A DNA stretch of 64,000 nt, from NCBI GenBank assembly GCA_029261855.1, contig JAJDAN010000011.1, positions 1-64,000 on the forward strand, in the 5' to 3' direction. Under the pieces are notes generated by a model, which saw only the letters and a list, made by a program, of their open reading frames with translations, was not told the DNA's origin and ran no database searches. Of the stretch, positions 1 through 64,000 are shown in pieces. The stretch's first letter is position 1; each line of letters starts with the position of its first letter. Made by a program: the position numbers and the translations under genes. Source of the stretch: Deltaproteobacteria bacterium (GTDB lineage: Bacteria; Myxococcota_A; UBA9160; UBA4427).

Positions 1-1089
1 TTCCTCTGTTGTTTGGGGCCCGGGGTCCGGGGGGGGCTCCCCGCCGCCGACTTCGCGCGCTCCGTCGAGAACCTGGCCGCCGAGGTCAACGGTTTCTCGG
101 GGCGCAGCAGCCTGGGCTTCACCCTCGAGTCGACGCGGGACAAGTTCGAGCCGGTACTGGACCTGTTCGCGGAGGCGCTGCTCGAGCCGGGCTTCGATCC
201 GGCGGAAGTCGAACGCGAGCGGCGCGAGACCCTGGCGGTGATCGAGCGCCGGAGCGACCGCCTGGCGCAGCTCGCCTACTTGCAGTTCTCCGAGCTGATC
301 TATCCCCACCACCCGTACCGGCTCCCGATGCTGGGAACGCTCACGTCGGTGCCGCGCTTCGACCGGGCAGCGCTCATCGCGCATCACGACCGACTCATCC
401 GCCCGGAGAACCTGGTGGTGGCCATCGCCGGGGACGTCGACCCGGACCAGGTGGCCGAGGCCATCGCCGTCCGCACCTGCGATCTCGTGGCCAAGGGCTT
501 CGAGGCACCGTCACCGCCTGTGGACGATGCCCCGGACGAGATCCGCAGGGCGAGGCTGCGCAAGGAACGCGCGCAGTCCCACCTCGTGCTGGGGTTCGCG
601 GGGCTCACGGTGGACGATCCGGACCGCTACTGCCTCGACGTGCTCTCCCAGGTGCTCGCGGGCCAGGGCGGGCGCCTCTTTCTCGAGCTGCGCGACCGCC
701 GAAGCCTCGCCTACAGCGTGAGTGCCGCCAACGTGGAAGGCGTCGCACCGGGCTTCTTCAGCGTCTACATCGCAACGGCGCCGGAGAAGCTGGAAGAGGC
801 ACAGCGCGGCATCCTCGAAGAGCTCGAGCGCATCATCGAGAAGGCACCCAGCGACGACGAACTGGCGCGCGCCCGCCGCTACCTGAGCGGCAGCCACGCC
901 ATCGACGGCCAGCGCAACAGCAACCACGCCGCACACGTCGCACTCGACAGCCTCTACGGCCTCGGGCCCGAGGCGCACTACGCCTACGCGGACCGCATCG
1001 ACGCCGTGACGAGCGAAGACGTGCTGCGCGTCGCCAGGCGCGTGCTGCGCCTCGACGCCTACGCGCTGTCGCTCGTCGGCGAGGTCTAG
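1..1089 (+). CDS. M16 family metallopeptidase, C-terminal part (5' truncated by window edge)
   Basis: The reading frame is open from the first base, so the gene starts outside the window and only about 360 C-terminal residues are seen. They match the insulinase/processing-peptidase (M16) layout. The end of one M16 lobe comes first, with a run of glutamate/arginine residues (EVERERRE) and the GDVDPDQV strand that closes the lobe. A complete M16_C lobe follows, with the LRDRRSLAYSVS segment typical of the family. The zinc motif HxxEH is not in the visible part, so it is either upstream or absent (non-catalytic partner). The first 50 bases carry long G and C runs, so the first few residues should be read with care. 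Probably periplasmic or envelope-associated. Confidence 0.85.
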   Translation, partial: FLCCLGPGVRGGLPAADFARSVENLAAEVNGFSGRSSLGFTLESTRDKFEPVLDLFAEALLEPGFDPAEVERERRETLAVIERRSDRLAQLAYLQFSELIYPHHPYRLPMLGTLTSVPRFDRAALIAHHDRLIRPENLVVAIAGDVDPDQVAEAIAVRTCDLVAKGFEAPSPPVDDAPDEIRRARLRKERAQSHLVLGFAGLTVDDPDRYCLDVLSQVLAGQGGRLFLELRDRRSLAYSVSAANVEGVAPGFFSVYIATAPEKLEEAQRGILEELERIIEKAPSDDELARARRYLSGSHAIDGQRNSNHAAHVALDSLYGLGPEAHYAYADRIDAVTSEDVLRVARRVLRLDAYALSLVGEV

Positions 1090-1145
1090 CCAGCGCCAGG
1101 AGCGGGCGCGTCAGAAGGCCGCGCACCGCAAGCCGGAAGCGGCCG

Positions 1146-2162
1146 CTAGCGCGGGCGTTCCCAGCACGACGTCGGCAGACTCCGCAGCGCGTCGGCCAGT
1201 GTCGTCGCCAGCAGTGCGTGCCCCTCCGCGTTGGGATGCTTGTCGTGGGGACTCACCCAGAGATCCTCGGCGCGCTCTCCCCGGAACGCCGGGTAGCCGC
1301 GAACCACGCTGAAGCCCCGGCCGCGCGCCGCCTCTTCGACGCTGCGGTAGTGGCGGTCGAAGGGGTGCAGCGCGTTCAAGGTCGATAGCCGCGGGTGGAT
1401 CAGGACGACGCCGCACACCCCGAGCTGCTTCGTGATCCCGGCCAGGCGGTCGAGCTGCGCCTCCAGCCAGGCGGTGACCTCGGGATTGTCGAAGTAGTTC
1501 TCGTCGAGCTCATGGAGATAGGAGCCCGGCGGCGGCAGCAGGGCTTCTCGCAGGGACGCGATGCGCGGGGACAGGTATGCCCACAGATGCGAGTCCCAGA
1601 CGCCTGGCGGTCGGGGCCAGGCGGGCGGATCGCGCGACACCCGCATCCGGTAGGCGGGCCCCTCGAGGTCGTTCAGCGTGTAGCCGTAGACCACGAGGTC
1701 CGGGTGGAAGCGCGGCCCGAGCAGCTCGAAGCGGTCGACGACGTTCGCCGCCTGCAGACCGGCGACCCCGAAGTTGAGCACCTCGACCCGGGGCCACAGG
1801 GCGGGCTTCAGCTTCCGGGCGAGCACCTCGCCGTAGCTGTCTTCGAAGCGGACCCCGGACCCCATGGCGATGGAGTCACCGATGAGTGCGATCCGGAAGG
1901 TGTGCCGGTCGGGACGCGGCGACACGGCTCGCCCGCGGAAGCCCGCGCCGTTCGTCTCGTAGGGGACGCCGTTGTAGATGCCCCGGACGTTGCGCCGGCT
2001 CAGGTCGAACCAGTCCAGATCGTCGTCGGCCCGGCGCGCACCCTCCTCGTTCTGTGGGGCGGCGGGCAGCAGCGAGGCCCCGGCCAGGCGGACGATCGCC
2101 TCGGCTGCCAGAACGACGCTGCCCAGACTGACCAACAGCAACGCGATCCGCGCCAGCCGCAT
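1146..2162 (-). CDS. SGNH/GDSL-type hydrolase with N-terminal membrane anchor
   Basis: A 338-residue protein. The first 20 or so residues form one hydrophobic segment (signal anchor). SGNH blocks follow: GDS with the candidate nucleophile Ser97 in LIGDSIAMG, an NFGVAG block II, TLND as block III, and DKHPN near residue 307 supplying Asp/His of block V. The family contains esterases and O-acyl transfer or removal enzymes acting on lipids or polysaccharides; the substrate cannot be read here. It lies 6 bases downstream of the gamma-glutamyltransferase gene on the same strand, so the two are probably co-transcribed. It is convergent with the M16 peptidase gene. Confidence 0.8.
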   Translation of the reverse strand: MRLARIALLLVSLGSVVLAAEAIVRLAGASLLPAAPQNEEGARRADDDLDWFDLSRRNVRGIYNGVPYETNGAGFRGRAVSPRPDRHTFRIALIGDSIAMGSGVRFEDSYGEVLARKLKPALWPRVEVLNFGVAGLQAANVVDRFELLGPRFHPDLVVYGYTLNDLEGPAYRMRVSRDPPAWPRPPGVWDSHLWAYLSPRIASLREALLPPPGSYLHELDENYFDNPEVTAWLEAQLDRLAGITKQLGVCGVVLIHPRLSTLNALHPFDRHYRSVEEAARGRGFSVVRGYPAFRGERAEDLWVSPHDKHPNAEGHALLATTLADALRSLPTSCWERPR

Positions 2163-2168
2163 GTCTCG

Positions 2169-3938
2169 CTAGTAGCCCTCGGCCAGGCCGTCCCGGCGCG
2201 GGTCGTTGCCGCCGTAATGCACGCCCGTCTGAGGATCGACGACGATGGCCTCGACGGCCGACCAGTGGCGACGTGACACCTCGACGTGATGTCCGCGCTC
2301 GCGCAGGGCTTCGACCACGTCGTCGGTCACCTCCGGCTCGACGTACAGGGTGTCGGGTTCCCACTGGTGGTGGAAGCGCGGCGCCGAGACCGACGCCTTC
2401 ACGTTCATCCCGTAGTCGACGACGTTGAGGATGCTGAGCAGGGTCGACGAGATGATGCGCGAGCCGCCCGGACTGCCCGTCACCAGGAAGACGCGGCCGT
2501 CCTGCACGACGATGGTCGGCGTCATGCTCGACAGCGGTCGTTTGCGGGGCGCGACAGCGTTCGCGCCCCGCGCGTCGATCAGCCCGTAGCTGTTGGGGAC
2601 CCCGATCGCCTTCGCGAAGTCGTCCATCTCGTTGTTGAGCAGGATGCCCGTGCCCGGCACGGTGATGCCGGAGCCGTAGGGGGTGTTGATCGTCTTGGTG
2701 ATGGCGACGGCATTGCCGAAGCCGTCGGTCACCGACAGGTGCGTGGTGCCGTGGTCCTCGACGGGGATCCCCGGCGCCTCCACGCGGATGGCCATCTCGC
2801 CGCGGAACCAGTCCCAGGGCGCGCGCCGGTACCACGGCGGGTCCATGCGCGCGCGCTGCTCGGCCGCGTACGACTTCGACACCAGGGTCTCGACGGGGAT
2901 GTCGACGAAGTCCGGGTCGCCCAGGAAGAACGCGCGGTCGGCGAAGGCGAGCTTCATGGCCTCGGCGATCACGTGGAGGCTCGACGAGCTGCCGGCGCCC
3001 CGCGCGGCCAGATCGTAGGGCTCGAGGATGTTCAGCATCTGCACGAGCAACACGCCGCCAGAAGACGGCGGCGGAAACGAATAGACGGTTAGATCCCGGT
3101 AGCTGCCGCGAACGGGCGCGCGATCACGGGGCTGGTAGCCGGCGAGGTCGTCGACGGTCAGCAGCCCGCCCCGGCGCTGCACCTCCGCCGCCATGGCCTC
3201 GGCGATCTCTCCTTCGTAGAAGGCCTTCGGGCCCTCGTCGGCGATGCGCGACAGCGTCTCGGCCAGGTCGGTCTGCACCAGGCGCCAACCCGACTGGATC
3301 GGCAACGACTCGCCCTCGGGACCCGTCGGGAACTGGATGCGATGGGTTTCCGCGAAGAGCTCGATGGGCAGCCGGCCCCGCATGAAGCCCATCAAGCGAG
3401 CGTTGTAGGGACCGACCTCGAAGCCCGATTCCGCCAGGGCGATGGCGGGCTGCAAGGTCTCGGAGAGGGACTTCGTGCCGTAGCGCCGCAGTGCCTCGCC
3501 GAGCCCTGCCACCAGACCCGGGGTCGCGACCGCCAGGGGTCCCTGCACCGAGGCGTTCTCCGCCACGCCGGGGGCGACGTACATGTCCCGGGTCGCCGCC
3601 GCCGGGGCGGTTTCCCGGGCGTCGATGGCCACGACCTCTCCGTCGGCGGTGCGGATGAGGATGAAGGCGCCGCCGCCGATTCCCGTCGAGAAGGGTTGGG
3701 TGACGCCCAGCGCGAAGGCCGTCGCCACCGCCGCATCGACGGCGTTGCCGCCGGACAGCAGCATGGCGAGGCCCGCCCGTGTGGCGTCCGCCTGGGAACT
3801 GACCACCATGCCATTCGGGGCGGCGACAGGTGCCGGTGAAGCCGCCCAGAGCGAGGGGGCCTGCGCGACACACACGGCCAGGAGTAAAAGAAGAAGGCGA
3901 AGCTGCCGATAGGCCCGATGAGGAAGGACGCCTGACAT
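2169..3938 (-). CDS. ggt: gamma-glutamyltransferase (periplasmic)
   Basis: Cleaves and transfers the gamma-glutamyl group of glutathione and related compounds, normally in the periplasm. The ATG at 3938 gives 589 residues, the usual family length, and starts with a signal peptide (RLRLLLLLLA core ending near SLWA). A longer open frame exists upstream, but it would run antisense through the cyclophilin gene and has no matching domain. The proenzyme self-cleavage site is intact: HGTTHLSV places the candidate N-terminal nucleophile of the small subunit at Thr398. The glycine-rich GSGI and NNEMDDF segments of the active site are also present. Followed closely by the SGNH hydrolase gene. Confidence 0.93.
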   Translation of the reverse strand: MSGVLPHRAYRQLRLLLLLLAVCVAQAPSLWAASPAPVAAPNGMVVSSQADATRAGLAMLLSGGNAVDAAVATAFALGVTQPFSTGIGGGAFILIRTADGEVVAIDARETAPAAATRDMYVAPGVAENASVQGPLAVATPGLVAGLGEALRRYGTKSLSETLQPAIALAESGFEVGPYNARLMGFMRGRLPIELFAETHRIQFPTGPEGESLPIQSGWRLVQTDLAETLSRIADEGPKAFYEGEIAEAMAAEVQRRGGLLTVDDLAGYQPRDRAPVRGSYRDLTVYSFPPPSSGGVLLVQMLNILEPYDLAARGAGSSSSLHVIAEAMKLAFADRAFFLGDPDFVDIPVETLVSKSYAAEQRARMDPPWYRRAPWDWFRGEMAIRVEAPGIPVEDHGTTHLSVTDGFGNAVAITKTINTPYGSGITVPGTGILLNNEMDDFAKAIGVPNSYGLIDARGANAVAPRKRPLSSMTPTIVVQDGRVFLVTGSPGGSRIISSTLLSILNVVDYGMNVKASVSAPRFHHQWEPDTLYVEPEVTDDVVEALRERGHHVEVSRRHWSAVEAIVVDPQTGVHYGGNDPRRDGLAEGY

Positions 3939-3992
3939 CGGGCGGACGCTACCACACGACCCTTCGCAGCTCGCCGACCCGGGAGATCTTCG

Positions 3993-4643
3993 ATGCACGC
4001 CGAGCGCCGCCTGATCGCAGTCATGACAGCCCTCGTCGCACTTGCGACCGCGGCCTGCGGTGACGAGCGGCCAGCAACCGGAGACGTCCCCGACGAGGCG
4101 GCTGCCTTCGCGTGGCCCGCGGACACGGGCACCAGCGCGATTCTCCACATTCAAAACCTGGGCCAGGTCGAGATCGCCCTCTACCCGAGCATCGCACCCA
4201 AGACCGTCGAGAACTTCGTCAAGCTCGCCCGCGAGGGCTTCTACGACGGCACGACGTTCCACCGCGTGATGCCGAACTTCATGGTGCAGGGCGGCGACCC
4301 GAACACCCGCGACGAGTACCCGGACAACGACGGCATGGGCGGGCCGGGCTACAACATCGACGACGAGTTCAACGACTCGCCCCACGCGCGCGGAACCGTT
4401 TCCATGGCGAACTACAACCGACGCAACACGGGCGGCTCGCAGTTCTTCATCCTTCTCGGCGACTCTCCCCACCTGACCGGCAAGCACACCGCCTTCGGCC
4501 AGGTCCTCTCGGGAATGGACGTCGTCGACGCCATTACCCGGGTCGAGCGAGATGACTACGGCCGCTGGGGCCCGAAGTACCGCCCCATCGAGAACGTCGT
4601 GCTCGAGAAGGTCGAGATCCGGGAAGCGACACCCGCCGGTTGA
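3993..4643 (+). CDS. cyclophilin-type peptidyl-prolyl isomerase, lipoprotein
   Basis: A 216-residue protein with a lipoprotein signal (LATAACG; acylated Cys at about residue 22) and a full cyclophilin domain of about 160 residues. Diagnostic segments are TVENFVKLAREGFYDG, FHRVMPNFMVQGGDP (catalytic Arg in FHRV) and GSQFFI. It should speed proline cis/trans isomerisation during folding of exported proteins, anchored in the envelope. It diverges from ggt, with about 54 bases between the two start codons. It is convergent with the sulfatase gene: only 7 bases separate the two stop codons. Confidence 0.92.
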   Translation: MHAERRLIAVMTALVALATAACGDERPATGDVPDEAAAFAWPADTGTSAILHIQNLGQVEIALYPSIAPKTVENFVKLAREGFYDGTTFHRVMPNFMVQGGDPNTRDEYPDNDGMGGPGYNIDDEFNDSPHARGTVSMANYNRRNTGGSQFFILLGDSPHLTGKHTAFGQVLSGMDVVDAITRVERDDYGRWGPKYRPIENVVLEKVEIREATPAG

Positions 4644-4650
4644 CCGGCGA

Positions 4651-5976
4651 CTACTCGAGGTAGCCCATGGCCCGCAGGCGCTCGGCGATCGATGGATCGA
4701 TCCGAACACCCTGCTCGAGCACGTCGTCTGCGGGCCCCGCTGCGAGGTAGGCGTCGAGCAGCGCCCGCATGCGCTCTGCCTGCTCGGGCTCGCGTTCCAG
4801 CAGGTCGACGTTCTCCCCCGGATCGACCCGGCGGTCGAAGAGCAGCTCTCGCGGATTCGGGTCGGGCTCGACGTTGCGGGCGAAGGTCCACTTCCCGTCG
4901 TTCAGCGCCACCTGGACGGAAGCATCCGGATAGAGGGGCGTGCCCAGCGCCGAGAACGCCACCCGGTCGGGCGCGCCCGCCGGATCCTCGATGAGCGGAA
5001 GCAGCGAGCTTCCCTCGAAGGAATCTGGCAGGGGAATACCCGCGACGTCGAGCAGCGTGGGCGCGATGTCGATGTTGCGCACCTGCGCGGACACCCGCAC
5101 GGGCTCGATGGGGAACGGGAAGCGGATGATCAGCGGCGTCGACAGCGTCGCCGTCAGGACGTTTCGGGCGTGCCCGTTCTTGCCGTTCTCGCCGAATGCC
5201 TCGCCGTGATCGCTGGCGAACACGACGACGGAGCGGTCCAGCAGACCCGCGGAATCGAGCTTGCGGATGATCCGCGAGACGGCGTCGTCGTCCCACCGGA
5301 TCGCCGCCGAGTAGGCGCCCCGCTGGTCGTCGCCGAAGGTCTTGAAGTCGGGCGGCGCGGCGTACTCGTGCACGTCCATCAAGTGCAGATAGAGGAACAG
5401 GGGCTCGTCGGGATCGTGCGCGTCGATCAGACGCTCCGCCTCGGAGAAGATGCGGTCCGCGTGGGGCCAGATCTGTGCCTGGACGATCCCCTTCGCCCCC
5501 GCGCCGCGCGGAAACACGTAGCGCTCGAAGCCCTGCTGGAAGCCGAAGCTCTCGTCGAGCCAGCCGTTGCTCTGGACCGCGTAGGTGCGGTAGCCGGCGT
5601 CGCGCAAGAGCTCGGCCAGGGTCACCGCACCCGGCCCCAGCGCATCCCGTGCCTCGCGGATGGCATGGCTGCGCGGCCACAGCGAGGTCAGCATCGACGC
5701 CATCGAGATCTTCGTCCAGCTCGACTGGGCGCGGGCCCGTTCGAAGACCACCCCGCGCTCGGCCATGCGCGCGAGCTCGGGCGTCGTACCCCGCGCATCG
5801 CCATAGGGCGTCGTCCAGTCCGCTCGCAGGGTGTCCACCACGATCAGCACGAGGTGGGGATCGCGAATCGCGTCGAGCCGCTCTCGGATCTCGTCCGGTG
5901 GCACCACGCGTTCGCAGCCGGCGAACGCGCACACGGCCGCCAGCCCGCCCAGGAGGAACGCGACATTCCTCGTCAC
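4651..5976 (-). CDS. sulfatase-fold (alkaline phosphatase superfamily) lipoprotein
   Basis: A 441-residue hydrolase. The N-terminus looks like a lipoprotein signal (CAFAGC, Cys near residue 20). The metal-binding opening VLIVVDTLRAD and the later ASDHGEAFGENGKNGHAR block define the alkaline-phosphatase/sulfatase superfamily. The usual sulfatase signature C/S-x-P-S-R is absent; the equivalent place reads QSSWTKISMASM, so the nucleophile would be Ser or Thr. It may therefore be a phospho- or phosphoglycerol-type hydrolase/transferase rather than a true sulfatase. The C-terminus ends in RLRAMGYLE, a tail also seen in another member here (14347-16242). Its ATG overlaps the stop of the upstream TPR gene by 4 bases, indicating translational coupling. 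Confidence 0.82.
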   Translation of the reverse strand: MTRNVAFLLGGLAAVCAFAGCERVVPPDEIRERLDAIRDPHLVLIVVDTLRADWTTPYGDARGTTPELARMAERGVVFERARAQSSWTKISMASMLTSLWPRSHAIREARDALGPGAVTLAELLRDAGYRTYAVQSNGWLDESFGFQQGFERYVFPRGAGAKGIVQAQIWPHADRIFSEAERLIDAHDPDEPLFLYLHLMDVHEYAAPPDFKTFGDDQRGAYSAAIRWDDDAVSRIIRKLDSAGLLDRSVVVFASDHGEAFGENGKNGHARNVLTATLSTPLIIRFPFPIEPVRVSAQVRNIDIAPTLLDVAGIPLPDSFEGSSLLPLIEDPAGAPDRVAFSALGTPLYPDASVQVALNDGKWTFARNVEPDPNPRELLFDRRVDPGENVDLLEREPEQAERMRALLDAYLAAGPADDVLEQGVRIDPSIAERLRAMGYLE

Positions 5977-8417
5977 GGCAGCGACCGCAGGACTTCGCCG
6001 GCCTCGGCCCGCAGCGCTTCGGAACTGCCTTCCCGTGCAGCGAGATCATCCAGCAGCGCCCGGGCGTCGGCAGCACGATCGGCCGCGATGTACGCGCGCG
6101 CCAGATTCAGCTCCATGCGACCGTTGGACGGTGCCCCGGCGCGCGCCTCTTCGAGCATCGAGATGGCGCGGCCGACGAGTCCCTTCTGCAGGTAGAGCGC
6201 GCCCAGGGTGTCGAGCACGTACGGGCTCGACGGCGCGATCGCATAGGCTTCCTGGGCTGCGGCGAGAGCGGCATCGAGATCGCGATCCGCGAGCAGCCCC
6301 GCCAGGTTGTTGCGCGCGCCGAAGGCCGTGGGGTCGAGCCGCGCCGTCTCCCGGTAGCTCGCGATCGCGAGGTCCTCGCGTCCGGCCCGCTCGTGGACGA
6401 CGCCGAGGATGAAGTGGACAGTGGGATCATCGGGTCGCTGCGCCAGGTAGCGATCGCAGTCTCCCCGGGCTCCCTCCACGTCGCCCGTGGCGGCGCGGAA
6501 CTGCGCGCGGATGCGGAGGGGCTGGGGATCGTCGGGCGCCAGCATCAGTGCGCGATCGACGGCCTGGGCGCCCGCATCGGCCTGCCCCGCCGCGAACAGC
6601 AACGCAGCCAGGGCGGCGTGCAGCTTCGCCGAGCCCGGATGCTCGACGATCGCGGCCTGCGCGACGTCGGCACCCTCCTGGATGCGACCCGCCGTGCCGA
6701 GTGTGATCGCCCGCTCGGCGGCGAGCTCCGCGGCGTCGACCGCCGCGCGCGCCTGGTCGGCAGTCACCGGGTCGGCAGTCGCCTGATCGAGAGTCGCCTG
6801 GTCGAGAGTCACCTGGTCGAGAGTCGCGAGCGCCTCGTCGATCTGCCCGGCGGTGCGCTGCGCACGGGCCAGCTGCAGCTTCGCGCCCGGCTCGTCGGGA
6901 AACAGCTGGTCGGCGGTGCGTGCCGCGTGCAGCGCGCTCGCCCCGTCCCCCAGGTTCACGAGCCCGACAGTGAGTGCCGCCCAGGCGTCGTAGCGCCCCG
7001 GCGTGATCCGGATCAGCTGGTTGGCGAGGCCGGCGACCTGACGCCAATCGCCGCGCGACTGGGCGAGCTCGATGGGCGCGTGGTACAGCGACGGGTCGCG
7101 CGGGTTGCGCGCCAGGGCCAGGCCGTAGCGCCGATACGCGGCATCGCCATCGCCCTTCGCTTCGAGCGCGCGACCCAGCCAGTGCTGGCAGTAGGGCTGG
7201 TCGATCTCCGGCATGACGCGGGTCAGGCGATCCACGGCCGCGTCGACGTCACCTTCGGCCAACTCGATGCGGGCGCGCAGGTACTCGCCCGTGGGGTCGG
7301 CCGGGAACGCGTCCAGATAGTCGTCGACGACGGCACGCGCTTCTTCGCTGCGCCCGCGCGACAGCAGGGTCTCGGCCCAGGCCTTTTCCAGGATCGGGTT
7401 CTGCGGGAACTCGCTGCGCGCCTTCTGGAACAGCGCCAGTCCCTCGTCGTCGCGGCCCGCTTCCAGGTAGTAGCCGACGAGACCCAGGTACGCGGTGGCC
7501 GAAGGCGCGCGTTCGAGGCCGTCGAGCAGCAGGCGCTCGGCGCGCTCGGGCGCACCCGACGCCTGCAGCAGCGGCGCCAGCAGCGGATACAGCTGGAGAC
7601 GATCGGGATCCTCCGCGACCGCGGCCTCGAGGCCCGTCACGGCGTCCTGCAGTCGACCCGTCTTCCACAGGGCCTGGAGCAGCGCCTGCCACGCGCGCGC
7701 GTCGCCGGGGTCCTCCTCGATCAGCGCCTGCAGTCCCGCAATCGCGCCGACCGGGTCGTCCTCCGCCGCGAACGTGTGGATGGCAACCTCGAGCTGGCGC
7801 AGCGCCTGCTGCTGACCGGCTTCGCGCAGCTGTTCGCGCGCCTCGGCGATCCGCTCGCGGGCCTCGTCGACACGCCGCTCCCGCAGCAGCGCCGCGATGC
7901 GTCCCAGCCGCGCCTCCGTCCGGTCGGGATAACGCTCGACGGACTCGTCGAGAATTGCGAGCGCCCCTTCGAGATCTCCCATGCGGAGCACCGCCTGAGC
8001 CTTCAGGAACAGCGCTTCCGCATGGCGTTCGGACTCGACCCCGATGGGCGCCAGCGCCTGAAGTGCCGCGCTGCCGTTTCCCACCAGGAGGGCGACCTGC
8101 GCGAGCGCGAGCCGCAGCCCCTCGTGGTCCGGGTAGCGCCGGACGCCGTCTTCGAGCAACCAGACGACCTCGGGTGCCTCGCCAGCCAGGACGAGCAACT
8201 CGCCGAGCGCCAGCAGGTCGTCGGGCGTCTCGGTCTGCGCGCGCAAGAGCGTCATGGCGTCGAGCGCGGCGCGACGGTCTCCCCGGGCGAGCGCCTCGAC
8301 GGCAGCGACGCGCGCGGCCTCGAGGTCCTCCTGCCCGGGAGAGCATCCGGCCGCAAGCACCGACAGCAACAGCAGCGAGCAGAGCAGGGACAGAACGGGG
8401 CGCATCGGGCTCAGCAT
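5973..8417 (-). CDS. large TPR-repeat lipoprotein (PrsT-like)
   Basis: An 814-residue protein with a lipobox (VLAAGC, Cys25 from the first ATG; an alternative ATG lies at 8405). Nearly the whole chain is helical TPR-like repeats rich in Ala, Leu, Glu and Asp (for example AYRRYGLALARNP, LYLQKGLVGRAISMLEEA). Length, lipoprotein anchor and position next to a PEP-CTERM gene recall the XrtA/PEP-CTERM TPR lipoprotein PrsT, a scaffold in exosortase-linked exopolysaccharide systems. This is a resemblance, not a proof. Five 15-bp tandem repeats encode a D-Q-A-T-L-like pentapeptide run in the middle. It is translationally coupled to the downstream sulfatase gene and diverges from the PEP-CTERM gene. 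Confidence 0.82.
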   Translation of the reverse strand: MLSPMRPVLSLLCSLLLLSVLAAGCSPGQEDLEAARVAAVEALARGDRRAALDAMTLLRAQTETPDDLLALGELLVLAGEAPEVVWLLEDGVRRYPDHEGLRLALAQVALLVGNGSAALQALAPIGVESERHAEALFLKAQAVLRMGDLEGALAILDESVERYPDRTEARLGRIAALLRERRVDEARERIAEAREQLREAGQQQALRQLEVAIHTFAAEDDPVGAIAGLQALIEEDPGDARAWQALLQALWKTGRLQDAVTGLEAAVAEDPDRLQLYPLLAPLLQASGAPERAERLLLDGLERAPSATAYLGLVGYYLEAGRDDEGLALFQKARSEFPQNPILEKAWAETLLSRGRSEEARAVVDDYLDAFPADPTGEYLRARIELAEGDVDAAVDRLTRVMPEIDQPYCQHWLGRALEAKGDGDAAYRRYGLALARNPRDPSLYHAPIELAQSRGDWRQVAGLANQLIRITPGRYDAWAALTVGLVNLGDGASALHAARTADQLFPDEPGAKLQLARAQRTAGQIDEALATLDQVTLDQATLDQATADPVTADQARAAVDAAELAAERAITLGTAGRIQEGADVAQAAIVEHPGSAKLHAALAALLFAAGQADAGAQAVDRALMLAPDDPQPLRIRAQFRAATGDVEGARGDCDRYLAQRPDDPTVHFILGVVHERAGREDLAIASYRETARLDPTAFGARNNLAGLLADRDLDAALAAAQEAYAIAPSSPYVLDTLGALYLQKGLVGRAISMLEEARAGAPSNGRMELNLARAYIAADRAADARALLDDLAAREGSSEALRAEAGEVLRSLP
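6751..6825. repeat. five tandem 15-bp repeats inside the TPR lipoprotein gene
   Basis: Five consecutive 15-base units (6751, 6766, 6781, 6796, 6811) vary around gcctggtcgagagtc. On the coding (minus) strand they give repeated pentapeptides close to TLDQA. The length stays a multiple of three, so copy-number changes would keep the frame. Confidence 0.85.
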
Positions 8418-8559
8418 AACGAAGCGGCGGGCCCCGTCGTCGCCGGCCGCCGGGCATAACGTCGGAAGAACGGAAAGTCTTTTCCCATATAGAGAACGCG
8501 GCAGCCCTCGAAACCGACACCGGATTCGGTAACCCCCCGAAGATCCTCAATCGGGGCTA

Positions 8560-8576
8560 TTGGCACCCCTCTTGCA
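8560..8576 (+). promoter_or_regulatory. sigma-54 (-24/-12) promoter for the PEP-CTERM gene
   Basis: TTGGCAC, five bases, then TTGCA: GG at 8562-8563 and GC at 8574-8575 are separated by exactly ten bases, as sigma-54 promoters require. The predicted transcript start is about 8587, some 50 bases before the ATG at 8638. Sigma-54 control of PEP-CTERM genes is known in exosortase systems with the PrsK/PrsR two-component pair; no such regulator is in this window. Confidence 0.78.
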
Positions 8577-8637
8577 TTTGATACAAGGCACATTCCGAAA
8601 TTGTTCGGCAGCAGTCTTTTCTTGGGAAGGGGAAGCC

Positions 8638-9318
8638 ATGCTCACGCGGATTCGTTCGCTCGTACTATCGCTCCTGGTGCTCTTGACGTTCGGAACGTCG
8701 GCCCAGGCAGCCCCCGTCGACATCACCTACGACATCAATATCGACATCACGATCCCCGCCTTCGCGGTCACGGCCTTCTCGGGCCCCGGCCAGCTGACGG
8801 TGCGGTTCCAGAACGGAACCCCCGGGTCCCACGCCGGTCCCGGACCGATTACGGTGCTCGGTGGGAATGCTGCGGTCACCGGCTTGTTCACCCTCCTCGG
8901 GGATACGTTCAGCGGCTTTCAGAACGTCACCTGGGCCGGTGGCGGAACAGGCAGCGCGACACTAGGCGGCCTGTTCAATTTCAACACGGTGGGCTTCATC
9001 CAGTCCGGTCAGATCCACTGCACGGGCGCCACCTGCGCGGTCGCGAGCCTGCCGGCGTCCGTCCCGGTCCCGTTGACCGGCGGCACGGTCCCGTTTGCGG
9101 GCGCCGGCCAGATCTACGGCTTCCCGTCTGTGGGCCCGCAGAACTGGACCGCGAGCGGCCCCGCCGGCACCTTCGGTGGCATCGCGCTCAGCGCGATCAT
9201 CACCGGAGTCGAGGTATCTCGGGTACACGTACCCGAGCCGACGAGCGCTTCGCTGATCGGACTCGGCCTGCTGGCCGCGGTTGCCCTCGGCGGGACGGCG
9301 CGCAAGCTGCGCGGCTGA
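8638..9318 (+). CDS. PEP-CTERM sorting domain protein
   Basis: A 226-residue secreted protein. The ATG at 8638 follows a purine-rich GGGAAGGGGAAG ribosome site. A signal peptide (core RSLVLSLLVLLTFGTSAQA) precedes a Gly/Thr/Phe-rich beta-type body with one Cys pair (HCTGATCAV). The C-terminus is a canonical PEP-CTERM signal: VPEPTSAS, a hydrophobic stretch, then RKLR. Exosortase would cut it and hand the protein to the outer surface or polysaccharide matrix. The function of the body is unknown. A sigma-54 promoter lies upstream and a hairpin terminator follows, so it is probably a single-gene transcript. Confidence 0.9.
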   Translation: MLTRIRSLVLSLLVLLTFGTSAQAAPVDITYDINIDITIPAFAVTAFSGPGQLTVRFQNGTPGSHAGPGPITVLGGNAAVTGLFTLLGDTFSGFQNVTWAGGGTGSATLGGLFNFNTVGFIQSGQIHCTGATCAVASLPASVPVPLTGGTVPFAGAGQIYGFPSVGPQNWTASGPAGTFGGIALSAIITGVEVSRVHVPEPTSASLIGLGLLAAVALGGTARKLRG

Positions 9319-9356
9319 TCCCGGCGCTCGCGACGCGGGCGCAACACCTGGACACG

Positions 9357-9390
9357 AACGCTCCCCGTGCCCTCCGGGCCGGGGAGCGTT
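9357..9390 (+). terminator. hairpin terminator after the PEP-CTERM gene
   Basis: A perfect 10-bp stem (aacgctcccc / ggggagcgtt) with a 14-base loop, followed by a short T stretch (gtttgcgttc). It lies 39 bases past the PEP-CTERM stop codon and fits an intrinsic terminator with a weak U tract. Confidence 0.65.
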
Positions 9391-9407
9391 TGCGTTCGAT
9401 GCAAACG
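9387..9407. promoter_or_regulatory. 7+7 inverted repeat ahead of the YWTD protein gene
   Basis: cgtttgc, a 7-base spacer, then gcaaacg, ending 28 bases before the ATG at 9436. The symmetry and position fit a regulator-binding site. It partly overlaps the terminator stem, so it could also be a chance extension of that structure. Confidence 0.35.
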
Positions 9408-9435
9408 TTCGGCTTTCATGAGTAGCGTGGGCACG

Positions 9436-10455
9436 ATGCGGGTCAGTCGTTGGATCGTCGTGTGCTGCCTGGCCGCCCACGCGGGCGCCGCCGGCGCCGC
9501 TGCGCCCGCCCACCTCTACTGGACCCTTTCGGGCGACTCCCGTGCGCTCGAGTGCGCGCCCCTCGAGACGCCAACCGCCGCGACCCTGGTCGCACCCCTC
9601 GCGCAACCCCGCGACGTCGCCATCGACTCGCTGCACAGGCGGGTCTACTGGGCGGACCCGGGCGCTGGGCGCATCCAGCGTGCGGATCTCGACGGTGCCA
9701 ACGTCGAGGACGTACTGACGGGCCTCACGAATCCCCGCTCCATCGAAGTCGATCCCGTCGCAGGGAAGCTCTACTGGACGGACGTGCTGGACGGCACGGT
9801 CTCGAGGGCCGATCTCGACGGCAGCGACCCCGAGACCCTCGTCAGCGGGCTCGTTCTGCCCTTCGGCCTGGCGCTCGACGCAGCCGCGGGCCGGCTCTAC
9901 TGGACCGACCCGGGAACGGGCAAGATCCAGACGGCCGGACTCGACGGCAACGACCCGACCGATGTCATCAGCGGACTCGGCGGCCCGCGCTACCTGGCAT
10001 TCGACGAGACCGACGGCGAGCTCTTCTGGACCCAGATGTCACCCGCGGTCCTGATGCGCGCGAACAGCGACGGCACCGCCGCGACAACCATCGGAACGAC
10101 CCTGCCCTTCTCGGGCGCAGTCGCCCTCGACCCGGAAGGCGACCACGTCTACTGGGCGAACGGCTTCGAGACCATCTGGCGAGCCCGGCAGGATGGCAGC
10201 GAGCCCACCCCGTTCCTCACGAACCTCGACAGCCCGGCCGGCCTGGCCCTCTTGCCCGCAATCGCGGCCGCACCGGTGCCCGCCCTCGGCACCCCGGGCA
10301 CATTCATTGCCGGCGCCCTGCTCGTCGCGTATGCGTTCGCGCTGCTCGCGCCGAAGCCAGGGCGCCGAAGCCCGACCGCGGCCACTGCCACTCCCAGCTC
10401 ACCCCCAGGGGCGACGCAGCGACGCCATCTAGCCCCACGACACGCGAGCGGCTAA
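9436..10455 (+). CDS. YWTD beta-propeller secreted protein with C-terminal hydrophobic tail
   Basis: A 339-residue protein. The ATG at 9436 is chosen because GTGGG lies just upstream; an in-frame ATG at 9418 has no ribosome site. After a signal peptide there are about six LDL-receptor class-B/YWTD-type repeats (HLYWTLS, RVYWADPG, LYWTDVLDG, LYWTDPGTG, LFWTQMS, VYWANG), each followed by a polar x-x-DLDG loop, which predicts a six-bladed propeller. The C-terminus has VPALGTPG, a hydrophobic stretch and KPGRR, shaped like a protein-sorting tail (compare PEP-CTERM and IPTL-CTERM) but with a different signature. The end lies 14 bases before a tRNA gene. The ligand is unknown. Confidence 0.78.
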   Translation: MRVSRWIVVCCLAAHAGAAGAAAPAHLYWTLSGDSRALECAPLETPTAATLVAPLAQPRDVAIDSLHRRVYWADPGAGRIQRADLDGANVEDVLTGLTNPRSIEVDPVAGKLYWTDVLDGTVSRADLDGSDPETLVSGLVLPFGLALDAAAGRLYWTDPGTGKIQTAGLDGNDPTDVISGLGGPRYLAFDETDGELFWTQMSPAVLMRANSDGTAATTIGTTLPFSGAVALDPEGDHVYWANGFETIWRARQDGSEPTPFLTNLDSPAGLALLPAIAAAPVPALGTPGTFIAGALLVAYAFALLAPKPGRRSPTAATATPSSPPGATQRRHLAPRHASG

Positions 10456-10469
10456 GGTCGGCGCCCCGT

Positions 10470-10545
10470 GGCCCGGTAGCTCAGCTGGTAGAGCACGCGA
10501 CTGAAAATCGCGGTGTCGGCGGTTCGACCCCGCCCTGGGCCACCA
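10470..10545 (+). tRNA. tRNA-Phe (GAA)
   Basis: A 76-base cloverleaf. The acceptor stem GGCCCGG pairs with CTGGGCC (one G-T). The D arm is GCTC...GAGC, the anticodon stem CGCGA/TCGCG has loop CTGAAAA (anticodon GAA at 10503-10505), and the T arm is GGCGG-TTCGACC-CCGCC. The 3' ACCA is encoded. Confidence 0.96.
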
Positions 10546-10589
10546 CGGGATTCGGATGCGCAGGTCGCCGCTAGGTTCTCGCTGAACCC

Positions 10590-12470
10590 ATGCACCGAGC
10601 CGGTCTGACGAACCCCTTCCGCACCTGGATGCGCTTCGGCCTGTGGCATGCGGCGGGCTCGGCGGTCGTGCTGCTCGTCGTCTCGCTGCGCTACTTCCAG
10701 GCGTCGCCGGTGCCCGCCGACGGGTTTGGCGCGACGTTCGTGGTGCTGGCCGCACCCAGTCACTTTCTTGGCCTCGCGCTGCTGGCGTCGCTGCCCGTGA
10801 TCCTGGGCGCGGGGCTCGCGCCCGGTCGCTGGCTGCTCGTGGCGAGCGTCGCGCTGCAGGTTTCGCTGTTGCTCGCGGTCGCGCTGGACTCCCAGGTCTA
10901 CAGCCTCTACCGCTCGCACATCGACGGCATGGTCGTCGGGCTGCTCGGCAGCGGTGTCGCGTGGGAGATCTTGCAGCCGACGGGCGAGGACGTGACGGAC
11001 CTCGCGACCCTGCTCGCGGTTGCGACGGGGATACAGCTCGGGCTGGCGTGGCTCGCGGTCCGGGTCGCGGCGCGGCGGGCGTGGAACCCGGTGTGGATCT
11101 TTGCCGTGATCGTGCCGTTTCTGCTGGCGCAGGGAATGCACGCCTGGGCGGACGCGCGGGCACTGCCTTCGACCACGCGCCTGGCGCGGGTGCTGCCGTG
11201 GATGCCGGCCCTGACCGCCAAGCGTTGGCTTGCGGCCCGGGGATGGAGCCGCGCGGCGGACGGGCCGACCCTGGGAGTTCCGCCGCGCGAGAGCAGTCTG
11301 TCGTACCCGCTGGCCGCGCTCGACTGCGGGGTGGCGCCCGCCGACGTGCGAATCCTGATGATCGTCATCGAGGAATGGCGCTTCGACCAACTCGACCCGA
11401 CGATCACACCCAACATCGCGCGCTTCGCCGCCGAGTCCCTGGTGTTCGAGCGCCACTTCAGCGCCGGCGCCACGTCGCGCTACGGCGTCTTCGGGCTGTT
11501 CTATGGCCTGCACGGCGACTACTGGGAACCGATGCTGGCCGAGCAGCGGGGCCCCGCCTGGATCGACGAGCTGGTCGGCCTGGGTGCGATGCGCCCGCGC
11601 TTCTTCGTCGGCGCCACCGCTCCGCTGGTCCGGCCGGAATTCGACCGCACGGTCTTCGCCGCCCTGCGTGGGCGCGTCGCGTTCGTGCAACCCCCCGGAC
11701 CGCCGGCCGCCGGAGATCGCGCCATCACCACGGCCTTCACGGACTTCATCGAAGAGGCACCCGACGCCCCGTTCTTCGCCGTCCTCTATTACGACTCGCC
11801 GCACTCGATGGACGTCCCGCCCGACTGGGAAGGGCCGCCCGACTGGGAAGGGAAAGGCCCTTACCGGCCAGCGAGCAAGTGGGGCAGCCGGCTCGCCCTC
11901 GACGCCGACACCGACCCCGGCCCCCTGCGCCGCGGTCACGACAACTCCGTACACTACGTGGACTCGCTGGTCGGCGAGGCCCTCGACACGCTTCGCCGGA
12001 ACGGACTGCTCGAACGGACGACTGTGGTGATCACCGGGGACCACGCAGAAGAGTTCAACGACCTCGGCCGAGGCTACTGGGGGCACAACGGAAACTTCGC
12101 CCGCTTCCAGACCCAGGTCGGGATGGTCGTGCACCTCCCGCAGCACCCGCCGGCGCGCATCACGTCGCCGACCAGCCACGTCGACGTGGTGCCGACGCTG
12201 ATGCGCGAGGCGCTGGCGTGTCGGGCACCGCCCGACCGCTACAGCAACGGACGCTCACTGCTCGACGCCGATCCGCGCGCGTACGTGGTGGCGAGCGGCG
12301 GTAGCCTCGGCGTCGGGATCGTCGAGCCCGGCCGCATCACCACCATCGGCCGACTCGGCGACGTGGACGTCTTCGACCCGGACCTCGCACCGATGGACGC
12401 CCCGCCCGACGCCGCTCTCCTGCGCCGCGTCCATCGCGAGCTGGTGCAGTTCCGCGGGGGCGCGCGATGA
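10590..12470 (+). CDS. YejM/PbgA-like inner-membrane protein (DUF3413 + sulfatase fold)
   Basis: A 626-residue protein. The N-terminal third has about five membrane helices, with the DUF3413 hallmark ALDSQVYSLYRSHIDGMVVGLL. A periplasmic alkaline-phosphatase-fold domain follows (about 245-580). The segment GATSRYGVFGLFYGLHGDYW matches the YejM-specific region where ordinary sulfatases carry their nucleophile. In enterobacteria YejM (PbgA/LapC) senses lipid A in the inner membrane and controls LpxC turnover through LapB/FtsH. A similar LPS-sensing role is inferred here. The metal site looks altered (VIEEWRFDQ in place of VDTLRAD), as expected for a non-enzymatic member. Its end overlaps the next gene by 4 bases. 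Confidence 0.8.
   Translation: MHRAGLTNPFRTWMRFGLWHAAGSAVVLLVVSLRYFQASPVPADGFGATFVVLAAPSHFLGLALLASLPVILGAGLAPGRWLLVASVALQVSLLLAVALDSQVYSLYRSHIDGMVVGLLGSGVAWEILQPTGEDVTDLATLLAVATGIQLGLAWLAVRVAARRAWNPVWIFAVIVPFLLAQGMHAWADARALPSTTRLARVLPWMPALTAKRWLAARGWSRAADGPTLGVPPRESSLSYPLAALDCGVAPADVRILMIVIEEWRFDQLDPTITPNIARFAAESLVFERHFSAGATSRYGVFGLFYGLHGDYWEPMLAEQRGPAWIDELVGLGAMRPRFFVGATAPLVRPEFDRTVFAALRGRVAFVQPPGPPAAGDRAITTAFTDFIEEAPDAPFFAVLYYDSPHSMDVPPDWEGPPDWEGKGPYRPASKWGSRLALDADTDPGPLRRGHDNSVHYVDSLVGEALDTLRRNGLLERTTVVITGDHAEEFNDLGRGYWGHNGNFARFQTQVGMVVHLPQHPPARITSPTSHVDVVPTLMREALACRAPPDRYSNGRSLLDADPRAYVVASGGSLGVGIVEPGRITTIGRLGDVDVFDPDLAPMDAPPDAALLRRVHRELVQFRGGAR
11817..11852. repeat. 18-bp tandem duplication in the YejM-like gene
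   Basis: Two identical copies of an 18-base unit (11817-11834, 11835-11852) encode PPDWEG-PPDWEG in a loop of the sulfatase-fold domain. In frame, probably a recent slip duplication. Confidence 0.85.
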
Positions 12471-13102
12471 CCAGTCGCTTCCGGCGCAACGCACTGGCGA
12501 CCCTGGCGCTGTCGATGATCGTCGGCGGCGCGGTGTTCTGGATCTTCTTCCGCTACGAGGTCTTCCCGAAGCGCTTCGACGCCGTCGAGCCCGGGCTCGT
12601 CTACCGCAGCGGACAGATCTCTGCGCGCCTGATCCACGAGACCCTCGAGCAGAACGGCATCCGCCGGGTGATCGATCTGCAGTCGGCGACGGAAGAGCCC
12701 GCGCAGCAGGCCGAGCTCGCCGCCGTCGAGGATCTCGACATCGCGTATCTGCGCCTGCCCCTGGGCGGAAGCGGCACGGGCGATCCGCACCTCTACGCCA
12801 TCGCGATCGCCACCATCGCCGAGTCGCGAGCCAGTGCCGAGCCCGTGCTCGTGCATTGCGCGGGCGGTGCGCGGCGGTCCGGCGGCGTCATCGCCATGTA
12901 CGAGCTGCTGGTTGCGGGCAAGAGCATCGAAGAGGCCTACGAGCAGCTCGACCGCTACGGCTCACCGCCCGTCGCCGAGACACCGCTCGTCTCGTTCCTC
13001 AACGAGAACATGCTGGGGATCGCGCGCGAGCTGGTCGAGAGGGGAGTGATCGCGGAGGTTCCCGACCCGCTTCCGCGCTTTCCTGTTTCGCCAGGGAGCT
13101 GA
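12467..13102 (+). CDS. membrane-anchored tyrosine/dual-specificity phosphatase family protein
   Basis: A 211-residue protein with one N-terminal membrane helix (about residues 10-28) and a phosphatase domain. The P-loop HCAGGARRSG fits HCx5R-S/T with the nucleophile Cys and phosphate-binding Arg present; GLVYRSGQIS and IDLQS are early motifs of the DSP/Siw14 type. The acid Asp cannot be assigned by eye. Its ATG overlaps the stop of the YejM-like gene (ATGA), so the pair is translationally coupled. A role on a phospholipid or lipid A phosphate next to an LPS-sensing protein is possible but inferred. Confidence 0.82.
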   Translation: MTSRFRRNALATLALSMIVGGAVFWIFFRYEVFPKRFDAVEPGLVYRSGQISARLIHETLEQNGIRRVIDLQSATEEPAQQAELAAVEDLDIAYLRLPLGGSGTGDPHLYAIAIATIAESRASAEPVLVHCAGGARRSGGVIAMYELLVAGKSIEEAYEQLDRYGSPPVAETPLVSFLNENMLGIARELVERGVIAEVPDPLPRFPVSPGS

Positions 13103-13128
13103 CCGGCGCCTTCGCTGACGGGTGCCAG

Positions 13129-14307
13129 TCAGCCCGAGGGTCGCGCGCGGGCGACGAGTACGAGGGCGAGCGCGCAGAAGAGCGCGCCGGCGCAAAACGG
13201 CGCGGCCGGACCGATCTGGTCCCACAAGAGCCCCGCGAGACCGCTCGCAACGAGCAGCGCGAGTCCGCTCACCAGGTTGAAGAAGCCAAAGGCCGTGCCG
13301 CGCAGGTCGGGCGGTGCCGCTTCGGCGACCATGGTCGCGAGCAGCCCCTGGGTCATCCCCAGATGCAGACCCCAGAGCGCGATGCCCGGGACCAACGCCT
13401 GCCACGATTCGGCTTGCGCCAGCACCGCGTCCGCGCACAGCAATGCCACGAGGCCGAACGCCAACAGTCGGCGGTGGCTCGCGCCGTCCGCGAGCTTTCC
13501 CAACGGATAGGCGGTCGCCGAGTAGACGAGATTCATGACGACCAGGACCAGCGGCACCCAGGCGAGGGGCAGTCCGGCCTGCTGGGCGCGCAACACGAGG
13601 AACGCCTCGCTGAAACGCGCCAGCGAGATCGCCGCACCCAGCGCGACGACCCACCAGTACCCGGACGACAGGCGCCGGATGACGTGCCACTGGATGGGGT
13701 TCGTGCGCGCCTCGCGCGGGGCAGGCGCGGGCTCGCGAACGCCCACCACGAGCAGCAGCACTGCGAGGAAGCCGGGGATCACCGCCACCCAGAACACCGC
13801 GCGGAAGTCGTTCGACCACAGCAACATCAGCCCCATGGCGAGCAGCGGCCCGATCAGGGCGCCCAGCGTGTCGAGTGCCTGACGCAGGCCGTATGCCGCA
13901 CCGCGTGCGCCCGCCGGCGCGAGGTCGGCGATCAGCGCGTCTCGCGGCGCACCGCGGATGCCCTTGCCGATGCGGTCGACGAAGCGAGCCGTGAAGACCA
14001 GGCCCGCCGTGGAAGCGAGAGCGAAGAGCGGCTTGCTCAGAGCACCCAGCCCATACCCGACCACCGCGAGCGTCTTCCGACGTCCGAGATAGTCGCTGAG
14101 CGTGCCGGAGAACACCTTGACGATCAGCGCCGTCGCTTCGGCCACGCCTTCGATCAACCCGACGGTGAGCGCCGTCGTTCCGAGACCGACGACCAGGAAG
14201 ACCGGCAGCAGGCTGTGGATGAGCTCCGACGAGACGTCCATCAGCAGGCTCACGAAGCCCAGCATCCAGATGCCGAGCGGAATCCGTCCCGATCGCTCTC
14301 GCGTCAA
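13129..14307 (-). CDS. MFS transporter
   Basis: A 392-residue integral membrane protein with about 12 hydrophobic segments and the MFS loop motif GTLSDYLGRRKTL between helices 2 and 3. The repeated half has GKLADGASHRRLL. The start is a TTG at 14307 with AAGGA upstream; later in-frame ATG codons would cut into helix 1. The substrate is not readable. It lies 39 bases downstream of the membrane sulfatase gene on the same strand and is convergent with the phosphatase gene. Confidence 0.85.
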   Translation of the reverse strand: MTRERSGRIPLGIWMLGFVSLLMDVSSELIHSLLPVFLVVGLGTTALTVGLIEGVAEATALIVKVFSGTLSDYLGRRKTLAVVGYGLGALSKPLFALASTAGLVFTARFVDRIGKGIRGAPRDALIADLAPAGARGAAYGLRQALDTLGALIGPLLAMGLMLLWSNDFRAVFWVAVIPGFLAVLLLVVGVREPAPAPREARTNPIQWHVIRRLSSGYWWVVALGAAISLARFSEAFLVLRAQQAGLPLAWVPLVLVVMNLVYSATAYPLGKLADGASHRRLLAFGLVALLCADAVLAQAESWQALVPGIALWGLHLGMTQGLLATMVAEAAPPDLRGTAFGFFNLVSGLALLVASGLAGLLWDQIGPAAPFCAGALFCALALVLVARARPSG

Positions 14308-14346
14308 CGGGGCCCCGTCCTTCGGATCGTTCCGCCGACCGGTCCG

Positions 14347-16242
14347 CTACTCGACGTAGCCGAGGGCCTTCAGCTGCTCGGCGGCGCCGGGGGACAGGGT
14401 CCCGATCTCGGCCTCCGGCCGGTCCGTGTCGTCCGAAAGGAAGGCTTCGAGGGCGCTCTCGAAGGCGCTCAGCTCGGCCTCGTCCACGTCGTCCGACGCG
14501 ATTCGCTCCTGCGTCTCGCCCGGATCGACCGTCAGGTCGTAGAGTTCGCGCAGCGTTACGGCACCGCTGTAGGAGCCGTCACGGATGAACTTCTCGCTCT
14601 CGGTCCGCACCGACACCAGCTCGAGGTCGAAGAGGTTGGCCTCGCTGAAGGCGTGGGGGATCCCGGCGTTGAGGAAGTTGCCCTCTGCGTCGAGCAGCGG
14701 CTGACCACGCATGGCGTCCGGCACGGGGACGCCCGCGAGCGAGAGGATCGTCGGTGCGACGTCGAGATGGCGCGCGAGATGCTCGTTGCGGGCGCCGGCA
14801 GCGCGGTTCCGCGGCAGCTTGATGACGAGCACCACGCGGACCAGCTCGTCGTAGACGGACTGGCCGTGGGAAAAGCCGCCGTGCTCGAAGAACTCTTCAC
14901 CGTGGTCCGACGTGAGCACGATGAGCGTGTCGTCGTAGAGCCCGCGATCTCGCAAGCCGTCGAGGAAGGCGCCAACGTACCGGTCCATGAAGTCGATGTC
15001 GCCCGTGTAGCCGTCGATGAACCCCTCGACCAGGGGTTCGCGGGGGTGGCGCTCGAGGAACAGCTGCAGGTAGCCGTGGCCGACGAGCTTGCCGTCCATG
15101 TACGGGTCGTGCGGGTCCATGAAGTGCAGCATCAGGAAGAAGGGGCGGTCGCGGTCGGTTCGCGTGTCGATCCAGTCGAGGCCCTTCGCCGCGACGTGGT
15201 CTGCGCGGAGGTAGTAGTGCCCGGCGTGCACGTGATAGGGGAGGAAGCGTTCGAGGGCGGGCGCCACGAGTCGCCGGAACAGCGACAGGCGCCTCGCGGA
15301 TGCGGGGAAGCCCAGCTGAAAGCCCTGCTTGCGCAGGTCCTCGAAGTGACCGTACCCCTGAGCGAATCCCATCTCCGACGAGTTGTTCGGGTTGCAGTTC
15401 GACATGCCCAGGGTCGTGTAGCCGTTGGCGCGCAGGACTTCGGCCAGGGTCAGGAGCGCACCGGGCAACGCGCGCGCATTGTCGATGGCGGTGTGCTCGC
15501 GCGGTCGCAGGCTGGTGTAGAGGGTGCCGAAGCTCGCCTTCGTCCAGGACCCCTGGGCGACACCGTTCTCGAAGGCGACGGCGTCCGCCGCGTAGCGGTC
15601 GATGCCGGGCGTGTCGGTCGGGGCGTCCCGGTCGTAGAGCTTCAGATAGTCGGCGCGCAAGGTGTCGAGCGCGATCAGGATGACGTTCGGACCGCTCGCT
15701 GGGAGCGCGGCGGACGGCGCGAGGGTGCGTCCCCGTTCGACCGGGACGAGCGAGACGAGCGCGCAGACAACCACGAAGACAGCCGCGACGGCCCACCGGA
15801 GTCGCGGCGTCGTCCGGCCCAGGGCCCAGAAGGCGAGGACCCCGACGACGAGGGCTGCGACCCCGATGCCGGCGTCGATGACGCGACGGCCGTACTCGTC
15901 TGCCAGCCACGCCTGATCATGGTGCAGGCGCCAGCGCCAGGCCGTGACCACCCCGGCGAACAGCGTGGCCGCGATCACCGCGCGCTCGGCCGCTGCCGGC
16001 GCATCCGGGCTGCCACGGCCGTCGAACAGCACGTGAAGCCCGAAGCCGAAGACCGCGCCGACGGGAGCGAAAACCAGCGCATAGAAGAACGGTGTCCACC
16101 ACAGGATCGCGCGGTCGCCGAGCGACGGGTCGAACACGTCGAGCACGATGGCTTCGGCGCCGCCGACGGCGACGCCGGCCAGCGCCCCTGCCGTCAGGTA
16201 GCGCGGGACGAACGGCGCCGCTGAAGTCAGTCGAGACCGCAA
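14347..16242 (-). CDS. membrane-embedded sulfatase-fold hydrolase
   Basis: About 631 residues from a TTG at 16242, which sits behind CGGGAGAG. A GTG at 16290 is an alternative; the longest frame would overlap the neighbouring TraB/GumN gene by about 70 bases. Four to five membrane helices occupy the first 190 residues. The periplasmic hydrolase domain follows, with VILIALDTLRADYLKLY (metal site), HFMDPHDPY, and TSDHGEEFFEHGGFSHG. As in the other sulfatase gene of this window (4651-5976), the nucleophile region reads GSWTKASFGTLYTS instead of C/S-x-P-S-R. The C-terminus LKALGYVE matches the other family member. Substrate unknown; lipid headgroup or glycan modification is plausible. Confidence 0.8.
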   Translation of the reverse strand: MRSRLTSAAPFVPRYLTAGALAGVAVGGAEAIVLDVFDPSLGDRAILWWTPFFYALVFAPVGAVFGFGLHVLFDGRGSPDAPAAAERAVIAATLFAGVVTAWRWRLHHDQAWLADEYGRRVIDAGIGVAALVVGVLAFWALGRTTPRLRWAVAAVFVVVCALVSLVPVERGRTLAPSAALPASGPNVILIALDTLRADYLKLYDRDAPTDTPGIDRYAADAVAFENGVAQGSWTKASFGTLYTSLRPREHTAIDNARALPGALLTLAEVLRANGYTTLGMSNCNPNNSSEMGFAQGYGHFEDLRKQGFQLGFPASARRLSLFRRLVAPALERFLPYHVHAGHYYLRADHVAAKGLDWIDTRTDRDRPFFLMLHFMDPHDPYMDGKLVGHGYLQLFLERHPREPLVEGFIDGYTGDIDFMDRYVGAFLDGLRDRGLYDDTLIVLTSDHGEEFFEHGGFSHGQSVYDELVRVVLVIKLPRNRAAGARNEHLARHLDVAPTILSLAGVPVPDAMRGQPLLDAEGNFLNAGIPHAFSEANLFDLELVSVRTESEKFIRDGSYSGAVTLRELYDLTVDPGETQERIASDDVDEAELSAFESALEAFLSDDTDRPEAEIGTLSPGAAEQLKALGYVE

Positions 16243-16315
16243 GCTGCTCTCCCGATCGAATCCGCCGAAGTCTACCAGCGGACCCGGCACTGCAAGACGT
16301 GGCCAGGTGCGATCA

Positions 16316-17263
16316 TCAGCGCGCGCGCTCGACGCGATAGCCCGCATTTCGCAGTAGCTCGGGCACGCTCCCTTCACCCACCACATGCCCCGCGCCGATG
16401 ACCGCGAAGTAGACGGCGTCCTCGTTCTCTTCCAGGTATTCCTGCAGGCTCGCGGCCATGCGTTCGTTGCGAGCGAAGAAGAGCACGTCGAAGAACTCGT
16501 CCTCTCCGGGTCGCTGCCCGCCGAAGATCACCTCGGTCAGCGCAGACTCGCTGCCGCTCATCCAGGCGTCCTGGATCACCGTGAAGCCGCCGCGGTTCTC
16601 GGCCGCAAGATCTTCTCGCAGCATCTCCTCCGCCTGGGCGTCCGACAGCGAGCTCATGGTGTAGATCTGCTCGTCTGCCGTCTCGAGTTCGAGGACCTCG
16701 AGCCCGTCGCTTGCCTCGGCGAAATAGAGGTCGACGCCGTACGCGGTGCTGGCGTCCACCTGGGTCAGCTGCTTTTCCGCCAGCAGGGCCGCGATCGCCC
16801 AGGGCCGCAGGCGCAGCGCCATGGCCCGCTCCGCGGGGGTGAAGTCGGGCTCTGCCAGCCGGGCGTGCAGCAGGGCCAGCGTCTCGGGCCCGAGCGCGGC
16901 CGAGAGATCCTCCCCGGGCATCAAGACCCCGTAGCGAAGCATGAGCTCGCCAGCCTCCTCGACGCTCAGGTTGCGCACGTCGAGTTCGAGAACGAGCGCA
17001 TCGGCGCGGTCGAGGGCGTCGGCGACGTCGGGACCGAGCGCGAGGGGCTTCGTCAGGGCGTGCAACGAGCCGAGCAGATAGAGACGTACGCCGCCCGCGC
17101 CCGGGCTCGAGACTTCATACAGGAACGCATTCTGCCGGGTGAGGACATGACGTTCGACGCCATCGTCCACGGGAACCGACGCGCACGAAGCAACCAGCGC
17201 GCAGGCTGAGACCAGCGCACACGCGAGCACCATCCATCGGGTCCGAAGCCGGGCTGCCGTCAC
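16316..17263 (-). CDS. TraB/GumN (PrgY) family lipoprotein
   Basis: A 315-residue protein. The GTG start overlaps the stop of the upstream oxygenase gene in the sequence GTGA. An N-terminal lipoprotein signal (ACALVASC) leads to the family domain. The opening motif YLLGSLHALTKPL (GS-x-H) and the closing FAVIGAGHVVGEGSVPELL frame the TraB/GumN fold, with a central YGVDLYF. Members are proposed metal-dependent proteases or pheromone shut-down factors (PrgY); a biochemical role is not established. Longer upstream frames run antisense or out of frame through the oxygenase gene and are not used. Confidence 0.85.
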   Translation of the reverse strand: MTAARLRTRWMVLACALVSACALVASCASVPVDDGVERHVLTRQNAFLYEVSSPGAGGVRLYLLGSLHALTKPLALGPDVADALDRADALVLELDVRNLSVEEAGELMLRYGVLMPGEDLSAALGPETLALLHARLAEPDFTPAERAMALRLRPWAIAALLAEKQLTQVDASTAYGVDLYFAEASDGLEVLELETADEQIYTMSSLSDAQAEEMLREDLAAENRGGFTVIQDAWMSGSESALTEVIFGGQRPGEDEFFDVLFFARNERMAASLQEYLEENEDAVYFAVIGAGHVVGEGSVPELLRNAGYRVERAR

Positions 17264-18279
17264 GACACCCTCCCCTCGCCCGCTCGGCGGTCCCCGAGGT
17301 TCTTGTAGTCCGGGAACTTCCGCATCCGCTCCCACACGTAGTCGCCGTATCGCTGGGGCTGGAAAGAGGCGAAGTCGGCGCCAGGCAGTGGCTCGATCCA
17401 GGCGTCGACCGCGGGCTCCAGGAAGAACGGGATCGAAGTGCGTCGACAGGCGCGGCCGACCACGCGGTGCTCGGTCGCGCGGATCCGGCCGCCGGTCCAC
17501 AGCTCGAGCAGGTGACCGAAGTTGACGGCGAGGGCGCCCGGCGCCGCCGGAACGGCGATCCACTCTCCGTTGCGCGCGCGCGCCTCGAGGCCCCGTGTGG
17601 CGTCCTGACTGACGAAGGTGATGCAGCCCGAGTCGCTATGGGGCAGGATCAGCTGCAGCGCGCCGTCGGGGCCGTCGCCGCCCAATGCCAGTGCGCGCGC
17701 GACGGCGGGTGGCAGCTCCCCCGGACCCGGGTGACGCACCAGGCGCAGGGTCGAGTTGCCGTGTGCGAAACAACCCCCGAGACGCCCGGTCTCGAGCCCG
17801 AGCCCCCGCTCGAGAGACGCGACGACGGCCAGCCCCAGGGTCTCGAGCGCGGCGAAGACCTGCGACAGATCCGTGCGCCAGCCCGGCAGCTCGGACTCTG
17901 CGGGCCAGACACTCGGCTCACACAGGAGATCAGTCGGATCGCCGCGCCTGGCGGGCTCGACGGCGTCCGTGCCGAACTCGATGCTCTCGGTGCCGATCCC
18001 TTCCTCCGGGCGCAGCGGGGCGAAACCGCGGTAGCGGTTCGGGTTGTCGGGCGCGTAGCGTTGGCGGTAGAGCCGTCGCTTGCTCGCCTCGGGCAGATCG
18101 AGGACGCGCAGCAGCGCGCCCCGGCGTTCAGCTGTCAAGTGAGCGGGTTCGGGAAGCCCAACGAGGGTCATGAACCCCGCCTGCGTCGCGGCGCGCTGGA
18201 TGGCGGCGTCCAGGGCCCGGCGTTCCGACGTATCACCGCCGTAGAGCGGACCGGCGTCGAGGACGGGAATTTCGCTCAA
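17260..18279 (-). CDS. isopenicillin N synthase-like 2-oxoglutarate/Fe(II) dioxygenase
   Basis: A 339-residue protein. The start is a TTG at 18279, six bases after a perfect AGGAGG; an upstream GTG at 18324 has no such site. Iron ligands are visible: HSDSGCITF (HxD) and TEHRVVG (distal His). The co-substrate Arg lies in RTSIPFF (RxS). The N-terminal DIOX_N region carries GFMTLVGLP and NRYRGFAPL. This family oxidises small molecules (beta-lactams, ethylene precursors, plant-like metabolites); the substrate is unknown. The gene is coupled to the TraB/GumN gene and diverges from the OmpA-like gene, with about 98 bases between starts. Confidence 0.87.
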   Translation of the reverse strand: MSEIPVLDAGPLYGGDTSERRALDAAIQRAATQAGFMTLVGLPEPAHLTAERRGALLRVLDLPEASKRRLYRQRYAPDNPNRYRGFAPLRPEEGIGTESIEFGTDAVEPARRGDPTDLLCEPSVWPAESELPGWRTDLSQVFAALETLGLAVVASLERGLGLETGRLGGCFAHGNSTLRLVRHPGPGELPPAVARALALGGDGPDGALQLILPHSDSGCITFVSQDATRGLEARARNGEWIAVPAAPGALAVNFGHLLELWTGGRIRATEHRVVGRACRRTSIPFFLEPAVDAWIEPLPGADFASFQPQRYGDYVWERMRKFPDYKNLGDRRAGEGRVS

Positions 18280-18377
18280 GACCGTCCTCCTCGACCGAAG
18301 ACCGCTCCGACAGTTGACGTACACCCGACGGGCGTTATAAGAGCGCGCACACGCAAGACTTGCAAGGAGGGAACTAC

Positions 18378-19052
18378 ATGCGAATCGTCGAACACGGGTT
18401 GGTCGGACTTCTGGGGATCGCGATCCTGGGGTCGTTCGGGTGCGTCACGAGCGGCACCTACGAGGCCCTCGAGGCCCAGCAGGCCGCCGCCCTGAAGGAG
18501 AACGAGCGCCTCGCGACGGAGGTCGACCTGCTGCAGACCGAGAATGCGGTCCTGACCAGCGCGGTCGCCAACGCCCAGAGCAAGGTCCAGGCCCTCAGCC
18601 AGACCCACCAGCAGCTGGTATCGGAGCTGCGCTCCGAGGTCGCGTCTGGCCAGATCGAGATCCAGAAGATCGTCGACGGGGTGCGGCTGAACGTCTCCGA
18701 CGAGCTGCTCTTCCCGTCCGGCACGTCGGATCTGAACGAAGCGGGGCGGGCTCTGCTCGGCCGGGTCGCCGGTCAGCTGCAGAGCGAGAAGTCGATCATC
18801 TTCGTCGAGGGTCACACGGACAACGTCCGGATCGGCAAGGTCCTGCGCGCCCGTTACCCCACCAACTGGGAGCTGGCCGGTGCGCGGTCGGCGCTGGTGG
18901 TCCGGGTCCTGAGCGAGGCGGGCGTCGACCCGATGCGACTGCGCGCCGTCTCGCGCGGCCCCTTCGCACCTGTCGCGAGCAACGACACCGCCGACGGACG
19001 CGCCAAGAACCGACGCACGGAGATCATCCTGCGCTCGGTGCCGCCGACCTGA
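18378..19052 (+). CDS. OmpA/MotB-domain lipoprotein with coiled coil
   Basis: A 224-residue protein whose ATG sits behind AAGGAGGGAACTAC. It has a lipoprotein signal (LGSFGC), a coiled coil (about residues 30-90, heptad-like EALEAQQAAALKENERLATEV), and a C-terminal peptidoglycan-binding OmpA domain with VEGHTDNV and AKNRRTEI. It probably tethers the envelope to the cell wall. It stands alone on the plus strand. Confidence 0.88.
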   Translation: MRIVEHGLVGLLGIAILGSFGCVTSGTYEALEAQQAAALKENERLATEVDLLQTENAVLTSAVANAQSKVQALSQTHQQLVSELRSEVASGQIEIQKIVDGVRLNVSDELLFPSGTSDLNEAGRALLGRVAGQLQSEKSIIFVEGHTDNVRIGKVLRARYPTNWELAGARSALVVRVLSEAGVDPMRLRAVSRGPFAPVASNDTADGRAKNRRTEIILRSVPPT

Positions 19053-19099
19053 CCCGAGCGGAAGGGCGAGTAGAGGGATCGGACCGCGGGCGGGACGCT

Positions 19100-20092
19100 T
19101 CAGAGCGACCCGCCTGCGACGACGATCAGCGCGGCCAGGACCAGCAGTAGACCGGCGAACACAGCGATGCCGCGCCACGCCGAGCGCCGGGCGCGGTCTT
19201 CCTCCCACCAGTTGCGCGGGCGCATGCCGCGCAGCAGGAAGGTGAGCATCGCGGCGAGGATCAGCGCCGTGACGTTGCTCGCGGAGAGCAGCAGCGCGGC
19301 CAGCGCCATGTCGATGCGGCCGGCGGCGGCGAGCAGACCACTGGCGACCGCCGGCGGTAGCAGCGCGACGGCGACCATGACCCCCGTGAGATAGGTCGGG
19401 ACGCCGGTCGTATAGGACAGCGCTCCGGCGCAGCCGGCGGCGAGCGCGAGCACCACGTCCCAGATGCCCACCTGCGTGCGCGACGCCAGCTCGTACTTGT
19501 CCGGGTCGACCGGCAACGCGAACCCCAGCGCGACGGCCGCCGTCAGCGCCATCGCCAACCCGATGGCACTGGTGCGAAACGCCTGGCGCACCAGTGGCAG
19601 GTCTCCGAGCACCAGACCGAGGGCGAGCGCCATGGTCGGCCCCAGCAGCGGCGCGACCACCATCGCCCCGATGACCGCAGCCGTGTTGTCGAACACGAGG
19701 CCGATGGCCGCCACCACGGACGCGGCGATCACCAGGGCCGCGAACACCCCGTCGAATCGGGCCGTATCCGCGATCCCCGCGTAGACCTCCTCCCGGCTCA
19801 CTGCCGCCGCGGACCGAACCTGCGCCCGAGCCTCGGTGGCTGACGCCAGGGGGCGCGGCAACACGGCGTCCAGTGATCGCACCAGCACCAGCAGGCCGCC
19901 CTGGTTCTCGAAGCGGTCGTAGAGCAGGTCCAGGGCCTTGGCGGTCTGCTCTGCGCCGACGACGAACGAGATGATCGCCCCGAAACGTCCGCCTTCCTGA
20001 CGCCAGCTCTGCTGGCAGAGATCGGCGAGGACCTCTTCGGCATCGTCCGCCAGGTCGGGCGGTAGGTGGGCTTCGACGAGCTTCAGCGCCAC
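19100..20092 (-). CDS. DUF389 family membrane protein
   Basis: A 330-residue protein. The first 95 residues are soluble. The rest has seven to eight membrane helices with the DUF389 hallmark NTAAVIGAMVVAPLLGP and the later GALSYTTGVPTYLTGVMVAVALLPP. The family is widespread but uncharacterised. The gene follows the MAPEG gene with a 4-base gap, so they form one transcript. Confidence 0.85.
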   Translation of the reverse strand: MALKLVEAHLPPDLADDAEEVLADLCQQSWRQEGGRFGAIISFVVGAEQTAKALDLLYDRFENQGGLLVLVRSLDAVLPRPLASATEARAQVRSAAAVSREEVYAGIADTARFDGVFAALVIAASVVAAIGLVFDNTAAVIGAMVVAPLLGPTMALALGLVLGDLPLVRQAFRTSAIGLAMALTAAVALGFALPVDPDKYELASRTQVGIWDVVLALAAGCAGALSYTTGVPTYLTGVMVAVALLPPAVASGLLAAAGRIDMALAALLLSASNVTALILAAMLTFLLRGMRPRNWWEEDRARRSAWRGIAVFAGLLLVLAALIVVAGGSL

Positions 20093-20096
20093 GTAT

Positions 20097-20486
20097 TCAG
20101 GCTCGCGCCGCCTCCACGAAGAGTCCGATCGCGCACAGCAGGCCGACGAGGAACATGGCGCTGCGACCCTTGTCGAAGTCGTTCATGTAGAAGAGACCGT
20201 GAAGGAAGCGCGCGACCACCCAGACGATGCACAGCACCGTCGCCGAGCCTGAGCTCGCACCGGCGAGATGATTGACGAGCACGGCCGGGGCGAAGACACC
20301 GAGCGCCTCCCAGGCGTTCGCCTGCGCGGCGACCGCGCGACCGCCCTTGCCCGTGAGCTTCGCGGACTGGGCCCGGGGCTCCTTGTTGTCGGGGCCACCC
20401 AGGTCCTTGAGATAGGGGATGCGCGAAAAGGCCCAGACGTAGGGCAGCAGAGCGCCGACGAAGAGACACCAGAACGGGACGGTCAT
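20097..20486 (-). CDS. MAPEG family membrane protein
   Basis: A 129-residue protein with four predicted helices. The ATG at 20486 follows AAGGAGGAAGACTTC. NAWEALGVFAPAVL and ARFLHGLFYM match the MAPEG family (membrane-associated proteins in eicosanoid and glutathione metabolism), which includes membrane glutathione transferases. Whether this member uses glutathione is unknown. Longer frames upstream are out of register with the ribosome site. Upstream of DUF389 in the same transcript. Confidence 0.85.
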   Translation of the reverse strand: MTVPFWCLFVGALLPYVWAFSRIPYLKDLGGPDNKEPRAQSAKLTGKGGRAVAAQANAWEALGVFAPAVLVNHLAGASSGSATVLCIVWVVARFLHGLFYMNDFDKGRSAMFLVGLLCAIGLFVEAARA

Positions 20487-20529
20487 GAAGTCTTCCTCCT
20501 TGGGACGGGACGCTAGTTCACGCAGACAA

Positions 20530-20580
20530 CCGGCGCTTTCAGGATCGCAGCCGGCGCTTTCAGGACCGCAGCCGGCGCTT
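20530..20580. repeat. 21-bp tandem repeat that triplicates the end of the hydrolase gene
   Basis: Units begin at 20530, 20551 and 20572 (the third incomplete in the intergenic sense but continuing into the coding end). On the minus strand each unit reads K-R-R-L-R-S-stop, so the last six codons and the TGA of the hydrolase gene are repeated in frame downstream. Confidence 0.85.
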
Positions 20581-21507
20581 GAGAACGGCGAGCAACTCGC
20601 TGGCATTGCGTTGCGACGGCTCGGCGGTGGGCACCAGGCTTGAACCGTGGAAGGTGCCGGGATAGGAGTGCAGCTCGCTCGAAACCCCGGCCTGCAACAG
20701 GCGTGTCGCGTAGTCGATGCCTTCGTCGCGCAGGGGATCGAACTCCATGGTGGAGACGTACGCCGGCGGCAACCCCGACAGGTCCTTGGCCACCGAAGGC
20801 GACGCATAGGGCGACACCTCACCCGTGTGATCCGGCCCGAGGTAGTGCTTCCAGCTCCACTCGGCGTTCGGGCGATTCCAGAGCGGCGTATCGGTGAAGG
20901 CCTTCATGGACGGGGTCGCGAGGCGGTGATCCAGTTCCGGGATCTCGAGCAGCTGGAAGCAGAGCGGCGGTCCACCGCGGTCCCGGGCCAGCAGGGCCGT
21001 GCCCGCGGCCAGGCCTCCCCCCGCGCTCTGGCCTCCGACAGCGATCCGGCCGGGATCGACGCCCAGGCTGGCGGCATTCTCGGCGGTCCAGCTGAGCGCC
21101 GCATAACAATCCTCGACACCCGCCGGAAAGGGATGCTCGGGCGCCAACCGGTACTCGACGGAGACCACCACCGCGTCGACCTCGGCGGCGATGTGCTGAC
21201 ACCAGGCGTCCATCATGTCGATGTTGCCGATCAGGAAACCGCCGCCGTGAATCTCGACCAGGCACGCGCGCGGGCCGCTGGTTTCGGCCCGGGGCCGATA
21301 GATGCGGACCGGTACATCGGGGTCGCCTGCCCGCCCCGGCACGGTCCGGTCTTCCTTGACGACATCCTCCCGGTCCGGGCCCGGCGGGAGCATGATCGCC
21401 CGGTTGTCCCGGGCGGCCTGGATGGCCTCAGCGGTCGACAGGTCGGACAGGACCGGCAGCAGGGGCAGGAGACTCTCGAGATCGGGGTCAAATGAGTATT
21501 TGCTCAT
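20560..21507 (-). CDS. HSL-family alpha/beta hydrolase (esterase/lipase)
   Basis: A 315-residue cytoplasmic enzyme. The oxyanion-hole HGGGFLIG and the nucleophile elbow GQSAGGG mark the hormone-sensitive-lipase family. The triad is completed by Asp in EFDPLRDEG and His in GTFHGS. It should hydrolyse acyl esters. It diverges from the WS/DGAT acyltransferase gene with about 52 bases between starts, suggesting opposed roles in neutral-lipid storage and use. The final codons and stop are part of a 21-bp tandem repeat. Confidence 0.9.
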   Translation of the reverse strand: MSKYSFDPDLESLLPLLPVLSDLSTAEAIQAARDNRAIMLPPGPDREDVVKEDRTVPGRAGDPDVPVRIYRPRAETSGPRACLVEIHGGGFLIGNIDMMDAWCQHIAAEVDAVVVSVEYRLAPEHPFPAGVEDCYAALSWTAENAASLGVDPGRIAVGGQSAGGGLAAGTALLARDRGGPPLCFQLLEIPELDHRLATPSMKAFTDTPLWNRPNAEWSWKHYLGPDHTGEVSPYASPSVAKDLSGLPPAYVSTMEFDPLRDEGIDYATRLLQAGVSSELHSYPGTFHGSSLVPTAEPSQRNASELLAVLKRRLRS

Positions 21508-21559
21508 GAAGCAGACGCTAGCGACAATCCAGGGCGGGGGGCAGCCAAGGAGATCTCGG

Positions 21560-23011
21560 GTGCAACAACTCAGCGGGTTGGACGCGGCCTTTCTCTACTT
21601 CGAAACCAAGAACACACCGATGCACATCGGTTCGTTCGCGATCTACGACCAGTCCACGGCGCCCGAGGGCAAGGTCACCTTCAAGGCCATCCTGCAAAAC
21701 GTCGAGAGTCGCCTGCATCTGGCGCGCTGCTTCCGACAGAAGGTCGTGCACGCCCCCTTCGACCTCGACCATCCGTACTGGCTCGAGGACCCGGACTTCG
21801 ACCTCGAGTTCCACGTGCGGCACATCGCCCTGCCCCACCCCGGAGACTGGCGACAGCTGTGCATCCAGGTGGCCCGCATCCACGCGCGTCCCCTCGACCT
21901 GTCGAAGCCGCTGTGGGAGATGTACGTGATCGAAGGCCTCGACAACGTCGAGGACGTCCCGGCGGGTAGCTTCGCGGTGCTGACGAAGATCCATCACGCG
22001 GCGATCGATGGAGTCTCCGGTGCCGAGCTCACCGCGGCCATCCACGATCTCGAGCCCAACGGCGCCCCGCCGCCGCCCGAGCATCCGTGGGTCCCCGAAC
22101 GCGAGCCCAACATCATCGAGATGGGACTACGGACGACCCTCAACAACGCCCGCAATCCGTTCCGCTTCGCCAGGACCCTGCGCCGCACGGCTCCCGGGCT
22201 GGCGCGCATGTTCCGCGGCGATCCCGAGGACGAGGTCGAGAATTCGGGCCCCGTCCCGCGCACACGCTTCAACGGCGCGGTATCGCCGCACCGGGTCGTG
22301 GAGGGGCGCAGCTTCTCGCTGCAGGACGTCCGGGACATCCGCAAGCGCGTCCCCGGCGCCACGGTGAACGACGTCATCCTGACCATCTGCAGTGGCGCCA
22401 TGCGGCAGTACCTCGAGCACCACGGCGAACTCCCGAAGGACAGCCTCTCGGCCATGGCGCCCATCTCCGTGCGCAATGACGAAGAGAAGGGAGTCGCGGG
22501 CAACATCATCTCGACCATGAGCGTCGTGTTGCACAGCGACGAGCCCAATCCCCTGCGCCGCCTGCGGAAGATCCACGAGACCACCCAGGCCTCGAAGGCC
22601 ACGGCGGCGGCGGTTGGCGCCCGCACCATGACCGACGTGAGCCAGTTCATGCCGGGGATGCTCGCGGGTCTCGCCGCGCGAACCTATACGCGGCTGGGTC
22701 TCGCGAACCGTATCCGCCCCTTCCTGAACACCGTCATCACCAACGTGCCCGGGCCCCAGATCCCGCTCTACTTCACCGGCGCGCGGATCGTGGCCCTCCA
22801 CGGCATGGGCCCGGTGATGGACGGCATGGGCATCATCCATCCCGTCTTCAGCTGCGCGGGGAAGATCAGTGTGGCCGTCACCGCGTGCCGCGAGCAGCTG
22901 CCGGACCCGGGCTTCTACGCCCAGTGCCTGCAGGAATCCTTCGAGTCCCTGAAGGACGCAGCCGAGGCCGTGACGAACGGGGCTGCCGACTCGAACGGAT
23001 CTGCCGGCTGA
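21560..23011 (+). CDS. wax ester synthase / diacylglycerol acyltransferase (WS/DGAT)
   Basis: A 483-residue enzyme started by a GTG at 21560 behind AAGGAGA. The resulting N-terminus, QQLSGLDAAFLYFETKNTPMHIG, has the family's usual opening. The active site HHAAIDG (HHxxxDG) lies near residue 150, and the C-terminal WS_DGAT_C domain has NVPGPQIPLYF. The enzyme joins acyl-CoA to fatty alcohols or diacylglycerol to make storage wax esters or triacylglycerol at the inner membrane. It is convergent with gpsA, which supplies glycerol-3-phosphate. An extended frame to 21302 overlaps the hydrolase gene and is rejected. Confidence 0.92.
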   Translation: MQQLSGLDAAFLYFETKNTPMHIGSFAIYDQSTAPEGKVTFKAILQNVESRLHLARCFRQKVVHAPFDLDHPYWLEDPDFDLEFHVRHIALPHPGDWRQLCIQVARIHARPLDLSKPLWEMYVIEGLDNVEDVPAGSFAVLTKIHHAAIDGVSGAELTAAIHDLEPNGAPPPPEHPWVPEREPNIIEMGLRTTLNNARNPFRFARTLRRTAPGLARMFRGDPEDEVENSGPVPRTRFNGAVSPHRVVEGRSFSLQDVRDIRKRVPGATVNDVILTICSGAMRQYLEHHGELPKDSLSAMAPISVRNDEEKGVAGNIISTMSVVLHSDEPNPLRRLRKIHETTQASKATAAAVGARTMTDVSQFMPGMLAGLAARTYTRLGLANRIRPFLNTVITNVPGPQIPLYFTGARIVALHGMGPVMDGMGIIHPVFSCAGKISVAVTACREQLPDPGFYAQCLQESFESLKDAAEAVTNGAADSNGSAG

Positions 23012-23015
23012 CGTC

Positions 23016-24017
23016 TCAGTCGGGGTCCTTCTCGGCGCCGGGCTCGCGCCGGGTCAGGCCCCGGTACGCGTCCAGTGCGGTGCGACCTTCGTAGAGCACG
23101 CCGTAGACTTCGCGCGCGATCGGCAACGCCACGCCGTGCTTCTCGCCTAGCTCCATCACGACGCGGCTGGTCTTCACGCCTTCGGCAACCTGGTTCATGC
23201 TGTCGATGATCTCGTCGATGGTGCGGCCGCGACCCAGCTCTTCGCCCACGTGACGGTTGCGGCTGTGACGACTGGTGCAGGTGGCCACCAGGTCTCCCAT
23301 GCCGGTCAGCCCCGCGAATGTCGAGTGGTCGCCGCCCATGGCGACACCCAGGCGCGTCAACTCGGCCAGACCGCGCGTGATGACGGCCGCGCGCGTGTTG
23401 TCGCCCACGCCGAGCCCGTCGCCCATGCCCGTCGCGATCGCGATCACGTTCTTGAGCGCGCCGCCGAGTTCGCAACCGGCGACGTCCTGATTCGTATAGA
23501 CCCGGAACAACCCGGAATGAAAGATCTGCTGGATCTGGCGCGCGACCTCGCCGTTCTCGAAGGCGATCACACTGGCAGCAGCATAGTCGGCCATGATCTC
23601 GGCGGACAGGTTGGGTCCCGTGAGCACGCCCGCGGGATGATCCGGCAGCACGTCCCGGATGACCTCGGTCATACGCAGGTGGGTCCCCGGCTCGAGCCCC
23701 TTCGCGAGACTGACGATGGGAACCCACGGCCGGATCGAATCGGCGACCCCCGCGAGCACTTCGCGCATGCCGTGGGAAGGCACGCCCATGACCACCACGT
23801 CCGCATCCCGAACCGCGTCCCCGATGGAGTCCGTCGCCTGCAGCTGCGACCCCAGCCGATGCCCCGGCAGGTAACTCTCGTTGGTGTGACGCTCGTTGAT
23901 CTCGACCGCAGTCTCCGGGCGCCGGCACCACAACACCGTGGGAGCCTTGTAGCTCGCCAGGTGCGCCATGGTGGTCCCGAACGAGCCGGCACCCAGAACC
24001 GCCACCCGAAGCCGCAT
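23016..24017 (-). CDS. gpsA: glycerol-3-phosphate dehydrogenase [NAD(P)+]
   Basis: A 333-residue cytoplasmic enzyme that reduces dihydroxyacetone phosphate to glycerol-3-phosphate for phospholipid and glyceride synthesis. The N-terminal Rossmann motif VAVLGAGSFGTTMA binds the nucleotide. The catalytic Lys lies in GALKNVIAIATGMGDGL, and TGMGDLVATCTSRHSRN is the substrate-binding segment. Length is normal. The stop codon is 4 bases from that of the WS/DGAT gene. Confidence 0.95.
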   Translation of the reverse strand: MRLRVAVLGAGSFGTTMAHLASYKAPTVLWCRRPETAVEINERHTNESYLPGHRLGSQLQATDSIGDAVRDADVVVMGVPSHGMREVLAGVADSIRPWVPIVSLAKGLEPGTHLRMTEVIRDVLPDHPAGVLTGPNLSAEIMADYAAASVIAFENGEVARQIQQIFHSGLFRVYTNQDVAGCELGGALKNVIAIATGMGDGLGVGDNTRAAVITRGLAELTRLGVAMGGDHSTFAGLTGMGDLVATCTSRHSRNRHVGEELGRGRTIDEIIDSMNQVAEGVKTSRVVMELGEKHGVALPIAREVYGVLYEGRTALDAYRGLTRREPGAEKDPD

Positions 24018-24094
24018 CCGACACCTCCGTCCCCGCGCGCCGAGGAACCGGAAGGATAGAGCAGCTTCGGGTGACTGGGCCGACCGTGGCGAGG

Positions 24095-24775
24095 CTAACG
24101 GGGGGACCGGCCCGCAAGTGCGATCCCGAACAGACCAAGGACCATCATGCCCGCAGTGGTCGGCTCGGGCACCAGGGACACGCCGTCGATCTGGAAGTCG
24201 TAGTCGACGTCGGAGCCGGCTAGCAAAGCCGGCACCTCCACGCCGAACTGGACGTGGCCGACGTTGCTGAAGACCGCCGCATAGCTACTGCCTTCGAAGC
24301 TGACCAAATGTGGACTCGACACGGTGAGATCGAACACGATCTCGGTCCAGGTGTTCGGCAATACCGGTACGAACGCGATGGCAATCGCGCCGGGGAAGTT
24401 GGCCGGGCCGGACAAGCGCGAGAACACGTTCAAGGGAACCGGCGCGTCGTGGCGAACGAAGACGCTGAGCGACAGCACTCCCTCGACGATGTAGTTGCCC
24501 TCGAAGGCGCCTCCGCTCGAACCGAACTCGTCCTGAGCCCGCGCCGCGCTCAGCGTGTCTCCGGCGATGAAGGGCGCGAAATTGAAGCTCCCCGAAGCGT
24601 AGGCGCTGCCGTCCGGGCCTCCGGCCGGCACCCAGGACAACGGTCCCGTGCTGCCGGCGTCATACCAGTTCGATGCGTCGGCATCGAACCCTTCGGTGAA
24701 CGGAATCGTGGCCGACAGCGCGGGCGCGGCGGTCAAGGTGATCCACAGCAACGAAACACAGCTCATCACTCGCAT
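24095..24775 (-). CDS. PEP-CTERM protein, paralogue of the one at 25972-26730
   Basis: A 226-residue protein. The ATG at 24775 is used because AAAAGGAAGAGACG precedes it; the frame opens at 24796. A signal peptide precedes a beta-type body and a clear PEP-CTERM tail (VPEPTTAG, hydrophobic stretch, GRSPR). The body aligns by eye with the protein at 25972-26730: both start near PF-x-E-x-F, carry GGPDGS, then VRHDAPV / VRHNAPV, TWTEI/TWTEL, and V-x-HVQ(F/L)G before the sorting tail. It lies 155 bases past exbD, separated by a hairpin, and may have its own transcript. Likely a surface or matrix protein linked to the heme locus. Confidence 0.88.
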   Translation of the reverse strand: MRVMSCVSLLWITLTAAPALSATIPFTEGFDADASNWYDAGSTGPLSWVPAGGPDGSAYASGSFNFAPFIAGDTLSAARAQDEFGSSGGAFEGNYIVEGVLSLSVFVRHDAPVPLNVFSRLSGPANFPGAIAIAFVPVLPNTWTEIVFDLTVSSPHLVSFEGSSYAAVFSNVGHVQFGVEVPALLAGSDVDYDFQIDGVSLVPEPTTAGMMVLGLFGIALAGRSPR

Positions 24776-24880
24776 CGTCTCTTCCTTTTCTTTCATCTCT
24801 TCGACCCGGATCGGGTCGCCTTGGGGTCCCGGCTGGCGCCATCGCGTTGTGAAATCGCGGGCTGGCTACGGACGATCGAT

Positions 24881-24903
24881 CCTCGCGACGATCTGTCGCG
24901 AGG
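24881..24903 (-). terminator. hairpin between exbD and the downstream PEP-CTERM gene
   Basis: A perfect 9-bp stem (cctcgcgac / gtcgcgagg) with a 5-base loop, 27 bases beyond the exbD stop. There is no U tract, so it may attenuate or process rather than fully terminate the transcript; it could also be an operator for the next gene. Confidence 0.45.
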
Positions 24904-24929
24904 CAGTTCTGCTGGCGGACGAGGCCGAG

Positions 24930-25358
24930 TCAGTTACCGGACGCAGCGGCAACCTCGATGCCCACTCGGGTCAACCCGTGCGAGCGCGCGAGGTCGAGCA
25001 CCTCGACCACCTGCCCGTGACGGGCCTCGGTGTCGGCGCGAACCACGAGTTCGGTCACCCCGGCGGCGGCGTCCGCGGCGGATGCGAAGCGTTCGGCAAG
25101 CTCTGCGGTGGTGACGGCCTCTCCGTCCAGGCCGAGCCCACCCGCCGCCTCGACTGTCACCACGACGAGGCTGGGCGATGCAATCTCTCCGGACTGCGCC
25201 TCCGGTAGCTCGAGGTCCATGCGCGGGGCAGCGAAGGATGTCGTGACCAAGAAGAATATCAGCAGCAGGAGCACGACATCGAGCAACGGCGCCAACCCCA
25301 GCTGCGCCTCCTCCAGGTCGTCGGCGGCGAGCCTCAAGGCGACACCATCCCGCCGCAC
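24930..25358 (-). CDS. exbD: ExbD/TolR biopolymer transport protein
   Basis: A 142-residue protein with one membrane helix carrying the essential Asp (GLAPLLDVVLLLLIFFLV) and a small periplasmic domain. With ExbB it converts proton motive force into TonB movement. A GTG at 25358 gives a 25-base overlap with exbB. A TTG at 25337 would give a TTGA overlap and is an alternative start. ExbD rather than TolR is preferred because the gene sits in a heme-uptake operon and TonB is encoded at the other end of the locus. Confidence 0.9.
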   Translation of the reverse strand: MRRDGVALRLAADDLEEAQLGLAPLLDVVLLLLIFFLVTTSFAAPRMDLELPEAQSGEIASPSLVVVTVEAAGGLGLDGEAVTTAELAERFASAADAAAGVTELVVRADTEARHGQVVEVLDLARSHGLTRVGIEVAAASGN

Positions 25359-25981
25359 CCTCGGGCTTCGCCGAAGAGGCGATCGAGCACAGCCTCCAAC
25401 TGCAGCACACGGTCGTCGACCCGACGTCGCAGGATCGCGTGAAAGAGCAAGGTCGGTATGCCCACACCCAGGCCCGCCGCAGTCGTGACGAGTGCCTGGA
25501 AGATGCCGCCCGCAACGACCTTCGCGTCACCGACGCCGACCTCGGCGATGAGCTCGAATGCCTGGATCATGCCGAGTACGGTTCCGAACAGTCCCAGCAT
25601 CGTCGCGATGTTGGCGAGGGCAGCGAGCAGGGGAAGGTTTCGCCGCAGCAGCCTCAGCTCGGCGTCGGCCGATTCCTCGACGCGTTCGAGCGGGCGCTCC
25701 TTCCCGCGCTCCACCGCCAGGATGCCGATGTGTGACAGGCGGGCCAGGACCGAGGAGCTCCGTTCACAGCGCGCGAGCGCCGCGGACGGACTGGCCGGAT
25801 CCCACACGGCGACGAGTTCGCGCACGAGTCTCCGCGGGACCACCGCGGCGCGCCGCAACACCCACGCACGCTCGAGGACGAGCGTCGTCGCAGCGAGCGA
25901 GCAGAGCGCAAGGCCGTGCATGACCGGGCCACCCAGGTGGTACCAGCCCGACAGCGTGTGGGCGATGCCATTCAGCTCCAC
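25334..25981 (-). CDS. exbB: ExbB/TolQ proton-channel protein
   Basis: A 215-residue protein with three membrane helices and the MotA/TolQ/ExbB signature GLFGTVLGMIQAFELI. The second conserved helix is GGIFQALVTTAAGLGVGIPTLLF. The GTG start follows GGAGG at 8-base spacing and lies inside the last codons of the upstream PEP-CTERM gene (10-base overlap). It forms the stator complex with ExbD that energises TonB for outer-membrane heme import. Confidence 0.92.
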   Translation of the reverse strand: MELNGIAHTLSGWYHLGGPVMHGLALCSLAATTLVLERAWVLRRAAVVPRRLVRELVAVWDPASPSAALARCERSSSVLARLSHIGILAVERGKERPLERVEESADAELRLLRRNLPLLAALANIATMLGLFGTVLGMIQAFELIAEVGVGDAKVVAGGIFQALVTTAAGLGVGIPTLLFHAILRRRVDDRVLQLEAVLDRLFGEARGCGGMVSP

Positions 25982-26730
25982 CGGTGCAGCCTCCTTCGCG
26001 CCAGCAGTGCGAGCCCGCCGATGCCAGCAAGTAGCATCCAGCTCGCGTCGGGCTCCGGTACGAGAGCCACCTTGTCGACGTCGAAGGTGACGAGCGTGCC
26101 GTCGCTGATCAGGACGGCCGGTGCGTCCGTGCCGAGCTGCACGTGAGCGACGTTCGTCAGGGCATTGAGACAGGTGAAGGCGGGATTGCTCGATTCAGGG
26201 ATGCAGTACGGAGAAGCGGCATCGACCTCGAAGATGAGCTCGGTCCAGGTGTCCGGCGGCACGACCGGATCGACGGCGTCGAAGGCGGCCGCGGGAAAGT
26301 TGAAGGTATTGGCGATTCGCAGGATCCACGCCACGTCGACGGGCGCGTTGTGACGAACCCAGACGTGCAGCTCCGTTACGCCTGCGGCATCCCAGTTGCC
26401 CTCCAGCTGGGCGTTGCTCGCCATGTTCTCGTCGTGCGCGCGAATGACGATCGGGCCCGCACCCGGGAAGGGCTCGATGAATTCCGTGAAGTCGAACTCG
26501 CTGTAGGCGAAGCTGCTTCCATCGGGGCCTCCGCTCGGCTCGAAAGACAGCAGGAAGCCCGTGTTGTCCGTCCAACCGGACTCGTCGAGTGCGAAATCCT
26601 CGACGAAGGGGACCGTCTGCGCGGAGACGGCGGCGGCAGTCACCAGGCAGCCCAAAGCCGAAGCGACGGCACCGTGGAGGGAGAGGACCCGGGCAAGACG
26701 GCGGAGACGCGTGCGGGATGCCCGGCTCAC
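25972..26730 (-). CDS. PEP-CTERM protein embedded in the heme-uptake operon
   Basis: A 252-residue protein. Its GTG start overlaps the stop of the upstream unknown gene (GTGA), and its end overlaps exbB by 10 bases, so it is locked into the operon. An Arg-rich n-region precedes a signal peptide (VASALGCLVTAAAVSAQ), a beta-type body, and a PEP-CTERM tail VPEPDASW, hydrophobic stretch, ARRRLHRW. The body is paralogous to 24095-24775, with an extra Cys pair region (YCIPESSNPAFTC). The coupling suggests that this surface-sorted protein works with heme import, perhaps as a heme-capturing or receptor-associated factor. No known heme-binding domain is recognised. Confidence 0.88.
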   Translation of the reverse strand: MSRASRTRLRRLARVLSLHGAVASALGCLVTAAAVSAQTVPFVEDFALDESGWTDNTGFLLSFEPSGGPDGSSFAYSEFDFTEFIEPFPGAGPIVIRAHDENMASNAQLEGNWDAAGVTELHVWVRHNAPVDVAWILRIANTFNFPAAAFDAVDPVVPPDTWTELIFEVDAASPYCIPESSNPAFTCLNALTNVAHVQLGTDAPAVLISDGTLVTFDVDKVALVPEPDASWMLLAGIGGLALLARRRLHRWS

Positions 26731-27362
26731 GAGGCCACCCGTTCGAGGCGCCCAAAGCGGGTGTCCCAGCTGTCGACGTGCCGGAATTGCACCACCACGC
26801 TGGCGTCCGCCGGGCCGTGAAAGAGCGTGTTGTGCCACCACACGTTGTCGTAGACAGGGCCCTCTTCGAGGACCTCGGCGATCGCGTCCATCTGCAGACA
26901 CCGCAGCCGCCCGACCTCGCTGCGGTCGCTGAGGTCGAAGACATAGAAGACCAGGGCGCAACGCGGCTCGGCTCGCAAGGCGTCCACCACGGGGAGCTCC
27001 GAGGACAGCAGGGTCGTGATGCTGCAAGCGTCGAAGTCGTCGACGCGCGCGTAGTAACGCTTGAGGTAGTCGACGCCGGCGTCGTAGACGTCGCGCGCGC
27101 CGTCGACGATGCGCGACTCGTAGAGCGACCGAAACTCCTTCGTGCTGTCCAGCAAGAGAGCAGCCGACGGCAGCACCCCGCAGATGATCGAATGCGAGAC
27201 GACCCCGAGCACGGACCCTGGCTGTCGAACAGTCACGAGAGGCGCCACACCCGCGTGGGGCGCTCCGTTGCGCTCGTCCATCGTGAAACGACGCACCGCG
27301 ATCTGCCATTCGAGCAGCTCACGCGGCATCGGCGACCCCGGCGGCGTCTTCCTCTTCAGCAT
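26727..27362 (-). CDS. unknown protein of the heme-uptake operon
   Basis: A 211-residue protein, not recognised. The ATG at 27362 follows AGAAGGAGAATCG; a longer frame upstream would run through hmuV. There is no signal peptide or membrane helix, so it is probably cytoplasmic. It is rich in Asp, Val and Arg, with several His and Cys residues that could bind a ligand (VVSHSIICG, WWHNTLFHGP, QFRHVDSWD). It sits between hmuV (35-base gap) and the PEP-CTERM gene (4-base overlap). Heme handling or regulation of the surface protein is an inference from position only. Confidence 0.75.
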   Translation of the reverse strand: MLKRKTPPGSPMPRELLEWQIAVRRFTMDERNGAPHAGVAPLVTVRQPGSVLGVVSHSIICGVLPSAALLLDSTKEFRSLYESRIVDGARDVYDAGVDYLKRYYARVDDFDACSITTLLSSELPVVDALRAEPRCALVFYVFDLSDRSEVGRLRCLQMDAIAEVLEEGPVYDNVWWHNTLFHGPADASVVVQFRHVDSWDTRFGRLERVAS

Positions 27363-27397
27363 TCGATTCTCCTTCTTCTCTGCGTTCAGGCTCGTTG

Positions 27398-28204
27398 TCA
27401 CATCTCGCGGATCGGATCCGCCGGGCCGCGCAGCTCGACGCGCAGGCGACCGTCTTCCTTGTGGACGCGCGCATCGACGGCAAAGACGTCGCGCAGCATC
27501 TCGCGAGACAGACAGCTCGCGGGCGCGCCCGCTTCGTAGAGCCGACCCCTGTGCAGGATGCAGAGGCGATGCGCCAGGGCCGCCGCCTGCTCGAGGTCGT
27601 GCAGCGAAACCACCAGGGTGACACCGCGCTCGCGGTTGATGCGCGCCAGGATCTCGAGTAGCTCCCACTGATGGCGCAGGTCGAGAGCCGCGGTCGGCTC
27701 GTCGAGCAACAGGATCTCGGCTTCCTGGGCGAGCACCATCGCCAGCCATGCGCGGCGCCGCTCGCCACCGGAAAGCGTCTCGAGTGGGCGTTTGCGCAGG
27801 TCGCCGAGCTCCATGGCGCGCAGCGCTTCCCTTACGGCCACTTCGTCCCGGCGCTGCGCCGTCCCGAACGCGCCGACGTGGGGATAGCGGCCCTGGCGAA
27901 CGAGCGCTTCGACCGTCAAGCCTTCGGGCCCGACGGGTTCCTGGGGCAGGCGAGCGACGCGCAGCGCCAGCCGGCGGGGCCCGATCCGGGTGATGTCGGC
28001 TCCGTCCAGCCGAACCCGACCTTCGCGCGGTCTCACCTCGCCGCTCAGCGACCCGAGCAGGGTCGACTTGCCTGATCCGTTGGGGCCCACGAGGGCGACG
28101 ATCTCACCGGGATGCACGGCGAGGCTCACGTCGCGCACGCTGTCCCGATCGGCGCCGGCGTGGCGCAGACACACTCTGTCCGCCCGAAGGACTGCGGTGT
28201 TCAC
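27398..28204 (-). CDS. hmuV: heme ABC transporter ATP-binding protein
   Basis: A 268-residue ATPase. The Walker A motif GPNGSGKST, the signature LSGGERRR, Walker B ILLLDEPTAAL and the switch His in VSLHDLEQ are all intact. The best family match is HmuV/FecE-type importers. The GTG at 28204 follows GAGGAAAGTCGC. It powers heme passage across the inner membrane with the HmuU permease. Ten bases separate it from hmuU. Confidence 0.92.
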   Translation of the reverse strand: MNTAVLRADRVCLRHAGADRDSVRDVSLAVHPGEIVALVGPNGSGKSTLLGSLSGEVRPREGRVRLDGADITRIGPRRLALRVARLPQEPVGPEGLTVEALVRQGRYPHVGAFGTAQRRDEVAVREALRAMELGDLRKRPLETLSGGERRRAWLAMVLAQEAEILLLDEPTAALDLRHQWELLEILARINRERGVTLVVSLHDLEQAAALAHRLCILHRGRLYEAGAPASCLSREMLRDVFAVDARVHKEDGRLRVELRGPADPIREM

Positions 28205-28214
28205 GCGACTTTCC

Positions 28215-29237
28215 TCACGCGACCTTCCTCCACAGCAGGCTCAGGAAATAGGGTCCGCCGACCAGCGCCAGCAGCGCGCCCACCGGAAGCTCGAGCGGCC
28301 GCAACGCCGTACGCGCGGCCGCATCGGCTGCGAGCACCAGGGCCGCGCCGCCGACCGCCGAAAGTGGCAGCAGCAGGGCATGGCCTGGTCCGGCCCACAC
28401 ACGCACGGCGTTGGGCACGACGAGTCCAACGAAGCCCACGAGGCCGGCAACACTGACTGCCCCCGCCGCCAGCAGCGCGGCCACGCCCGAGATCGCAATG
28501 CGTGCCGACCGGACGCTGAGCCCGAGCCCCCCGGCGCTGACGTCGTCGAGCAACATGACGTCGAGCGGCCGCAGGTAGACGAGCGCGAGCGTCAGCCCGA
28601 CGAAGGTCGGCACCGCGATGGTCAGGGCATCCGTCCATCCGAGACCGTTGAGCGAGCCGACGAGGAACGAGGCGAAGGCGGGCGCGCGGTCGGCGTACGC
28701 GAAGGTCAGCAGCGAGAGCAGCGCGAACAACATCGCCTGGACCGCCACCCCCGACAGCACGATCCGCAACGGACCGATCGCACGCCCGGGGCGCCACGCC
28801 AGGGTCAAGAGCAGGACGATCGTGACCGCGCCTCCGATGAAGGCGACCCCCGGGAGCCAGCGAGTCAGGTCCGGGAAGAAGATCAGCAGCACCAAGGCGC
28901 CGAGACCGGCACCGGCGGTCACCCCCAGCAGACCCGGGTCCGCCAGCGGATTGCGGACAACGGTCTGGAGCAGCGCACCGGACACCGACAGCGCAGCCCC
29001 CACCAACGCCCCACACACCACCCGCGGCAGCCGCACGTCCCACAAGACTGCGTGCATCGGGTCGCTCGAATCGGCAATCGCGCGCAGGACGCGTCCCGGT
29101 GCCAGCTCGAGTGCGCCGAGCAGGGATGCCGCGCCCGCCGTCACTGCCAGCAGTCCGCAGACGACGGCGAGCCGGAAGCCCGGGATCTCCCGCGCACGGG
29201 CTCCGCGCAGGCGAACGGCGGCGGCGAATCGTTTCAC
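28215..29237 (-). CDS. hmuU: heme ABC transporter permease (FecCD family)
   Basis: A 340-residue protein with about ten helices. FecCD/BtuC landmarks are RLPRVVCGALVGAALSVSGALLQTVVRNPLADPGLLG near residue 70 (motif shortened in sense: RLPR...NPLADP), and GLVGFVGLVVPNAVR later. It forms the inner-membrane channel for heme. Its ATG overlaps the stop of hmuT by 4 bases. Confidence 0.9.
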   Translation of the reverse strand: MKRFAAAVRLRGARAREIPGFRLAVVCGLLAVTAGAASLLGALELAPGRVLRAIADSSDPMHAVLWDVRLPRVVCGALVGAALSVSGALLQTVVRNPLADPGLLGVTAGAGLGALVLLIFFPDLTRWLPGVAFIGGAVTIVLLLTLAWRPGRAIGPLRIVLSGVAVQAMLFALLSLLTFAYADRAPAFASFLVGSLNGLGWTDALTIAVPTFVGLTLALVYLRPLDVMLLDDVSAGGLGLSVRSARIAISGVAALLAAGAVSVAGLVGFVGLVVPNAVRVWAGPGHALLLPLSAVGGAALVLAADAAARTALRPLELPVGALLALVGGPYFLSLLWRKVA

Positions 29238-30127
29238 GGGGCGGTCGCCACCGACGCCGGTGCCAGAGAGACGAGCGCCCGGGCGGCGGACGCCATGCCG
29301 AGCCCCGGGTTCGCGGCGAACAGCGCAGGGTCGAGCACCTCCACGGTCGCGGCCTGCTGCAACCCCCGCCAGGCACCACCGGCCTGGATTCGCCGTTCGA
29401 GGGCAGCGCGGATCGCATCCGGGTCGCCGTGGGAAACGAGCAGGACCAGGTCGGGGGTCAGTCCGGCCACCACCTCGTCGCTCAGCGCAACCAGTCCAGG
29501 GAAGCGCTCGGCCCCCGCCACCGCCGGGGACGCGTTCTCGAAGCCGAGCTGCCCAGCCAGGTCCCCCAGCCAGGTACGCTCGGTCATCGCATAGAAGGTG
29601 CCCGGGGCGCCGAACAGCACCAGCACGGTTCGCGGTTGCTCGAGCGACGCCTCGGCAATGGTCAGACGCACCGCATCGACGCGAGCCTGCATGGCGCCCT
29701 GCCCGCCCACGCGACGCCCCAGCTCGACCAAGCCAGCGAACGTTGCGTCGACGCTCGAGGTGTCGAGCAGTAGGACCTCGGCTCCGGATCGCGCCAGCTG
29801 CGAACGCAGTCGTGCGTGCAGACCCGCGTCGCCAACAGTGAGGTCCGGGCGAGCCGCCGTCAGGGCTTCGAGGTTGGGCGAGTGCGGGCTGCCGAGATCG
29901 GCGACGTCCGCCCGGGTGGGTGCATGCAGGCTACGCCGGACGGACGCGACGAGGACGGCATCCCCCGGCGCCTCGCGCAGGGCGTCCTCTACGAAGGGAA
30001 GCAGGGTCGCGACGCGTACCGAGGTCGCCTCTTCCTCCCCGAACGCGGCGGCTGCGAAAGCCACCGCGAGCAGTGACGCCAGCCCCACCGACGCGAATCG
30101 GCGACCTGCGGATGACCCGAACCTCAT
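29234..30127 (-). CDS. hmuT: heme ABC transporter substrate-binding protein
   Basis: A 297-residue periplasmic protein: signal peptide (LASLLAVAFAAAAFG) and a class III (helical-backbone) binding fold. SPHSPNLEALTAARPDLTVGD is the first-lobe motif of HmuT/BtuF-type proteins; FPGLVALSDEVVAGLTPDLVLL lies in the second lobe. It shuttles heme from the outer-membrane receptor to HmuUV. Its start overlaps the stop of the HutX-like gene (ATGA). Confidence 0.87.
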   Translation of the reverse strand: MRFGSSAGRRFASVGLASLLAVAFAAAAFGEEEATSVRVATLLPFVEDALREAPGDAVLVASVRRSLHAPTRADVADLGSPHSPNLEALTAARPDLTVGDAGLHARLRSQLARSGAEVLLLDTSSVDATFAGLVELGRRVGGQGAMQARVDAVRLTIAEASLEQPRTVLVLFGAPGTFYAMTERTWLGDLAGQLGFENASPAVAGAERFPGLVALSDEVVAGLTPDLVLLVSHGDPDAIRAALERRIQAGGAWRGLQQAATVEVLDPALFAANPGLGMASAARALVSLAPASVATAP

Positions 30128-30549
30128 GATGCCTCCTCCATGGCAACGCCCGGCTCGAGCGCGGCGTGCAGTTCCAGGAACTGCTTCTCGCGTGCGACGC
30201 CGAAGTCGGCGTCCTTGTCGCGGTACAAGTAGATCGAGAGAAAGGGCTTCTCGTCCGCGCCCTCCGCGAGTTCGAAGAACAGCACCCGGCGGCCCGAGCG
30301 GGCGTGCACCGTGTCCCGACTGCGCAAGTGGCGGAAGCGTCCAAGGTCGACGTGCCAGTGATAGGCGTCCGTCATTGCGTTCATGTGACCGCGAGCGATC
30401 CCGAACGGGCCGAAGTCACACAAGGCCTCGAACACCGAGCCGCCCGAGATCGAAATGATGCGGAGCGGGCTCAGCCCACCCAGGCACGCAAAGAAGCGCT
30501 GATGGGTCCAGGCGGACGCCGAGGGACGACGGGGTTCGAGAGCAGCCAA
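30124..30549 (-). CDS. HutX/ChuX-like cytoplasmic heme carrier (tentative)
   Basis: A 141-residue protein, first in the leftward operon. The TTG at 30549 sits six bases after GAGGAG. The sequence has the general pattern of HutX/ChuX/HemS-half proteins: an early LRIISISGGSVFEAL, a central HWHVDL with candidate heme-ligand His residues, then RRVLFFEL and FLSIYLYRDKD. These proteins carry heme from the importer to a heme oxygenase or store. The similarity is by eye and modest, but the operon position (directly before hmuT) supports it. Confidence 0.6.
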   Translation of the reverse strand: MAALEPRRPSASAWTHQRFFACLGGLSPLRIISISGGSVFEALCDFGPFGIARGHMNAMTDAYHWHVDLGRFRHLRSRDTVHARSGRRVLFFELAEGADEKPFLSIYLYRDKDADFGVAREKQFLELHAALEPGVAMEEAS

Positions 30550-30651
30550 ACGGGACTCCTCGCTGCAGTTGCCCGTACGGGGCGCCTGCGGGGAACTCTC
30601 GCTGGCTGGGGGATCCGGCCCTGGCTGGCGTGACGGGCCGCAATATGTCCC

Positions 30652-30678
30652 AAACGAAATTGAAAGTCAATTTCGTTT
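30652..30678. promoter_or_regulatory. palindromic operator (Fur-type) between the two heme operons
   Basis: A perfect inverted repeat with 12-base arms (aaacgaaattga / tcaatttcgttt) around a 3-base centre, in an AT-rich island within GC-rich DNA. Its core 19 bases match the classical 9-1-9 Fur box at about 13 positions by eye. It lies 103 bases from the HutX-like start and 123 bases from the receptor start, so one repressor (Fur, or an Irr/other metal regulator) could control both directions. Confidence 0.75.
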
Positions 30679-30800
30679 TCATTAGAATGTCGACTCGCAA
30701 GTGAATCTCACACCGGATCCAGCCAGCTGCGACCGCCAGAGCCAGCAAGCCAGACCCGTTCCAGGCGTGCCCGTCCCGGGCAACGCGCAGGGCTCGTGTC

Positions 30801-32906
30801 TTGGTTCGTGCCTCATTGCTGCTGGTCTGTCCCTTGATCGCGCTCCTGGCGCTGCTCGCCGGCCCGGCCCGCGCGACGGACGACGACGTGCCGCGTGCGG
30901 ACGACATCGTGGTGCGAGCGTGTACCCAGCAGCCGGCCGAAGTGTTCCAGGCGACGCCAGTGGAGACCGAGGTGCTGACCCTCGAAGAAGTCGAGGCCCT
31001 GCCCGCCCGGGACGTCGCAGACATCGTCAAGCGACTGCCGGGCATTCGGGCCCAACCTCGCGTCCAGGGACAAGAGGCAGCGGTCTCCATCGAGGGCATG
31101 CCGCCGGAGTACACGCTGCTGCTCGTGGACGGTCAGATCTACAGCGGCGAGCTCGGCGGCGTCGGCGATCTGCACGACATTCCTCTGACCAACATCGACC
31201 GCATCGAGATCCTGCGCGGCGCCCAGGCGCTGCGCTACGGCAGCGAGGCCGCCGGTGGGGTCGTCAGCGTGATCACGCGGCTCCCGCCGACGGACGGCTT
31301 CGAGTCACGCTTTCAGGCTGGTGCCGGCGACCAGGGATTCGTGCAGGTGCAGGCCGTCGCGGGCCTGGGTGACGAAGTGATCGGAGGCAGCCTCGCCTAC
31401 ACCCAGGACCAGATCGACGGCTTCGATGCACCAAGCGACACCGAGGCGGTACTCGTCGGCGCCGGCAAGGATTCGGACGGCGTTTCCCGGGACGGCAACG
31501 CGCAGCTGCGCTGGCAACCCCGAGACGACGTCACGGCGATGACGCGATTCGGCTATCGCCGGGAGCACGAAGCCCTGCGCTTCGAGGACGACATCACGAC
31601 CTTCCGAAGCGATGGTCGCTGGCGCGCCGAGCAGACACTCGAATGGCTGGGCGACGACAGCCGCGCCTTCGGCTCGCTCTTCTACTACCGCAACGAGCTC
31701 GAGTCTTCGTCCGGGCGATCCTTCGAGCTCGATGAAGACGAATGGAAGCTCGACGGGGTCTTCGATCACTTCTTCGAGACCGGACCGGTCTCCCACGCGG
31801 TGTCCATCGGCTTCGACGCCCGGCTCGAGCGGATCCGCCTGCACGAATCGGCGTTGCGCTTCGACCCCGACACGGGCGACAGCAGCTCGGTCCCCCTTAC
31901 CCGCGAACGCATCCAGCGCGGCGCGCTCTACGCCATCGCCGAGAGCGAGGTCACGCGCTGGCTCACCTTCGAGGCAGGCGTACGCGGCGAGTTCAGCAGC
32001 GAGTTCGACCCCGCGGCCGTCCCCCAGATCGCGCTGCTCGTGACTCCCTTCGATTCCCTCAAGCTGCGCGCGTCCTGGGGCGTGGGGCACCGCGCTCCTT
32101 CCCTGCGCGATCTCTACCAGCCTCCCGTCCCGCAGCTCGGGGGCGCGTACTTCCTGGCGGGCAATCCCGACTTGAAGACCGAATCGTCCACCTCGTATCG
32201 CCTGGGCTTCGAGTGGACCCCGGACCGCCGCATCTCGCTCGCAGGCACCTGGTTCTACAACTCCATCGACGACCACATCCGCTCGACTCCGGACGGCGTG
32301 GTTCCACTGGGGACGGTGACGCTCCCGCCGGTACCCGTCGACACGGGGCGGCCCGGTCTCGATCTGATCTGCGGCTCCACCGACTTCTTCTTTCCCGAGT
32401 GCGGCGAGAGCCAGACGATCCTCATCACCTCGCAGCTCTACCGGAAGACGAATCTCGACACGGTACGCACCCAGGGCTTCGAGACCCGCCTCGAGCTGCG
32501 CCCCCACGAACTCGTGCTGGGTCAGCTCGGATACACGTTCCTCGAGACGAAGGTCGTGGATTCGACCCTGATCGGCCTCGACGAGCTGCCCAACGAGGCG
32601 AAACACACCGTCGACGCCCTGCTCCAGCTGGACGTCCCAAAGCTCGACGCGAGCATCGCGTTGACGGGTCGCTGGCGCAGCGGCGCGCTCACCGAGACCA
32701 GCGGCACCGGTCTCATCGGCTTCACGAGCAACCGCAAGTCCGACGATTCGTTCGTGCTCGACCTGCGCGTGGTGCAACCCCTGCCCTACCGCCTCGCACT
32801 CTTCGCCGACGTCTTCAACGTCACCGACGAACGGGTGGTCGATTCGTACGTGGTCCGCGGCCGCAGCTTCTTCGTGGGCCTTCGAGGAGAGATTCCATGG
32901 TGGTAG
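30801..32906 (+). CDS. TonB-dependent outer-membrane receptor (heme receptor)
   Basis: A 701-residue protein with signal peptide (LLLVCPLIALLALLAGPARA), a plug domain (about 35-165) with DIVKRLPGIRAQPRVQGQEA and IDRIEILRGAQALRYGSEAAGGVV, and a 22-strand barrel ending in an aromatic GEIPWW. ADDIVV just after the signal peptide is a candidate TonB box. Heme as substrate is inferred from hmuTUV, hemP and the HutX-like gene. The TTG start at 30801 has only a weak ribosome site; TTG at 30816 is possible. Ends inside the start of the next gene (10-base overlap). Confidence 0.9.
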   Translation: MVRASLLLVCPLIALLALLAGPARATDDDVPRADDIVVRACTQQPAEVFQATPVETEVLTLEEVEALPARDVADIVKRLPGIRAQPRVQGQEAAVSIEGMPPEYTLLLVDGQIYSGELGGVGDLHDIPLTNIDRIEILRGAQALRYGSEAAGGVVSVITRLPPTDGFESRFQAGAGDQGFVQVQAVAGLGDEVIGGSLAYTQDQIDGFDAPSDTEAVLVGAGKDSDGVSRDGNAQLRWQPRDDVTAMTRFGYRREHEALRFEDDITTFRSDGRWRAEQTLEWLGDDSRAFGSLFYYRNELESSSGRSFELDEDEWKLDGVFDHFFETGPVSHAVSIGFDARLERIRLHESALRFDPDTGDSSSVPLTRERIQRGALYAIAESEVTRWLTFEAGVRGEFSSEFDPAAVPQIALLVTPFDSLKLRASWGVGHRAPSLRDLYQPPVPQLGGAYFLAGNPDLKTESSTSYRLGFEWTPDRRISLAGTWFYNSIDDHIRSTPDGVVPLGTVTLPPVPVDTGRPGLDLICGSTDFFFPECGESQTILITSQLYRKTNLDTVRTQGFETRLELRPHELVLGQLGYTFLETKVVDSTLIGLDELPNEAKHTVDALLQLDVPKLDASIALTGRWRSGALTETSGTGLIGFTSNRKSDDSFVLDLRVVQPLPYRLALFADVFNVTDERVVDSYVVRGRSFFVGLRGEIPWW

Positions 32907-33913
32907 ACGCAGCGACGGTCCGGCTCATCTCCACGCTGATCGCGCTCGTCGCGCTGACGCCGGGCACGATCGCCCATGCCGAGGACGTCCTGATCCAGGA
33001 CGGCATCGATTCCGCACCCTACTCGTTCATCCCGTCGCTTCCCCGTGGCCTGCGCGACACGCAGTACCTGTTCTCCGGCGAAGACGACGACGGTGTGCAT
33101 CACGACTTCCGCACCTTCGTCCGATTCGACCTGCCCGAAGACCTCCTGGGCCCGGACGAGACCGTGCTCGAAGCCTATGCGTGGGTCTACTACAGCTTCG
33201 ACTTCGGGGGCTTCGGAGACGCGAGCAAAGTCCCGGGTGAAATGCACTGTCACGAGGTCCTCGGGGACTGGCAGGAGCACACCCTCACCTGGGTCAACCA
33301 ACCGGCATACGGGCCCGCCTTCGACGCCCATCCGGACATCGAGGACCTGGGCCTGCTGTGGTGCGACGCCAGCGAACTCGTGCGCCGCTGGGCCACGGGC
33401 GCCACACCCAACTACGGCATCGCGCTCACCAATGCGACAGAGCGACTGATCGGCACGTATTCCTTCGAGGCGTTCCAGGTAGACCCCAACTTCCGGCCCA
33501 GTCTCGTCGTGTCGGTCGGCCCGAGCGAAGCCCTGGACCTCGACAGCGACGGCATCGCAGACCCCGGCGACAACTGCCCGCATACCGCCAACCCCGCACA
33601 GCAAGACAGCAACGGCGACGGCTTCGGCGACGCCTGCGCGTTCGAACTGGCCGATCTCGACGCCGACGGTCTGGTCGACGGGAACGACCGGCGACTGTGG
33701 AGAGCGGCTCGGGGCAGTGTCGCGGGCGAGCCCGGATACGACCCGGCTTGCGACCTCGACGAGAACGGTCGCATCGACGCAGCCGACCAGACGCTCTACG
33801 CCGCCCTCTACAGCGAGAACTTCACGGGCGGCATGAGCTGTGGGTTGATCGGCATCGAGGTCGGAGGCGTGCTGGCGGTCGCTCGGCGGCGGCGACGGAG
33901 GCACACGCGATGA
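32897..33913 (+). CDS. DNRLRE / thrombospondin-3 / dockerin-like surface protein with Cys-polyArg tail
   Basis: A 338-residue secreted protein; the ATG follows AGGAGAGATTCC inside the end of the receptor gene. After a signal peptide (residues 1-32) comes a DNRLRE-type beta domain of about 170 residues (TFVRFDLPEDLLG, DWQEHTLTWVNQPAYG). Then a thrombospondin type 3 Ca-binding repeat follows (DLDSDGIADPGDNCP...DSNGDGFGDAC), then two dockerin-like Ca loops (DLDADGLVDGNDR, DLDENGRIDAADQ). The C-terminus is a single Cys, a short hydrophobic run and RRRRRR, resembling the MYXO-CTERM type of sorting tail. It sits between the heme receptor and hemP (ATGA overlap), so it is probably a surface component of heme uptake. 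Confidence 0.85.
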   Translation: MVVDAATVRLISTLIALVALTPGTIAHAEDVLIQDGIDSAPYSFIPSLPRGLRDTQYLFSGEDDDGVHHDFRTFVRFDLPEDLLGPDETVLEAYAWVYYSFDFGGFGDASKVPGEMHCHEVLGDWQEHTLTWVNQPAYGPAFDAHPDIEDLGLLWCDASELVRRWATGATPNYGIALTNATERLIGTYSFEAFQVDPNFRPSLVVSVGPSEALDLDSDGIADPGDNCPHTANPAQQDSNGDGFGDACAFELADLDADGLVDGNDRRLWRAARGSVAGEPGYDPACDLDENGRIDAADQTLYAALYSENFTGGMSCGLIGIEVGGVLAVARRRRRRHTR

Positions 33914-34122
33914 CGAACGAAAAGAAGACCGACACGACCGGGAACGCGACCCCGGCAGAGGAGCACGCAATGCAAACAAGAACATCCGGACGCGAGGGTG
34001 CGGTCGAGATCGTGCGGGCCGAGACCTTGCTCGGTACGCGCGGCTTGCTGCACATCGAGCACGAAGGCGAGCGGTACACCCTACGGCTCACGAAGAACAA
34101 CCGACTGATCCTGACGAAGTAG
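33910..34122 (+). CDS. hemP: hemin uptake protein HemP
   Basis: A 70-residue protein whose second half matches HemP: RAETLLGTRGLLHIEHEGE, YTLRLTKNNRLILTK. HemP proteins are small partners or regulators of heme-receptor expression in proteobacteria. The ATG overlaps the stop of the DNRLRE protein (ATGA); an internal ATG at 33970 would give a shorter form closer to the usual length. This gene is the strongest evidence that the locus handles heme rather than a siderophore. Confidence 0.9.
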   Translation: MTNEKKTDTTGNATPAEEHAMQTRTSGREGAVEIVRAETLLGTRGLLHIEHEGERYTLRLTKNNRLILTK

Positions 34123-34128
34123 CGTCCG

Positions 34129-34782
34129 ATGGCGGAGATCTCGGATCGCAGACTGCTCGCCGCCCTGGTGTTCGCCGTGTGGCTCCACGTCGGGGTATTC
34201 GCGGTGGCGCGTGATTGGACGGCAAACGAGCCCCGGCCCCCGCGCCGGACCGAACCGCTTCGCGTGGAAATCGTCCGGGCGCCCGCCCCCGTACCCGCGC
34301 CGCTCGTCGTCTCCGCCCCGCCGCCGCCACGCATCCCCACGCCCCGCCGTGCACCCGCACCCTCACCTGCACCGCGGGAGCCGCGACGCCCCGACCCCGC
34401 GCCGGAGGTCGAGAGCGCCGCGCTGGAAGCTCCCGCAGCGCCCGCGGTCGCCGCGGCAGCACCCGCTACGAGGGCTGCAACTGCCCCGCAGGCGGCATCC
34501 GCCGAGCACGCAGACAGTTACCTCGAACGCGTGGGTCGAATGATCGAAGCCCAGCGCCGCTATCCCCACGCGGCCCGTCGTCGACGTCTCGAAGCCGTCG
34601 TGGTACTGCGATTGACCATCGCCGGCGACGGCAGCGTTCGCGACGCACACACGCTGGGCGACGCGCCCCGGATCTTCGAACGCGCTTCCCTGGCGGCGGT
34701 CGCGGACGCAGCACCCTTTCCGAGTCCGCCGGCCGGCTTCGACGAAATGGAGATCGCGATCCGCTACGAGATCGATCGCTGA
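34129..34782 (+). CDS. tonB: TonB energy-transducing protein
   Basis: A 217-residue protein: N-terminal membrane anchor (LLAALVFAVWLHVGVFAV), a long Pro/Ala/Arg-rich periplasmic spacer (about 38-125), and a C-terminal TonB domain with YPHAARRRRLEAVVVLRLTIAGDGSV and FPSPPAGF. It links ExbBD to the receptor. Six bases after hemP, last gene of the rightward heme operon; a hairpin follows. Confidence 0.92.
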   Translation: MAEISDRRLLAALVFAVWLHVGVFAVARDWTANEPRPPRRTEPLRVEIVRAPAPVPAPLVVSAPPPPRIPTPRRAPAPSPAPREPRRPDPAPEVESAALEAPAAPAVAAAAPATRAATAPQAASAEHADSYLERVGRMIEAQRRYPHAARRRRLEAVVVLRLTIAGDGSVRDAHTLGDAPRIFERASLAAVADAAPFPSPPAGFDEMEIAIRYEIDR

Positions 34783-34829
34783 AAGCGGTACGGCTCGCAG
34801 CGGCCCCTTCGACCGTTGCGTCGTCGCGT

Positions 34830-34848
34830 CCCAGGACTCCGTCCTGGG
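34830..34848. terminator. hairpin between convergent tonB and tetR
   Basis: A perfect 8-bp stem (cccaggac / gtcctggg) with a 3-base loop, 48 bases after the tonB stop and 9 bases from the tetR stop. No U tract on either side; probably a shared bidirectional stop. Confidence 0.55.
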
Positions 34849-34856
34849 TCACGCTC

Positions 34857-35528
34857 CTAGGGGACGAGCGACGGGGCGTTCTCGATCAGCTCGCCGCGGA
34901 TCTCGTCCGGGAGCTGAGACCAGACCAGCAGGACGACGGACCGCTTCAGATCGTCGTACAGGGCATCGCGCTCTTTCTGACTGCGCGCGAGCCCGGCGCG
35001 GCCCACCACGGCCTCGAGCAGCGACGTGACCGTGCGGGCGATCGCCGCCGCGTCCGGCAGGGTGTCGCGGCCGAGGCTGTCTTCGAGGCCCTGGGTGATG
35101 GCCTGCTCCGAACGCTCGAACAAGGCGCGCAGCGACTCCTGGATCGCTTCCGAATGGTCTGACGCTTCCAGCTGCAGGAACACGGGCAGCCGGATGAGCT
35201 GGGGCTGTTGCTCGAGGATCTCGCGCCAGCCGTCCACCAGCTCGGCAAGACGCTCGTGCGGCAGCGCGCGCCTGTAGGCGCGTTTCTGCAGCTCTTCGAT
35301 CCAGCGCCCGGCGAGGGCGTCGAGCACGGCCGCGAGCAAGCCCTCCTTGTGGTCGAAGTGCCAGTACAGGGCCGTCTTGGCGACACCTGCGCGGCGGCAG
35401 ATGTCGTTGACGGAGGTCCCGCGATAGCCGCGCTCGCCGATCAGCTCCATGGCCGCGTCGACCAGCCGCAAGCGGCTCTCTTCGCCCCGGACCCGCCGGG
35501 CGGCGGTAGCGGCTCGGGTACTGCGCAC
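34857..35528 (-). CDS. TetR family transcriptional regulator
   Basis: A 223-residue regulator. The N-terminal helix-turn-helix reads AMELIGERGYRGTSVNDICRRAGVAKTALYWHFDHKEGLL. The C-terminal ligand-binding domain is of the unspecific TetR type. A GTG at 35528 starts 2 bases past the stop of the upstream PF10118 gene; an ATG at 35570 is the alternative. It probably represses its own operon through the palindromes at 36381-36412. Confidence 0.9.
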   Translation of the reverse strand: MRSTRAATAARRVRGEESRLRLVDAAMELIGERGYRGTSVNDICRRAGVAKTALYWHFDHKEGLLAAVLDALAGRWIEELQKRAYRRALPHERLAELVDGWREILEQQPQLIRLPVFLQLEASDHSEAIQESLRALFERSEQAITQGLEDSLGRDTLPDAAAIARTVTSLLEAVVGRAGLARSQKERDALYDDLKRSVVLLVWSQLPDEIRGELIENAPSLVP

Positions 35529-35529
35529 T

Positions 35530-36360
35530 TCAGACCGCCGCGAGCGCCTCGATCTCGGCCAGCCGCGCATGCGCCTGATCCAGATCGTCGACGTCGTTGG
35601 GATGGAAGTCGCGCCGCAGGTACGCGCGCAGCTGACGCCGGGTGTGCGCGATCAGCTCCGGGTCCACGCGCGCCTCGAGCTCGCGGCGCCGCGCAGCCGC
35701 CTCGCGGCGCGGGATGCCGTCCTGCCGCAGCAACATGCGACACCCTGCCGCCGCCCAGCCCAGCAGCGAGACCGTCGCCAGCGCGTAGCCGACGATGCGC
35801 GTGAAGTACGAGATCCCGGCCGCCTGCATCACGTCGTAGGCGACCGCCTTGTGCTCCACCTCCTCTACCGCGTGCCAGACGATCAAGGCCTGCATGGTCG
35901 GGTGGAACTTCCGCATCTCGGGATTGGCGATCGCGAAGTGGCCGAGTGTGGCGGTGTAGTGCTCGGCGCCCGCGGTCATCGCGAGGCGGAGCGAGCGGGG
36001 CATGCGGCTCGTGATGCGGATGAAGCGTTCGAAACGGCGAACGAAGGGATCGATCCGGTAGCCCTGCGCGCGCAGGATGTCGAAGTAGCGCTCGTGCTCG
36101 CGTCCGTGCACGGCTTCCTGGCCGGCGAAGGCGCGCGCCTGCTGCTTCAACGACGGGTCCGCGATGTCGGCCACGTGATCGTTGACGGCCTGGATGAAGA
36201 AGCGCTCGCCTTCCGGGAAGGTGAGGTTGAGCGCATTGAAGATGTGACTCGCGACGGGATTGCCGTCCGCCCAGTGCTTCGGGATCGACGGGTCGAAGGG
36301 AAGATTCGGGCGGCGGATCGTGATCGCGTGCCGCGACCCCGGGTGGAGACGAGGGGACAT
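35530..36360 (-). CDS. PF10118-type predicted metal-dependent hydrolase
   Basis: A 276-residue protein. Three conserved segments, GQEAVHGREHERY, GAEHYTATLGHFAI and WHAVEEVEHKAVAYDV, supply Glu and His residues spaced as in a ferritin-like di-metal helical bundle. This is the family annotated as predicted metal-dependent hydrolase (PF10118); its real chemistry is unknown. One membrane-prone helix follows (about 215-240). It is the first gene of a tetR operon with a palindromic operator just upstream of its start. Confidence 0.82.
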   Translation of the reverse strand: MSPRLHPGSRHAITIRRPNLPFDPSIPKHWADGNPVASHIFNALNLTFPEGERFFIQAVNDHVADIADPSLKQQARAFAGQEAVHGREHERYFDILRAQGYRIDPFVRRFERFIRITSRMPRSLRLAMTAGAEHYTATLGHFAIANPEMRKFHPTMQALIVWHAVEEVEHKAVAYDVMQAAGISYFTRIVGYALATVSLLGWAAAGCRMLLRQDGIPRREAAARRRELEARVDPELIAHTRRQLRAYLRRDFHPNDVDDLDQAHARLAEIEALAAV

Positions 36361-36380
36361 GGGAACTCCTGGTTGAATGG

Positions 36381-36412
36381 CTGTACCGATCGGTACAGAA
36401 CGATCGGTACAG
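36381..36412. promoter_or_regulatory. TetR-type operator (palindrome plus half-repeat)
   Basis: A perfect 18-bp palindrome, ctgtaccgatcggtacag (36381-36398), followed by a second copy of its right half (cgatcggtacag, 36401-36412). It lies 21 bases upstream of the PF10118 start and within the divergent promoter region shared with the hydroxylase gene. Size and symmetry are typical for TetR repressors, and a tetR is the second gene of the operon. Confidence 0.8.
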
Positions 36413-36507
36413 TAGCGATCCCCAATAGGCGATGCAAACCTCGAGAAGGTGTGCTGAAATCGGCAGCCACGGCCGGACCCAGCAGGGCATCTCCCTTCGC
36501 AACTACT

Positions 36508-37377
36508 ATGTCCAGCAAACGAATTCCCGAACGAGAGCGCAAAGAACTACGCCGCCAGCGGCAGTGGGAACGCGAAGTCGCCCGTGCGCCCCGGAACGCC
36601 GACGAGTCGGCTCTCGGGCACTGGGTCCGCACCCGGGCCCGGGGCTCGGTGCTGCGCCTGGGCCGCGAGATCCGCCCGGCTGTGAACGCCTATCTCGGGC
36701 GGCACTCGACGATCGGCGCCCCGCCCTACTTCGAGCCGGAAGACTTCGCCTGGGCACCCGGCATCGAGGCCCGCTGGGAAGGCATCCGCAAGGAAGCGGA
36801 GATGGTGATGACGGCGCGCGACCGCCTCCCGCCGCTCCACGAGATCTCACCCGACCACAGCCGCATCGACGCGAACGATGACAAGTGGAAGGTCTTCTTC
36901 CTCAAGGGCTATGGGATCTGGCTCGACGAGCACTGCCGACAGTGTCCCGAGACCTACGCCGCGGTGAAGGCGATCCCGGGGCTCGAGAGTGCCTTCTTCT
37001 CGATCCTCGAAGCCGGCAAGCACATCCCCAAACACCGGGGCCCGACCCGCGCGATCTTCACCGCACACCTGCCGCTGCTGCTCCCGCGCGAGCGTGAGCG
37101 CTGCTGGATCCGGGTCGACCGCATCCAGCGCTGCTGGGAGCCGGGGAAGCTGCTGATCTTCGACGACACCTACAAGCACGAGGTGCTGAACGACACGGAC
37201 GAGGATCGCGTCGTCCTGTTGATGCACATCCGGCGTCCGGTCCGCTTCCCCGCGTCGCTGGTGCGGGATGCGATCTTCAATGCCATCAAGTGGAGCCCGT
37301 TCGTACGGGACGGCATGAAGAACCAGCGAAGATGGGAGCAGAAGCTCGCACGCGCCGAGGGCGAACGGCGCGACTGA
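36508..37377 (+). CDS. aspartyl/asparaginyl beta-hydroxylase family protein (LpxO-like)
   Basis: A 289-residue protein with the AspH/LpxO core: GKHIPKHRGPTRAIFTAHLPL (first iron His and basic residues), RVDRIQRCWEPGKLLIFDDTYKHEVLN (second His in KHEV), and LLMHIRRP. LpxO enzymes hydroxylate the secondary acyl chain of lipid A; AspH enzymes hydroxylate proteins. The first 60 residues are basic and soluble. No clear ribosome site precedes the ATG at 36508. It diverges from the TetR-controlled operon and shares its operator region, so it may be co-regulated. Confidence 0.85.
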   Translation: MSSKRIPERERKELRRQRQWEREVARAPRNADESALGHWVRTRARGSVLRLGREIRPAVNAYLGRHSTIGAPPYFEPEDFAWAPGIEARWEGIRKEAEMVMTARDRLPPLHEISPDHSRIDANDDKWKVFFLKGYGIWLDEHCRQCPETYAAVKAIPGLESAFFSILEAGKHIPKHRGPTRAIFTAHLPLLLPRERERCWIRVDRIQRCWEPGKLLIFDDTYKHEVLNDTDEDRVVLLMHIRRPVRFPASLVRDAIFNAIKWSPFVRDGMKNQRRWEQKLARAEGERRD

Positions 37378-37389
37378 GACGACGCGCGT

Positions 37390-37779
37390 TCAGCTGTCCT
37401 TCAGTTCGATCAGGATCTCGTGGTAGGTCTGGTTGCCGACGTTGTAGGCCCATTCCGTACCGCCCTTCGGGATCGGAACCGTATTCCCCTTCTCCGGCAC
37501 GAGTCCTACGAAGGGCTCTCCGGGACTGCCCTTGGGCGGGATCCCGGCGACACGGTCGCCGGAGAAGATCACGAGGTAGTAGTCGTGGGCGTGATGGTGG
37601 AGGTCGCTGTGCTCTCCGGGCTCGAGCTTCATTTCCCAGATCCGCAGCTTGTCGTCCTCGAACAACACATGGTTCCCGACGTTGCCCAGGGGGTCGTCGG
37701 CGTGCTCCTCACGAAATCGCTCCAGCTCTTCCCGCACGGCGGGGGTGAGCTCTTCGAACTGCGGCTCGCTGTAGAACAT
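37390..37779 (-). CDS. cupin-domain protein
   Basis: A 129-residue small beta-barrel protein. The metal-binding cupin motif 1 is EPGEHSDLHHHAHDYYLVIFSGDRV; motif 2 is weaker (GNQTYHEILIE). No partner domain. Function unknown: cupins of this size are isomerases, dioxygenases or small-molecule sensors. Convergent with the hydroxylase gene. Confidence 0.82.
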   Translation of the reverse strand: MFYSEPQFEELTPAVREELERFREEHADDPLGNVGNHVLFEDDKLRIWEMKLEPGEHSDLHHHAHDYYLVIFSGDRVAGIPPKGSPGEPFVGLVPEKGNTVPIPKGGTEWAYNVGNQTYHEILIELKDS

Positions 37780-37892
37780 TCGTGCCTTCTCCTCGCCCCG
37801 CTCCGGGATCCCGGCCGGGCGTCTCTCGGGTGGAGCTGCGAGCGTAGCAACGAGTACTCGGACGTCGGGCGTCGTGTAGACTTCCCGACGTG

Positions 37893-39464
37893 ATGGGACG
37901 AGCCTTCAGTGCACTGGCGAGAAGCTCCGGCGTCGCGCTGCTTTCGGTCGCGCTCCTTTGCGCGACGCTCTCGGGGCTCGGCTGCCGGGCGCACGTGGAG
38001 GACCTCTCTCCCCGTACCAACAGCGGTCCGTTCCGCCCACTGGCTCCCTGGCAGCTGGTTGCGGGCGTGACGGGGGCGGACGCCGGGTCGGGTGGACTCG
38101 CCGAAGGACTCGCCGACTTCCTCGTCAACGAGCAGGTCTTCCGGCGCGTCGTCTATCCCTTCGACGAGGGCCGCGACAAGGTCGACGTCATCGTCCAGGT
38201 CCGCGCCAGCGGTGACTTCCGTTCAGGTGGTGCCAAGAACTTCTTCACCTGGTTCCCGGGTGGGCTGCTCCTGATCCCGAACTTCCGTGGTACGCGCTGG
38301 ACCTACGACGCCCACGCCGAGGTAAACGTCGTCGACGCGACGTCCGGGCAGCCCGTCGCGAGCTACACCGCGGACACCACCCACATGTCGGTCCACCAGT
38401 CCGCCAGCCCGGGGCCGTTCCTGAGTGCCGCCCTCATCATCCCGGCCGTCATCAAGGGCTTTCGGGTCACGTCCCCCAAGCGTCCCTACACGGACATGAT
38501 CTACGCCGAGACGTACCCGGCCCTGTGGCGAAAGATCACCTCCCAGATGGTCGCCCAGCAGGCGGACTACGTGGCGCTCGGTGAACAGGCGAAGAGCCGG
38601 CGCGCCGGCTCCCGAAAGCCCAGGCCAACCCTTACCGAACCCAAGCCGTACGGCTCGAGCGCCCTGTACGGCGCGGCTCCGCCGCCGGCCCCGGGCAGGC
38701 GCCCGCCGCCGGCTCCCGTCGACTACGGCGAGCTGTACTCGAAGCAGGTGGCCGTCGTCATCGGCATCGACAAGTACAAGAACTGGCCGGGCCTCACCGG
38801 GGCCTCGAACGACGCGCGGCGTATGGCCACCTACCTGCGCCAGCGTGGCTTCGACACGGTGATCGAGATCTACGACCGCGACGCGACCCGTCAGCGCCTG
38901 CTCCAGGTCCTGGGCAACGACCTCGGCGAACACGTCGACAAGGACTCGATGGCCTTCATCTACTTTGCGGGCCACGGCGAGACGGAGACCCTGCCGGGCG
39001 GGGCCAAGCGCGGGTACCTGATCCCGGCGGACGCCGACGACGATGTCTTCGCGACCGGCATCTCGATGGATACGGTGCGCGACCTGTCGAACCGCATGAC
39101 GGCGAAGCACGTCCTGTACGCCATCGACGCCTGCTATTCCGGTCTGGCGCTGACGCGGGGCATCGCGGTCCCGCGCAAGACCAGCGGCTATCTGAAGAAG
39201 GTCACGAAGATGCGCGCCGTGCAGATCCTGGCGGCGGGCGCCGAGGGCGAGCAAGCGGTCGAGGTCGGCGGGCAAGGGGTGTTCACCACCTACCTCTTGC
39301 GCGCACTCCAGGGCGAGGCGGACCTCGACGGCGACGGCGCGGTCACGGCGCGCGAGATCGGCGCCTACGTCCGTCCCCAGGTCACGGTCGCATCGGGGGC
39401 GCGCCAGACGCCCCAGTTCGGCACGATCGAGGGGAGCGGTGAGGTGGTCTTCCTCCCGCGATGA
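37893..39464 (+). CDS. orthocaspase (peptidase C14) lipoprotein with EF-hand-like loop
   Basis: A 523-residue protein; an in-frame GTG lies one codon before the ATG. It has a lipoprotein signal (LSGLGC). A 200-residue N-terminal domain of unknown type (GGLAEGLADFLVNEQVFRRVVYP) is followed by a Pro-rich linker and a caspase-like domain (about 285-523). The catalytic dyad is visible: His361 in YFAGHGE and Cys414 in DACYSG. DLDGDGAVTAREIG near the C-terminus is a Ca-binding EF-hand-like loop; some bacterial metacaspases are Ca-activated. Its stop overlaps the ATG of the DUF4336 gene by 4 bases. Confidence 0.87.
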   Translation: MGRAFSALARSSGVALLSVALLCATLSGLGCRAHVEDLSPRTNSGPFRPLAPWQLVAGVTGADAGSGGLAEGLADFLVNEQVFRRVVYPFDEGRDKVDVIVQVRASGDFRSGGAKNFFTWFPGGLLLIPNFRGTRWTYDAHAEVNVVDATSGQPVASYTADTTHMSVHQSASPGPFLSAALIIPAVIKGFRVTSPKRPYTDMIYAETYPALWRKITSQMVAQQADYVALGEQAKSRRAGSRKPRPTLTEPKPYGSSALYGAAPPPAPGRRPPPAPVDYGELYSKQVAVVIGIDKYKNWPGLTGASNDARRMATYLRQRGFDTVIEIYDRDATRQRLLQVLGNDLGEHVDKDSMAFIYFAGHGETETLPGGAKRGYLIPADADDDVFATGISMDTVRDLSNRMTAKHVLYAIDACYSGLALTRGIAVPRKTSGYLKKVTKMRAVQILAAGAEGEQAVEVGGQGVFTTYLLRALQGEADLDGDGAVTAREIGAYVRPQVTVASGARQTPQFGTIEGSGEVVFLPR

Positions 39465-40138
39465 TGCGTCCTCTCGACGAGAACCTGTGGGTCATGGACT
39501 TCCCGCTCAAGATGCCCGGAGGGGTCCAGATCGGAACGCGCACCACGGTGGTTCGCCTCGGCAATGGCGATCTCTTCGTGCACTCCCCCGGCCCTGCGAA
39601 GGACGGCGACTTCGCGGCCCTCGACGACTGCGGCCAGGTCGCGCACATCGTCGCCCCGAATCTCTTCCATCACTTCTCGGTGAAGGACTGGAAGGCGCGC
39701 TATCCCGACGCCTCGGTCCACGCGCCGCCCGGCTTCGAAGACAAAGTCTCCGACCTGCCCTTCGAGACCCTCGGCGACAGCGCGCCTGCCGCCTGGGCCA
39801 ACGAGCTCGACCAGGTCGCCATCCAGGGGGCTCCCCGGCTGAACGAGATCGTCTTCTGTCACCGGGCGTCCCGCACCCTGTTGTTGACCGACCTCTGCTT
39901 CAACATGCAGCACTCGGACTCCTGGATCACGCGCTTCTTCATGAAGCTCATGGGGGGCTACGGACACTTCGGCCCCAGCCGCCTCGCCCGGTCGATGATG
40001 AAGGACAAGGCAGCCGTCAAGGCGGGCGTCGACCGCGTCCTCGCCCTCGACTTCGACCGCGTGACGGTGACCCACGGCGACGTCGTCGAGAGCGGCGGCA
40101 ATGCCGGCCTTCGCGACGCTTTCGCCAAGGTCGGCTGA
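39461..40138 (+). CDS. DUF4336 family protein
   Basis: A 225-residue protein that resembles the DUF4336 family, thought to have a degenerate metallo-beta-lactamase-like fold: an N-terminal VVRLGNGDLFVHSP strand pair, HIVAPNLFHHFSVKDW with candidate ligands, LLLTDLCFNM and VTVTHGDVV. The usual HxHxDH metal motif is not intact. The ATG overlaps the orthocaspase stop (ATGA), so the two are translated together. Function unknown. Confidence 0.75.
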   Translation: MMRPLDENLWVMDFPLKMPGGVQIGTRTTVVRLGNGDLFVHSPGPAKDGDFAALDDCGQVAHIVAPNLFHHFSVKDWKARYPDASVHAPPGFEDKVSDLPFETLGDSAPAAWANELDQVAIQGAPRLNEIVFCHRASRTLLLTDLCFNMQHSDSWITRFFMKLMGGYGHFGPSRLARSMMKDKAAVKAGVDRVLALDFDRVTVTHGDVVESGGNAGLRDAFAKVG

Positions 40139-40146
40139 CGCCGAGC

Positions 40147-41094
40147 ATGTCCGGCGCGCCCGATCCCCACGCAAGCGGTCCCACGCCGAAGATCGAGCAC
40201 GTCTACCAGAACCACCATCTCGACAGCACGCGTTGGGACCACATCCCGCTGCGCCCGGACGACATCGTCATCTCCACCGCCTACAAGGCGGGCACGACCT
40301 TCACCCAGACCATCGTCGCGAACCTGATCTTCTGGGGCGGCGAGGCGCCCGACCCGCTGCTGTCTCCGTCGCGATGGATCGAGATGCGAAGACATCCCAT
40401 CGAAGAGATCCGGGATGCCCTCGCCGCCCAGCAACACCGACGCTTCCACAAGTCGCACGTCGGACTGGACGGCATCCCGTACCGCGAAGACGTCCGGTAC
40501 ATCTACGTGGGACGCGACCCGCGCGACGTGTTCATGTCGCTCTGGAACCACTACAGCAACAACACCGAAGGCCTGATCCAGCTCCTCAACGACACGCCGG
40601 GTCGCGTGGGCGACCCCTTCCCACTGCCGCCCGACGACGTTCGCGACCTGTGGAAGGACTGGATCACGCGAGGGTGGTTCGAGTGGGAGGACGACGGCTG
40701 GCCCTACTGGTCGCTGCTGCACCATGCGAAGACGTGGTGGGCCTTCCGCCACCTGCCCAACATCCTGTGCGTCCACTTCGGCGATCTGCTCGCCGATCTC
40801 GAGGGCGAGGTCCGCCGAATCGCGGGCTTCCTCGACATCCGACATCCCGATCGCGCCTTTGCCGAGATCGCGGACCGCTGCCGCTTCGACGCGGTCAAGA
40901 AGAACGCCGACCGCATCACCGGCGACATGAGCTGGGGCTTCAAGGGCGGGAACCAGACCTTCTTCCACAAGGGCACCAACGGCCGCTGGAAGGACGTACT
41001 GACGAACGACGACCTCGCGCTGTACCGGCAGGCAATGTCGCGACTTCCTGCCGACCTCGCCCGCTGGCTCGAAGCGGGCGGGCCCGCCCGCTGA
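40147..41094 (+). CDS. PAPS-dependent sulfotransferase
   Basis: A 315-residue cytosolic-type sulfotransferase. The 5'-phosphosulfate loop TAYKAGTTFTQTI lies near residue 40, the 3'-phosphate motif YVGRDPRDVFMSLWNHY near 118, and the C-terminal KGTNGRWKDVLT contains the GxxGxWK motif. It transfers sulfate from PAPS to a hydroxyl or amine acceptor; the acceptor is unknown. Eight bases after the DUF4336 gene, so probably in its operon. The window also has sulfatase-fold genes, but they lack the sulfatase signature, so a sulfate cycle cannot be claimed. Confidence 0.9.
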   Translation: MSGAPDPHASGPTPKIEHVYQNHHLDSTRWDHIPLRPDDIVISTAYKAGTTFTQTIVANLIFWGGEAPDPLLSPSRWIEMRRHPIEEIRDALAAQQHRRFHKSHVGLDGIPYREDVRYIYVGRDPRDVFMSLWNHYSNNTEGLIQLLNDTPGRVGDPFPLPPDDVRDLWKDWITRGWFEWEDDGWPYWSLLHHAKTWWAFRHLPNILCVHFGDLLADLEGEVRRIAGFLDIRHPDRAFAEIADRCRFDAVKKNADRITGDMSWGFKGGNQTFFHKGTNGRWKDVLTNDDLALYRQAMSRLPADLARWLEAGGPAR

Positions 41095-41101
41095 GACGCG
41101 A

Positions 41102-42904
41102 TCAGCCGGGCCGCGTGACGGAAGCTTCTTCCGCGTCCGGCGCCGGAGCGAAGCGGACGGTGAAGGTCGTGCCGGCGCCCGGTGTCGAATCCACCACCAG
41201 CTCGGCATCGTGGCGTTCGATGATCTGGTAGGAGATCGCGAGTCCGAGCCCAGTGCCCTCGCCCACCGGCTTGGTGGTGAAGAACGGATCGAAGATGCGT
41301 TCCCGATCTTCGAGGGGAATCCCCGGCCCATCGTCGGAAACCGACGTGAGCACGCGACCCGCTTCGACCCAGGAACGAACCACGACGCTTCCCTCGCCCT
41401 CGATGGCCTGCAAGGCATTGAGCACGAGATTCAGGAACACCTGCTGCAGATGCGCGGCCGTTCCATACACGGGCGGAATGTCGCCGAGATCCGACTCCAC
41501 CGAGACGCCGAAGGGGACCTGCGGCTGGGCGACGCGAAGCACGCGCGCGAGCAGCTCGTTGAGGTCGAGGGATTCGTGCTCCTCGCCCCCGGAATGAGCG
41601 AAGCCCTTCACGTCCTGGACGATTCGCACGGTCCGCTCGACGCCCTCGATGCACTCTTCCAGCAGCTCTTCTCCCTCGCTCACCAGGTCGATGCCGTCTC
41701 CGTTCGCCCGATCGTCGCCGGGAAGGCGCTTGGCGAGGGCCGACCAGCTCTGCTGCAGCTGCGACAGATTCGCGCGCACGAAGGCGATTGGATTGTTGAT
41801 CTCGTGGGCGATGCCCGCGGCCAGCTCTCCCACGGCGGCAAGCCGACCCGAGGTCACGAGCCGACTGCGCAGCTCCACCAGCTCGCGCAAATCGCGAACC
41901 ACCACGACGATCCCGATTTCGATCCCGGACTTGTCGAGCAGACGCGAGGTCGTCACCGCCACCGACAGCTCTTCGCCGTTGCGGGTGCGCAGCCAGCATT
42001 CGTGCTCGCGCAGCTCGCGTGGCGGATCGAGCACCGAGCCACTCAGCGCCTGGGCGATCGGGTAGTCGTCGAGATCGCCGGGCTGGACGCCCAGCAGCTG
42101 GGCCATGCGCTCGTTGCCCGAGATGACGCGACCCGCCACACCCACCAGTGCGAGTCCATCGGGCAGCGTGGAGAGGATCTCCCGGGAGAACGCCGCGGGT
42201 GCGAGCGCCGAGAAACCGTAGCGGTAGTAGCTCCAGGCCACGGTCATCCCCAGGATGCCGAAGGAGATCGAGCCCAGACGCGGGACCTGGACCCCGAGCA
42301 CCGGCAGGATGCCCCCCGTCAGGCCGGCGAGCACGAACGGCGCGGCGATGCCGACGGCGACCGTGCGGACCTGTCGCTGCAGGGCGGGTGACCCCGATCC
42401 GCTCACCCGGAGGAAGGCCAGCCCCACGGCCGGAATCGCGCATCCGAATGTGAACACGACGAACGCGATGAAGCCGGGGCGCGCGTCGAAGCCCCAGCCG
42501 AAGGAGGTCGGGAAGGCTCCCGCGTGCAACCAGTTCGTGGTCAGATGCACTACCGCGAACAGGAAGGCGATTCCGTAGGCCGGGACGATGGCGCGCCGCA
42601 CCCAGCGCGGAGGCTGCATGTGCTGGGCGATCAGATCGATCGAGAGCGGGCCGATGAACGCCCAGCCGGGTGCCGCGAGCTGATACCAGAAAAAGGCGGA
42701 TTCTGCGTCCGGCGCCACGGTCCAAAGGGTCTGGCAGAAGCCCCACCAGGCGGCCCCGCCGACGAGCAGCGCGGCCAGCCGATTCACGCGTTCCGACGGA
42801 TTCTGCAGCTGGATCGCCGCAGCGCTCACCGCGCAGACGACGCAGGACGCCAGCGGCAAGAGCGCCAGCAGGTCGGGGGAGACGGGGTCCATCCCAGGGT
42901 TCAT
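41102..42904 (-). CDS. membrane histidine kinase (7TM N-terminus, PAS, HisKA, HATPase)
   Basis: A 600-residue sensor kinase. The ATG at 42904 precedes about seven hydrophobic segments (residues 5-235), then a PAS domain (about 255-360), a HisKA dimerisation domain with the phospho-acceptor His in AAGIAHEINNPIAF, and an ATPase domain with NLVLNALQA (N box), SDDGPGIP (G1) and GEGTGLGLAI (G2). No response regulator is adjacent, so it is an orphan kinase. It is convergent with the sulfotransferase gene and diverges from the TPR/M23-like gene. Confidence 0.9.
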   Translation of the reverse strand: MNPGMDPVSPDLLALLPLASCVVCAVSAAAIQLQNPSERVNRLAALLVGGAAWWGFCQTLWTVAPDAESAFFWYQLAAPGWAFIGPLSIDLIAQHMQPPRWVRRAIVPAYGIAFLFAVVHLTTNWLHAGAFPTSFGWGFDARPGFIAFVVFTFGCAIPAVGLAFLRVSGSGSPALQRQVRTVAVGIAAPFVLAGLTGGILPVLGVQVPRLGSISFGILGMTVAWSYYRYGFSALAPAAFSREILSTLPDGLALVGVAGRVISGNERMAQLLGVQPGDLDDYPIAQALSGSVLDPPRELREHECWLRTRNGEELSVAVTTSRLLDKSGIEIGIVVVVRDLRELVELRSRLVTSGRLAAVGELAAGIAHEINNPIAFVRANLSQLQQSWSALAKRLPGDDRANGDGIDLVSEGEELLEECIEGVERTVRIVQDVKGFAHSGGEEHESLDLNELLARVLRVAQPQVPFGVSVESDLGDIPPVYGTAAHLQQVFLNLVLNALQAIEGEGSVVVRSWVEAGRVLTSVSDDGPGIPLEDRERIFDPFFTTKPVGEGTGLGLAISYQIIERHDAELVVDSTPGAGTTFTVRFAPAPDAEEASVTRPG

Positions 42905-43052
42905 CGACCACCCTGGACATGCAATTGACGCGGTCCGGACCCCGCGCCCGGCGACCCCACGCGGCGACCGGCAAGCGGCCCGCAAGCAATCTGCAACTCC
43001 TGGGAAACGCCTAAGCAGCTCTCCGCGTTCCGCCGATTCCTCGTCCGTGTCG

Positions 43053-44642
43053 ATGAACTCGCAAACGGGCTTCGGCCGGCTCCTGACGACGACCTCGACG
43101 ATGGCCCTGGCCATCGTGCTGGCAATGACGTTCGCGCTGGTGTCGCCCGGCCGGGCGGATGTCCCCGTTTCGTTCGACGATGTCTGCAATCGCGCCGCAA
43201 CGGCGCTCGCGCACGGACGGCTCGACCAGGCCGAGCAGCTCCTGACGCATGCCCTCGCCCTCGCCAACAGCGCAGCGTACACGGCTGCCGACCCGACAGG
43301 GCGTCGGACCGCCGAACAGGCCCGGGTGCGGCTGCAGCTCGCGCAGCTGCAGCGACTACAAGGTGACACGCGTCAGGCCCGGCACGAACTCGGCCTCGCG
43401 CGTTTCGCGACCCGTAGCCAGTTCGGACCCGATTCCCTCATGATGGCGGACATCGAGATCGAACGTGCCCGGCAACATCAGATGGCCGGGCTCGACGACG
43501 AGGCCGTCGCCGCCGTCGAGACGGCGCTTCGCATCCGAAGCGAGCGGTTGTCTGCCGACGACCCGCGCATCCTCGACACGCTCCAGGAACTCGCGCGCGC
43601 ACGGCACCTCGCCTTCCAGTACGTGCGCACCATCGAAGCCTACGACGATCTGCTGACCCGTCTATCGAGCGCCCCGAACGCGCGCAGCTTCGACCAGGTC
43701 GTCATCCTCAACCGCATGGCCTGGATCTTCGAACGAGCCGGCCTCACGGAACGTGCCGAGGCTTCGCGCGCCCGTGCGCGCGCCGTCGTGTCCGCGACGA
43801 GCCCGGGTGGCGGGACCTCGGACCGCCTGCTGCAGGTCGGGCTCGAAGACTTCGTAGACCTCGGCGGTGACCACGTCGACACGATGGCCGAAGCCCGGCA
43901 ACGGATCGCGAACTGGCTCAGTGAGCGCGGCGTCCATCCGGACCACTTCGATCTCGACCGCCATCAGCTCGTGACGCTCAGACGCCTGGACCGTGGAGTG
44001 CCGCGCCACAAGGCGCTGTTCGCGCTGGAACGCGACCTGGAAGCCGAGTTCATCGCGTTCGCACCGGCGACACGCCGGACGGAGGCGAGCCACCGCTACG
44101 GACTTCCCTTCGAATCGGAAGTCCCGCGGCAGGTGCTGCAGACTTCGGAGGGGGCACACGGCTTCGATCGCGTGCTGCTGCACGCCGTGGACTTCGCGGT
44201 GCCGGCGGGGACGACTGTCGTCGCGGCTCGGGACGGCGTCGTCGTTCGCGTGATCACGGGACTTCCCAGCGAGGCAGAGCGTGACCTGGGCCCGCAGGAC
44301 GACACCCGACACGGACGTCAGGTGAACCGCGTCATCGTGCTTCACGACGACGACACCTACGCGACCTATCAACCGCTGTCACCCGACGTCGAGGTCGCGG
44401 AGGGCGAACCCGTCGTGCGCGGCCAGCGACTCGGCAAGACCACGCACGTGAACGACGGTGGAACGCCGATGCTCCACCTCGACGTTCGCCGAAACGGCAG
44501 ATCTCCGGGTTCGGGGGGCATCATCACGCCCGAGCCCGTGCGGGTTCGATTCGCAAACGTCGGAGACCGCGACGGCATTCCCCTTCCGGACCACTACTAC
44601 GGCGGAGGACTTCCCGCGTCCCAGCGTCCCGCCGCGCGTTGA
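43053..44642 (+). CDS. secreted TPR protein with degenerate M23-like C-terminus
   Basis: A 529-residue exported protein (a GTG two codons upstream is possible). After the signal peptide (MALAIVLAMTFALVSPGRA) come TPR-like helices to about residue 260. The C-terminal third resembles LytM/M23 endopeptidase: LLHAVDFAVPAGTTVVAARDGVVVRV matches the HxxxD-type opening. The catalytic HxH near the end reads MLHLDV, and the middle His is replaced (TYATYQPL), so it is probably an inactive binding or activator domain, like EnvC/NlpD. It may act on the cell wall through a partner. Function is inferred. Confidence 0.72.
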   Translation: MNSQTGFGRLLTTTSTMALAIVLAMTFALVSPGRADVPVSFDDVCNRAATALAHGRLDQAEQLLTHALALANSAAYTAADPTGRRTAEQARVRLQLAQLQRLQGDTRQARHELGLARFATRSQFGPDSLMMADIEIERARQHQMAGLDDEAVAAVETALRIRSERLSADDPRILDTLQELARARHLAFQYVRTIEAYDDLLTRLSSAPNARSFDQVVILNRMAWIFERAGLTERAEASRARARAVVSATSPGGGTSDRLLQVGLEDFVDLGGDHVDTMAEARQRIANWLSERGVHPDHFDLDRHQLVTLRRLDRGVPRHKALFALERDLEAEFIAFAPATRRTEASHRYGLPFESEVPRQVLQTSEGAHGFDRVLLHAVDFAVPAGTTVVAARDGVVVRVITGLPSEAERDLGPQDDTRHGRQVNRVIVLHDDDTYATYQPLSPDVEVAEGEPVVRGQRLGKTTHVNDGGTPMLHLDVRRNGRSPGSGGIITPEPVRVRFANVGDRDGIPLPDHYYGGGLPASQRPAAR

Positions 44643-44741
44643 CGTCGGCGCGGCCGAGCCGCTGTGATCCGGATCACAGGCGCGCAGGGAAGCCCACCCG
44701 ATCCCACAGCACGTCTCCGCGCAAACCGAGAGGGAGCCCGT

Positions 44742-45422
44742 TTGGGAATCTTCAGCTCCGAGTCCACGTACGATCGCAGCCGCCTCCTCGAGGCGGCCGG
44801 GCGTGCGCGAACGAAGAAGCGCTACCGCAAGGCAGTGGCTCTCTATCGGCGGGTGCTCACCGTCGAGCCTCGGAACGTCGAGCTCCACGTACGGCTCGCA
44901 CCCCTGCTCGCGGCCACGGGTCGCAGCTTCGATGCCTGGCTGAGCTTCCGAAGCTGCGCCGAGGTCGCCTCCGCCGAGAAGCGACTCGACCAGGCCGCGG
45001 CCATCTACCGGGAGGCGGCCCGTTGCCTGCCCCGAGAGCTGGCCGCCTGGGAATGCCTGGCCGCGACCGAGCGCGAGCGCGGCCGCGACCGCGAAGCCCT
45101 CGAAGCCCTCAAGCAGGCTTTCCAGCAGTTTCGGGGTCGGAGTCGCCGTGCCCAAGCCATCTACCTGCTCCGCCTGGCCCGCGAGATCGAGGCCGAGGAT
45201 CTCGGCGTCGTCCTGCCCCTGGCTCGCCTGCTGGCCCGCAGCGACCAGGAAAGCGAGGCCCATCTGCTCCTCGACCAGCTCGCGGAGCGCTCCCACGGCA
45301 GCGACCTGCGGCGCGTTCGCGGTGCACAGTGGCGAGTTTCGCCGACGCTCTTGAATTCCTGGCGCTGGGTCCGAGCAGCACTCCGCGGCGGCTCGCAGGA
45401 CGGCAGCAGCATCCACGCCTAG
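44742..45422 (+). CDS. TPR-repeat protein
   Basis: A 226-residue soluble protein. The TTG at 44742 sits behind GAGAGGGAG, giving an N-terminus GIFSSESTYDRSRLLEAAGRA; the frame opens at 44664, where no ribosome site is seen. Four to five TPR-like helix pairs follow (AVALYRRVLTVEPRN, AAAIYREAARCLPRE, EALEALKQAFQQF). No signal peptide. Probably a protein-protein scaffold; no specific function visible. It follows the M23-like gene by about 100 bases. Confidence 0.75.
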   Translation: MGIFSSESTYDRSRLLEAAGRARTKKRYRKAVALYRRVLTVEPRNVELHVRLAPLLAATGRSFDAWLSFRSCAEVASAEKRLDQAAAIYREAARCLPRELAAWECLAATERERGRDREALEALKQAFQQFRGRSRRAQAIYLLRLAREIEAEDLGVVLPLARLLARSDQESEAHLLLDQLAERSHGSDLRRVRGAQWRVSPTLLNSWRWVRAALRGGSQDGSSIHA

Positions 45423-45450
45423 CGGCGGGTGCGGAGGCGAGCGGCGGTGC

Positions 45451-45491
45451 AAAAAAGTGAGCCGGAACGCCCCGAAAGGGTGTCCCGGCTC
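45451..45491 (-). terminator. intrinsic terminator for the leftward lipoprotein gene
   Basis: A 14-bp stem with one mismatch and a 5-base loop (45459-45491). Read on the minus strand it is followed by ACTTTTTTG, a proper U tract. It lies about 100 bases past the lipoprotein stop codon. The stem may also stop rightward transcripts of the TPR gene. Confidence 0.8.
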
Positions 45492-45589
45492 TCCCTGGGA
45501 AGGGGATATTGTCTTTGATAGTGAAGTGGCCGCTCGGCCCGCTTCGTGTCAAAAAAGTTGCACGGAGGAGCAGATTTCTCGGCGCCGGG

Positions 45590-46273
45590 TCAGGTCGTCG
45601 GCTGTGGGGTCTGGGGGGGCGGCTGAGCGAGGCCGAGGATGGGGCAGAGCTTGTCGCCGTCGATCAGGACCAGCGGGGCGGGGCCGCGGACCCGGAACTC
45701 CATGGAAGCCGTGGTCTGCTCGGCCAGGCCGCTGCAGTTTGCGTCCCTCGGGATCACCACCACGAGCTGCCCGCTTCCCGAGAAGCCCAGCTGACTCGCC
45801 AGCGGGAAGCGACCATAGAGCTGGACCTGGTCGCGATCGCTGTACACCTCGTGGTAGTGCGCCGGGGCGCGGGGGAGCGGCTCGCGCGAGCGTCGCGGTT
45901 GCCGGTCTCGCCATGCCTCGAGCGATAGCACGCCAACGGCGTCGCACTCGTCGTCGCCGAAGCTGACGCGACCCATCAAAGCGAGCCACGTGAACGTCGC
46001 GCCCTCCGGATGCGCGAGCACGCTGCGGCACTTGTCGTTCGCCGGAAAGAAGAGGCGGTAGTGGAAGCCGCCGGCTTCGACGACCGCGTCGAGGTAGCTG
46101 CCCCGTTCCTTCAGGTCGCGGATCTCGGCGGGGTAGCGGGTCCCGGGCACTCCCGCGCCCGCGATCACCGAATCGAGACTACAGCCCGCGAACCCCAGCA
46201 ACAGCGCCGCGATCAGCGACTGGCAAGCCGCGCGGATCGCAACCCGGCCAAACAGACTCCTCAGGTCGGACAT
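45590..46273 (-). CDS. lipoprotein of unknown function
   Basis: A 227-residue protein with a clear lipobox (LLLGFAGC). The ATG at 46273 is preferred, since AGGGAG lies nine bases upstream; an ATG at 46282 abuts that site. The mature part has four Cys residues that could form two disulfides (DKCRSV, DDECDAV, DANCSG, DKLCPI) and a Pro/Gln/Thr-rich end. No family recognised. It has a strong intrinsic terminator downstream. The glutaredoxin gene lies 51 bases upstream on the same strand. Confidence 0.75.
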   Translation of the reverse strand: MSDLRSLFGRVAIRAACQSLIAALLLGFAGCSLDSVIAGAGVPGTRYPAEIRDLKERGSYLDAVVEAGGFHYRLFFPANDKCRSVLAHPEGATFTWLALMGRVSFGDDECDAVGVLSLEAWRDRQPRRSREPLPRAPAHYHEVYSDRDQVQLYGRFPLASQLGFSGSGQLVVVIPRDANCSGLAEQTTASMEFRVRGPAPLVLIDGDKLCPILGLAQPPPQTPQPTT

Positions 46274-46324
46274 GATCGACATCTCCCTGGGTCCCCGACG
46301 AGCGAGGGGACAGGAATGTGGGGA

Positions 46325-46579
46325 TCAGATCGTCTGAAGATAGGCGACGATGTCCCGCGATTCGTGCATCCATTCGACCTCGCCCGTGTCGGACTCGATC
46401 CGCAGGCAGGGTACGGTCTGGCGGCCAGTGGCCTCCACGAGCTCGCGCAGGTAGTCCGAATCAGCCATCACGTCCCGCAGCTCGACGTCGGCGCCGAGCG
46501 CGTCGATGGCACGCAGGACGAGCCCGCAGAACGGGCAGCTCGGGTATTCGTAGAGCGAGAGCTTCAACTGTCCAGTCAC
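46325..46579 (-). CDS. glutaredoxin / GST N-domain-like thioredoxin-fold protein
   Basis: An 84-residue protein with the redox motif CPFC at residues 15-18, TVPCL (the cis-Pro loop) and a closing SRDIVAYL helix. These mark a glutaredoxin or stand-alone GST N-terminal domain. It probably reduces disulfides or mixed glutathione disulfides in the cytoplasm. It lies 51 bases after the FAD oxidase gene on the same strand. Confidence 0.88.
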   Translation of the reverse strand: MTGQLKLSLYEYPSCPFCGLVLRAIDALGADVELRDVMADSDYLRELVEATGRQTVPCLRIESDTGEVEWMHESRDIVAYLQTI

Positions 46580-46630
46580 AGGGCGATACTCCGGGGCCCG
46601 GGAGGATTGCGCACCCCACGGCGCCCCGCA

Positions 46631-47794
46631 TCAGATGCCGAACAGCAGGCGAAGGTGCGGATTCAGGAAGCGGCCTTGCGGGTCCATCCGTTCGCGGGTG
46701 GCCAGGAAGCGATCCCAGTCCGGGTACATACGGCAGAGGCGATCCGCTCCCAGGCTGTGGATCTTTCCCCAGTGCGGGCGACCGCCGTGGGCCAGCAGGA
46801 CCTGCTCGACGTCCTCGAAGAACGCGCGGTAGGGAAGCGAGCCGTCCTGGTGGATGGACAAGGTCACGGTATCGCGTCCGCCCGCCGGGCTGAGCCAGGC
46901 ATCGTCCGGGGCGACCGTCCGGTACTCGACCGGCCAGACCACGTCCGGGTGCCGCTCCCGCATGCGCAGCCGGACTTCCCGGAAGCAGGCCGGTCCGGCT
47001 TCGGCGGGCAGCGCGTATTCCATCTCGAAGAACTTGTCGTCGCGCTGGGACGCAATGATGTGCGGGCTCCACCCGATCCGTTCGTAGGGCCGGTCCGCAA
47101 GTTCGGAAACCGGCTCGTCCGTCAGATTCAGGGTCTTCATCTCGGCACTGTCCTTGAACGGCAGCCAGAAGAACTCGAAGTGACGGTTGTCCCGAATCTC
47201 GTCGTCGAGTCGGTCGAGGCAGTCTTCGATGGGCAGACGACGGATGCGCTCGTGCAGGCGATAGGCCGGGACCAGCCGCAAGGTCAGAGCGGTGAAGACA
47301 CCCAGGGCGCCCATGCACACGCGCAATGCCCGCAGATCGTCCGGGTCGTCGAGCTCGCGCACATCACCCGCGGCGTCGACCAGACGGACTGCCGTCACCG
47401 AAGAAGAGATGTTGGCGAGGGTGCGGCCGGTGCCGTGGGTTCCGGTGCCGACGGCGCCGGCGAGGGCCTGCTTGTCGATGTCGCCCAGGTTCGCCATCGC
47501 CAGGCCCCGCTCGAGGAGCGGATCACCGAGGTCGCACAGCTTGGTGCCGGCGCCGATGGTGGCGAGTCCCGCACCCGTGTCGTGGCTCTCCACACCGGCC
47601 AGACGGTCGAGGGACAGCAGCGTCCCGCTCGTCTCACAGAGGGGCGTCCCCGAATGACCCGTGCCGACGACCCGCACCTCGTCGCCGCTGCTCGCCGCCT
47701 CGCGCACCCGCTGTGCGACCGCGGCCTCGTCGCCGGGCGCCTCGATACGTGCGGGCTCGCATTCCACCGAACCGGACCAGTTGCTCCAGCGCAT
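46631..47794 (-). CDS. FAD-dependent oxidase of the sugar-1,4-lactone oxidase (ALO) family
   Basis: A 387-residue flavoprotein. The N-terminal FAD domain has VVGTGHSGTP, where the His is the usual covalent FAD link in this family, and AGAVGTGTHGTG. The C-terminal ALO domain carries RPHWGKIHSL and a terminal MDPQGRFLNPHLRLLFG. It should oxidise a sugar lactone, alditol or similar polyol with oxygen. The ATG at 47794 follows GGCGGGGATACGACG. It diverges from the small sigma-54-linked gene. Confidence 0.88.
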   Translation of the reverse strand: MRWSNWSGSVECEPARIEAPGDEAAVAQRVREAASSGDEVRVVGTGHSGTPLCETSGTLLSLDRLAGVESHDTGAGLATIGAGTKLCDLGDPLLERGLAMANLGDIDKQALAGAVGTGTHGTGRTLANISSSVTAVRLVDAAGDVRELDDPDDLRALRVCMGALGVFTALTLRLVPAYRLHERIRRLPIEDCLDRLDDEIRDNRHFEFFWLPFKDSAEMKTLNLTDEPVSELADRPYERIGWSPHIIASQRDDKFFEMEYALPAEAGPACFREVRLRMRERHPDVVWPVEYRTVAPDDAWLSPAGGRDTVTLSIHQDGSLPYRAFFEDVEQVLLAHGGRPHWGKIHSLGADRLCRMYPDWDRFLATRERMDPQGRFLNPHLRLLFGI

Positions 47795-47960
47795 CGTCGT
47801 ATCCCCGCCACCCCTGTCTGGAATCCGTCGCTGGGCCGGCCGCCGGCCGATCCGACGCAGCCGCCGGCGGCGGTCTCCGGTTCCGTTCAAACCGATTCAA
47901 CTCGCTGGATTGAAAGACGAAATCGAATCGAAGGCCCAAGACCGTATCACCGGGGCGTCG

Positions 47961-47977
47961 CTGGCACACCCACTGCA
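47961..47977 (+). promoter_or_regulatory. sigma-54-like (-24/-12) site for the small gene
   Basis: CTGGCAC, five bases, CTGCA: GG at 47963-47964 and GC at 47975-47976 have the exact ten-base gap. The -12 element deviates from TTGC by one base. The expected transcript start is about 47988, fifteen bases before the ATG at 48003. Confidence 0.55.
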
Positions 47978-48002
47978 CTGGGACTCGCGCGGAGGAGACG
48001 CC

Positions 48003-48233
48003 ATGAACGCCCGCCCCGAGAACCCGGTTGCCCCGCTCGAAACCGCCCTGCGCGCCTGCGACCCCGCCGGCTGCGAGATGTCCCTCGTCGAGGTCGTCCT
48101 GCTGGCCTGCGATCTGAGCGAGGACGAGACCGAGGTGAACGACATCGTCGACGGTCTGATCGAGCGGGGAGCTGCGCGCATCCTGCCGATCGACTGCGAC
48201 CCCATGCTCGTGCAGGTCGGCGCAGCCGCCTGA
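48003..48233 (+). CDS. small protein of unknown function (76 aa)
   Basis: Acidic, soluble, 76 residues. The ATG sits behind GGAGGAGACGCC, one of the strongest ribosome sites in the window; the open frame extends upstream, but that part is antisense to the oxidase gene. The sequence has helices with Glu/Asp-rich turns (CDLSEDETEVNDIVDGLIERGAA) and three Cys (ACD, GCE, ACDL region), plus DCDPMLVQVG at the end. It could be a small winged-helix-like or adaptor domain, but no family is recognised. A sigma-54-like promoter lies just upstream. Confidence 0.7.
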   Translation: MNARPENPVAPLETALRACDPAGCEMSLVEVVLLACDLSEDETEVNDIVDGLIERGAARILPIDCDPMLVQVGAAA

Positions 48234-48336
48234 AGAAACGAACGTTGGGTTCCCCGTAGCCCTAAACCCACAGAAACAACCGGCCGATCTGGCACTCAAA
48301 CGGACGTTCGACTCAGTCCGCTGAGGCCTCCCCCCC

Positions 48337-48990
48337 GTGCCGACCCATACCCGAGACAAGCTGCTCGATGTGGCTGAAGAGCTCTTTGCCGCGAAGGGCA
48401 TCAGCGGCACTTCTCTGCGCGTGCTGACGAAGACCGCCGGCACCAACCTCGCAGCCGTCCACTACCACTTCGGTTCGAAGGACGGTCTGGTGGACGCCGT
48501 CTTCGAGCGACGCGCGACCGCCCTCAACCGGGATCGGCTCGCCGACCTGGCGCGGATCGAGGCCACCTGCGAGGGCGACACCCCGCCGGTCGAAGACATC
48601 CTGCGCGCCTTCATCGCACCGGGCGCGCGCATGCTCGACGAGCTGAAGGATCGTCGCGCCCTGATCGTGCGACTCCGCTGTCGCGTCGAAGCCGAGGCGC
48701 CCGCGGTGGTCGAAGCCCTGGTGCGACGTCATTTCGGCGTGACCTGTGCGCGCTTCCTCGAGGCCTTGCAGCGCGCAATGCCCGAGCTCGGCAAAGAGCT
48801 CGTCGCCGAACGCTTCCGCTACTCCCTCGCGACCCTGTCGCTGACCTTTTCCGAGACCTTCGACCTGGACACGATCCCGGGTCACCCCCCGACCGGTAGC
48901 CACGACGCCCTGCGCGCCGAGCGCCTGATCGATTTCCTCGCGGCCGGGCTGCGCGCGGGGCCCGACACTCCCCGGAGACCAAGCGCATGA
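48337..48990 (+). CDS. TetR regulator of the RND efflux operon
   Basis: A 217-residue TetR protein. The HTH region reads LLDVAEELFAAKGISGTSLRVLTKTAGTNLAAVHYHFGSKDGLV, and the C-terminal part resembles the CerR/YbiH (TetR_C) type. The GTG at 48337 is used. Its stop overlaps the ATG of the adaptor gene (ATGA), so regulator and pump are made from one message. It probably responds to a pump substrate. Confidence 0.9.
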   Translation: MPTHTRDKLLDVAEELFAAKGISGTSLRVLTKTAGTNLAAVHYHFGSKDGLVDAVFERRATALNRDRLADLARIEATCEGDTPPVEDILRAFIAPGARMLDELKDRRALIVRLRCRVEAEAPAVVEALVRRHFGVTCARFLEALQRAMPELGKELVAERFRYSLATLSLTFSETFDLDTIPGHPPTGSHDALRAERLIDFLAAGLRAGPDTPRRPSA

Positions 48991-50249
48991 AGCTCACGAC
49001 ACGCATCTGGCTACCCATCGCCATCCTCGCCCTGGGCGGTGTCGGCACCGTGGGGCTCGTCGCGGCAACGCCGACCCTGGACACACGCAAGCCGCAACAC
49101 AAGAGTCCCTCGGTCCGCGTGGTGCGCGCGATCCCCCAGGCCGTGAATCTGCTCGTGCGCACCCAGGGCACGGTCGTCCCGCGCACCGAGTCCGAGCTCG
49201 TCGCCGAGGTGTCTGGCCGCATCATCTCGGTCTCGCCCAGCCTGGCATCCGGCGGTTTCCTCGAGCCCGACGAGGTGCTCGTCACCATCGACCCGAGCGA
49301 CTACGAGATCGGGCTCGAGCGCGCGCGCGCGGCACTTGCCCGGGCCGAGAGCCAGGTAGGCCTGGCGCGGACCGCGCTCGAGCGGCAGCAGAGCCTCGCC
49401 AAGCGCAAGGTCGGCAGCTCGAAGGACCTCGACTCCGCACACAATTCCGAGCGCGTCGCCGAGGCCAACCTGCGCGATGCGCGGGCGGCGGTGACGCAGG
49501 CCGAGAGGGACCTCGAGCGGACCCGGGTGCGCGTCCCCTACGCGGGGCGTGTGCGACAGAAGAAGGTCGACGTCGGGCAGTACGTCAACCGCGGCACTCC
49601 CGTCGCGCGGGTCTATGCCGTGGACTACGCCGAGGTGCGACTCCCGATCCCGGATCGCGACGCCGCCTACCTCGATCTCCCGATCGACTATCGCGGACAT
49701 CCCGGACACGAGGGCAAACACGCTGGCCCGGCCGTGTTGCTGCGCGCGCAGTACGCGGGCCGCGAGCACACCTGGACGGGACGCATCGTCCGCACCGAGG
49801 GCGAGCTCGACCCGAGGACGCGCATGATCCACGCCGTCGCCCGGGTGGAAGATCCGTATGGCCGCGGCGACGACCCGCACCGCCCGCCCCTCGCCGTCGG
49901 GCTCTTCGTCGACGCCGAGATCGAGGGGCGCCGGCGCGAAGGCGTCATCGTCTTGCCGCGCGAGGCGCTGCGCGGCAGCGACCAGGTGGCGATCATCGAC
50001 GAGAGTGGCCGCATCGAGCTGCGCAAGATCGAGGTGCTGCGACGAGACCGCGACCGGGTGCTGGTCGCATCCGGCATCCAGGCCCACGAACGCGTCGCCG
50101 CGGGGCCGATCGCGGTCGCCGTCAACGGCATGCGGGTACGCGTGTTCGAGCAGGACGCCCAAATCGAGGAGCGGGACGTCGCGTCCGCACCGGAGCCGCA
50201 ACGCGACGCCGGTGCGGACACCCTCGCGGCCCTGGGAGACGACCAGTGA
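48987..50249 (+). CDS. RND efflux periplasmic adaptor (membrane fusion protein)
   Basis: A 420-residue protein with one N-terminal signal/anchor helix, the lipoyl half-motifs (GRIISVSPSLASGGFLEPDEVLVTIDPSDY and the returning RVRVPYAGRVRQKKVDVGQYVNRGTPVARV), a coiled-coil hairpin between them (about 105-180, ERARAALARAESQVGLARTALERQQ), and beta-barrel and membrane-proximal domains. It bridges the RND pump to an outer-membrane channel. The end overlaps the pump gene (GTGA). Confidence 0.92.
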   Translation: MKLTTRIWLPIAILALGGVGTVGLVAATPTLDTRKPQHKSPSVRVVRAIPQAVNLLVRTQGTVVPRTESELVAEVSGRIISVSPSLASGGFLEPDEVLVTIDPSDYEIGLERARAALARAESQVGLARTALERQQSLAKRKVGSSKDLDSAHNSERVAEANLRDARAAVTQAERDLERTRVRVPYAGRVRQKKVDVGQYVNRGTPVARVYAVDYAEVRLPIPDRDAAYLDLPIDYRGHPGHEGKHAGPAVLLRAQYAGREHTWTGRIVRTEGELDPRTRMIHAVARVEDPYGRGDDPHRPPLAVGLFVDAEIEGRRREGVIVLPREALRGSDQVAIIDESGRIELRKIEVLRRDRDRVLVASGIQAHERVAAGPIAVAVNGMRVRVFEQDAQIEERDVASAPEPQRDAGADTLAALGDDQ

Positions 50250-53200
50250 ACCGTGCGATCGCGTGGTTCGCGTCGAACCACGTCGCCGCGAACCTGCTCA
50301 TGGCCCTGCTCGTCGCCGGGGGGCTGCTCACCCTGCCGAGCATCAAGCAGGAGGTCTTCCCCGAGCTCGCCCTGCCCGTGATCAGTGTCAGCGCCGCCTA
50401 CCCGGGCGCGTCACCGACGGAGGTCGAAGAGGCGGTCTGCTTGCGGATCGAGGAGGCGCTCCAGGGTCTCCAGGGCATCAAGCGCATGCACGCGAACGCC
50501 AACGAGGGCAGCGGCAGCGTGTCCATCGAGCTGATGGCCGGAGAGGACGCACGCCTGCGCCTCGACCAGGTCCGCTCCCGGGTGGACGGCATCGAGACCT
50601 TTCCCGAGGAGGTGAAGCGCCCCGTCGTCACCCAGGCGGATCTGCGCTTCCAGGTGCTGGATGTCGCCGTCTCGGGCAACGTCGACGAGCAGACCCTCAA
50701 GCAGCTGGGGCAGCAGGCGCGCGACGAGATCGCCGCCCTGCCCGGCGTCACCGACGTCGAGCTCGTCGCGACGCGTCCGTACGAGATCACCATCGAGGTG
50801 TCCGAGGACAGCCTGCGCCGCCACGGCCTGACCCTGAGCCAGATCGCCGCCGCGGTGCAACGTTCTTCACTCGACCTGCCCGGTGGCTCCATCAAGACCG
50901 ACGCGGGCGAGATCCTCATCCGCACCGTCGGCCAGGCGCGCAGCGCCACCGACTTCGAACAGGTGGTGCTGCTGTCCCGCGCCGACGGCACTCGGCTCAC
51001 CCTCGGCAACGTCGGTCGCGTGATCGACGGCTTCGAGGAGAGCGACGAGCTGACCCTCTTCGACGGCGAGCCGGCGGTCATCGTCCAGGTGTTCCGCGTC
51101 GGACAGCAGAGCGCTCTCGAGATCGCCAGGACGGTTTCCGCCTATCTCGACGAGCGCAGCGCGAGCCTGCCCCAGGGCGTGCACTTCACCGTCGCCCAGA
51201 ACGACGCGCGCTTCCTGCGCGACCGCCTCGACACGCTGCTGAACAACGGCTGGACAGGCTTCATCCTGGTCTTCGGGGTGCTCGCCCTCTTCCTGAGGGT
51301 GCGTCTGGCCATGTGGGTGAGCCTCGGCGTTCCGCTGTCGTTCCTCGGTGCGATCTGGATGCTTCCGACCTTCGACGTCTCGATCAACCTGATCTCGTTG
51401 ATGGCCTTCATCATCGTGCTCGGCATCGTCGTCGACGACGCGATCATCGTCGGCGAGAACGCCTACACGGAGCAGGCTCGCACGAAGAACCCGCTGCGGG
51501 GCGCCGTGCTCGGCGCTCAGGGCGTGGCGATCCCGGTGATTTTCGGCGTGTTGACCACCATCGCGGCCTTCGCGCCGATGCTGTTCGTTCCCGGACCGAT
51601 GGGGCGCATCGCGCGGGTCATCCCCCTGGTCGTGTGCCTGTGCCTCGCGTTCTCGCTCTTCGAGTCGCTCTTCATCCTGCCCGCCCACCTGGGACACGCC
51701 AGCGGCGGCAGCGACGGTGAAGTCGCCGGCACCCGGGTGACGCGCGCCTGGCGCGACTTCCAGGACCGCATCGCCGGCGGCCTGCAGCACTTCACCGAGT
51801 TCCGGTACCGACCGATCCTCGAGCGGGCAATCGAGTGGCGCTACACCACGGCGGCGATCAGCGTCGCCCTGTTGTCGATCACACTCGGCCTGCTGGGCGG
51901 AGGCTGGATCCAGATGGTCTTCCAGCCCGAAGTCGAGAGCGATGTCGCCGTCGCCTACGTGCACATGCCCGAGGGCACCCCGACGGAGCTGACCGCCAGC
52001 GCCGTCGCGCAGGTCGCGAACGCGGCGCGGGGCATCGCCGACGAAGTCGATCGCGAACGAGACATCGACATCGAGGGCAGCATCTTCGCCCACTTCTCGA
52101 CGTCCGTGGGACGCCAGCCCTACAGGCGAAAGCAGGCGTCGGGACCGGCGTCGTTCGCGGCTGCGGGTGCCCGGGGCAGTCACCTCGGGGAAGTCCAGGT
52201 CGAGGTGGTGTCCTCGGACAGCCGCGAGATCAGCGTCGCCGAGCTGACCCGCCGTTGGCGCGAGCGCACCGGTGAGATCGTCGGTGCCGAAGAGGTGACC
52301 TTCACCGCCTCGTTGATCGCGGCGGCGTCCCCGATCCAGATCGAGCTGATGGGACCGGACCTCGCGACCCTGCGCGGTGCCGCCGACTTCGTGAAGGATC
52401 GCCTCGGACGCTACCCGGGCGTGCTCGACATCGCCGACTCGTTCCGCAGCGGAAAGCGCGAGCTCGAACTCGAGCTGCTGCCGTCTGCCGAGGCCCTGGG
52501 GCTGACGGTCGAGGATCTCGGCAGCCAGGTGCGTCAGGCCTTCTACGGCCAGGAAGTCCAGCGCCTGCAGCGCGGCCGCGACGAGGTCAAGGTCGTGGCT
52601 CGCTATCCGCTCGAAGAACGCCGGTCCGTCGCGGACCTCGAGAACATGCGCATCCGCACGGCCTCTGGCTCGGCGGTTCCCTTCTCGACGGTGGCACGCG
52701 CCACCCTGGGCGAGGGCTTCGCGGGCATCCGCCGGGTCGACCGACGACGGGTGGTCGCAGTGACCGCGGACGTGGACAACGCCGTGACCAACGCCGGCGC
52801 GGTACTCGCCGACATGCAGCAAGGTGATCTCGATGAGCTCGCGAGTCTGTTTCCCGACGTGCAGGTGTCGATCGAAGGCGAGCAGCGCGAACAGTCCGAG
52901 TTCCTCGACAGCCTCGCGCGGGGTTGGCTCATCGCGCTGCTGGTCATCTACGCGCTGCTGGCGATCCCGCTGCGCTCCTACGCCCAGCCGCTCATCATCA
53001 TGAGCGCCATCCCCTTCGGCCTGGTGGGCGCCGTCTGGGGGCACGTCTTCATGGATCTGTCCTTCAGCATGATGTCGCTGATCGGGCTCGTGGCCCTGTC
53101 GGGCGTGGTCGTCAACGACAGCCTGGTGCTCGTCGACTACGTGAACCGGTGCCGTGACGGCGGAGCCGGGCTGCGCGAAGCGATCCTGGAGGCGGGCGCG

Positions 53201-53482
53201 GCCCGACTGCGGGCGATCTTGCTGACCTCCGCGACCACCTTCGCCGGCCTGACGCCGCTACTGCTCGAGACCAGCGTGCAAGCGAAGATGCTCATCCCGA
53301 TGGCGGTGTCGCTGGCTTTCGGCGTCGTCTTCGCGACTGCGATCACCCTGTTCCTGGTACCCGCCTACTACCTGATCCTCGACGACGCCGTGCAACTCGT
53401 GAAGGCGCGTCTGCCCGGGCGCTCCGGGTCGCCGCTGAACGAGACAACGGCGCCGGCCGAGGCTCTCGCAGACCCCCGCTAG
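50246..53482 (+). CDS. RND efflux pump permease (HAE-type)
   Basis: A 1078-residue inner-membrane pump with 12 helices and two large periplasmic loops. The N-terminus has the usual IKQEVFPELALPVISVSAAYPGASPTEVEE. The proton-relay Asp pair lies in LGIVVDDAIIVGENAY (helix 4). The C-terminal half has SLIGLVALSGVVVNDSLVLVDYVNR. Length and layout are complete. The substrate could be drugs, lipids or solvents. No outer-membrane channel gene is adjacent, so a TolC homologue elsewhere is needed. Followed by two hairpins. Confidence 0.94.
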   Translation: MNRAIAWFASNHVAANLLMALLVAGGLLTLPSIKQEVFPELALPVISVSAAYPGASPTEVEEAVCLRIEEALQGLQGIKRMHANANEGSGSVSIELMAGEDARLRLDQVRSRVDGIETFPEEVKRPVVTQADLRFQVLDVAVSGNVDEQTLKQLGQQARDEIAALPGVTDVELVATRPYEITIEVSEDSLRRHGLTLSQIAAAVQRSSLDLPGGSIKTDAGEILIRTVGQARSATDFEQVVLLSRADGTRLTLGNVGRVIDGFEESDELTLFDGEPAVIVQVFRVGQQSALEIARTVSAYLDERSASLPQGVHFTVAQNDARFLRDRLDTLLNNGWTGFILVFGVLALFLRVRLAMWVSLGVPLSFLGAIWMLPTFDVSINLISLMAFIIVLGIVVDDAIIVGENAYTEQARTKNPLRGAVLGAQGVAIPVIFGVLTTIAAFAPMLFVPGPMGRIARVIPLVVCLCLAFSLFESLFILPAHLGHASGGSDGEVAGTRVTRAWRDFQDRIAGGLQHFTEFRYRPILERAIEWRYTTAAISVALLSITLGLLGGGWIQMVFQPEVESDVAVAYVHMPEGTPTELTASAVAQVANAARGIADEVDRERDIDIEGSIFAHFSTSVGRQPYRRKQASGPASFAAAGARGSHLGEVQVEVVSSDSREISVAELTRRWRERTGEIVGAEEVTFTASLIAAASPIQIELMGPDLATLRGAADFVKDRLGRYPGVLDIADSFRSGKRELELELLPSAEALGLTVEDLGSQVRQAFYGQEVQRLQRGRDEVKVVARYPLEERRSVADLENMRIRTASGSAVPFSTVARATLGEGFAGIRRVDRRRVVAVTADVDNAVTNAGAVLADMQQGDLDELASLFPDVQVSIEGEQREQSEFLDSLARGWLIALLVIYALLAIPLRSYAQPLIIMSAIPFGLVGAVWGHVFMDLSFSMMSLIGLVALSGVVVNDSLVLVDYVNRCRDGGAGLREAILEAGAARLRAILLTSATTFAGLTPLLLETSVQAKMLIPMAVSLAFGVVFATAITLFLVPAYYLILDDAVQLVKARLPGRSGSPLNETTAPAEALADPR

Positions 53483-53491
53483 GAGGCCGAC

Positions 53492-53508
53492 CCAAGACTG
53501 AGTCTTGG
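53492..53508. terminator. first hairpin after the RND operon
   Basis: A perfect 7-bp stem (ccaagac / gtcttgg) with a 3-base loop, 9 bases past the pump stop codon, between convergent genes. Confidence 0.55.
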
Positions 53509-53528
53509 AACTTCCGCTTCCGTCGCAA

Positions 53529-53547
53529 GCGAAGCCTACGGCTTCGC
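53529..53547. terminator. second hairpin between the RND operon and the HEAT-repeat gene
   Basis: A perfect 8-bp stem (gcgaagcc / ggcttcgc) with a 3-base loop, 12 bases before the stop of the leftward gene. With the first hairpin it probably stops transcription from both sides. Confidence 0.55.
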
Positions 53548-53559
53548 CCGGTGAGGCTC

Positions 53560-54279
53560 CTAGTCGGATCCGGCCACGGGCTCGAGCGCGTCGAGTGCTT
53601 CCGCAGCGGCTTCGCGCACGATCGGGTCGTCGTCGTCGAGCAGCGGCTCGATCTCCGCGGCAGAGCGCGGGTCGCCGGCTCGTGCGAGCACCTCGAGGGC
53701 CGTCTGCACCACCACCGGATCGTCGTTGTCGAGCAGCTCGTAGATCGCCAGCGCGAGCGGGTCGGCCACGTCGACCCCCGCCAGGGCGGAAGCCCCGGGC
53801 GTCGCGTCCACCCCGGCGCGCGCCCGTAGCACGGACACCCGATGGGTCTGGGAGAGCGGGTCGAACCCGATCACGAGCTCGTACTCGACGCCGCGAAGGA
53901 CCAATGACAGGACATCGAAGAGCGGCGCGTCGTCGATGCGCGCGGTGATGCGCCGGTCCTCGATGCCCGACGCGCTGACATCCAGACGCGTGCCCGTTTC
54001 CCGAGCGAGAGCGCGCAACACGTCGCTGCGCGGAGCCTCATTGGCCTGAAGGCTCACGCTCGAGCCGTCGACGCGGACGCGGACGGCGCCTGCCTCGAGC
54101 GGTGCGATGGGCGTCCAGGTGTCCCGGGGCGCCTGCTCCACGACGTCCCCCGGGTCCGTTTCCGGCGGCGCGGCCGGGGGCGCGGGCTCGCCGCAACCCG
54201 CCGCCAGGACGAGGACCATCGCGGCCAACGTCCGTGCAACGAACCGGGCGCGCCGTCTATCCGTGCGACGCGCGCTCAA
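53560..54279 (-). CDS. HEAT-repeat lipoprotein
   Basis: A 239-residue protein. The TTG start overlaps the acyl-CoA dehydrogenase stop (TTGA); an ATG at 54219 would give a shorter signal. Lipobox LVLAAGC. A secretin-like/STN type small domain is possible in the middle (VLRALARETGTRLDVSASGIEDRRITARIDDAPLFDVLSLVL). The C-terminal 70 residues form two HEAT-like repeats (DDPVVVQTALEVLARAGDP, DDPIVREAAAEALDAL). Function unknown; the combination suggests an envelope assembly or binding role. Confidence 0.78.
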   Translation of the reverse strand: MSARRTDRRRARFVARTLAAMVLVLAAGCGEPAPPAAPPETDPGDVVEQAPRDTWTPIAPLEAGAVRVRVDGSSVSLQANEAPRSDVLRALARETGTRLDVSASGIEDRRITARIDDAPLFDVLSLVLRGVEYELVIGFDPLSQTHRVSVLRARAGVDATPGASALAGVDVADPLALAIYELLDNDDPVVVQTALEVLARAGDPRSAAEIEPLLDDDDPIVREAAAEALDALEPVAGSD

Positions 54280-55424
54280 TCCAACCCGAGCCGACGCGCG
54301 ATGATCACCTTCATGATCTCGTTGGTGCCCGCATAGATCGACTGGACCGCGGCGTCCTGGTAGTCGCCGGAGATCGGGTACTCCTCCATGAAGCCGTAGC
54401 CACCGTGAAGCTGCAGGCACTCGGCACTGACCTTCTTCTGGAGATCGGTGGTCCAGTACTTGGCCATACTGACCTCCTTGACCACCTCGTCCCCGCGCAC
54501 GTGGGCCGCCATCAGCTTGTCGACGAAGGCCTGTCCGATCTCGATCTCCGTGGCGAGCTCCGCCAGCTTGAACTGCGTGTTCTGGAACTGGGCGATGCGC
54601 TGCCCGAAGGCCGTCCGCTCCTTCACGTAGGCGAGCGTGTCGTCGAGAGACCGCTGGCACGACGCGATGGAGGCGATGCCGATGGTCAGGCGTTCCTGCT
54701 GCAGCTGGGACATCAGCATCTTGAAGCCCTGCCCTTCGAGACCCAGCAGGTTGCTCGCCGGCACGCGACAGTCCTGGAAGAAGAGCTCGCTGGTGTCCTG
54801 GCCCTTGAGACCGATCTTGTCGAGATTGCGCCCCCGCTCGAAGCCCGGCGTGCCGGCTTCGACCAGCAGCAGGCTGATCCCGCGATGGGGCGGGTCCGCA
54901 TCCGGGTCGGTCTTGGCGACCACGATCACCAGGTCCGATATCTGACCGTTCGAGATGAAGGTCTTCGCGCCGTCGATGACGTACTCGTCGCCGTCCCGGA
55001 TGGCGCGGGTCTGGACGTTGGCCAGGTCGGACCCGGTTCCGGGCTCGGTCATGGCGATCGCCAGCACGCAGTCCCCGCTGATGGACGGCGCGAGGTAGCG
55101 CTCTTTCTGCTCGTGGCTCGCGTAGTGGGTCAGATAGGGCATGCAGATGTCCGAATGCAGCGACAGCATCAGGGCGTGTGCGCGCACCCGCGCGAGCTCT
55201 TCGATGATCACCGCTTCGTACAGGAAGTCGCCGCCACCCCCACCGTATTCCTCGGGCGCGCTGGCGCCCAGGAAGCCCTGCTCGCCGCACAGTTTCCAGG
55301 TCGCCTTGTCGGTGCTCTTCGCCGCGTTCCAGCCGGCCACCTTGGGCTCGATCTCGGCGGCGACGAAGCGTCGGAATTCCGCGCGGAAGTGATCGTGCTC
55401 GTCGGAGAAGATGTCGCGCTGCAT
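54276..55424 (-). CDS. acyl-CoA dehydrogenase
   Basis: A 382-residue flavoenzyme of normal length. The ATG at 55424 follows GAGGAAGCAACC; the longer frame upstream is antisense-type noise. Family signatures are AIAMTEPGTGSDLA and QLHGGYGFMEEYPI. The catalytic base Glu lies in YAGTNEIMK. It introduces the 2,3-double bond in an acyl-CoA, feeding electrons to ETF. Chain-length preference is not readable. Coupled to the HEAT-repeat lipoprotein gene. Confidence 0.93.
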   Translation of the reverse strand: MQRDIFSDEHDHFRAEFRRFVAAEIEPKVAGWNAAKSTDKATWKLCGEQGFLGASAPEEYGGGGGDFLYEAVIIEELARVRAHALMLSLHSDICMPYLTHYASHEQKERYLAPSISGDCVLAIAMTEPGTGSDLANVQTRAIRDGDEYVIDGAKTFISNGQISDLVIVVAKTDPDADPPHRGISLLLVEAGTPGFERGRNLDKIGLKGQDTSELFFQDCRVPASNLLGLEGQGFKMLMSQLQQERLTIGIASIASCQRSLDDTLAYVKERTAFGQRIAQFQNTQFKLAELATEIEIGQAFVDKLMAAHVRGDEVVKEVSMAKYWTTDLQKKVSAECLQLHGGYGFMEEYPISGDYQDAAVQSIYAGTNEIMKVIIARRLGLD

Positions 55425-55477
55425 GGTTGCTTCCTCGGATTCGTGGGTTCGATTTGCGGGGCGACTGGACCGGACGC

Positions 55478-57904
55478 TCAGCCGCGAGGCACGCCCATCA
55501 GCCGTCGGACCCGGTCGGAGACGTCCTCGACCTCGTTGTGCCCCTTCTGGACCAGATCGCCGAGCGTCCCGTCGAAACGGCGCGCGAGTCCGCGTTCGAT
55601 CATCGACACGTGGATGCCGTCGAAGTCGCGGTGGGGACGCACGTAGCCGCGCGCGATCAGACGGGAACAGAAGAGCTCGAGCCCCTGCTGGGGCCTCGTC
55701 GTACCGCGGTTGTTGCGCGGCTTGCGCTCGGCGAGCGCCACGACGAAATCGATGGCCGCGACGCCGATCCGCGTGAAGATGCCCGGGCGACGCACCGGTA
55801 GCGGGTAGATCTGCACGCTCTTCCCGGCGGCGCTGGCCTCCGCGAGCATCGATTCGCTCTCGCCCGTCACGACCAGCACGTCGGCCAAAGCGAGGTACCC
55901 GAGCAGCGGGTTCTCGGACGATTTCTGGTCCGGCTCCCAGCGGTGGAAGTGCGCGACGTGGGGCAGCACGCGTTCCATCGCCGCCGCCGCATCGGCGCCC
56001 GTCCGACGGCTGGTGGTGACGAAGACCGAACCTCCGGCCTCCTCCGCCATCCGGCCCACATCCCGAGCCAGGCGCGTGGCGATCTCTTCGTCGAAGGCAG
56101 AGTGCGCCGACGCGCCCCCCACGAGCACGGCGATGCGCGGGGACGGGTGCGCGTCGAACAGGTAGCGCCACTGGATGGCGGCGGCGTCGAGCGCTGGCTG
56201 GCGGATGCGCGTGAGAGCGGCCGCGGTCTCGAGGCGGTTGGGATGGGGGCACAGCTGCGCATGAGCGGGAGCGACCGCCAGGTCGAAGGGCTCCGCCGGG
56301 TTCGCACCCTTGCGTCCGAGCTGGACGATGCGGGTGCGACCGCGCGAGCGCTTGGCGATCCAACGCGCGACGGGCGCCGTGCGGCGACCGGCAGCGATCA
56401 CCAGGTCTGGGAACGGAGGCGCGAGATCCCGCCGGCTCTTGCGGGTCAGCACGTGGGCGCTGGCGCCGAGGATCGGGTTCGGGATGTAGATCGACGGGCC
56501 GAAGTGCAGTCCGATCTTCTCGTAGTCCCAGCCGAGCTCCTCGGCGAGCCCGATGGACTGGGTGGTGTTGCCCGGGCGGTCGTCAGCCAGGACCCAGACC
56601 TTGGGCTTCCCGGGCCGCGCGAAGCGCCCGCCGGACCGGAAGAAGATGTCCTCGCCTTTGGGGTCGTCCTCGCGCACCAGCGCGAGCTGCCACGACAGGT
56701 CGGGGTGCCGACGGCCTGCCGCCTCGAAGTGCGCGACCCACCAATCCGGATTGCGGACAGTACCGACCGGCGGGTGGCCCCGTGGCGCACGACGCGGCGA
56801 CTCGCATGGCGCGACCGCCAGCACGAGGCGATCCGCACGGCGGAATAGCGCCTCGACGACCCAGGGCATGTCTTCAGGGGGGATGACGTCGAGCCCGCCC
56901 GTGACGATGACCGCATCCGCGGGGGTTCGGGACGCAAGCGTGCAGGCCGGCCCCAGGAGCCCGAGCAGGCCGGCCTCGGACTCTCGGGCCACCCCCCAGC
57001 GCGCGCTCTGTTTGGCGTGTTCGGCGCCCCTGCCCGAAACCACCTCGAGGACGGATCCGGCGCCGCGGGCCTCCAGAAGCTCGAGTGCGACCTGCTGGAC
57101 CGCGCGCGGTGTCTCGCCCGGCGCGGGCAGCGCTTCCGTCGATTCCATCAGGGCGCGGAAGAAGCAGGTCGGATTCTCGTCGCAGAAGGGCTCGAAGCCT
57201 GCGGCGATCGCGCCGTCTTCGAGGTCCTGCCAGAGCTTCTCGTCCCGATTCGTCCTGTACACGAAGCGCTCCGGGAAGGGTCGCCAGGGCTGGGTGTGGA
57301 GCGTCGAGTAGTGAAGCAGGTGCGAGACACCGGGCACGTACTCGGCGTCCCGGGCGTTCCAGTGTGGGTCGAGCGGACCGCGAATGCCGGGAACACGAAG
57401 GGTGCGGCGGAGGATCGACTTCTTCTTGCCGTGGCGGGCGTCGTCGAGGCTCCAGTGCTCTGCCATCCGCTCGCAGTCGATCAGCATGACCGATGTCTCG
57501 GCATCCCCGATGGCGAGGTAGCCGGCCCCTGCCAGGTCGAGGTCGAACAGCTCACCGGGGTCCGTGAGGAAGATCTGGTCCTCGTCGCAGTAGATCGCCC
57601 GGCCGGTCGCGCCCGCGAAGTAGGGAATCGCAAAGCGGTAGTTGGTGAATCCCGTCGTCCAGCCCTTGCGCTCGAAGCCGGCGAGGTCGGACATGACGTG
57701 AATGCGATAGACCCGACCGGGGTCTCGGACCTGCTCGATCGACCACGCGAAGGCGCGCGTTGCGCGGAACTGCGCGGGCTCCGTGCCCAGAAAGATCTCG
57801 ACCGCCGGCTTCGCGGGTGCCGCCCCCGCCACACGCGCCGGAAGCGTGACGCAGTCCGGAACCGTGCGTTCAGCACGCGCGGAGCTGGGCGAGATCTCGG
57901 ACAT
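55478..57904 (-). CDS. three-domain glycosyltransferase fusion with ELM1-type C-terminus
   Basis: An 808-residue protein without signal peptide (ATG at 57904; TTG at 57916 possible). The N-terminal part (about 35-230) looks like a GT8-type glycosyltransferase: VEIFLGTEPAQFRATRAFAWS and a DxD-type metal motif in YCDEDQIFLTD. The middle (about 255-400) has the look of a degenerate SAM-methyltransferase fold (SVLEVVSGRG, DAVIVTGGLDVIPP). The C-terminal part (about 430-720) matches the ELM1/GtrOC1 family (WVLADDRPGNTTQSIGLAEELGW, PDLVIAAGRRTAPVARW, VVTGESESMLAEASAAGK). Likely a multi-step enzyme for surface glycan or LPS core, next to GT2 and kdsA genes. Confidence 0.75.
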   Translation of the reverse strand: MSEISPSSARAERTVPDCVTLPARVAGAAPAKPAVEIFLGTEPAQFRATRAFAWSIEQVRDPGRVYRIHVMSDLAGFERKGWTTGFTNYRFAIPYFAGATGRAIYCDEDQIFLTDPGELFDLDLAGAGYLAIGDAETSVMLIDCERMAEHWSLDDARHGKKKSILRRTLRVPGIRGPLDPHWNARDAEYVPGVSHLLHYSTLHTQPWRPFPERFVYRTNRDEKLWQDLEDGAIAAGFEPFCDENPTCFFRALMESTEALPAPGETPRAVQQVALELLEARGAGSVLEVVSGRGAEHAKQSARWGVARESEAGLLGLLGPACTLASRTPADAVIVTGGLDVIPPEDMPWVVEALFRRADRLVLAVAPCESPRRAPRGHPPVGTVRNPDWWVAHFEAAGRRHPDLSWQLALVREDDPKGEDIFFRSGGRFARPGKPKVWVLADDRPGNTTQSIGLAEELGWDYEKIGLHFGPSIYIPNPILGASAHVLTRKSRRDLAPPFPDLVIAAGRRTAPVARWIAKRSRGRTRIVQLGRKGANPAEPFDLAVAPAHAQLCPHPNRLETAAALTRIRQPALDAAAIQWRYLFDAHPSPRIAVLVGGASAHSAFDEEIATRLARDVGRMAEEAGGSVFVTTSRRTGADAAAAMERVLPHVAHFHRWEPDQKSSENPLLGYLALADVLVVTGESESMLAEASAAGKSVQIYPLPVRRPGIFTRIGVAAIDFVVALAERKPRNNRGTTRPQQGLELFCSRLIARGYVRPHRDFDGIHVSMIERGLARRFDGTLGDLVQKGHNEVEDVSDRVRRLMGVPRG

Positions 57905-58109
57905 CTGGGGTTCCAAGCGAGGGGCCGGTCCGTTCGGCGGGGGGACCGAGGGGCGGCGCGCTGGGGCAGGAGACTACCAGACAAGCCCCTCTCCGGTGGT
58001 CGAGTTCCCCCGTGGGTCCCCGAAGGGATGGCGCGAGAGCGGTTTCAGAGCGTCCCGGACACCGTACACTGTGCCCGCGCCGCTCCGTCCAGCGAGGGAC
58101 ATCGGACAA

Positions 58110-59159
58110 GTGTCGACCCTGCCGATTTCGACAGCGCCTGCCGATCCGAAGGTCACCGTCTTCATGGCGGTCTACAACCGCGCCCCGGTGCTCGGCGAAG
58201 CCATCGAGAGCGTGCTCCGGCAGACCTACCGCGACTTCGAGCTGCTGATCATCGACGACGGCTCGACGGACGCGAGCGCCGATGTCGCGGACCGTTTCGA
58301 CGACGCTCGCATCCGGATCGTTCGCCAGGAAGAGAACCTCGGCATCCCCCGCACACGCAATCACGGCCTGTCCCTGGCACGCGGCGAGTACCTGGCGATT
58401 CTCGACAGCGACGACATCGCCTTTCCGAGACGGCTCGAGCAGCAGGTCGCCTTTCTCGATTCGAACCCGGGGGTCGCGGCCGTGGGGGGATGGGCCAGGC
58501 GGATCCATGCGGACGGACGACGGACCTCGCCGGCGGTGCGTCCCATCGAGCCCCGGGAGATCCGCGCACGCATCCCCTTCGCCACCTGCTTCAAGAACCC
58601 GACCATGATGGGCCGCACCGCAGCCATGCGCGAGTTCGGCTATCGCGACGAGTTCGTGATCTGCCAGGACATCGACATGTGGAGCCGCATGTCGGTGAAG
58701 TACCCGCTCGCCAACCTGCCGCGCTTCCTCATCCAGTACCGGCTGGGCGGCATGAGCCATCTGGACGCGGCCCTCGCCGCGGACATGAAGAAGCGTGCGA
58801 TCGGCGGGCAGCTGCACGACCTCGGCGTGGACTTCGACGACGACGACCTCGACCGACACTACATGCTGCGCAACCCGAAGAACTTCCGCTTCACGCGGGA
58901 AGACCTCGACTGGTCCGAGCAGTGGCTGCTACGGCTCATCGAGGCCAACCGCGTGAATCGCTGCTACCCGGAGCCGGAATTCAGCCACGCAGCCGCGGAG
59001 CGTTGGTGGCGCGTGGCGCTGGTCGCGCTCCGCGCCAGGCAGTCGACGGCACCCTTCCGGCAGCCTTCGGCGTTGCGGCGAGGGTTGCCGGGCGTCCTCG
59101 CCGGCGTCGGACGCCTGAGCTGGCGCCGGGTCACCACCCAGCTCCAGTCGCGGGGCTGA
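58110..59159 (+). CDS. family 2 glycosyltransferase
   Basis: A 349-residue enzyme. The GTG at 58110 is preferred (GAGGG upstream at 11 bases); the open frame to 57783 overlaps the divergent fusion gene. The GT-A core is clear: VTVFMAVYNRAPVLGEAIESVL, LLIIDDGSTD and the DxD motif in YLAILDSDDIAFP, with ICQDIDMWSRM as the acceptor-side motif. No membrane helices. It adds a sugar to LPS or a surface polysaccharide. Confidence 0.92.
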   Translation: MSTLPISTAPADPKVTVFMAVYNRAPVLGEAIESVLRQTYRDFELLIIDDGSTDASADVADRFDDARIRIVRQEENLGIPRTRNHGLSLARGEYLAILDSDDIAFPRRLEQQVAFLDSNPGVAAVGGWARRIHADGRRTSPAVRPIEPREIRARIPFATCFKNPTMMGRTAAMREFGYRDEFVICQDIDMWSRMSVKYPLANLPRFLIQYRLGGMSHLDAALAADMKKRAIGGQLHDLGVDFDDDDLDRHYMLRNPKNFRFTREDLDWSEQWLLRLIEANRVNRCYPEPEFSHAAAERWWRVALVALRARQSTAPFRQPSALRRGLPGVLAGVGRLSWRRVTTQLQSRG

Positions 59160-59186
59160 GCCCAGGATGCTCCGGGCGACGACGAG

Positions 59187-60002
59187 ATGAGCGCGAGGCG
59201 ACCGCCGCGCTTCGAGCAGCGGTCGCTGAACCCGTTGCTGCGACGCCTGCGCCAGCAGATCCTGCGTCGGGTCGGCAAGCGCTTCGTGCATGCTCATCGC
59301 GTCTCGCTCGTTCGTATCGGGACGCGCCGCTTCAAGCGCATCCGCTTCGGCGACGCCTGGCTGGCGAGCCGCGCAGCCACCGGCCTCGAGCACTTCAGCG
59401 GAAGCGGGGTCGTCCCCGAGCTCGAGGCGCGCTTCGACGAGGAGCTACTGGTCGAGTTCGTCGAGGGCGAGCGGCTCACCCGCTTCGACCCGAGCGCCGC
59501 GGAACCGCTCGCGAGCTTCTACGCCCGGGTGCACGTCGGCGGGACGCGCCGGGAAGCCACCGCCGCGACCGGTCTCGTCGCCCGCGCAGGCCGCGATCTC
59601 GCCTTCCTGCGCGACGTCGAGGTCGTCGACGCGCGGCAGGCCACCGGCCTCGAAGCGGCGCTGACCCGGCTGGCGCCCGCGGAGGTCCTGCTCGGGTGGG
59701 ACTACACGGACGCCGTCCCCAAGAACTTCGTCCGCCGGGAAGACGGCCGGCTCGTGGGGATCGACGTCGAGGCGCTCCAACCGGACGGTCTGGTGGGAAT
59801 CGGGATCGCCAAGAGCCTCGCGCGGGGCGATGCCAGCTACCGCCGGGCCTTCCTCGACGCCTTCCGGAAGCAGTCAGAGATCGACATCGAACGGGATCTG
59901 CCGTTCGTCGAGCTGTGCTTCCAGCTGCGCTGGCTCAAGAACCGCTGCCTCAAGGGCAGCCGTCTCGACCCGTCGGGTCTCGAGCCCTTCCTGGACGAGT
60001 AG
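59187..60002 (+). CDS. kinase-fold protein of the surface-polysaccharide cluster
   Basis: A 271-residue protein with protein-kinase/aminoglycoside-phosphotransferase-like features: a basic N-terminus, ELLVEFVEGERL (hinge), the catalytic-loop-like LLGWDYTDAVPKNFV (Asp and Asn spaced as in HxDxxxxN, but the His is replaced), and the metal-binding GIDVEAL (DxE). Such proteins phosphorylate KDO or heptose in LPS, or choline-type headgroups. It lies between GT2 and kdsA, so an LPS-core kinase is a reasonable guess. Confidence 0.7.
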   Translation: MSARRPPRFEQRSLNPLLRRLRQQILRRVGKRFVHAHRVSLVRIGTRRFKRIRFGDAWLASRAATGLEHFSGSGVVPELEARFDEELLVEFVEGERLTRFDPSAAEPLASFYARVHVGGTRREATAATGLVARAGRDLAFLRDVEVVDARQATGLEAALTRLAPAEVLLGWDYTDAVPKNFVRREDGRLVGIDVEALQPDGLVGIGIAKSLARGDASYRRAFLDAFRKQSEIDIERDLPFVELCFQLRWLKNRCLKGSRLDPSGLEPFLDE

Positions 60003-60066
60003 CCACGCAGATCAGACCCAGATGCGTATCCGGTCAATCTCGCTACGCTCCCGCCAGTCAATTGGG

Positions 60067-60100
60067 GGGTGCGGAGAGCACCCGCGGGGGTCCCTCCCGC
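60067..60100 (+). other. twin hairpins in the kdsA leader
   Basis: Two adjacent stem-loops: gggtgc/gcaccc with 5-base loop (60067-60083) and gcggggg/ctcccgc with 3-base loop (60084-60100, one G-T pair). They lie 112 bases before the kdsA start and 65 bases after the kinase-like gene. No U tract. They may be a terminator of the upstream genes or a leader structure; no known riboswitch is recognised. Confidence 0.4.
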
Positions 60101-60211
60101 GAACACAACACGTCTCAGAGCGCGGCATCAAGATCGTGGTCATCCCGACCCGGGTGGCTGCTATCTAGACCGAGCGCCGGATCGCGGTTCATCGGATCCG
60201 AGGAGGACACG

Positions 60212-61060
60212 GTGCACATCGGCGACATTCCGATCGGCAACGGTGCACCCCTTGCACTGATCTCGGGACTCAACGTCCTCGAGGGGAAGTCCGACGCCAT
60301 CGAGGCGGCGCGGATCACGCAGGACCTCGCGCAGCACCACCGCATCCCGCTGATCTTCAAGGCGTCGTTCGACAAGGCCAACCGCTCCCGGGCAGACGCC
60401 TTCCGTGGGCCGGGGCTCGACGAAGGCCTCCGCATCCTGGCCGCGATCAAGCGCGAGACGGGCTTGCCCATCCTGACGGACATCCACGAACCCGGGCATG
60501 CCAAGATCGCGGCCGAAGTCGTCGACTGCCTCCAGGTTCCGGCGTTCCTCTGCCGCCAGACCGATCTGATCGCAGCCTGCGGCGCGACCGGACATCCCGT
60601 GAACGTGAAGAAGGCCCAGTTCATCGCCCCGGCCGACATCCGGATGGCGGTCGACAAGCTGCGCAGCTTCGGCGCCCAGGACGTCATGGTCACCGACCGA
60701 GGGGCCACCTTCGGGTACAACAACCTCGTGGCCGACATGCGCGGCCTGGTGCAGATGCGCGAGTTCGCGCCTGTCTGCTTCGACGCCACGCATGCGGTGC
60801 AATATCCGGGCGCCGAGGACGGAGCCTCCGGCGGCGATCGCCGCTTCGTGGCTCCGCTGTCGCGCGCTGCCGTCGCCACGGGAATCGACGCTTTGTTCGT
60901 GGAAGCCCACGCCGAGCCCGCGAAGGCTCCCTGCGACGGGCCGAGCCAGCTCACCTACGACGCGCTCGATGCGCTGCTGTCCGAGGTGACCGCTGTGGCC
61001 CGAGCGCTCGCGGCACTGCCTGAAGACACCCGCACCCGCGCCCGCTGCGACGGCGTCTAG
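60212..61060 (+). CDS. kdsA: 3-deoxy-D-manno-octulosonate 8-phosphate synthase
   Basis: A 282-residue cytoplasmic enzyme that condenses phosphoenolpyruvate and arabinose-5-phosphate into KDO-8-phosphate, the precursor of the KDO sugar of LPS. The GTG at 60212 follows GAGGAGG. The diagnostic FKASFDKANRSR, LTDIHEP and FDATHAVQYPG segments distinguish it from DAHP synthase. A Cys/metal residue of the metal-dependent KdsA class is possible (ALISGLNV at the position usually Ala-Gly-Pro-Cys/Asn; Asn here suggests the metal-independent class). Its presence shows the organism makes KDO-type LPS. Confidence 0.94.
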   Translation: MHIGDIPIGNGAPLALISGLNVLEGKSDAIEAARITQDLAQHHRIPLIFKASFDKANRSRADAFRGPGLDEGLRILAAIKRETGLPILTDIHEPGHAKIAAEVVDCLQVPAFLCRQTDLIAACGATGHPVNVKKAQFIAPADIRMAVDKLRSFGAQDVMVTDRGATFGYNNLVADMRGLVQMREFAPVCFDATHAVQYPGAEDGASGGDRRFVAPLSRAAVATGIDALFVEAHAEPAKAPCDGPSQLTYDALDALLSEVTAVARALAALPEDTRTRARCDGV

Positions 61061-61087
61061 CCCACCGCGTCCGTCCGCGCGCGGCGC

Positions 61088-63367
61088 TCAGCGCCGCAAC
61101 GCCTGGCCGAAGCCTCGCAGCCGCAGTCCCAGATAGGCTGCCACCGCGGAAAAGAACAGGGTCGGTGCCCAACCCGCCAGCCACGGTGCGATGGCACCGC
61201 TGTAGCCGAAGCTCGTGCCGACGCCGGTCATCAGCACGTAGGACACAGCGACCACCGCGCTCAGCACCAGGGTCGTGGCGGAGGTCGGATGGGGAGGTCC
61301 GCCAACGGCGAAGAAGAGCGCCAGGGCCGGCAGCACGAGACATGCCACCGGCGCGGCGATCTTCACGAACAGATCCACGTGGTAGTGGGTCGCGTCGAGA
61401 CCGCCGGCTTCCACGTCGGCGATGGCGGCGCGCAGCTCGCCCACGGACAGGTGCCGCGTGTCCACCTCCGCCTGGATGGACTCGCCGATCTGCGCGTGGG
61501 CGGGACCCGGCGTCTTGCGAAGACCGTCGTCCGCACGCTCCACCCGGATCGCGTTGCTCAGCAGCCACTGACCGCTGCCGATATGTCGCGCGGAGCTGGC
61601 ATCGACCCGAGCGACGGGCAAACCGTCGTCGCCGAGCGTGAAGACCGTGATGTTGCGCGCGGTGCCGTCCTTGGGGTCGAGCCGGTCCGCCTGGAAGAAG
61701 CGGTTCTTGTCCCGGAACCAGGCACCGAGCCCTTCTTCCTGTTTGCCCTGCTGCTGCTTCACTTCCGCCTTGAAGTAGCTGGCCAGGGCGTTGGTATGGG
61801 GCAGCACCTCATTGTTGAGCACGAAATAGGCGGGGGCGATCAGTCCGCAAATGACGAGGATCGGCAGCAACGCGCGCGGCGCCGGGATCCCGCTGGCCCG
61901 CATGCCCATCAGCTCGCCCTGACTGGCGAGCACGCTGACGGTCAGGGCCGTCGCCACCAGCAGGGACATGGGAACGACGCGAGAAGCCAGGAGCGGAATG
62001 CGCGCGCCGTAGTAGCTCATCACCTGGCCGAAGGTGGCGCCGTACTTCCCCATGAACTGCAGGCGCTCGAGTACGTCGATCAGCAGGTAGCCCACCAACA
62101 CCACGGCAAAGCACAGTCCCGCCATCTGCAGGAAGCGCAGGGCGACATAGCGCTCGAGCGGCCACGGCCGCGCGCGAATGCGCGTAGGGCGGCCGACTGC
62201 CGTCGGTTTCTCCTTCGGTTCGGCCGACGCGGGCCGATCCGAATGGCGACCGAACGCAGTCATGCGCGTCATGCGCGCGACCATCACCCCGGCGACCGCC
62301 GCCAGCGCGAAGTTCGGCAGCCAGGTGCCCACCCAGGCCGGCACTGTCGAGTCGTAGACGAGGGAATCACCGAGCTGGGCGAGGCCATAGTAGGCGAGCG
62401 TCGCGACCAGCCCGAGCACGCCACCGCCGGAACGCGAGAAATGCGCACGGGCCAGGAAGAGAGGCACGATGAGCAGTCCGAACACCAGGGTCGCGGCCGG
62501 CAACGCGAAGCGTCGGTGGAACTGGAGCGCCGCATCGTTCCGGGTTCGCGGCCCCGATTCTGGATCGGCCTGCTTTTCGACGAGCTCGACCAGGCTCAGG
62601 CTCTGCAGCTTGTCCTTCTTGCCCCGGGCGACCGGCTCGTCACTGGTCGGGAGCTCGGCGGTCAAGCGATCGAAGCGGATCTCTCGCGCGGTCTTGCGCG
62701 GGTCCAGCAGCACGGCACCGTGCTCGAGCACCACCTGGTTCTCGCCACTCGGGCTCGCCGTCAGCTGACCCGATTGCGCGAACACGGTTTCGCCGACCGA
62801 CGGCATCCACAGGAAGACGCCGCGCATCTCCTCGCCGCTGGGCGAGACCTCGCGCGCCTGCAGCATCCACTTCCCGAAGCGGTGCACGCTACCGGGTGTG
62901 ATCGCCGCGCCCGGGTTGCGGCGCCCGATCTCCTCGAGCTTCTCGTCGAGGGAGCGACTCGCCCAGGGCGAAGTCTGCAGGGAAAGCGCCAACGCCACGA
63001 CGGCCATCACCGCTGCGAAGCCCATCACCGGCCCGAGAACGCGCGGCGAAGAGATGCCGCTCGCCTCGAGCATCAAGAGCTCGCGATCTGCGCCCAGGCG
63101 CCCGAGGGCGACGAGCCCGCCCACCAGCACGGCGAACGGCAGCATCGACGCCAAGACCGGCAGCATCTGGAAGACGGCCAGCGCGCCGACGTCGCCGAGC
63201 GATGATCCGCGGTTGATGACCATCTCCGAGTAGCCGACCAGCTCTCGGGTCATCACCACGAGCGTGAGGCCCCCGAGGGTGTACAACGTGGGGAACACCA
63301 TCTCGAGCACGAGATAGCGGTACAACGTCGGGCCCGGACGCCGATGGATCGGCAGATCTTGGGTCAT
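61088..63367 (-). CDS. lptFG: fused LptF-LptG LPS-export permease
   Basis: A 759-residue protein made of two YjgP/YjgQ (LptF/LptG) permease units in one chain. The first runs about 15-375 (YRYLVLEMVFPTLYTLGGLTLVVMTRELVGY to the helix QFHRRFALPAATLVFGLL). The second runs about 395-759 (LERYVALRFLQMAGLCFAVVLVGYLLID to VDLFVKIAAPVACLVLPALALFF). Each has about six helices and a periplasmic beta-jellyroll. Normally two separate proteins form the heterodimer with LptB. ATG at 63367 is used; ATG at 63418 is possible. Convergent with kdsA and divergent from the nucleotidyltransferase gene. Confidence 0.88.
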   Translation of the reverse strand: MTQDLPIHRRPGPTLYRYLVLEMVFPTLYTLGGLTLVVMTRELVGYSEMVINRGSSLGDVGALAVFQMLPVLASMLPFAVLVGGLVALGRLGADRELLMLEASGISSPRVLGPVMGFAAVMAVVALALSLQTSPWASRSLDEKLEEIGRRNPGAAITPGSVHRFGKWMLQAREVSPSGEEMRGVFLWMPSVGETVFAQSGQLTASPSGENQVVLEHGAVLLDPRKTAREIRFDRLTAELPTSDEPVARGKKDKLQSLSLVELVEKQADPESGPRTRNDAALQFHRRFALPAATLVFGLLIVPLFLARAHFSRSGGGVLGLVATLAYYGLAQLGDSLVYDSTVPAWVGTWLPNFALAAVAGVMVARMTRMTAFGRHSDRPASAEPKEKPTAVGRPTRIRARPWPLERYVALRFLQMAGLCFAVVLVGYLLIDVLERLQFMGKYGATFGQVMSYYGARIPLLASRVVPMSLLVATALTVSVLASQGELMGMRASGIPAPRALLPILVICGLIAPAYFVLNNEVLPHTNALASYFKAEVKQQQGKQEEGLGAWFRDKNRFFQADRLDPKDGTARNITVFTLGDDGLPVARVDASSARHIGSGQWLLSNAIRVERADDGLRKTPGPAHAQIGESIQAEVDTRHLSVGELRAAIADVEAGGLDATHYHVDLFVKIAAPVACLVLPALALFFAVGGPPHPTSATTLVLSAVVAVSYVLMTGVGTSFGYSGAIAPWLAGWAPTLFFSAVAAYLGLRLRGFGQALRR

Positions 63368-63511
63368 TCGAAGACGGGCACGCTCCCCGGTCGCTTGCTG
63401 CGGTTCCGGAAGCTGCATTAGAGTTTTGAAGATCCCCCCTGAGAAGCCCCATCCTAGCCCGAGTGACCGAGCCGTGACGAAGACCGTCGCAGGTCCGGCG
63501 GATAGAGGTCC

Positions 63512-64000
63512 ATGCGAGCGATCATCCTGAGCGCCGGACAGGGAAAGCGACTGCTTCCCCTCACCCGAGAGACGCCCAAGTGCCTGCTGGAGGTGCAAGA
63601 AGGCATCTCGGTGCTGTCCCACCAGCTGCGCACCCTGGCGGCCTGCGGGATCCGCGAGGCGTCGGTGATCGTCGGCTTCGGTGCGGACCAGGTGGAAGAC
63701 CATCTGGCTGGACATCCGGTCCCCGGCATGGACGTGATCGCTTGCTACAACCCGTTCTACGCCTTGAGCGACAACCTCGCGACGGTCTGGTTGTCCCGGG
63801 ATCAGATGACCGACGATTTCCTGCTGATGAACGGCGACACCCTGTTCGAAGTCGACGTGTTGCGCACCTTGCTGGCGTCGCCGGATGCGCCGCTGACCCT
63901 CACGATCAACATCAAGGACCGCTACGACGACGACGACATGAAGGTCAGCCTGTCCGGCTCGCGACTGTGCGCCGTCGGCAAGACCCTGCGGCCGGAGGTC
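63512..64000 (+). CDS. sugar nucleotidyltransferase, N-terminal part (3' truncated by window edge)
   Basis: An ATG at 63512 behind GATAGAGG opens a frame that runs off the window after 163 codons. The start IILSAGQGKRLLPLT is the nucleotide-binding loop of NTP-transferases, followed by PKCLLEV. Later FLLMNGDTLF holds the metal-binding Asp. This matches sugar-1-phosphate or phosphocholine (LicC-like) nucleotidyltransferases that make activated building blocks for surface glycans, in keeping with the neighbouring GT2, kinase and kdsA genes. Confidence 0.88.
   Translation, partial: MRAIILSAGQGKRLLPLTRETPKCLLEVQEGISVLSHQLRTLAACGIREASVIVGFGADQVEDHLAGHPVPGMDVIACYNPFYALSDNLATVWLSRDQMTDDFLLMNGDTLFEVDVLRTLLASPDAPLTLTINIKDRYDDDDMKVSLSGSRLCAVGKTLRPEV

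Follow-up and report, generated by a model that had tools for sequence, protein, structure and literature searches.

Known PEP-CTERM proteins are associated with EPS and flocs, and their delivery to the cell surface is in the literature itself largely an inference (PMC9850573). Beyond exopolysaccharide and floc formation, the functions of PEP-CTERM proteins are mostly obscure. Surface capture of haem has been described in other systems; hemophilin HphA and its receptor HphR, for example, are both products of the hemO locus of A. baumannii (PMC8560813). In environmental phyla of the Myxococcota, Planctomycetota and Verrucomicrobiota type, haem capture is poorly described, and we found no link of PEP-CTERM proteins or exosortase to haem uptake in the open-access literature. 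Here we analyse PEP1 (25972–26730, minus strand), a PEP-CTERM jelly-roll protein of 252 aa encoded in the window, the 64,000-nucleotide stretch of myxococcal DNA under study. PEP1 is a haem-locus protein, probably placed at the surface, in which both the fold and the sorting signal are unexpected. We put the probability at roughly 55% that an exosortase sorts it to the surface as a dedicated component of haem uptake, encoded in an operon under Fur control, and perhaps as a capture factor for haem or haemoproteins.

A two-armed haem-uptake locus

The minus-strand arm of the locus encodes, in order, a ChuX/HutX-like cytoplasmic haem-trafficking protein (30124–30549), an HmuT-like periplasmic binding protein (29234–30127; best NCBIfam match IsdE, 1.6e-19, under its cut-off), an HmuU-like FecCD permease (28215–29237; 3.9e-81), an HmuV-like ABC ATPase (27398–28204, by Pfam and NCBIfam searches), P0003 (26727–27362), PEP1, ExbB of the MotA/TolQ/ExbB family (25334–25981; PF01618, 1.7e-28), ExbD (24930–25358; PF02472, 7.6e-26) and PEP2, a paralogue of PEP1 (24095–24796). 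The plus-strand arm encodes a TonB-dependent receptor (30801–32906; PF00593, 3.3e-38, and PF07715, 1.5e-22), a DNRLRE/TSP3-repeat secreted protein (32906–33913; NF033679, 2.1e-18), the haemin-uptake protein HemP (33931–34122; PF10636, 1.1e-14), which is the only HemP copy of the genome, and TonB (34129–34782; PF03544, 3.8e-10). The ChuX/HutX-like product gave a profile match to the 5exv HemS/ChuX domain (E 4.5e-7) that spans the whole domain, whereas its Pfam score is under threshold (best member E 0.17). A TonB receptor, TonB-ExbB-ExbD, HmuTUV and haem-specific proteins are thus combined in one locus, and the two-armed PEP1 locus is a haem-uptake locus. The first-pass annotation had placed PEP1 in a haem/TonB setting, and the HemP, ChuX-like, HmuTUV, TonB-ExbB-ExbD and receptor genes around it agree with that placement.

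An alternative ligand was considered at this point. PEP1 could capture another iron or metal-tetrapyrrole ligand, such as a siderophore or cobamide, instead of haem; the NCBIfam scores of the TonB receptor are best for the B12 receptor family, above the haem receptors, with all of them under cut-off, and FecCD transporters serve several ligands. However, HemP, the ChuX-like protein, the HupZ/HugZ-like protein described below and the haem oxygenase and HmuS companions of relatives point to haem, and no cobalamin riboswitch was found in the window's locus or in seven related loci. A cobalamin locus is ruled out by the missing riboswitch and the haem-specific companions, and we regard the broader reading of a ligand other than haem as improbable.

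The divergent promoter region between the arms contains a perfect 8-3-8 inverted repeat (GAAATTGAAAGTCAATTTC, 30656–30674, no strand assigned) that matches a general Fur box consensus at 13 of 19 positions. The chance expectation for such a palindrome in the window is 0, and a related 19-mer was present in every locus of the order that was scanned. Fur-like 7-1-7 boxes with a score of at least 15 were found upstream of 9 of 66 PEP family genes and 8 of 626 control genes (p ~5e-6), several of the Fur-box control genes being themselves from the same modules or from haem promoters. The predicted Fur-like operator suggests that the locus is iron-controlled through Fur.

P0003 (minus strand), listed as unknown in the first-pass annotation, has no sequence match in Pfam or NCBIfam. 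AlphaFold2 models it as an FMN-type split barrel (pLDDT 86). In the fold search HupZ scored best (Z 13.4; 125 residues aligned at rmsd 2.1), and HugZ (Z 10.0) and HutZ (Z 9.8) came lower in the list; histidines are conserved in the motif VWWHNTLFHG. P0003 resembles HupZ, HugZ and HutZ in fold and in haem-locus setting, but not by a Pfam or NCBIfam sequence match. Because comparable Z values are reached by many flavin proteins that are unrelated, a haem role for P0003 rests on fold together with context. With a HupZ/HugZ-like split barrel as its predicted structure, P0003 is a candidate for a new haem-degrading or haem-binding family. The P0003 family is well conserved in the order and is represented by no Pfam or NCBIfam model.

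Gene order and gene overlaps around PEP1

The GTG at 26730–26728 is the sole usable start of PEP1, and the gene ends with TGA at 25974–25972. The start shares the tetranucleotide GTGA with the stop of P0003 (TGA, 26729–26727), and the end extends 10 bases (GTGGAGCTGA) into exbB, whose GTG start is at 25981–25979; both overlaps had been reported in the first-pass annotation, and the coordinates bear them out. The further claim that PEP1 is locked into translational coupling with exbB did not hold. Most relatives have 80–130 bp between the upstream stop and the PEP start, and the distance from the PEP stop to the exbB start ranges from tens of bases to ~130 bp. Other genes of the same operon also overlap, by 4 bases at the ChuX-like/binding protein (30124–30127) and binding protein/permease (29234–29237) junctions and by 25 bases between exbB and exbD (25334–25358), and exbB has a good Shine-Dalgarno sequence of its own, AAGGAGG at 25996–25990, within PEP1 and 8 nt before its GTG. 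In a relative of the same genus (L067) an in-frame GTG exists at −4, and an ATG at +17 is an equally good start. Given the gaps in relatives, the overlaps elsewhere in the operon and the separate ribosome site of exbB, the overlap is trivial; its interpretation as a conserved regulatory device is ruled out by the gaps at both junctions in relatives. The double overlap is ordinary operon packing, a local detail that is not common to relatives, and gene order, not overlap, is the conserved feature.

Of 61 genomes of the order, 12 have a strong PEP1 homologue, in each case within this haem locus and adjoining P0003, HmuV or ExbB-ExbD. A 284-genome sample of the phylum yielded one further strong homologue (G277), again at this locus, and in that sample strong matches were confined to this order. 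The arrangement TonB receptor / ChuX-like – HmuT-U-V – split-barrel protein – PEP protein – ExbB – ExbD is kept in 13 of 13 genomes with HemP and TonB close by, HemP being present in nearly all complete loci of the order; in G053 the PEP gene comes after ExbD. P0003 occurs more widely, in 18 of the 61 genomes. Three of these (G008, G009 and G056) have P0003 without an adjoining PEP gene, and the PEP gene is therefore not essential to the locus; three more (G036, G041 and G059) have a short or ambiguous contig or flank that leaves the PEP neighbour undecided. Weak matches at 25–35% identity (L033–L037) are other PEP-CTERM proteins that lack this locus. Four further weak relatives from the same order (L142, L143, L144 and L147; E 1e-11 to 1e-16) represent another PEP-CTERM subfamily and had no haem-locus protein in the short flanks that were checked.

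These data bear on whether PEP1 is simply a passenger, one of many PEP-CTERM genes lying in the operon by chance and coupled to exbB by accident. The source genome is indeed rich in such genes, with 51 PEP-CTERM matches and seven exosortases (PF09721 matches), and overlaps are common in the operon. Against this, the gene occupies the same position in 13 genomes that represent several families of the order, and the operon holds PEP2 as a further copy. A chance neighbourhood is ruled out by the synteny, and a passenger role for PEP1 is very improbable.

Sorting signal, cysteine pair and fold of PEP1

The PEP-CTERM model PF07589 matched residues 224–247 of PEP1 with 25.4 bits, above the Pfam cut-off of 20.7, and the C-terminal PEP motif, hydrophobic helix (residues 229–251 in the model) and basic tail are all present. 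The N-terminus is basic and continues as a hydrophobic stretch, helical in the model, to AAAVSA-Q; a signal peptide of approximately residues 1–37 was assigned by inspection only. The intervening body (residues 38–223) matched no known domain by sequence in Pfam, NCBIfam or PDB profiles. Conserved positions in it are E44, W53, R97, W113, H127, R138, W162 and Q198.

PEP2, encoded downstream of exbD, is ~40% identical to PEP1 and forms its sister clade in the tree, the two standing as Myxococcota sisters apart from the other phyla. The body of PEP1 contains two cysteines, C176 and C187, both of which are missing from PEP2, as the first-pass annotation had observed. In the alignment, every Myxococcota PEP1 copy located directly after P0003 has both cysteines, and the pair is missing from all PEP2 sequences, from the G053 copy and from all Planctomycetota and Verrucomicrobiota copies. 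It had been proposed that the pair forms a disulfide or a ligand site. The pair is a lineage trait, probably a disulfide stapling one loop in the Myxococcota form of PEP1. A core ligand site of the family is ruled out by the confinement of the pair to Myxococcota PEP1 orthologues; judged from the alignment, the PEP family does not need it.

A structural model of PEP1 built from a 55-sequence alignment (pLDDT 91) is a jelly-roll β-sandwich. Among the fold matches listed, the best are a mannanase module (Z 13.8), CBM11 (12.8) and CBM22 (12.4), with laminin IV domains at Z ~10–12. Comparison with hemophores had been recommended in the first-pass annotation; the model returned a common jelly-roll fold, and HasA, NEAT, HmuY and hemophilin were not among the best 50 matches listed (Foldseek, VIA-align). 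A HasA, NEAT or HmuY fold was set aside as less likely on the matches listed. The usual ligands of such jelly-rolls are carbohydrates or proteins, and the common fold by itself is no proof of function for PEP1.

The fold matches raise the main rival explanation, in which the jelly-roll is a CBM that fixes exopolysaccharide or a cell-surface glycan, so that PEP1 would act as an adhesin or biofilm factor under iron limitation, or as a scaffold keeping the haem machinery in the EPS, and would never touch haem. CBM modules are the best fold matches listed, and the literature connects PEP-CTERM proteins with EPS and flocs (PMC9850573). However, no Pfam CBM family matched any of 14 members at E values up to 10, and a gene order as specific as this one, fixed within the haem locus in all 13 genomes of the order, exceeds what a generic adhesin would require. 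The distribution of relatives in other phyla, described next, also has a bearing on both sides of this explanation, which on balance we consider unlikely.

Relatives in other phyla and comparison with known systems

Relatives were collected from one genome per species, giving 66 loci, of which 10 are Myxococcota-type and 56 are others, mostly from Planctomycetota and Verrucomicrobiota; Bythopirellula polymerisocia (L080) is among the species represented. Within flanks of at most 10 kb a side, haem-specific genes were present in 12 of the 56 non-myxococcal loci and no haem gene was found in the remaining 44. The many planctomycete copies without nearby haem genes are in keeping with glycan binding; the independent association with haem oxygenase, HmuS or HemP in other phyla argues against it. 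Haem oxygenase and HmuTUV accompany the relative in six loci (L114, L121, L122, L126, L130 and L132; L114 haem oxygenase PF01126, 3e-21, with homologues of it in the other five), HmuTUV and HmuS in three (L081, L127 and L129; the L129 HmuS is a HemS match at 8e-79), HmuS in L125 and haem oxygenase in L089; in L078, HemP is divergent from the PEP gene. The PEP gene is directly downstream of HmuS in L129, L127, L081 and L125. The Verrucomicrobiota set forms one clade in the tree. Since there are several separate arrangements with different companions, the haem association is not one inherited block. The first-pass annotation had named a common fold with no ligand pocket, combined with occurrence mostly outside haem loci, as the outcome that would count against its proposal: the fold is a common one, but strong homologues in Myxococcota are all inside haem loci, with 12 of 56 relatives elsewhere beside haem genes.

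In loci without haem genes the stable neighbours are a partner protein, whose family cluster covers 28 loci, and a prepilin-like N_methyl protein. Four genes fuse the partner domain, with the motif DRWMYPFN, to a PEP-family body without PEP-CTERM (L127, 9863–11497; L129, 10028–11677; L128, 10010–11695; L125, 181–1815), and in L127, L129 and L125 the fusion gene directly follows HmuS. Additional features of these loci were also observed. Across L078–L115 a third gene with a prepilin-type N_methyl signal, in some cases DUF1559, recurs just downstream of PEP and is sometimes followed by DUF4198; the resulting small PEP/N_methyl/DUF4198 module of Planctomycetota often lies behind Fur-like boxes. 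One Burkholderiales MAG (L124) also has a member of the family, preceded by a Fur-like box that scores strongly (GAGAATAATAATCGTTATC); because this member groups with Verrucomicrobiota it is taken to be a transfer or a mis-binned contig. In the window, the DNRLRE/TSP3 protein, whose gene separates those of the TonB receptor and HemP, may correspond in Myxococcota to the partner protein of other phyla.

The PEP-CTERM signal, the fixed gene order in the haem locus and the haem neighbours of relatives in other phyla together make PEP1, in all likelihood, a member of the haem-uptake system, and haem scavenging probably has in it an outer-surface part that was not described before. That PEP1 itself captures haem or a haemoprotein is a guess, to which we give slightly less than even weight. 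In the reading of PEP1 as a sorted haem-uptake component, iron limitation would cause Fur to let go of the operon, Sec would export PEP1, and exosortase would process it at the PEP motif and so leave it set in the outer surface or exopolysaccharide layer. Like hemophilin, the jelly-roll may then catch haem or a haem-bearing macromolecule for the TonB receptor, and so concentrate it locally; HmuTUV would bring the haem in, and the ChuX-like protein and P0003 would handle or degrade it. More tentatively, the family could constitute a new haem-capture class, in which exosortase-sorted jelly-rolls outside the outer membrane would receive haem or haemoproteins for uptake through TonB. The class would span Myxococcota, Verrucomicrobiota and Planctomycetota, and in the latter two phyla it would work together with a prepilin-like protein and with a partner protein that is fused to it in some cases. 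Because the family is linked to haem loci in three phyla, exosortase sorting gains a definite function that can be put to the test, and the proposal, if true, would extend surface haem scavenging by one more fold and one more route of delivery.

PEP1 can be compared with three kinds of known system. With the floc protein PepA and other PF07589 exosortase substrates it shares a putative signal peptide, the C-terminal PEP motif with hydrophobic segment and basic tail, and the presence of exosortases in the genome; however, the known substrates are tied to exopolysaccharide and flocs, whereas the PEP1 family is found in haem-uptake operons, and PEP1 matches no NCBIfam PEP-CTERM family above cut-off, the sorting signal excepted. 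With CBM11, CBM22 and laminin IV domains it shares the jelly-roll topology over ~140–160 residues (Z 10–14), but at ~6–17% identity, with no Pfam match and in a different genomic setting. In the hemophilin HphA-HphR, HasA-HasR and HmuY-HmuR systems, as predicted for PEP1, a secreted or surface protein is encoded in a haem locus next to the genes for a TonB receptor and a haem-degrading enzyme. PEP1 differs from these in its predicted jelly-roll in place of the hemophilin, HasA and HmuY folds, in that its haem binding is a proposal, and in its export route, an exosortase signal taking the place of the Slam, type I secretion or lipoprotein anchoring used in systems of the hemophilin, HasA and HmuY type.
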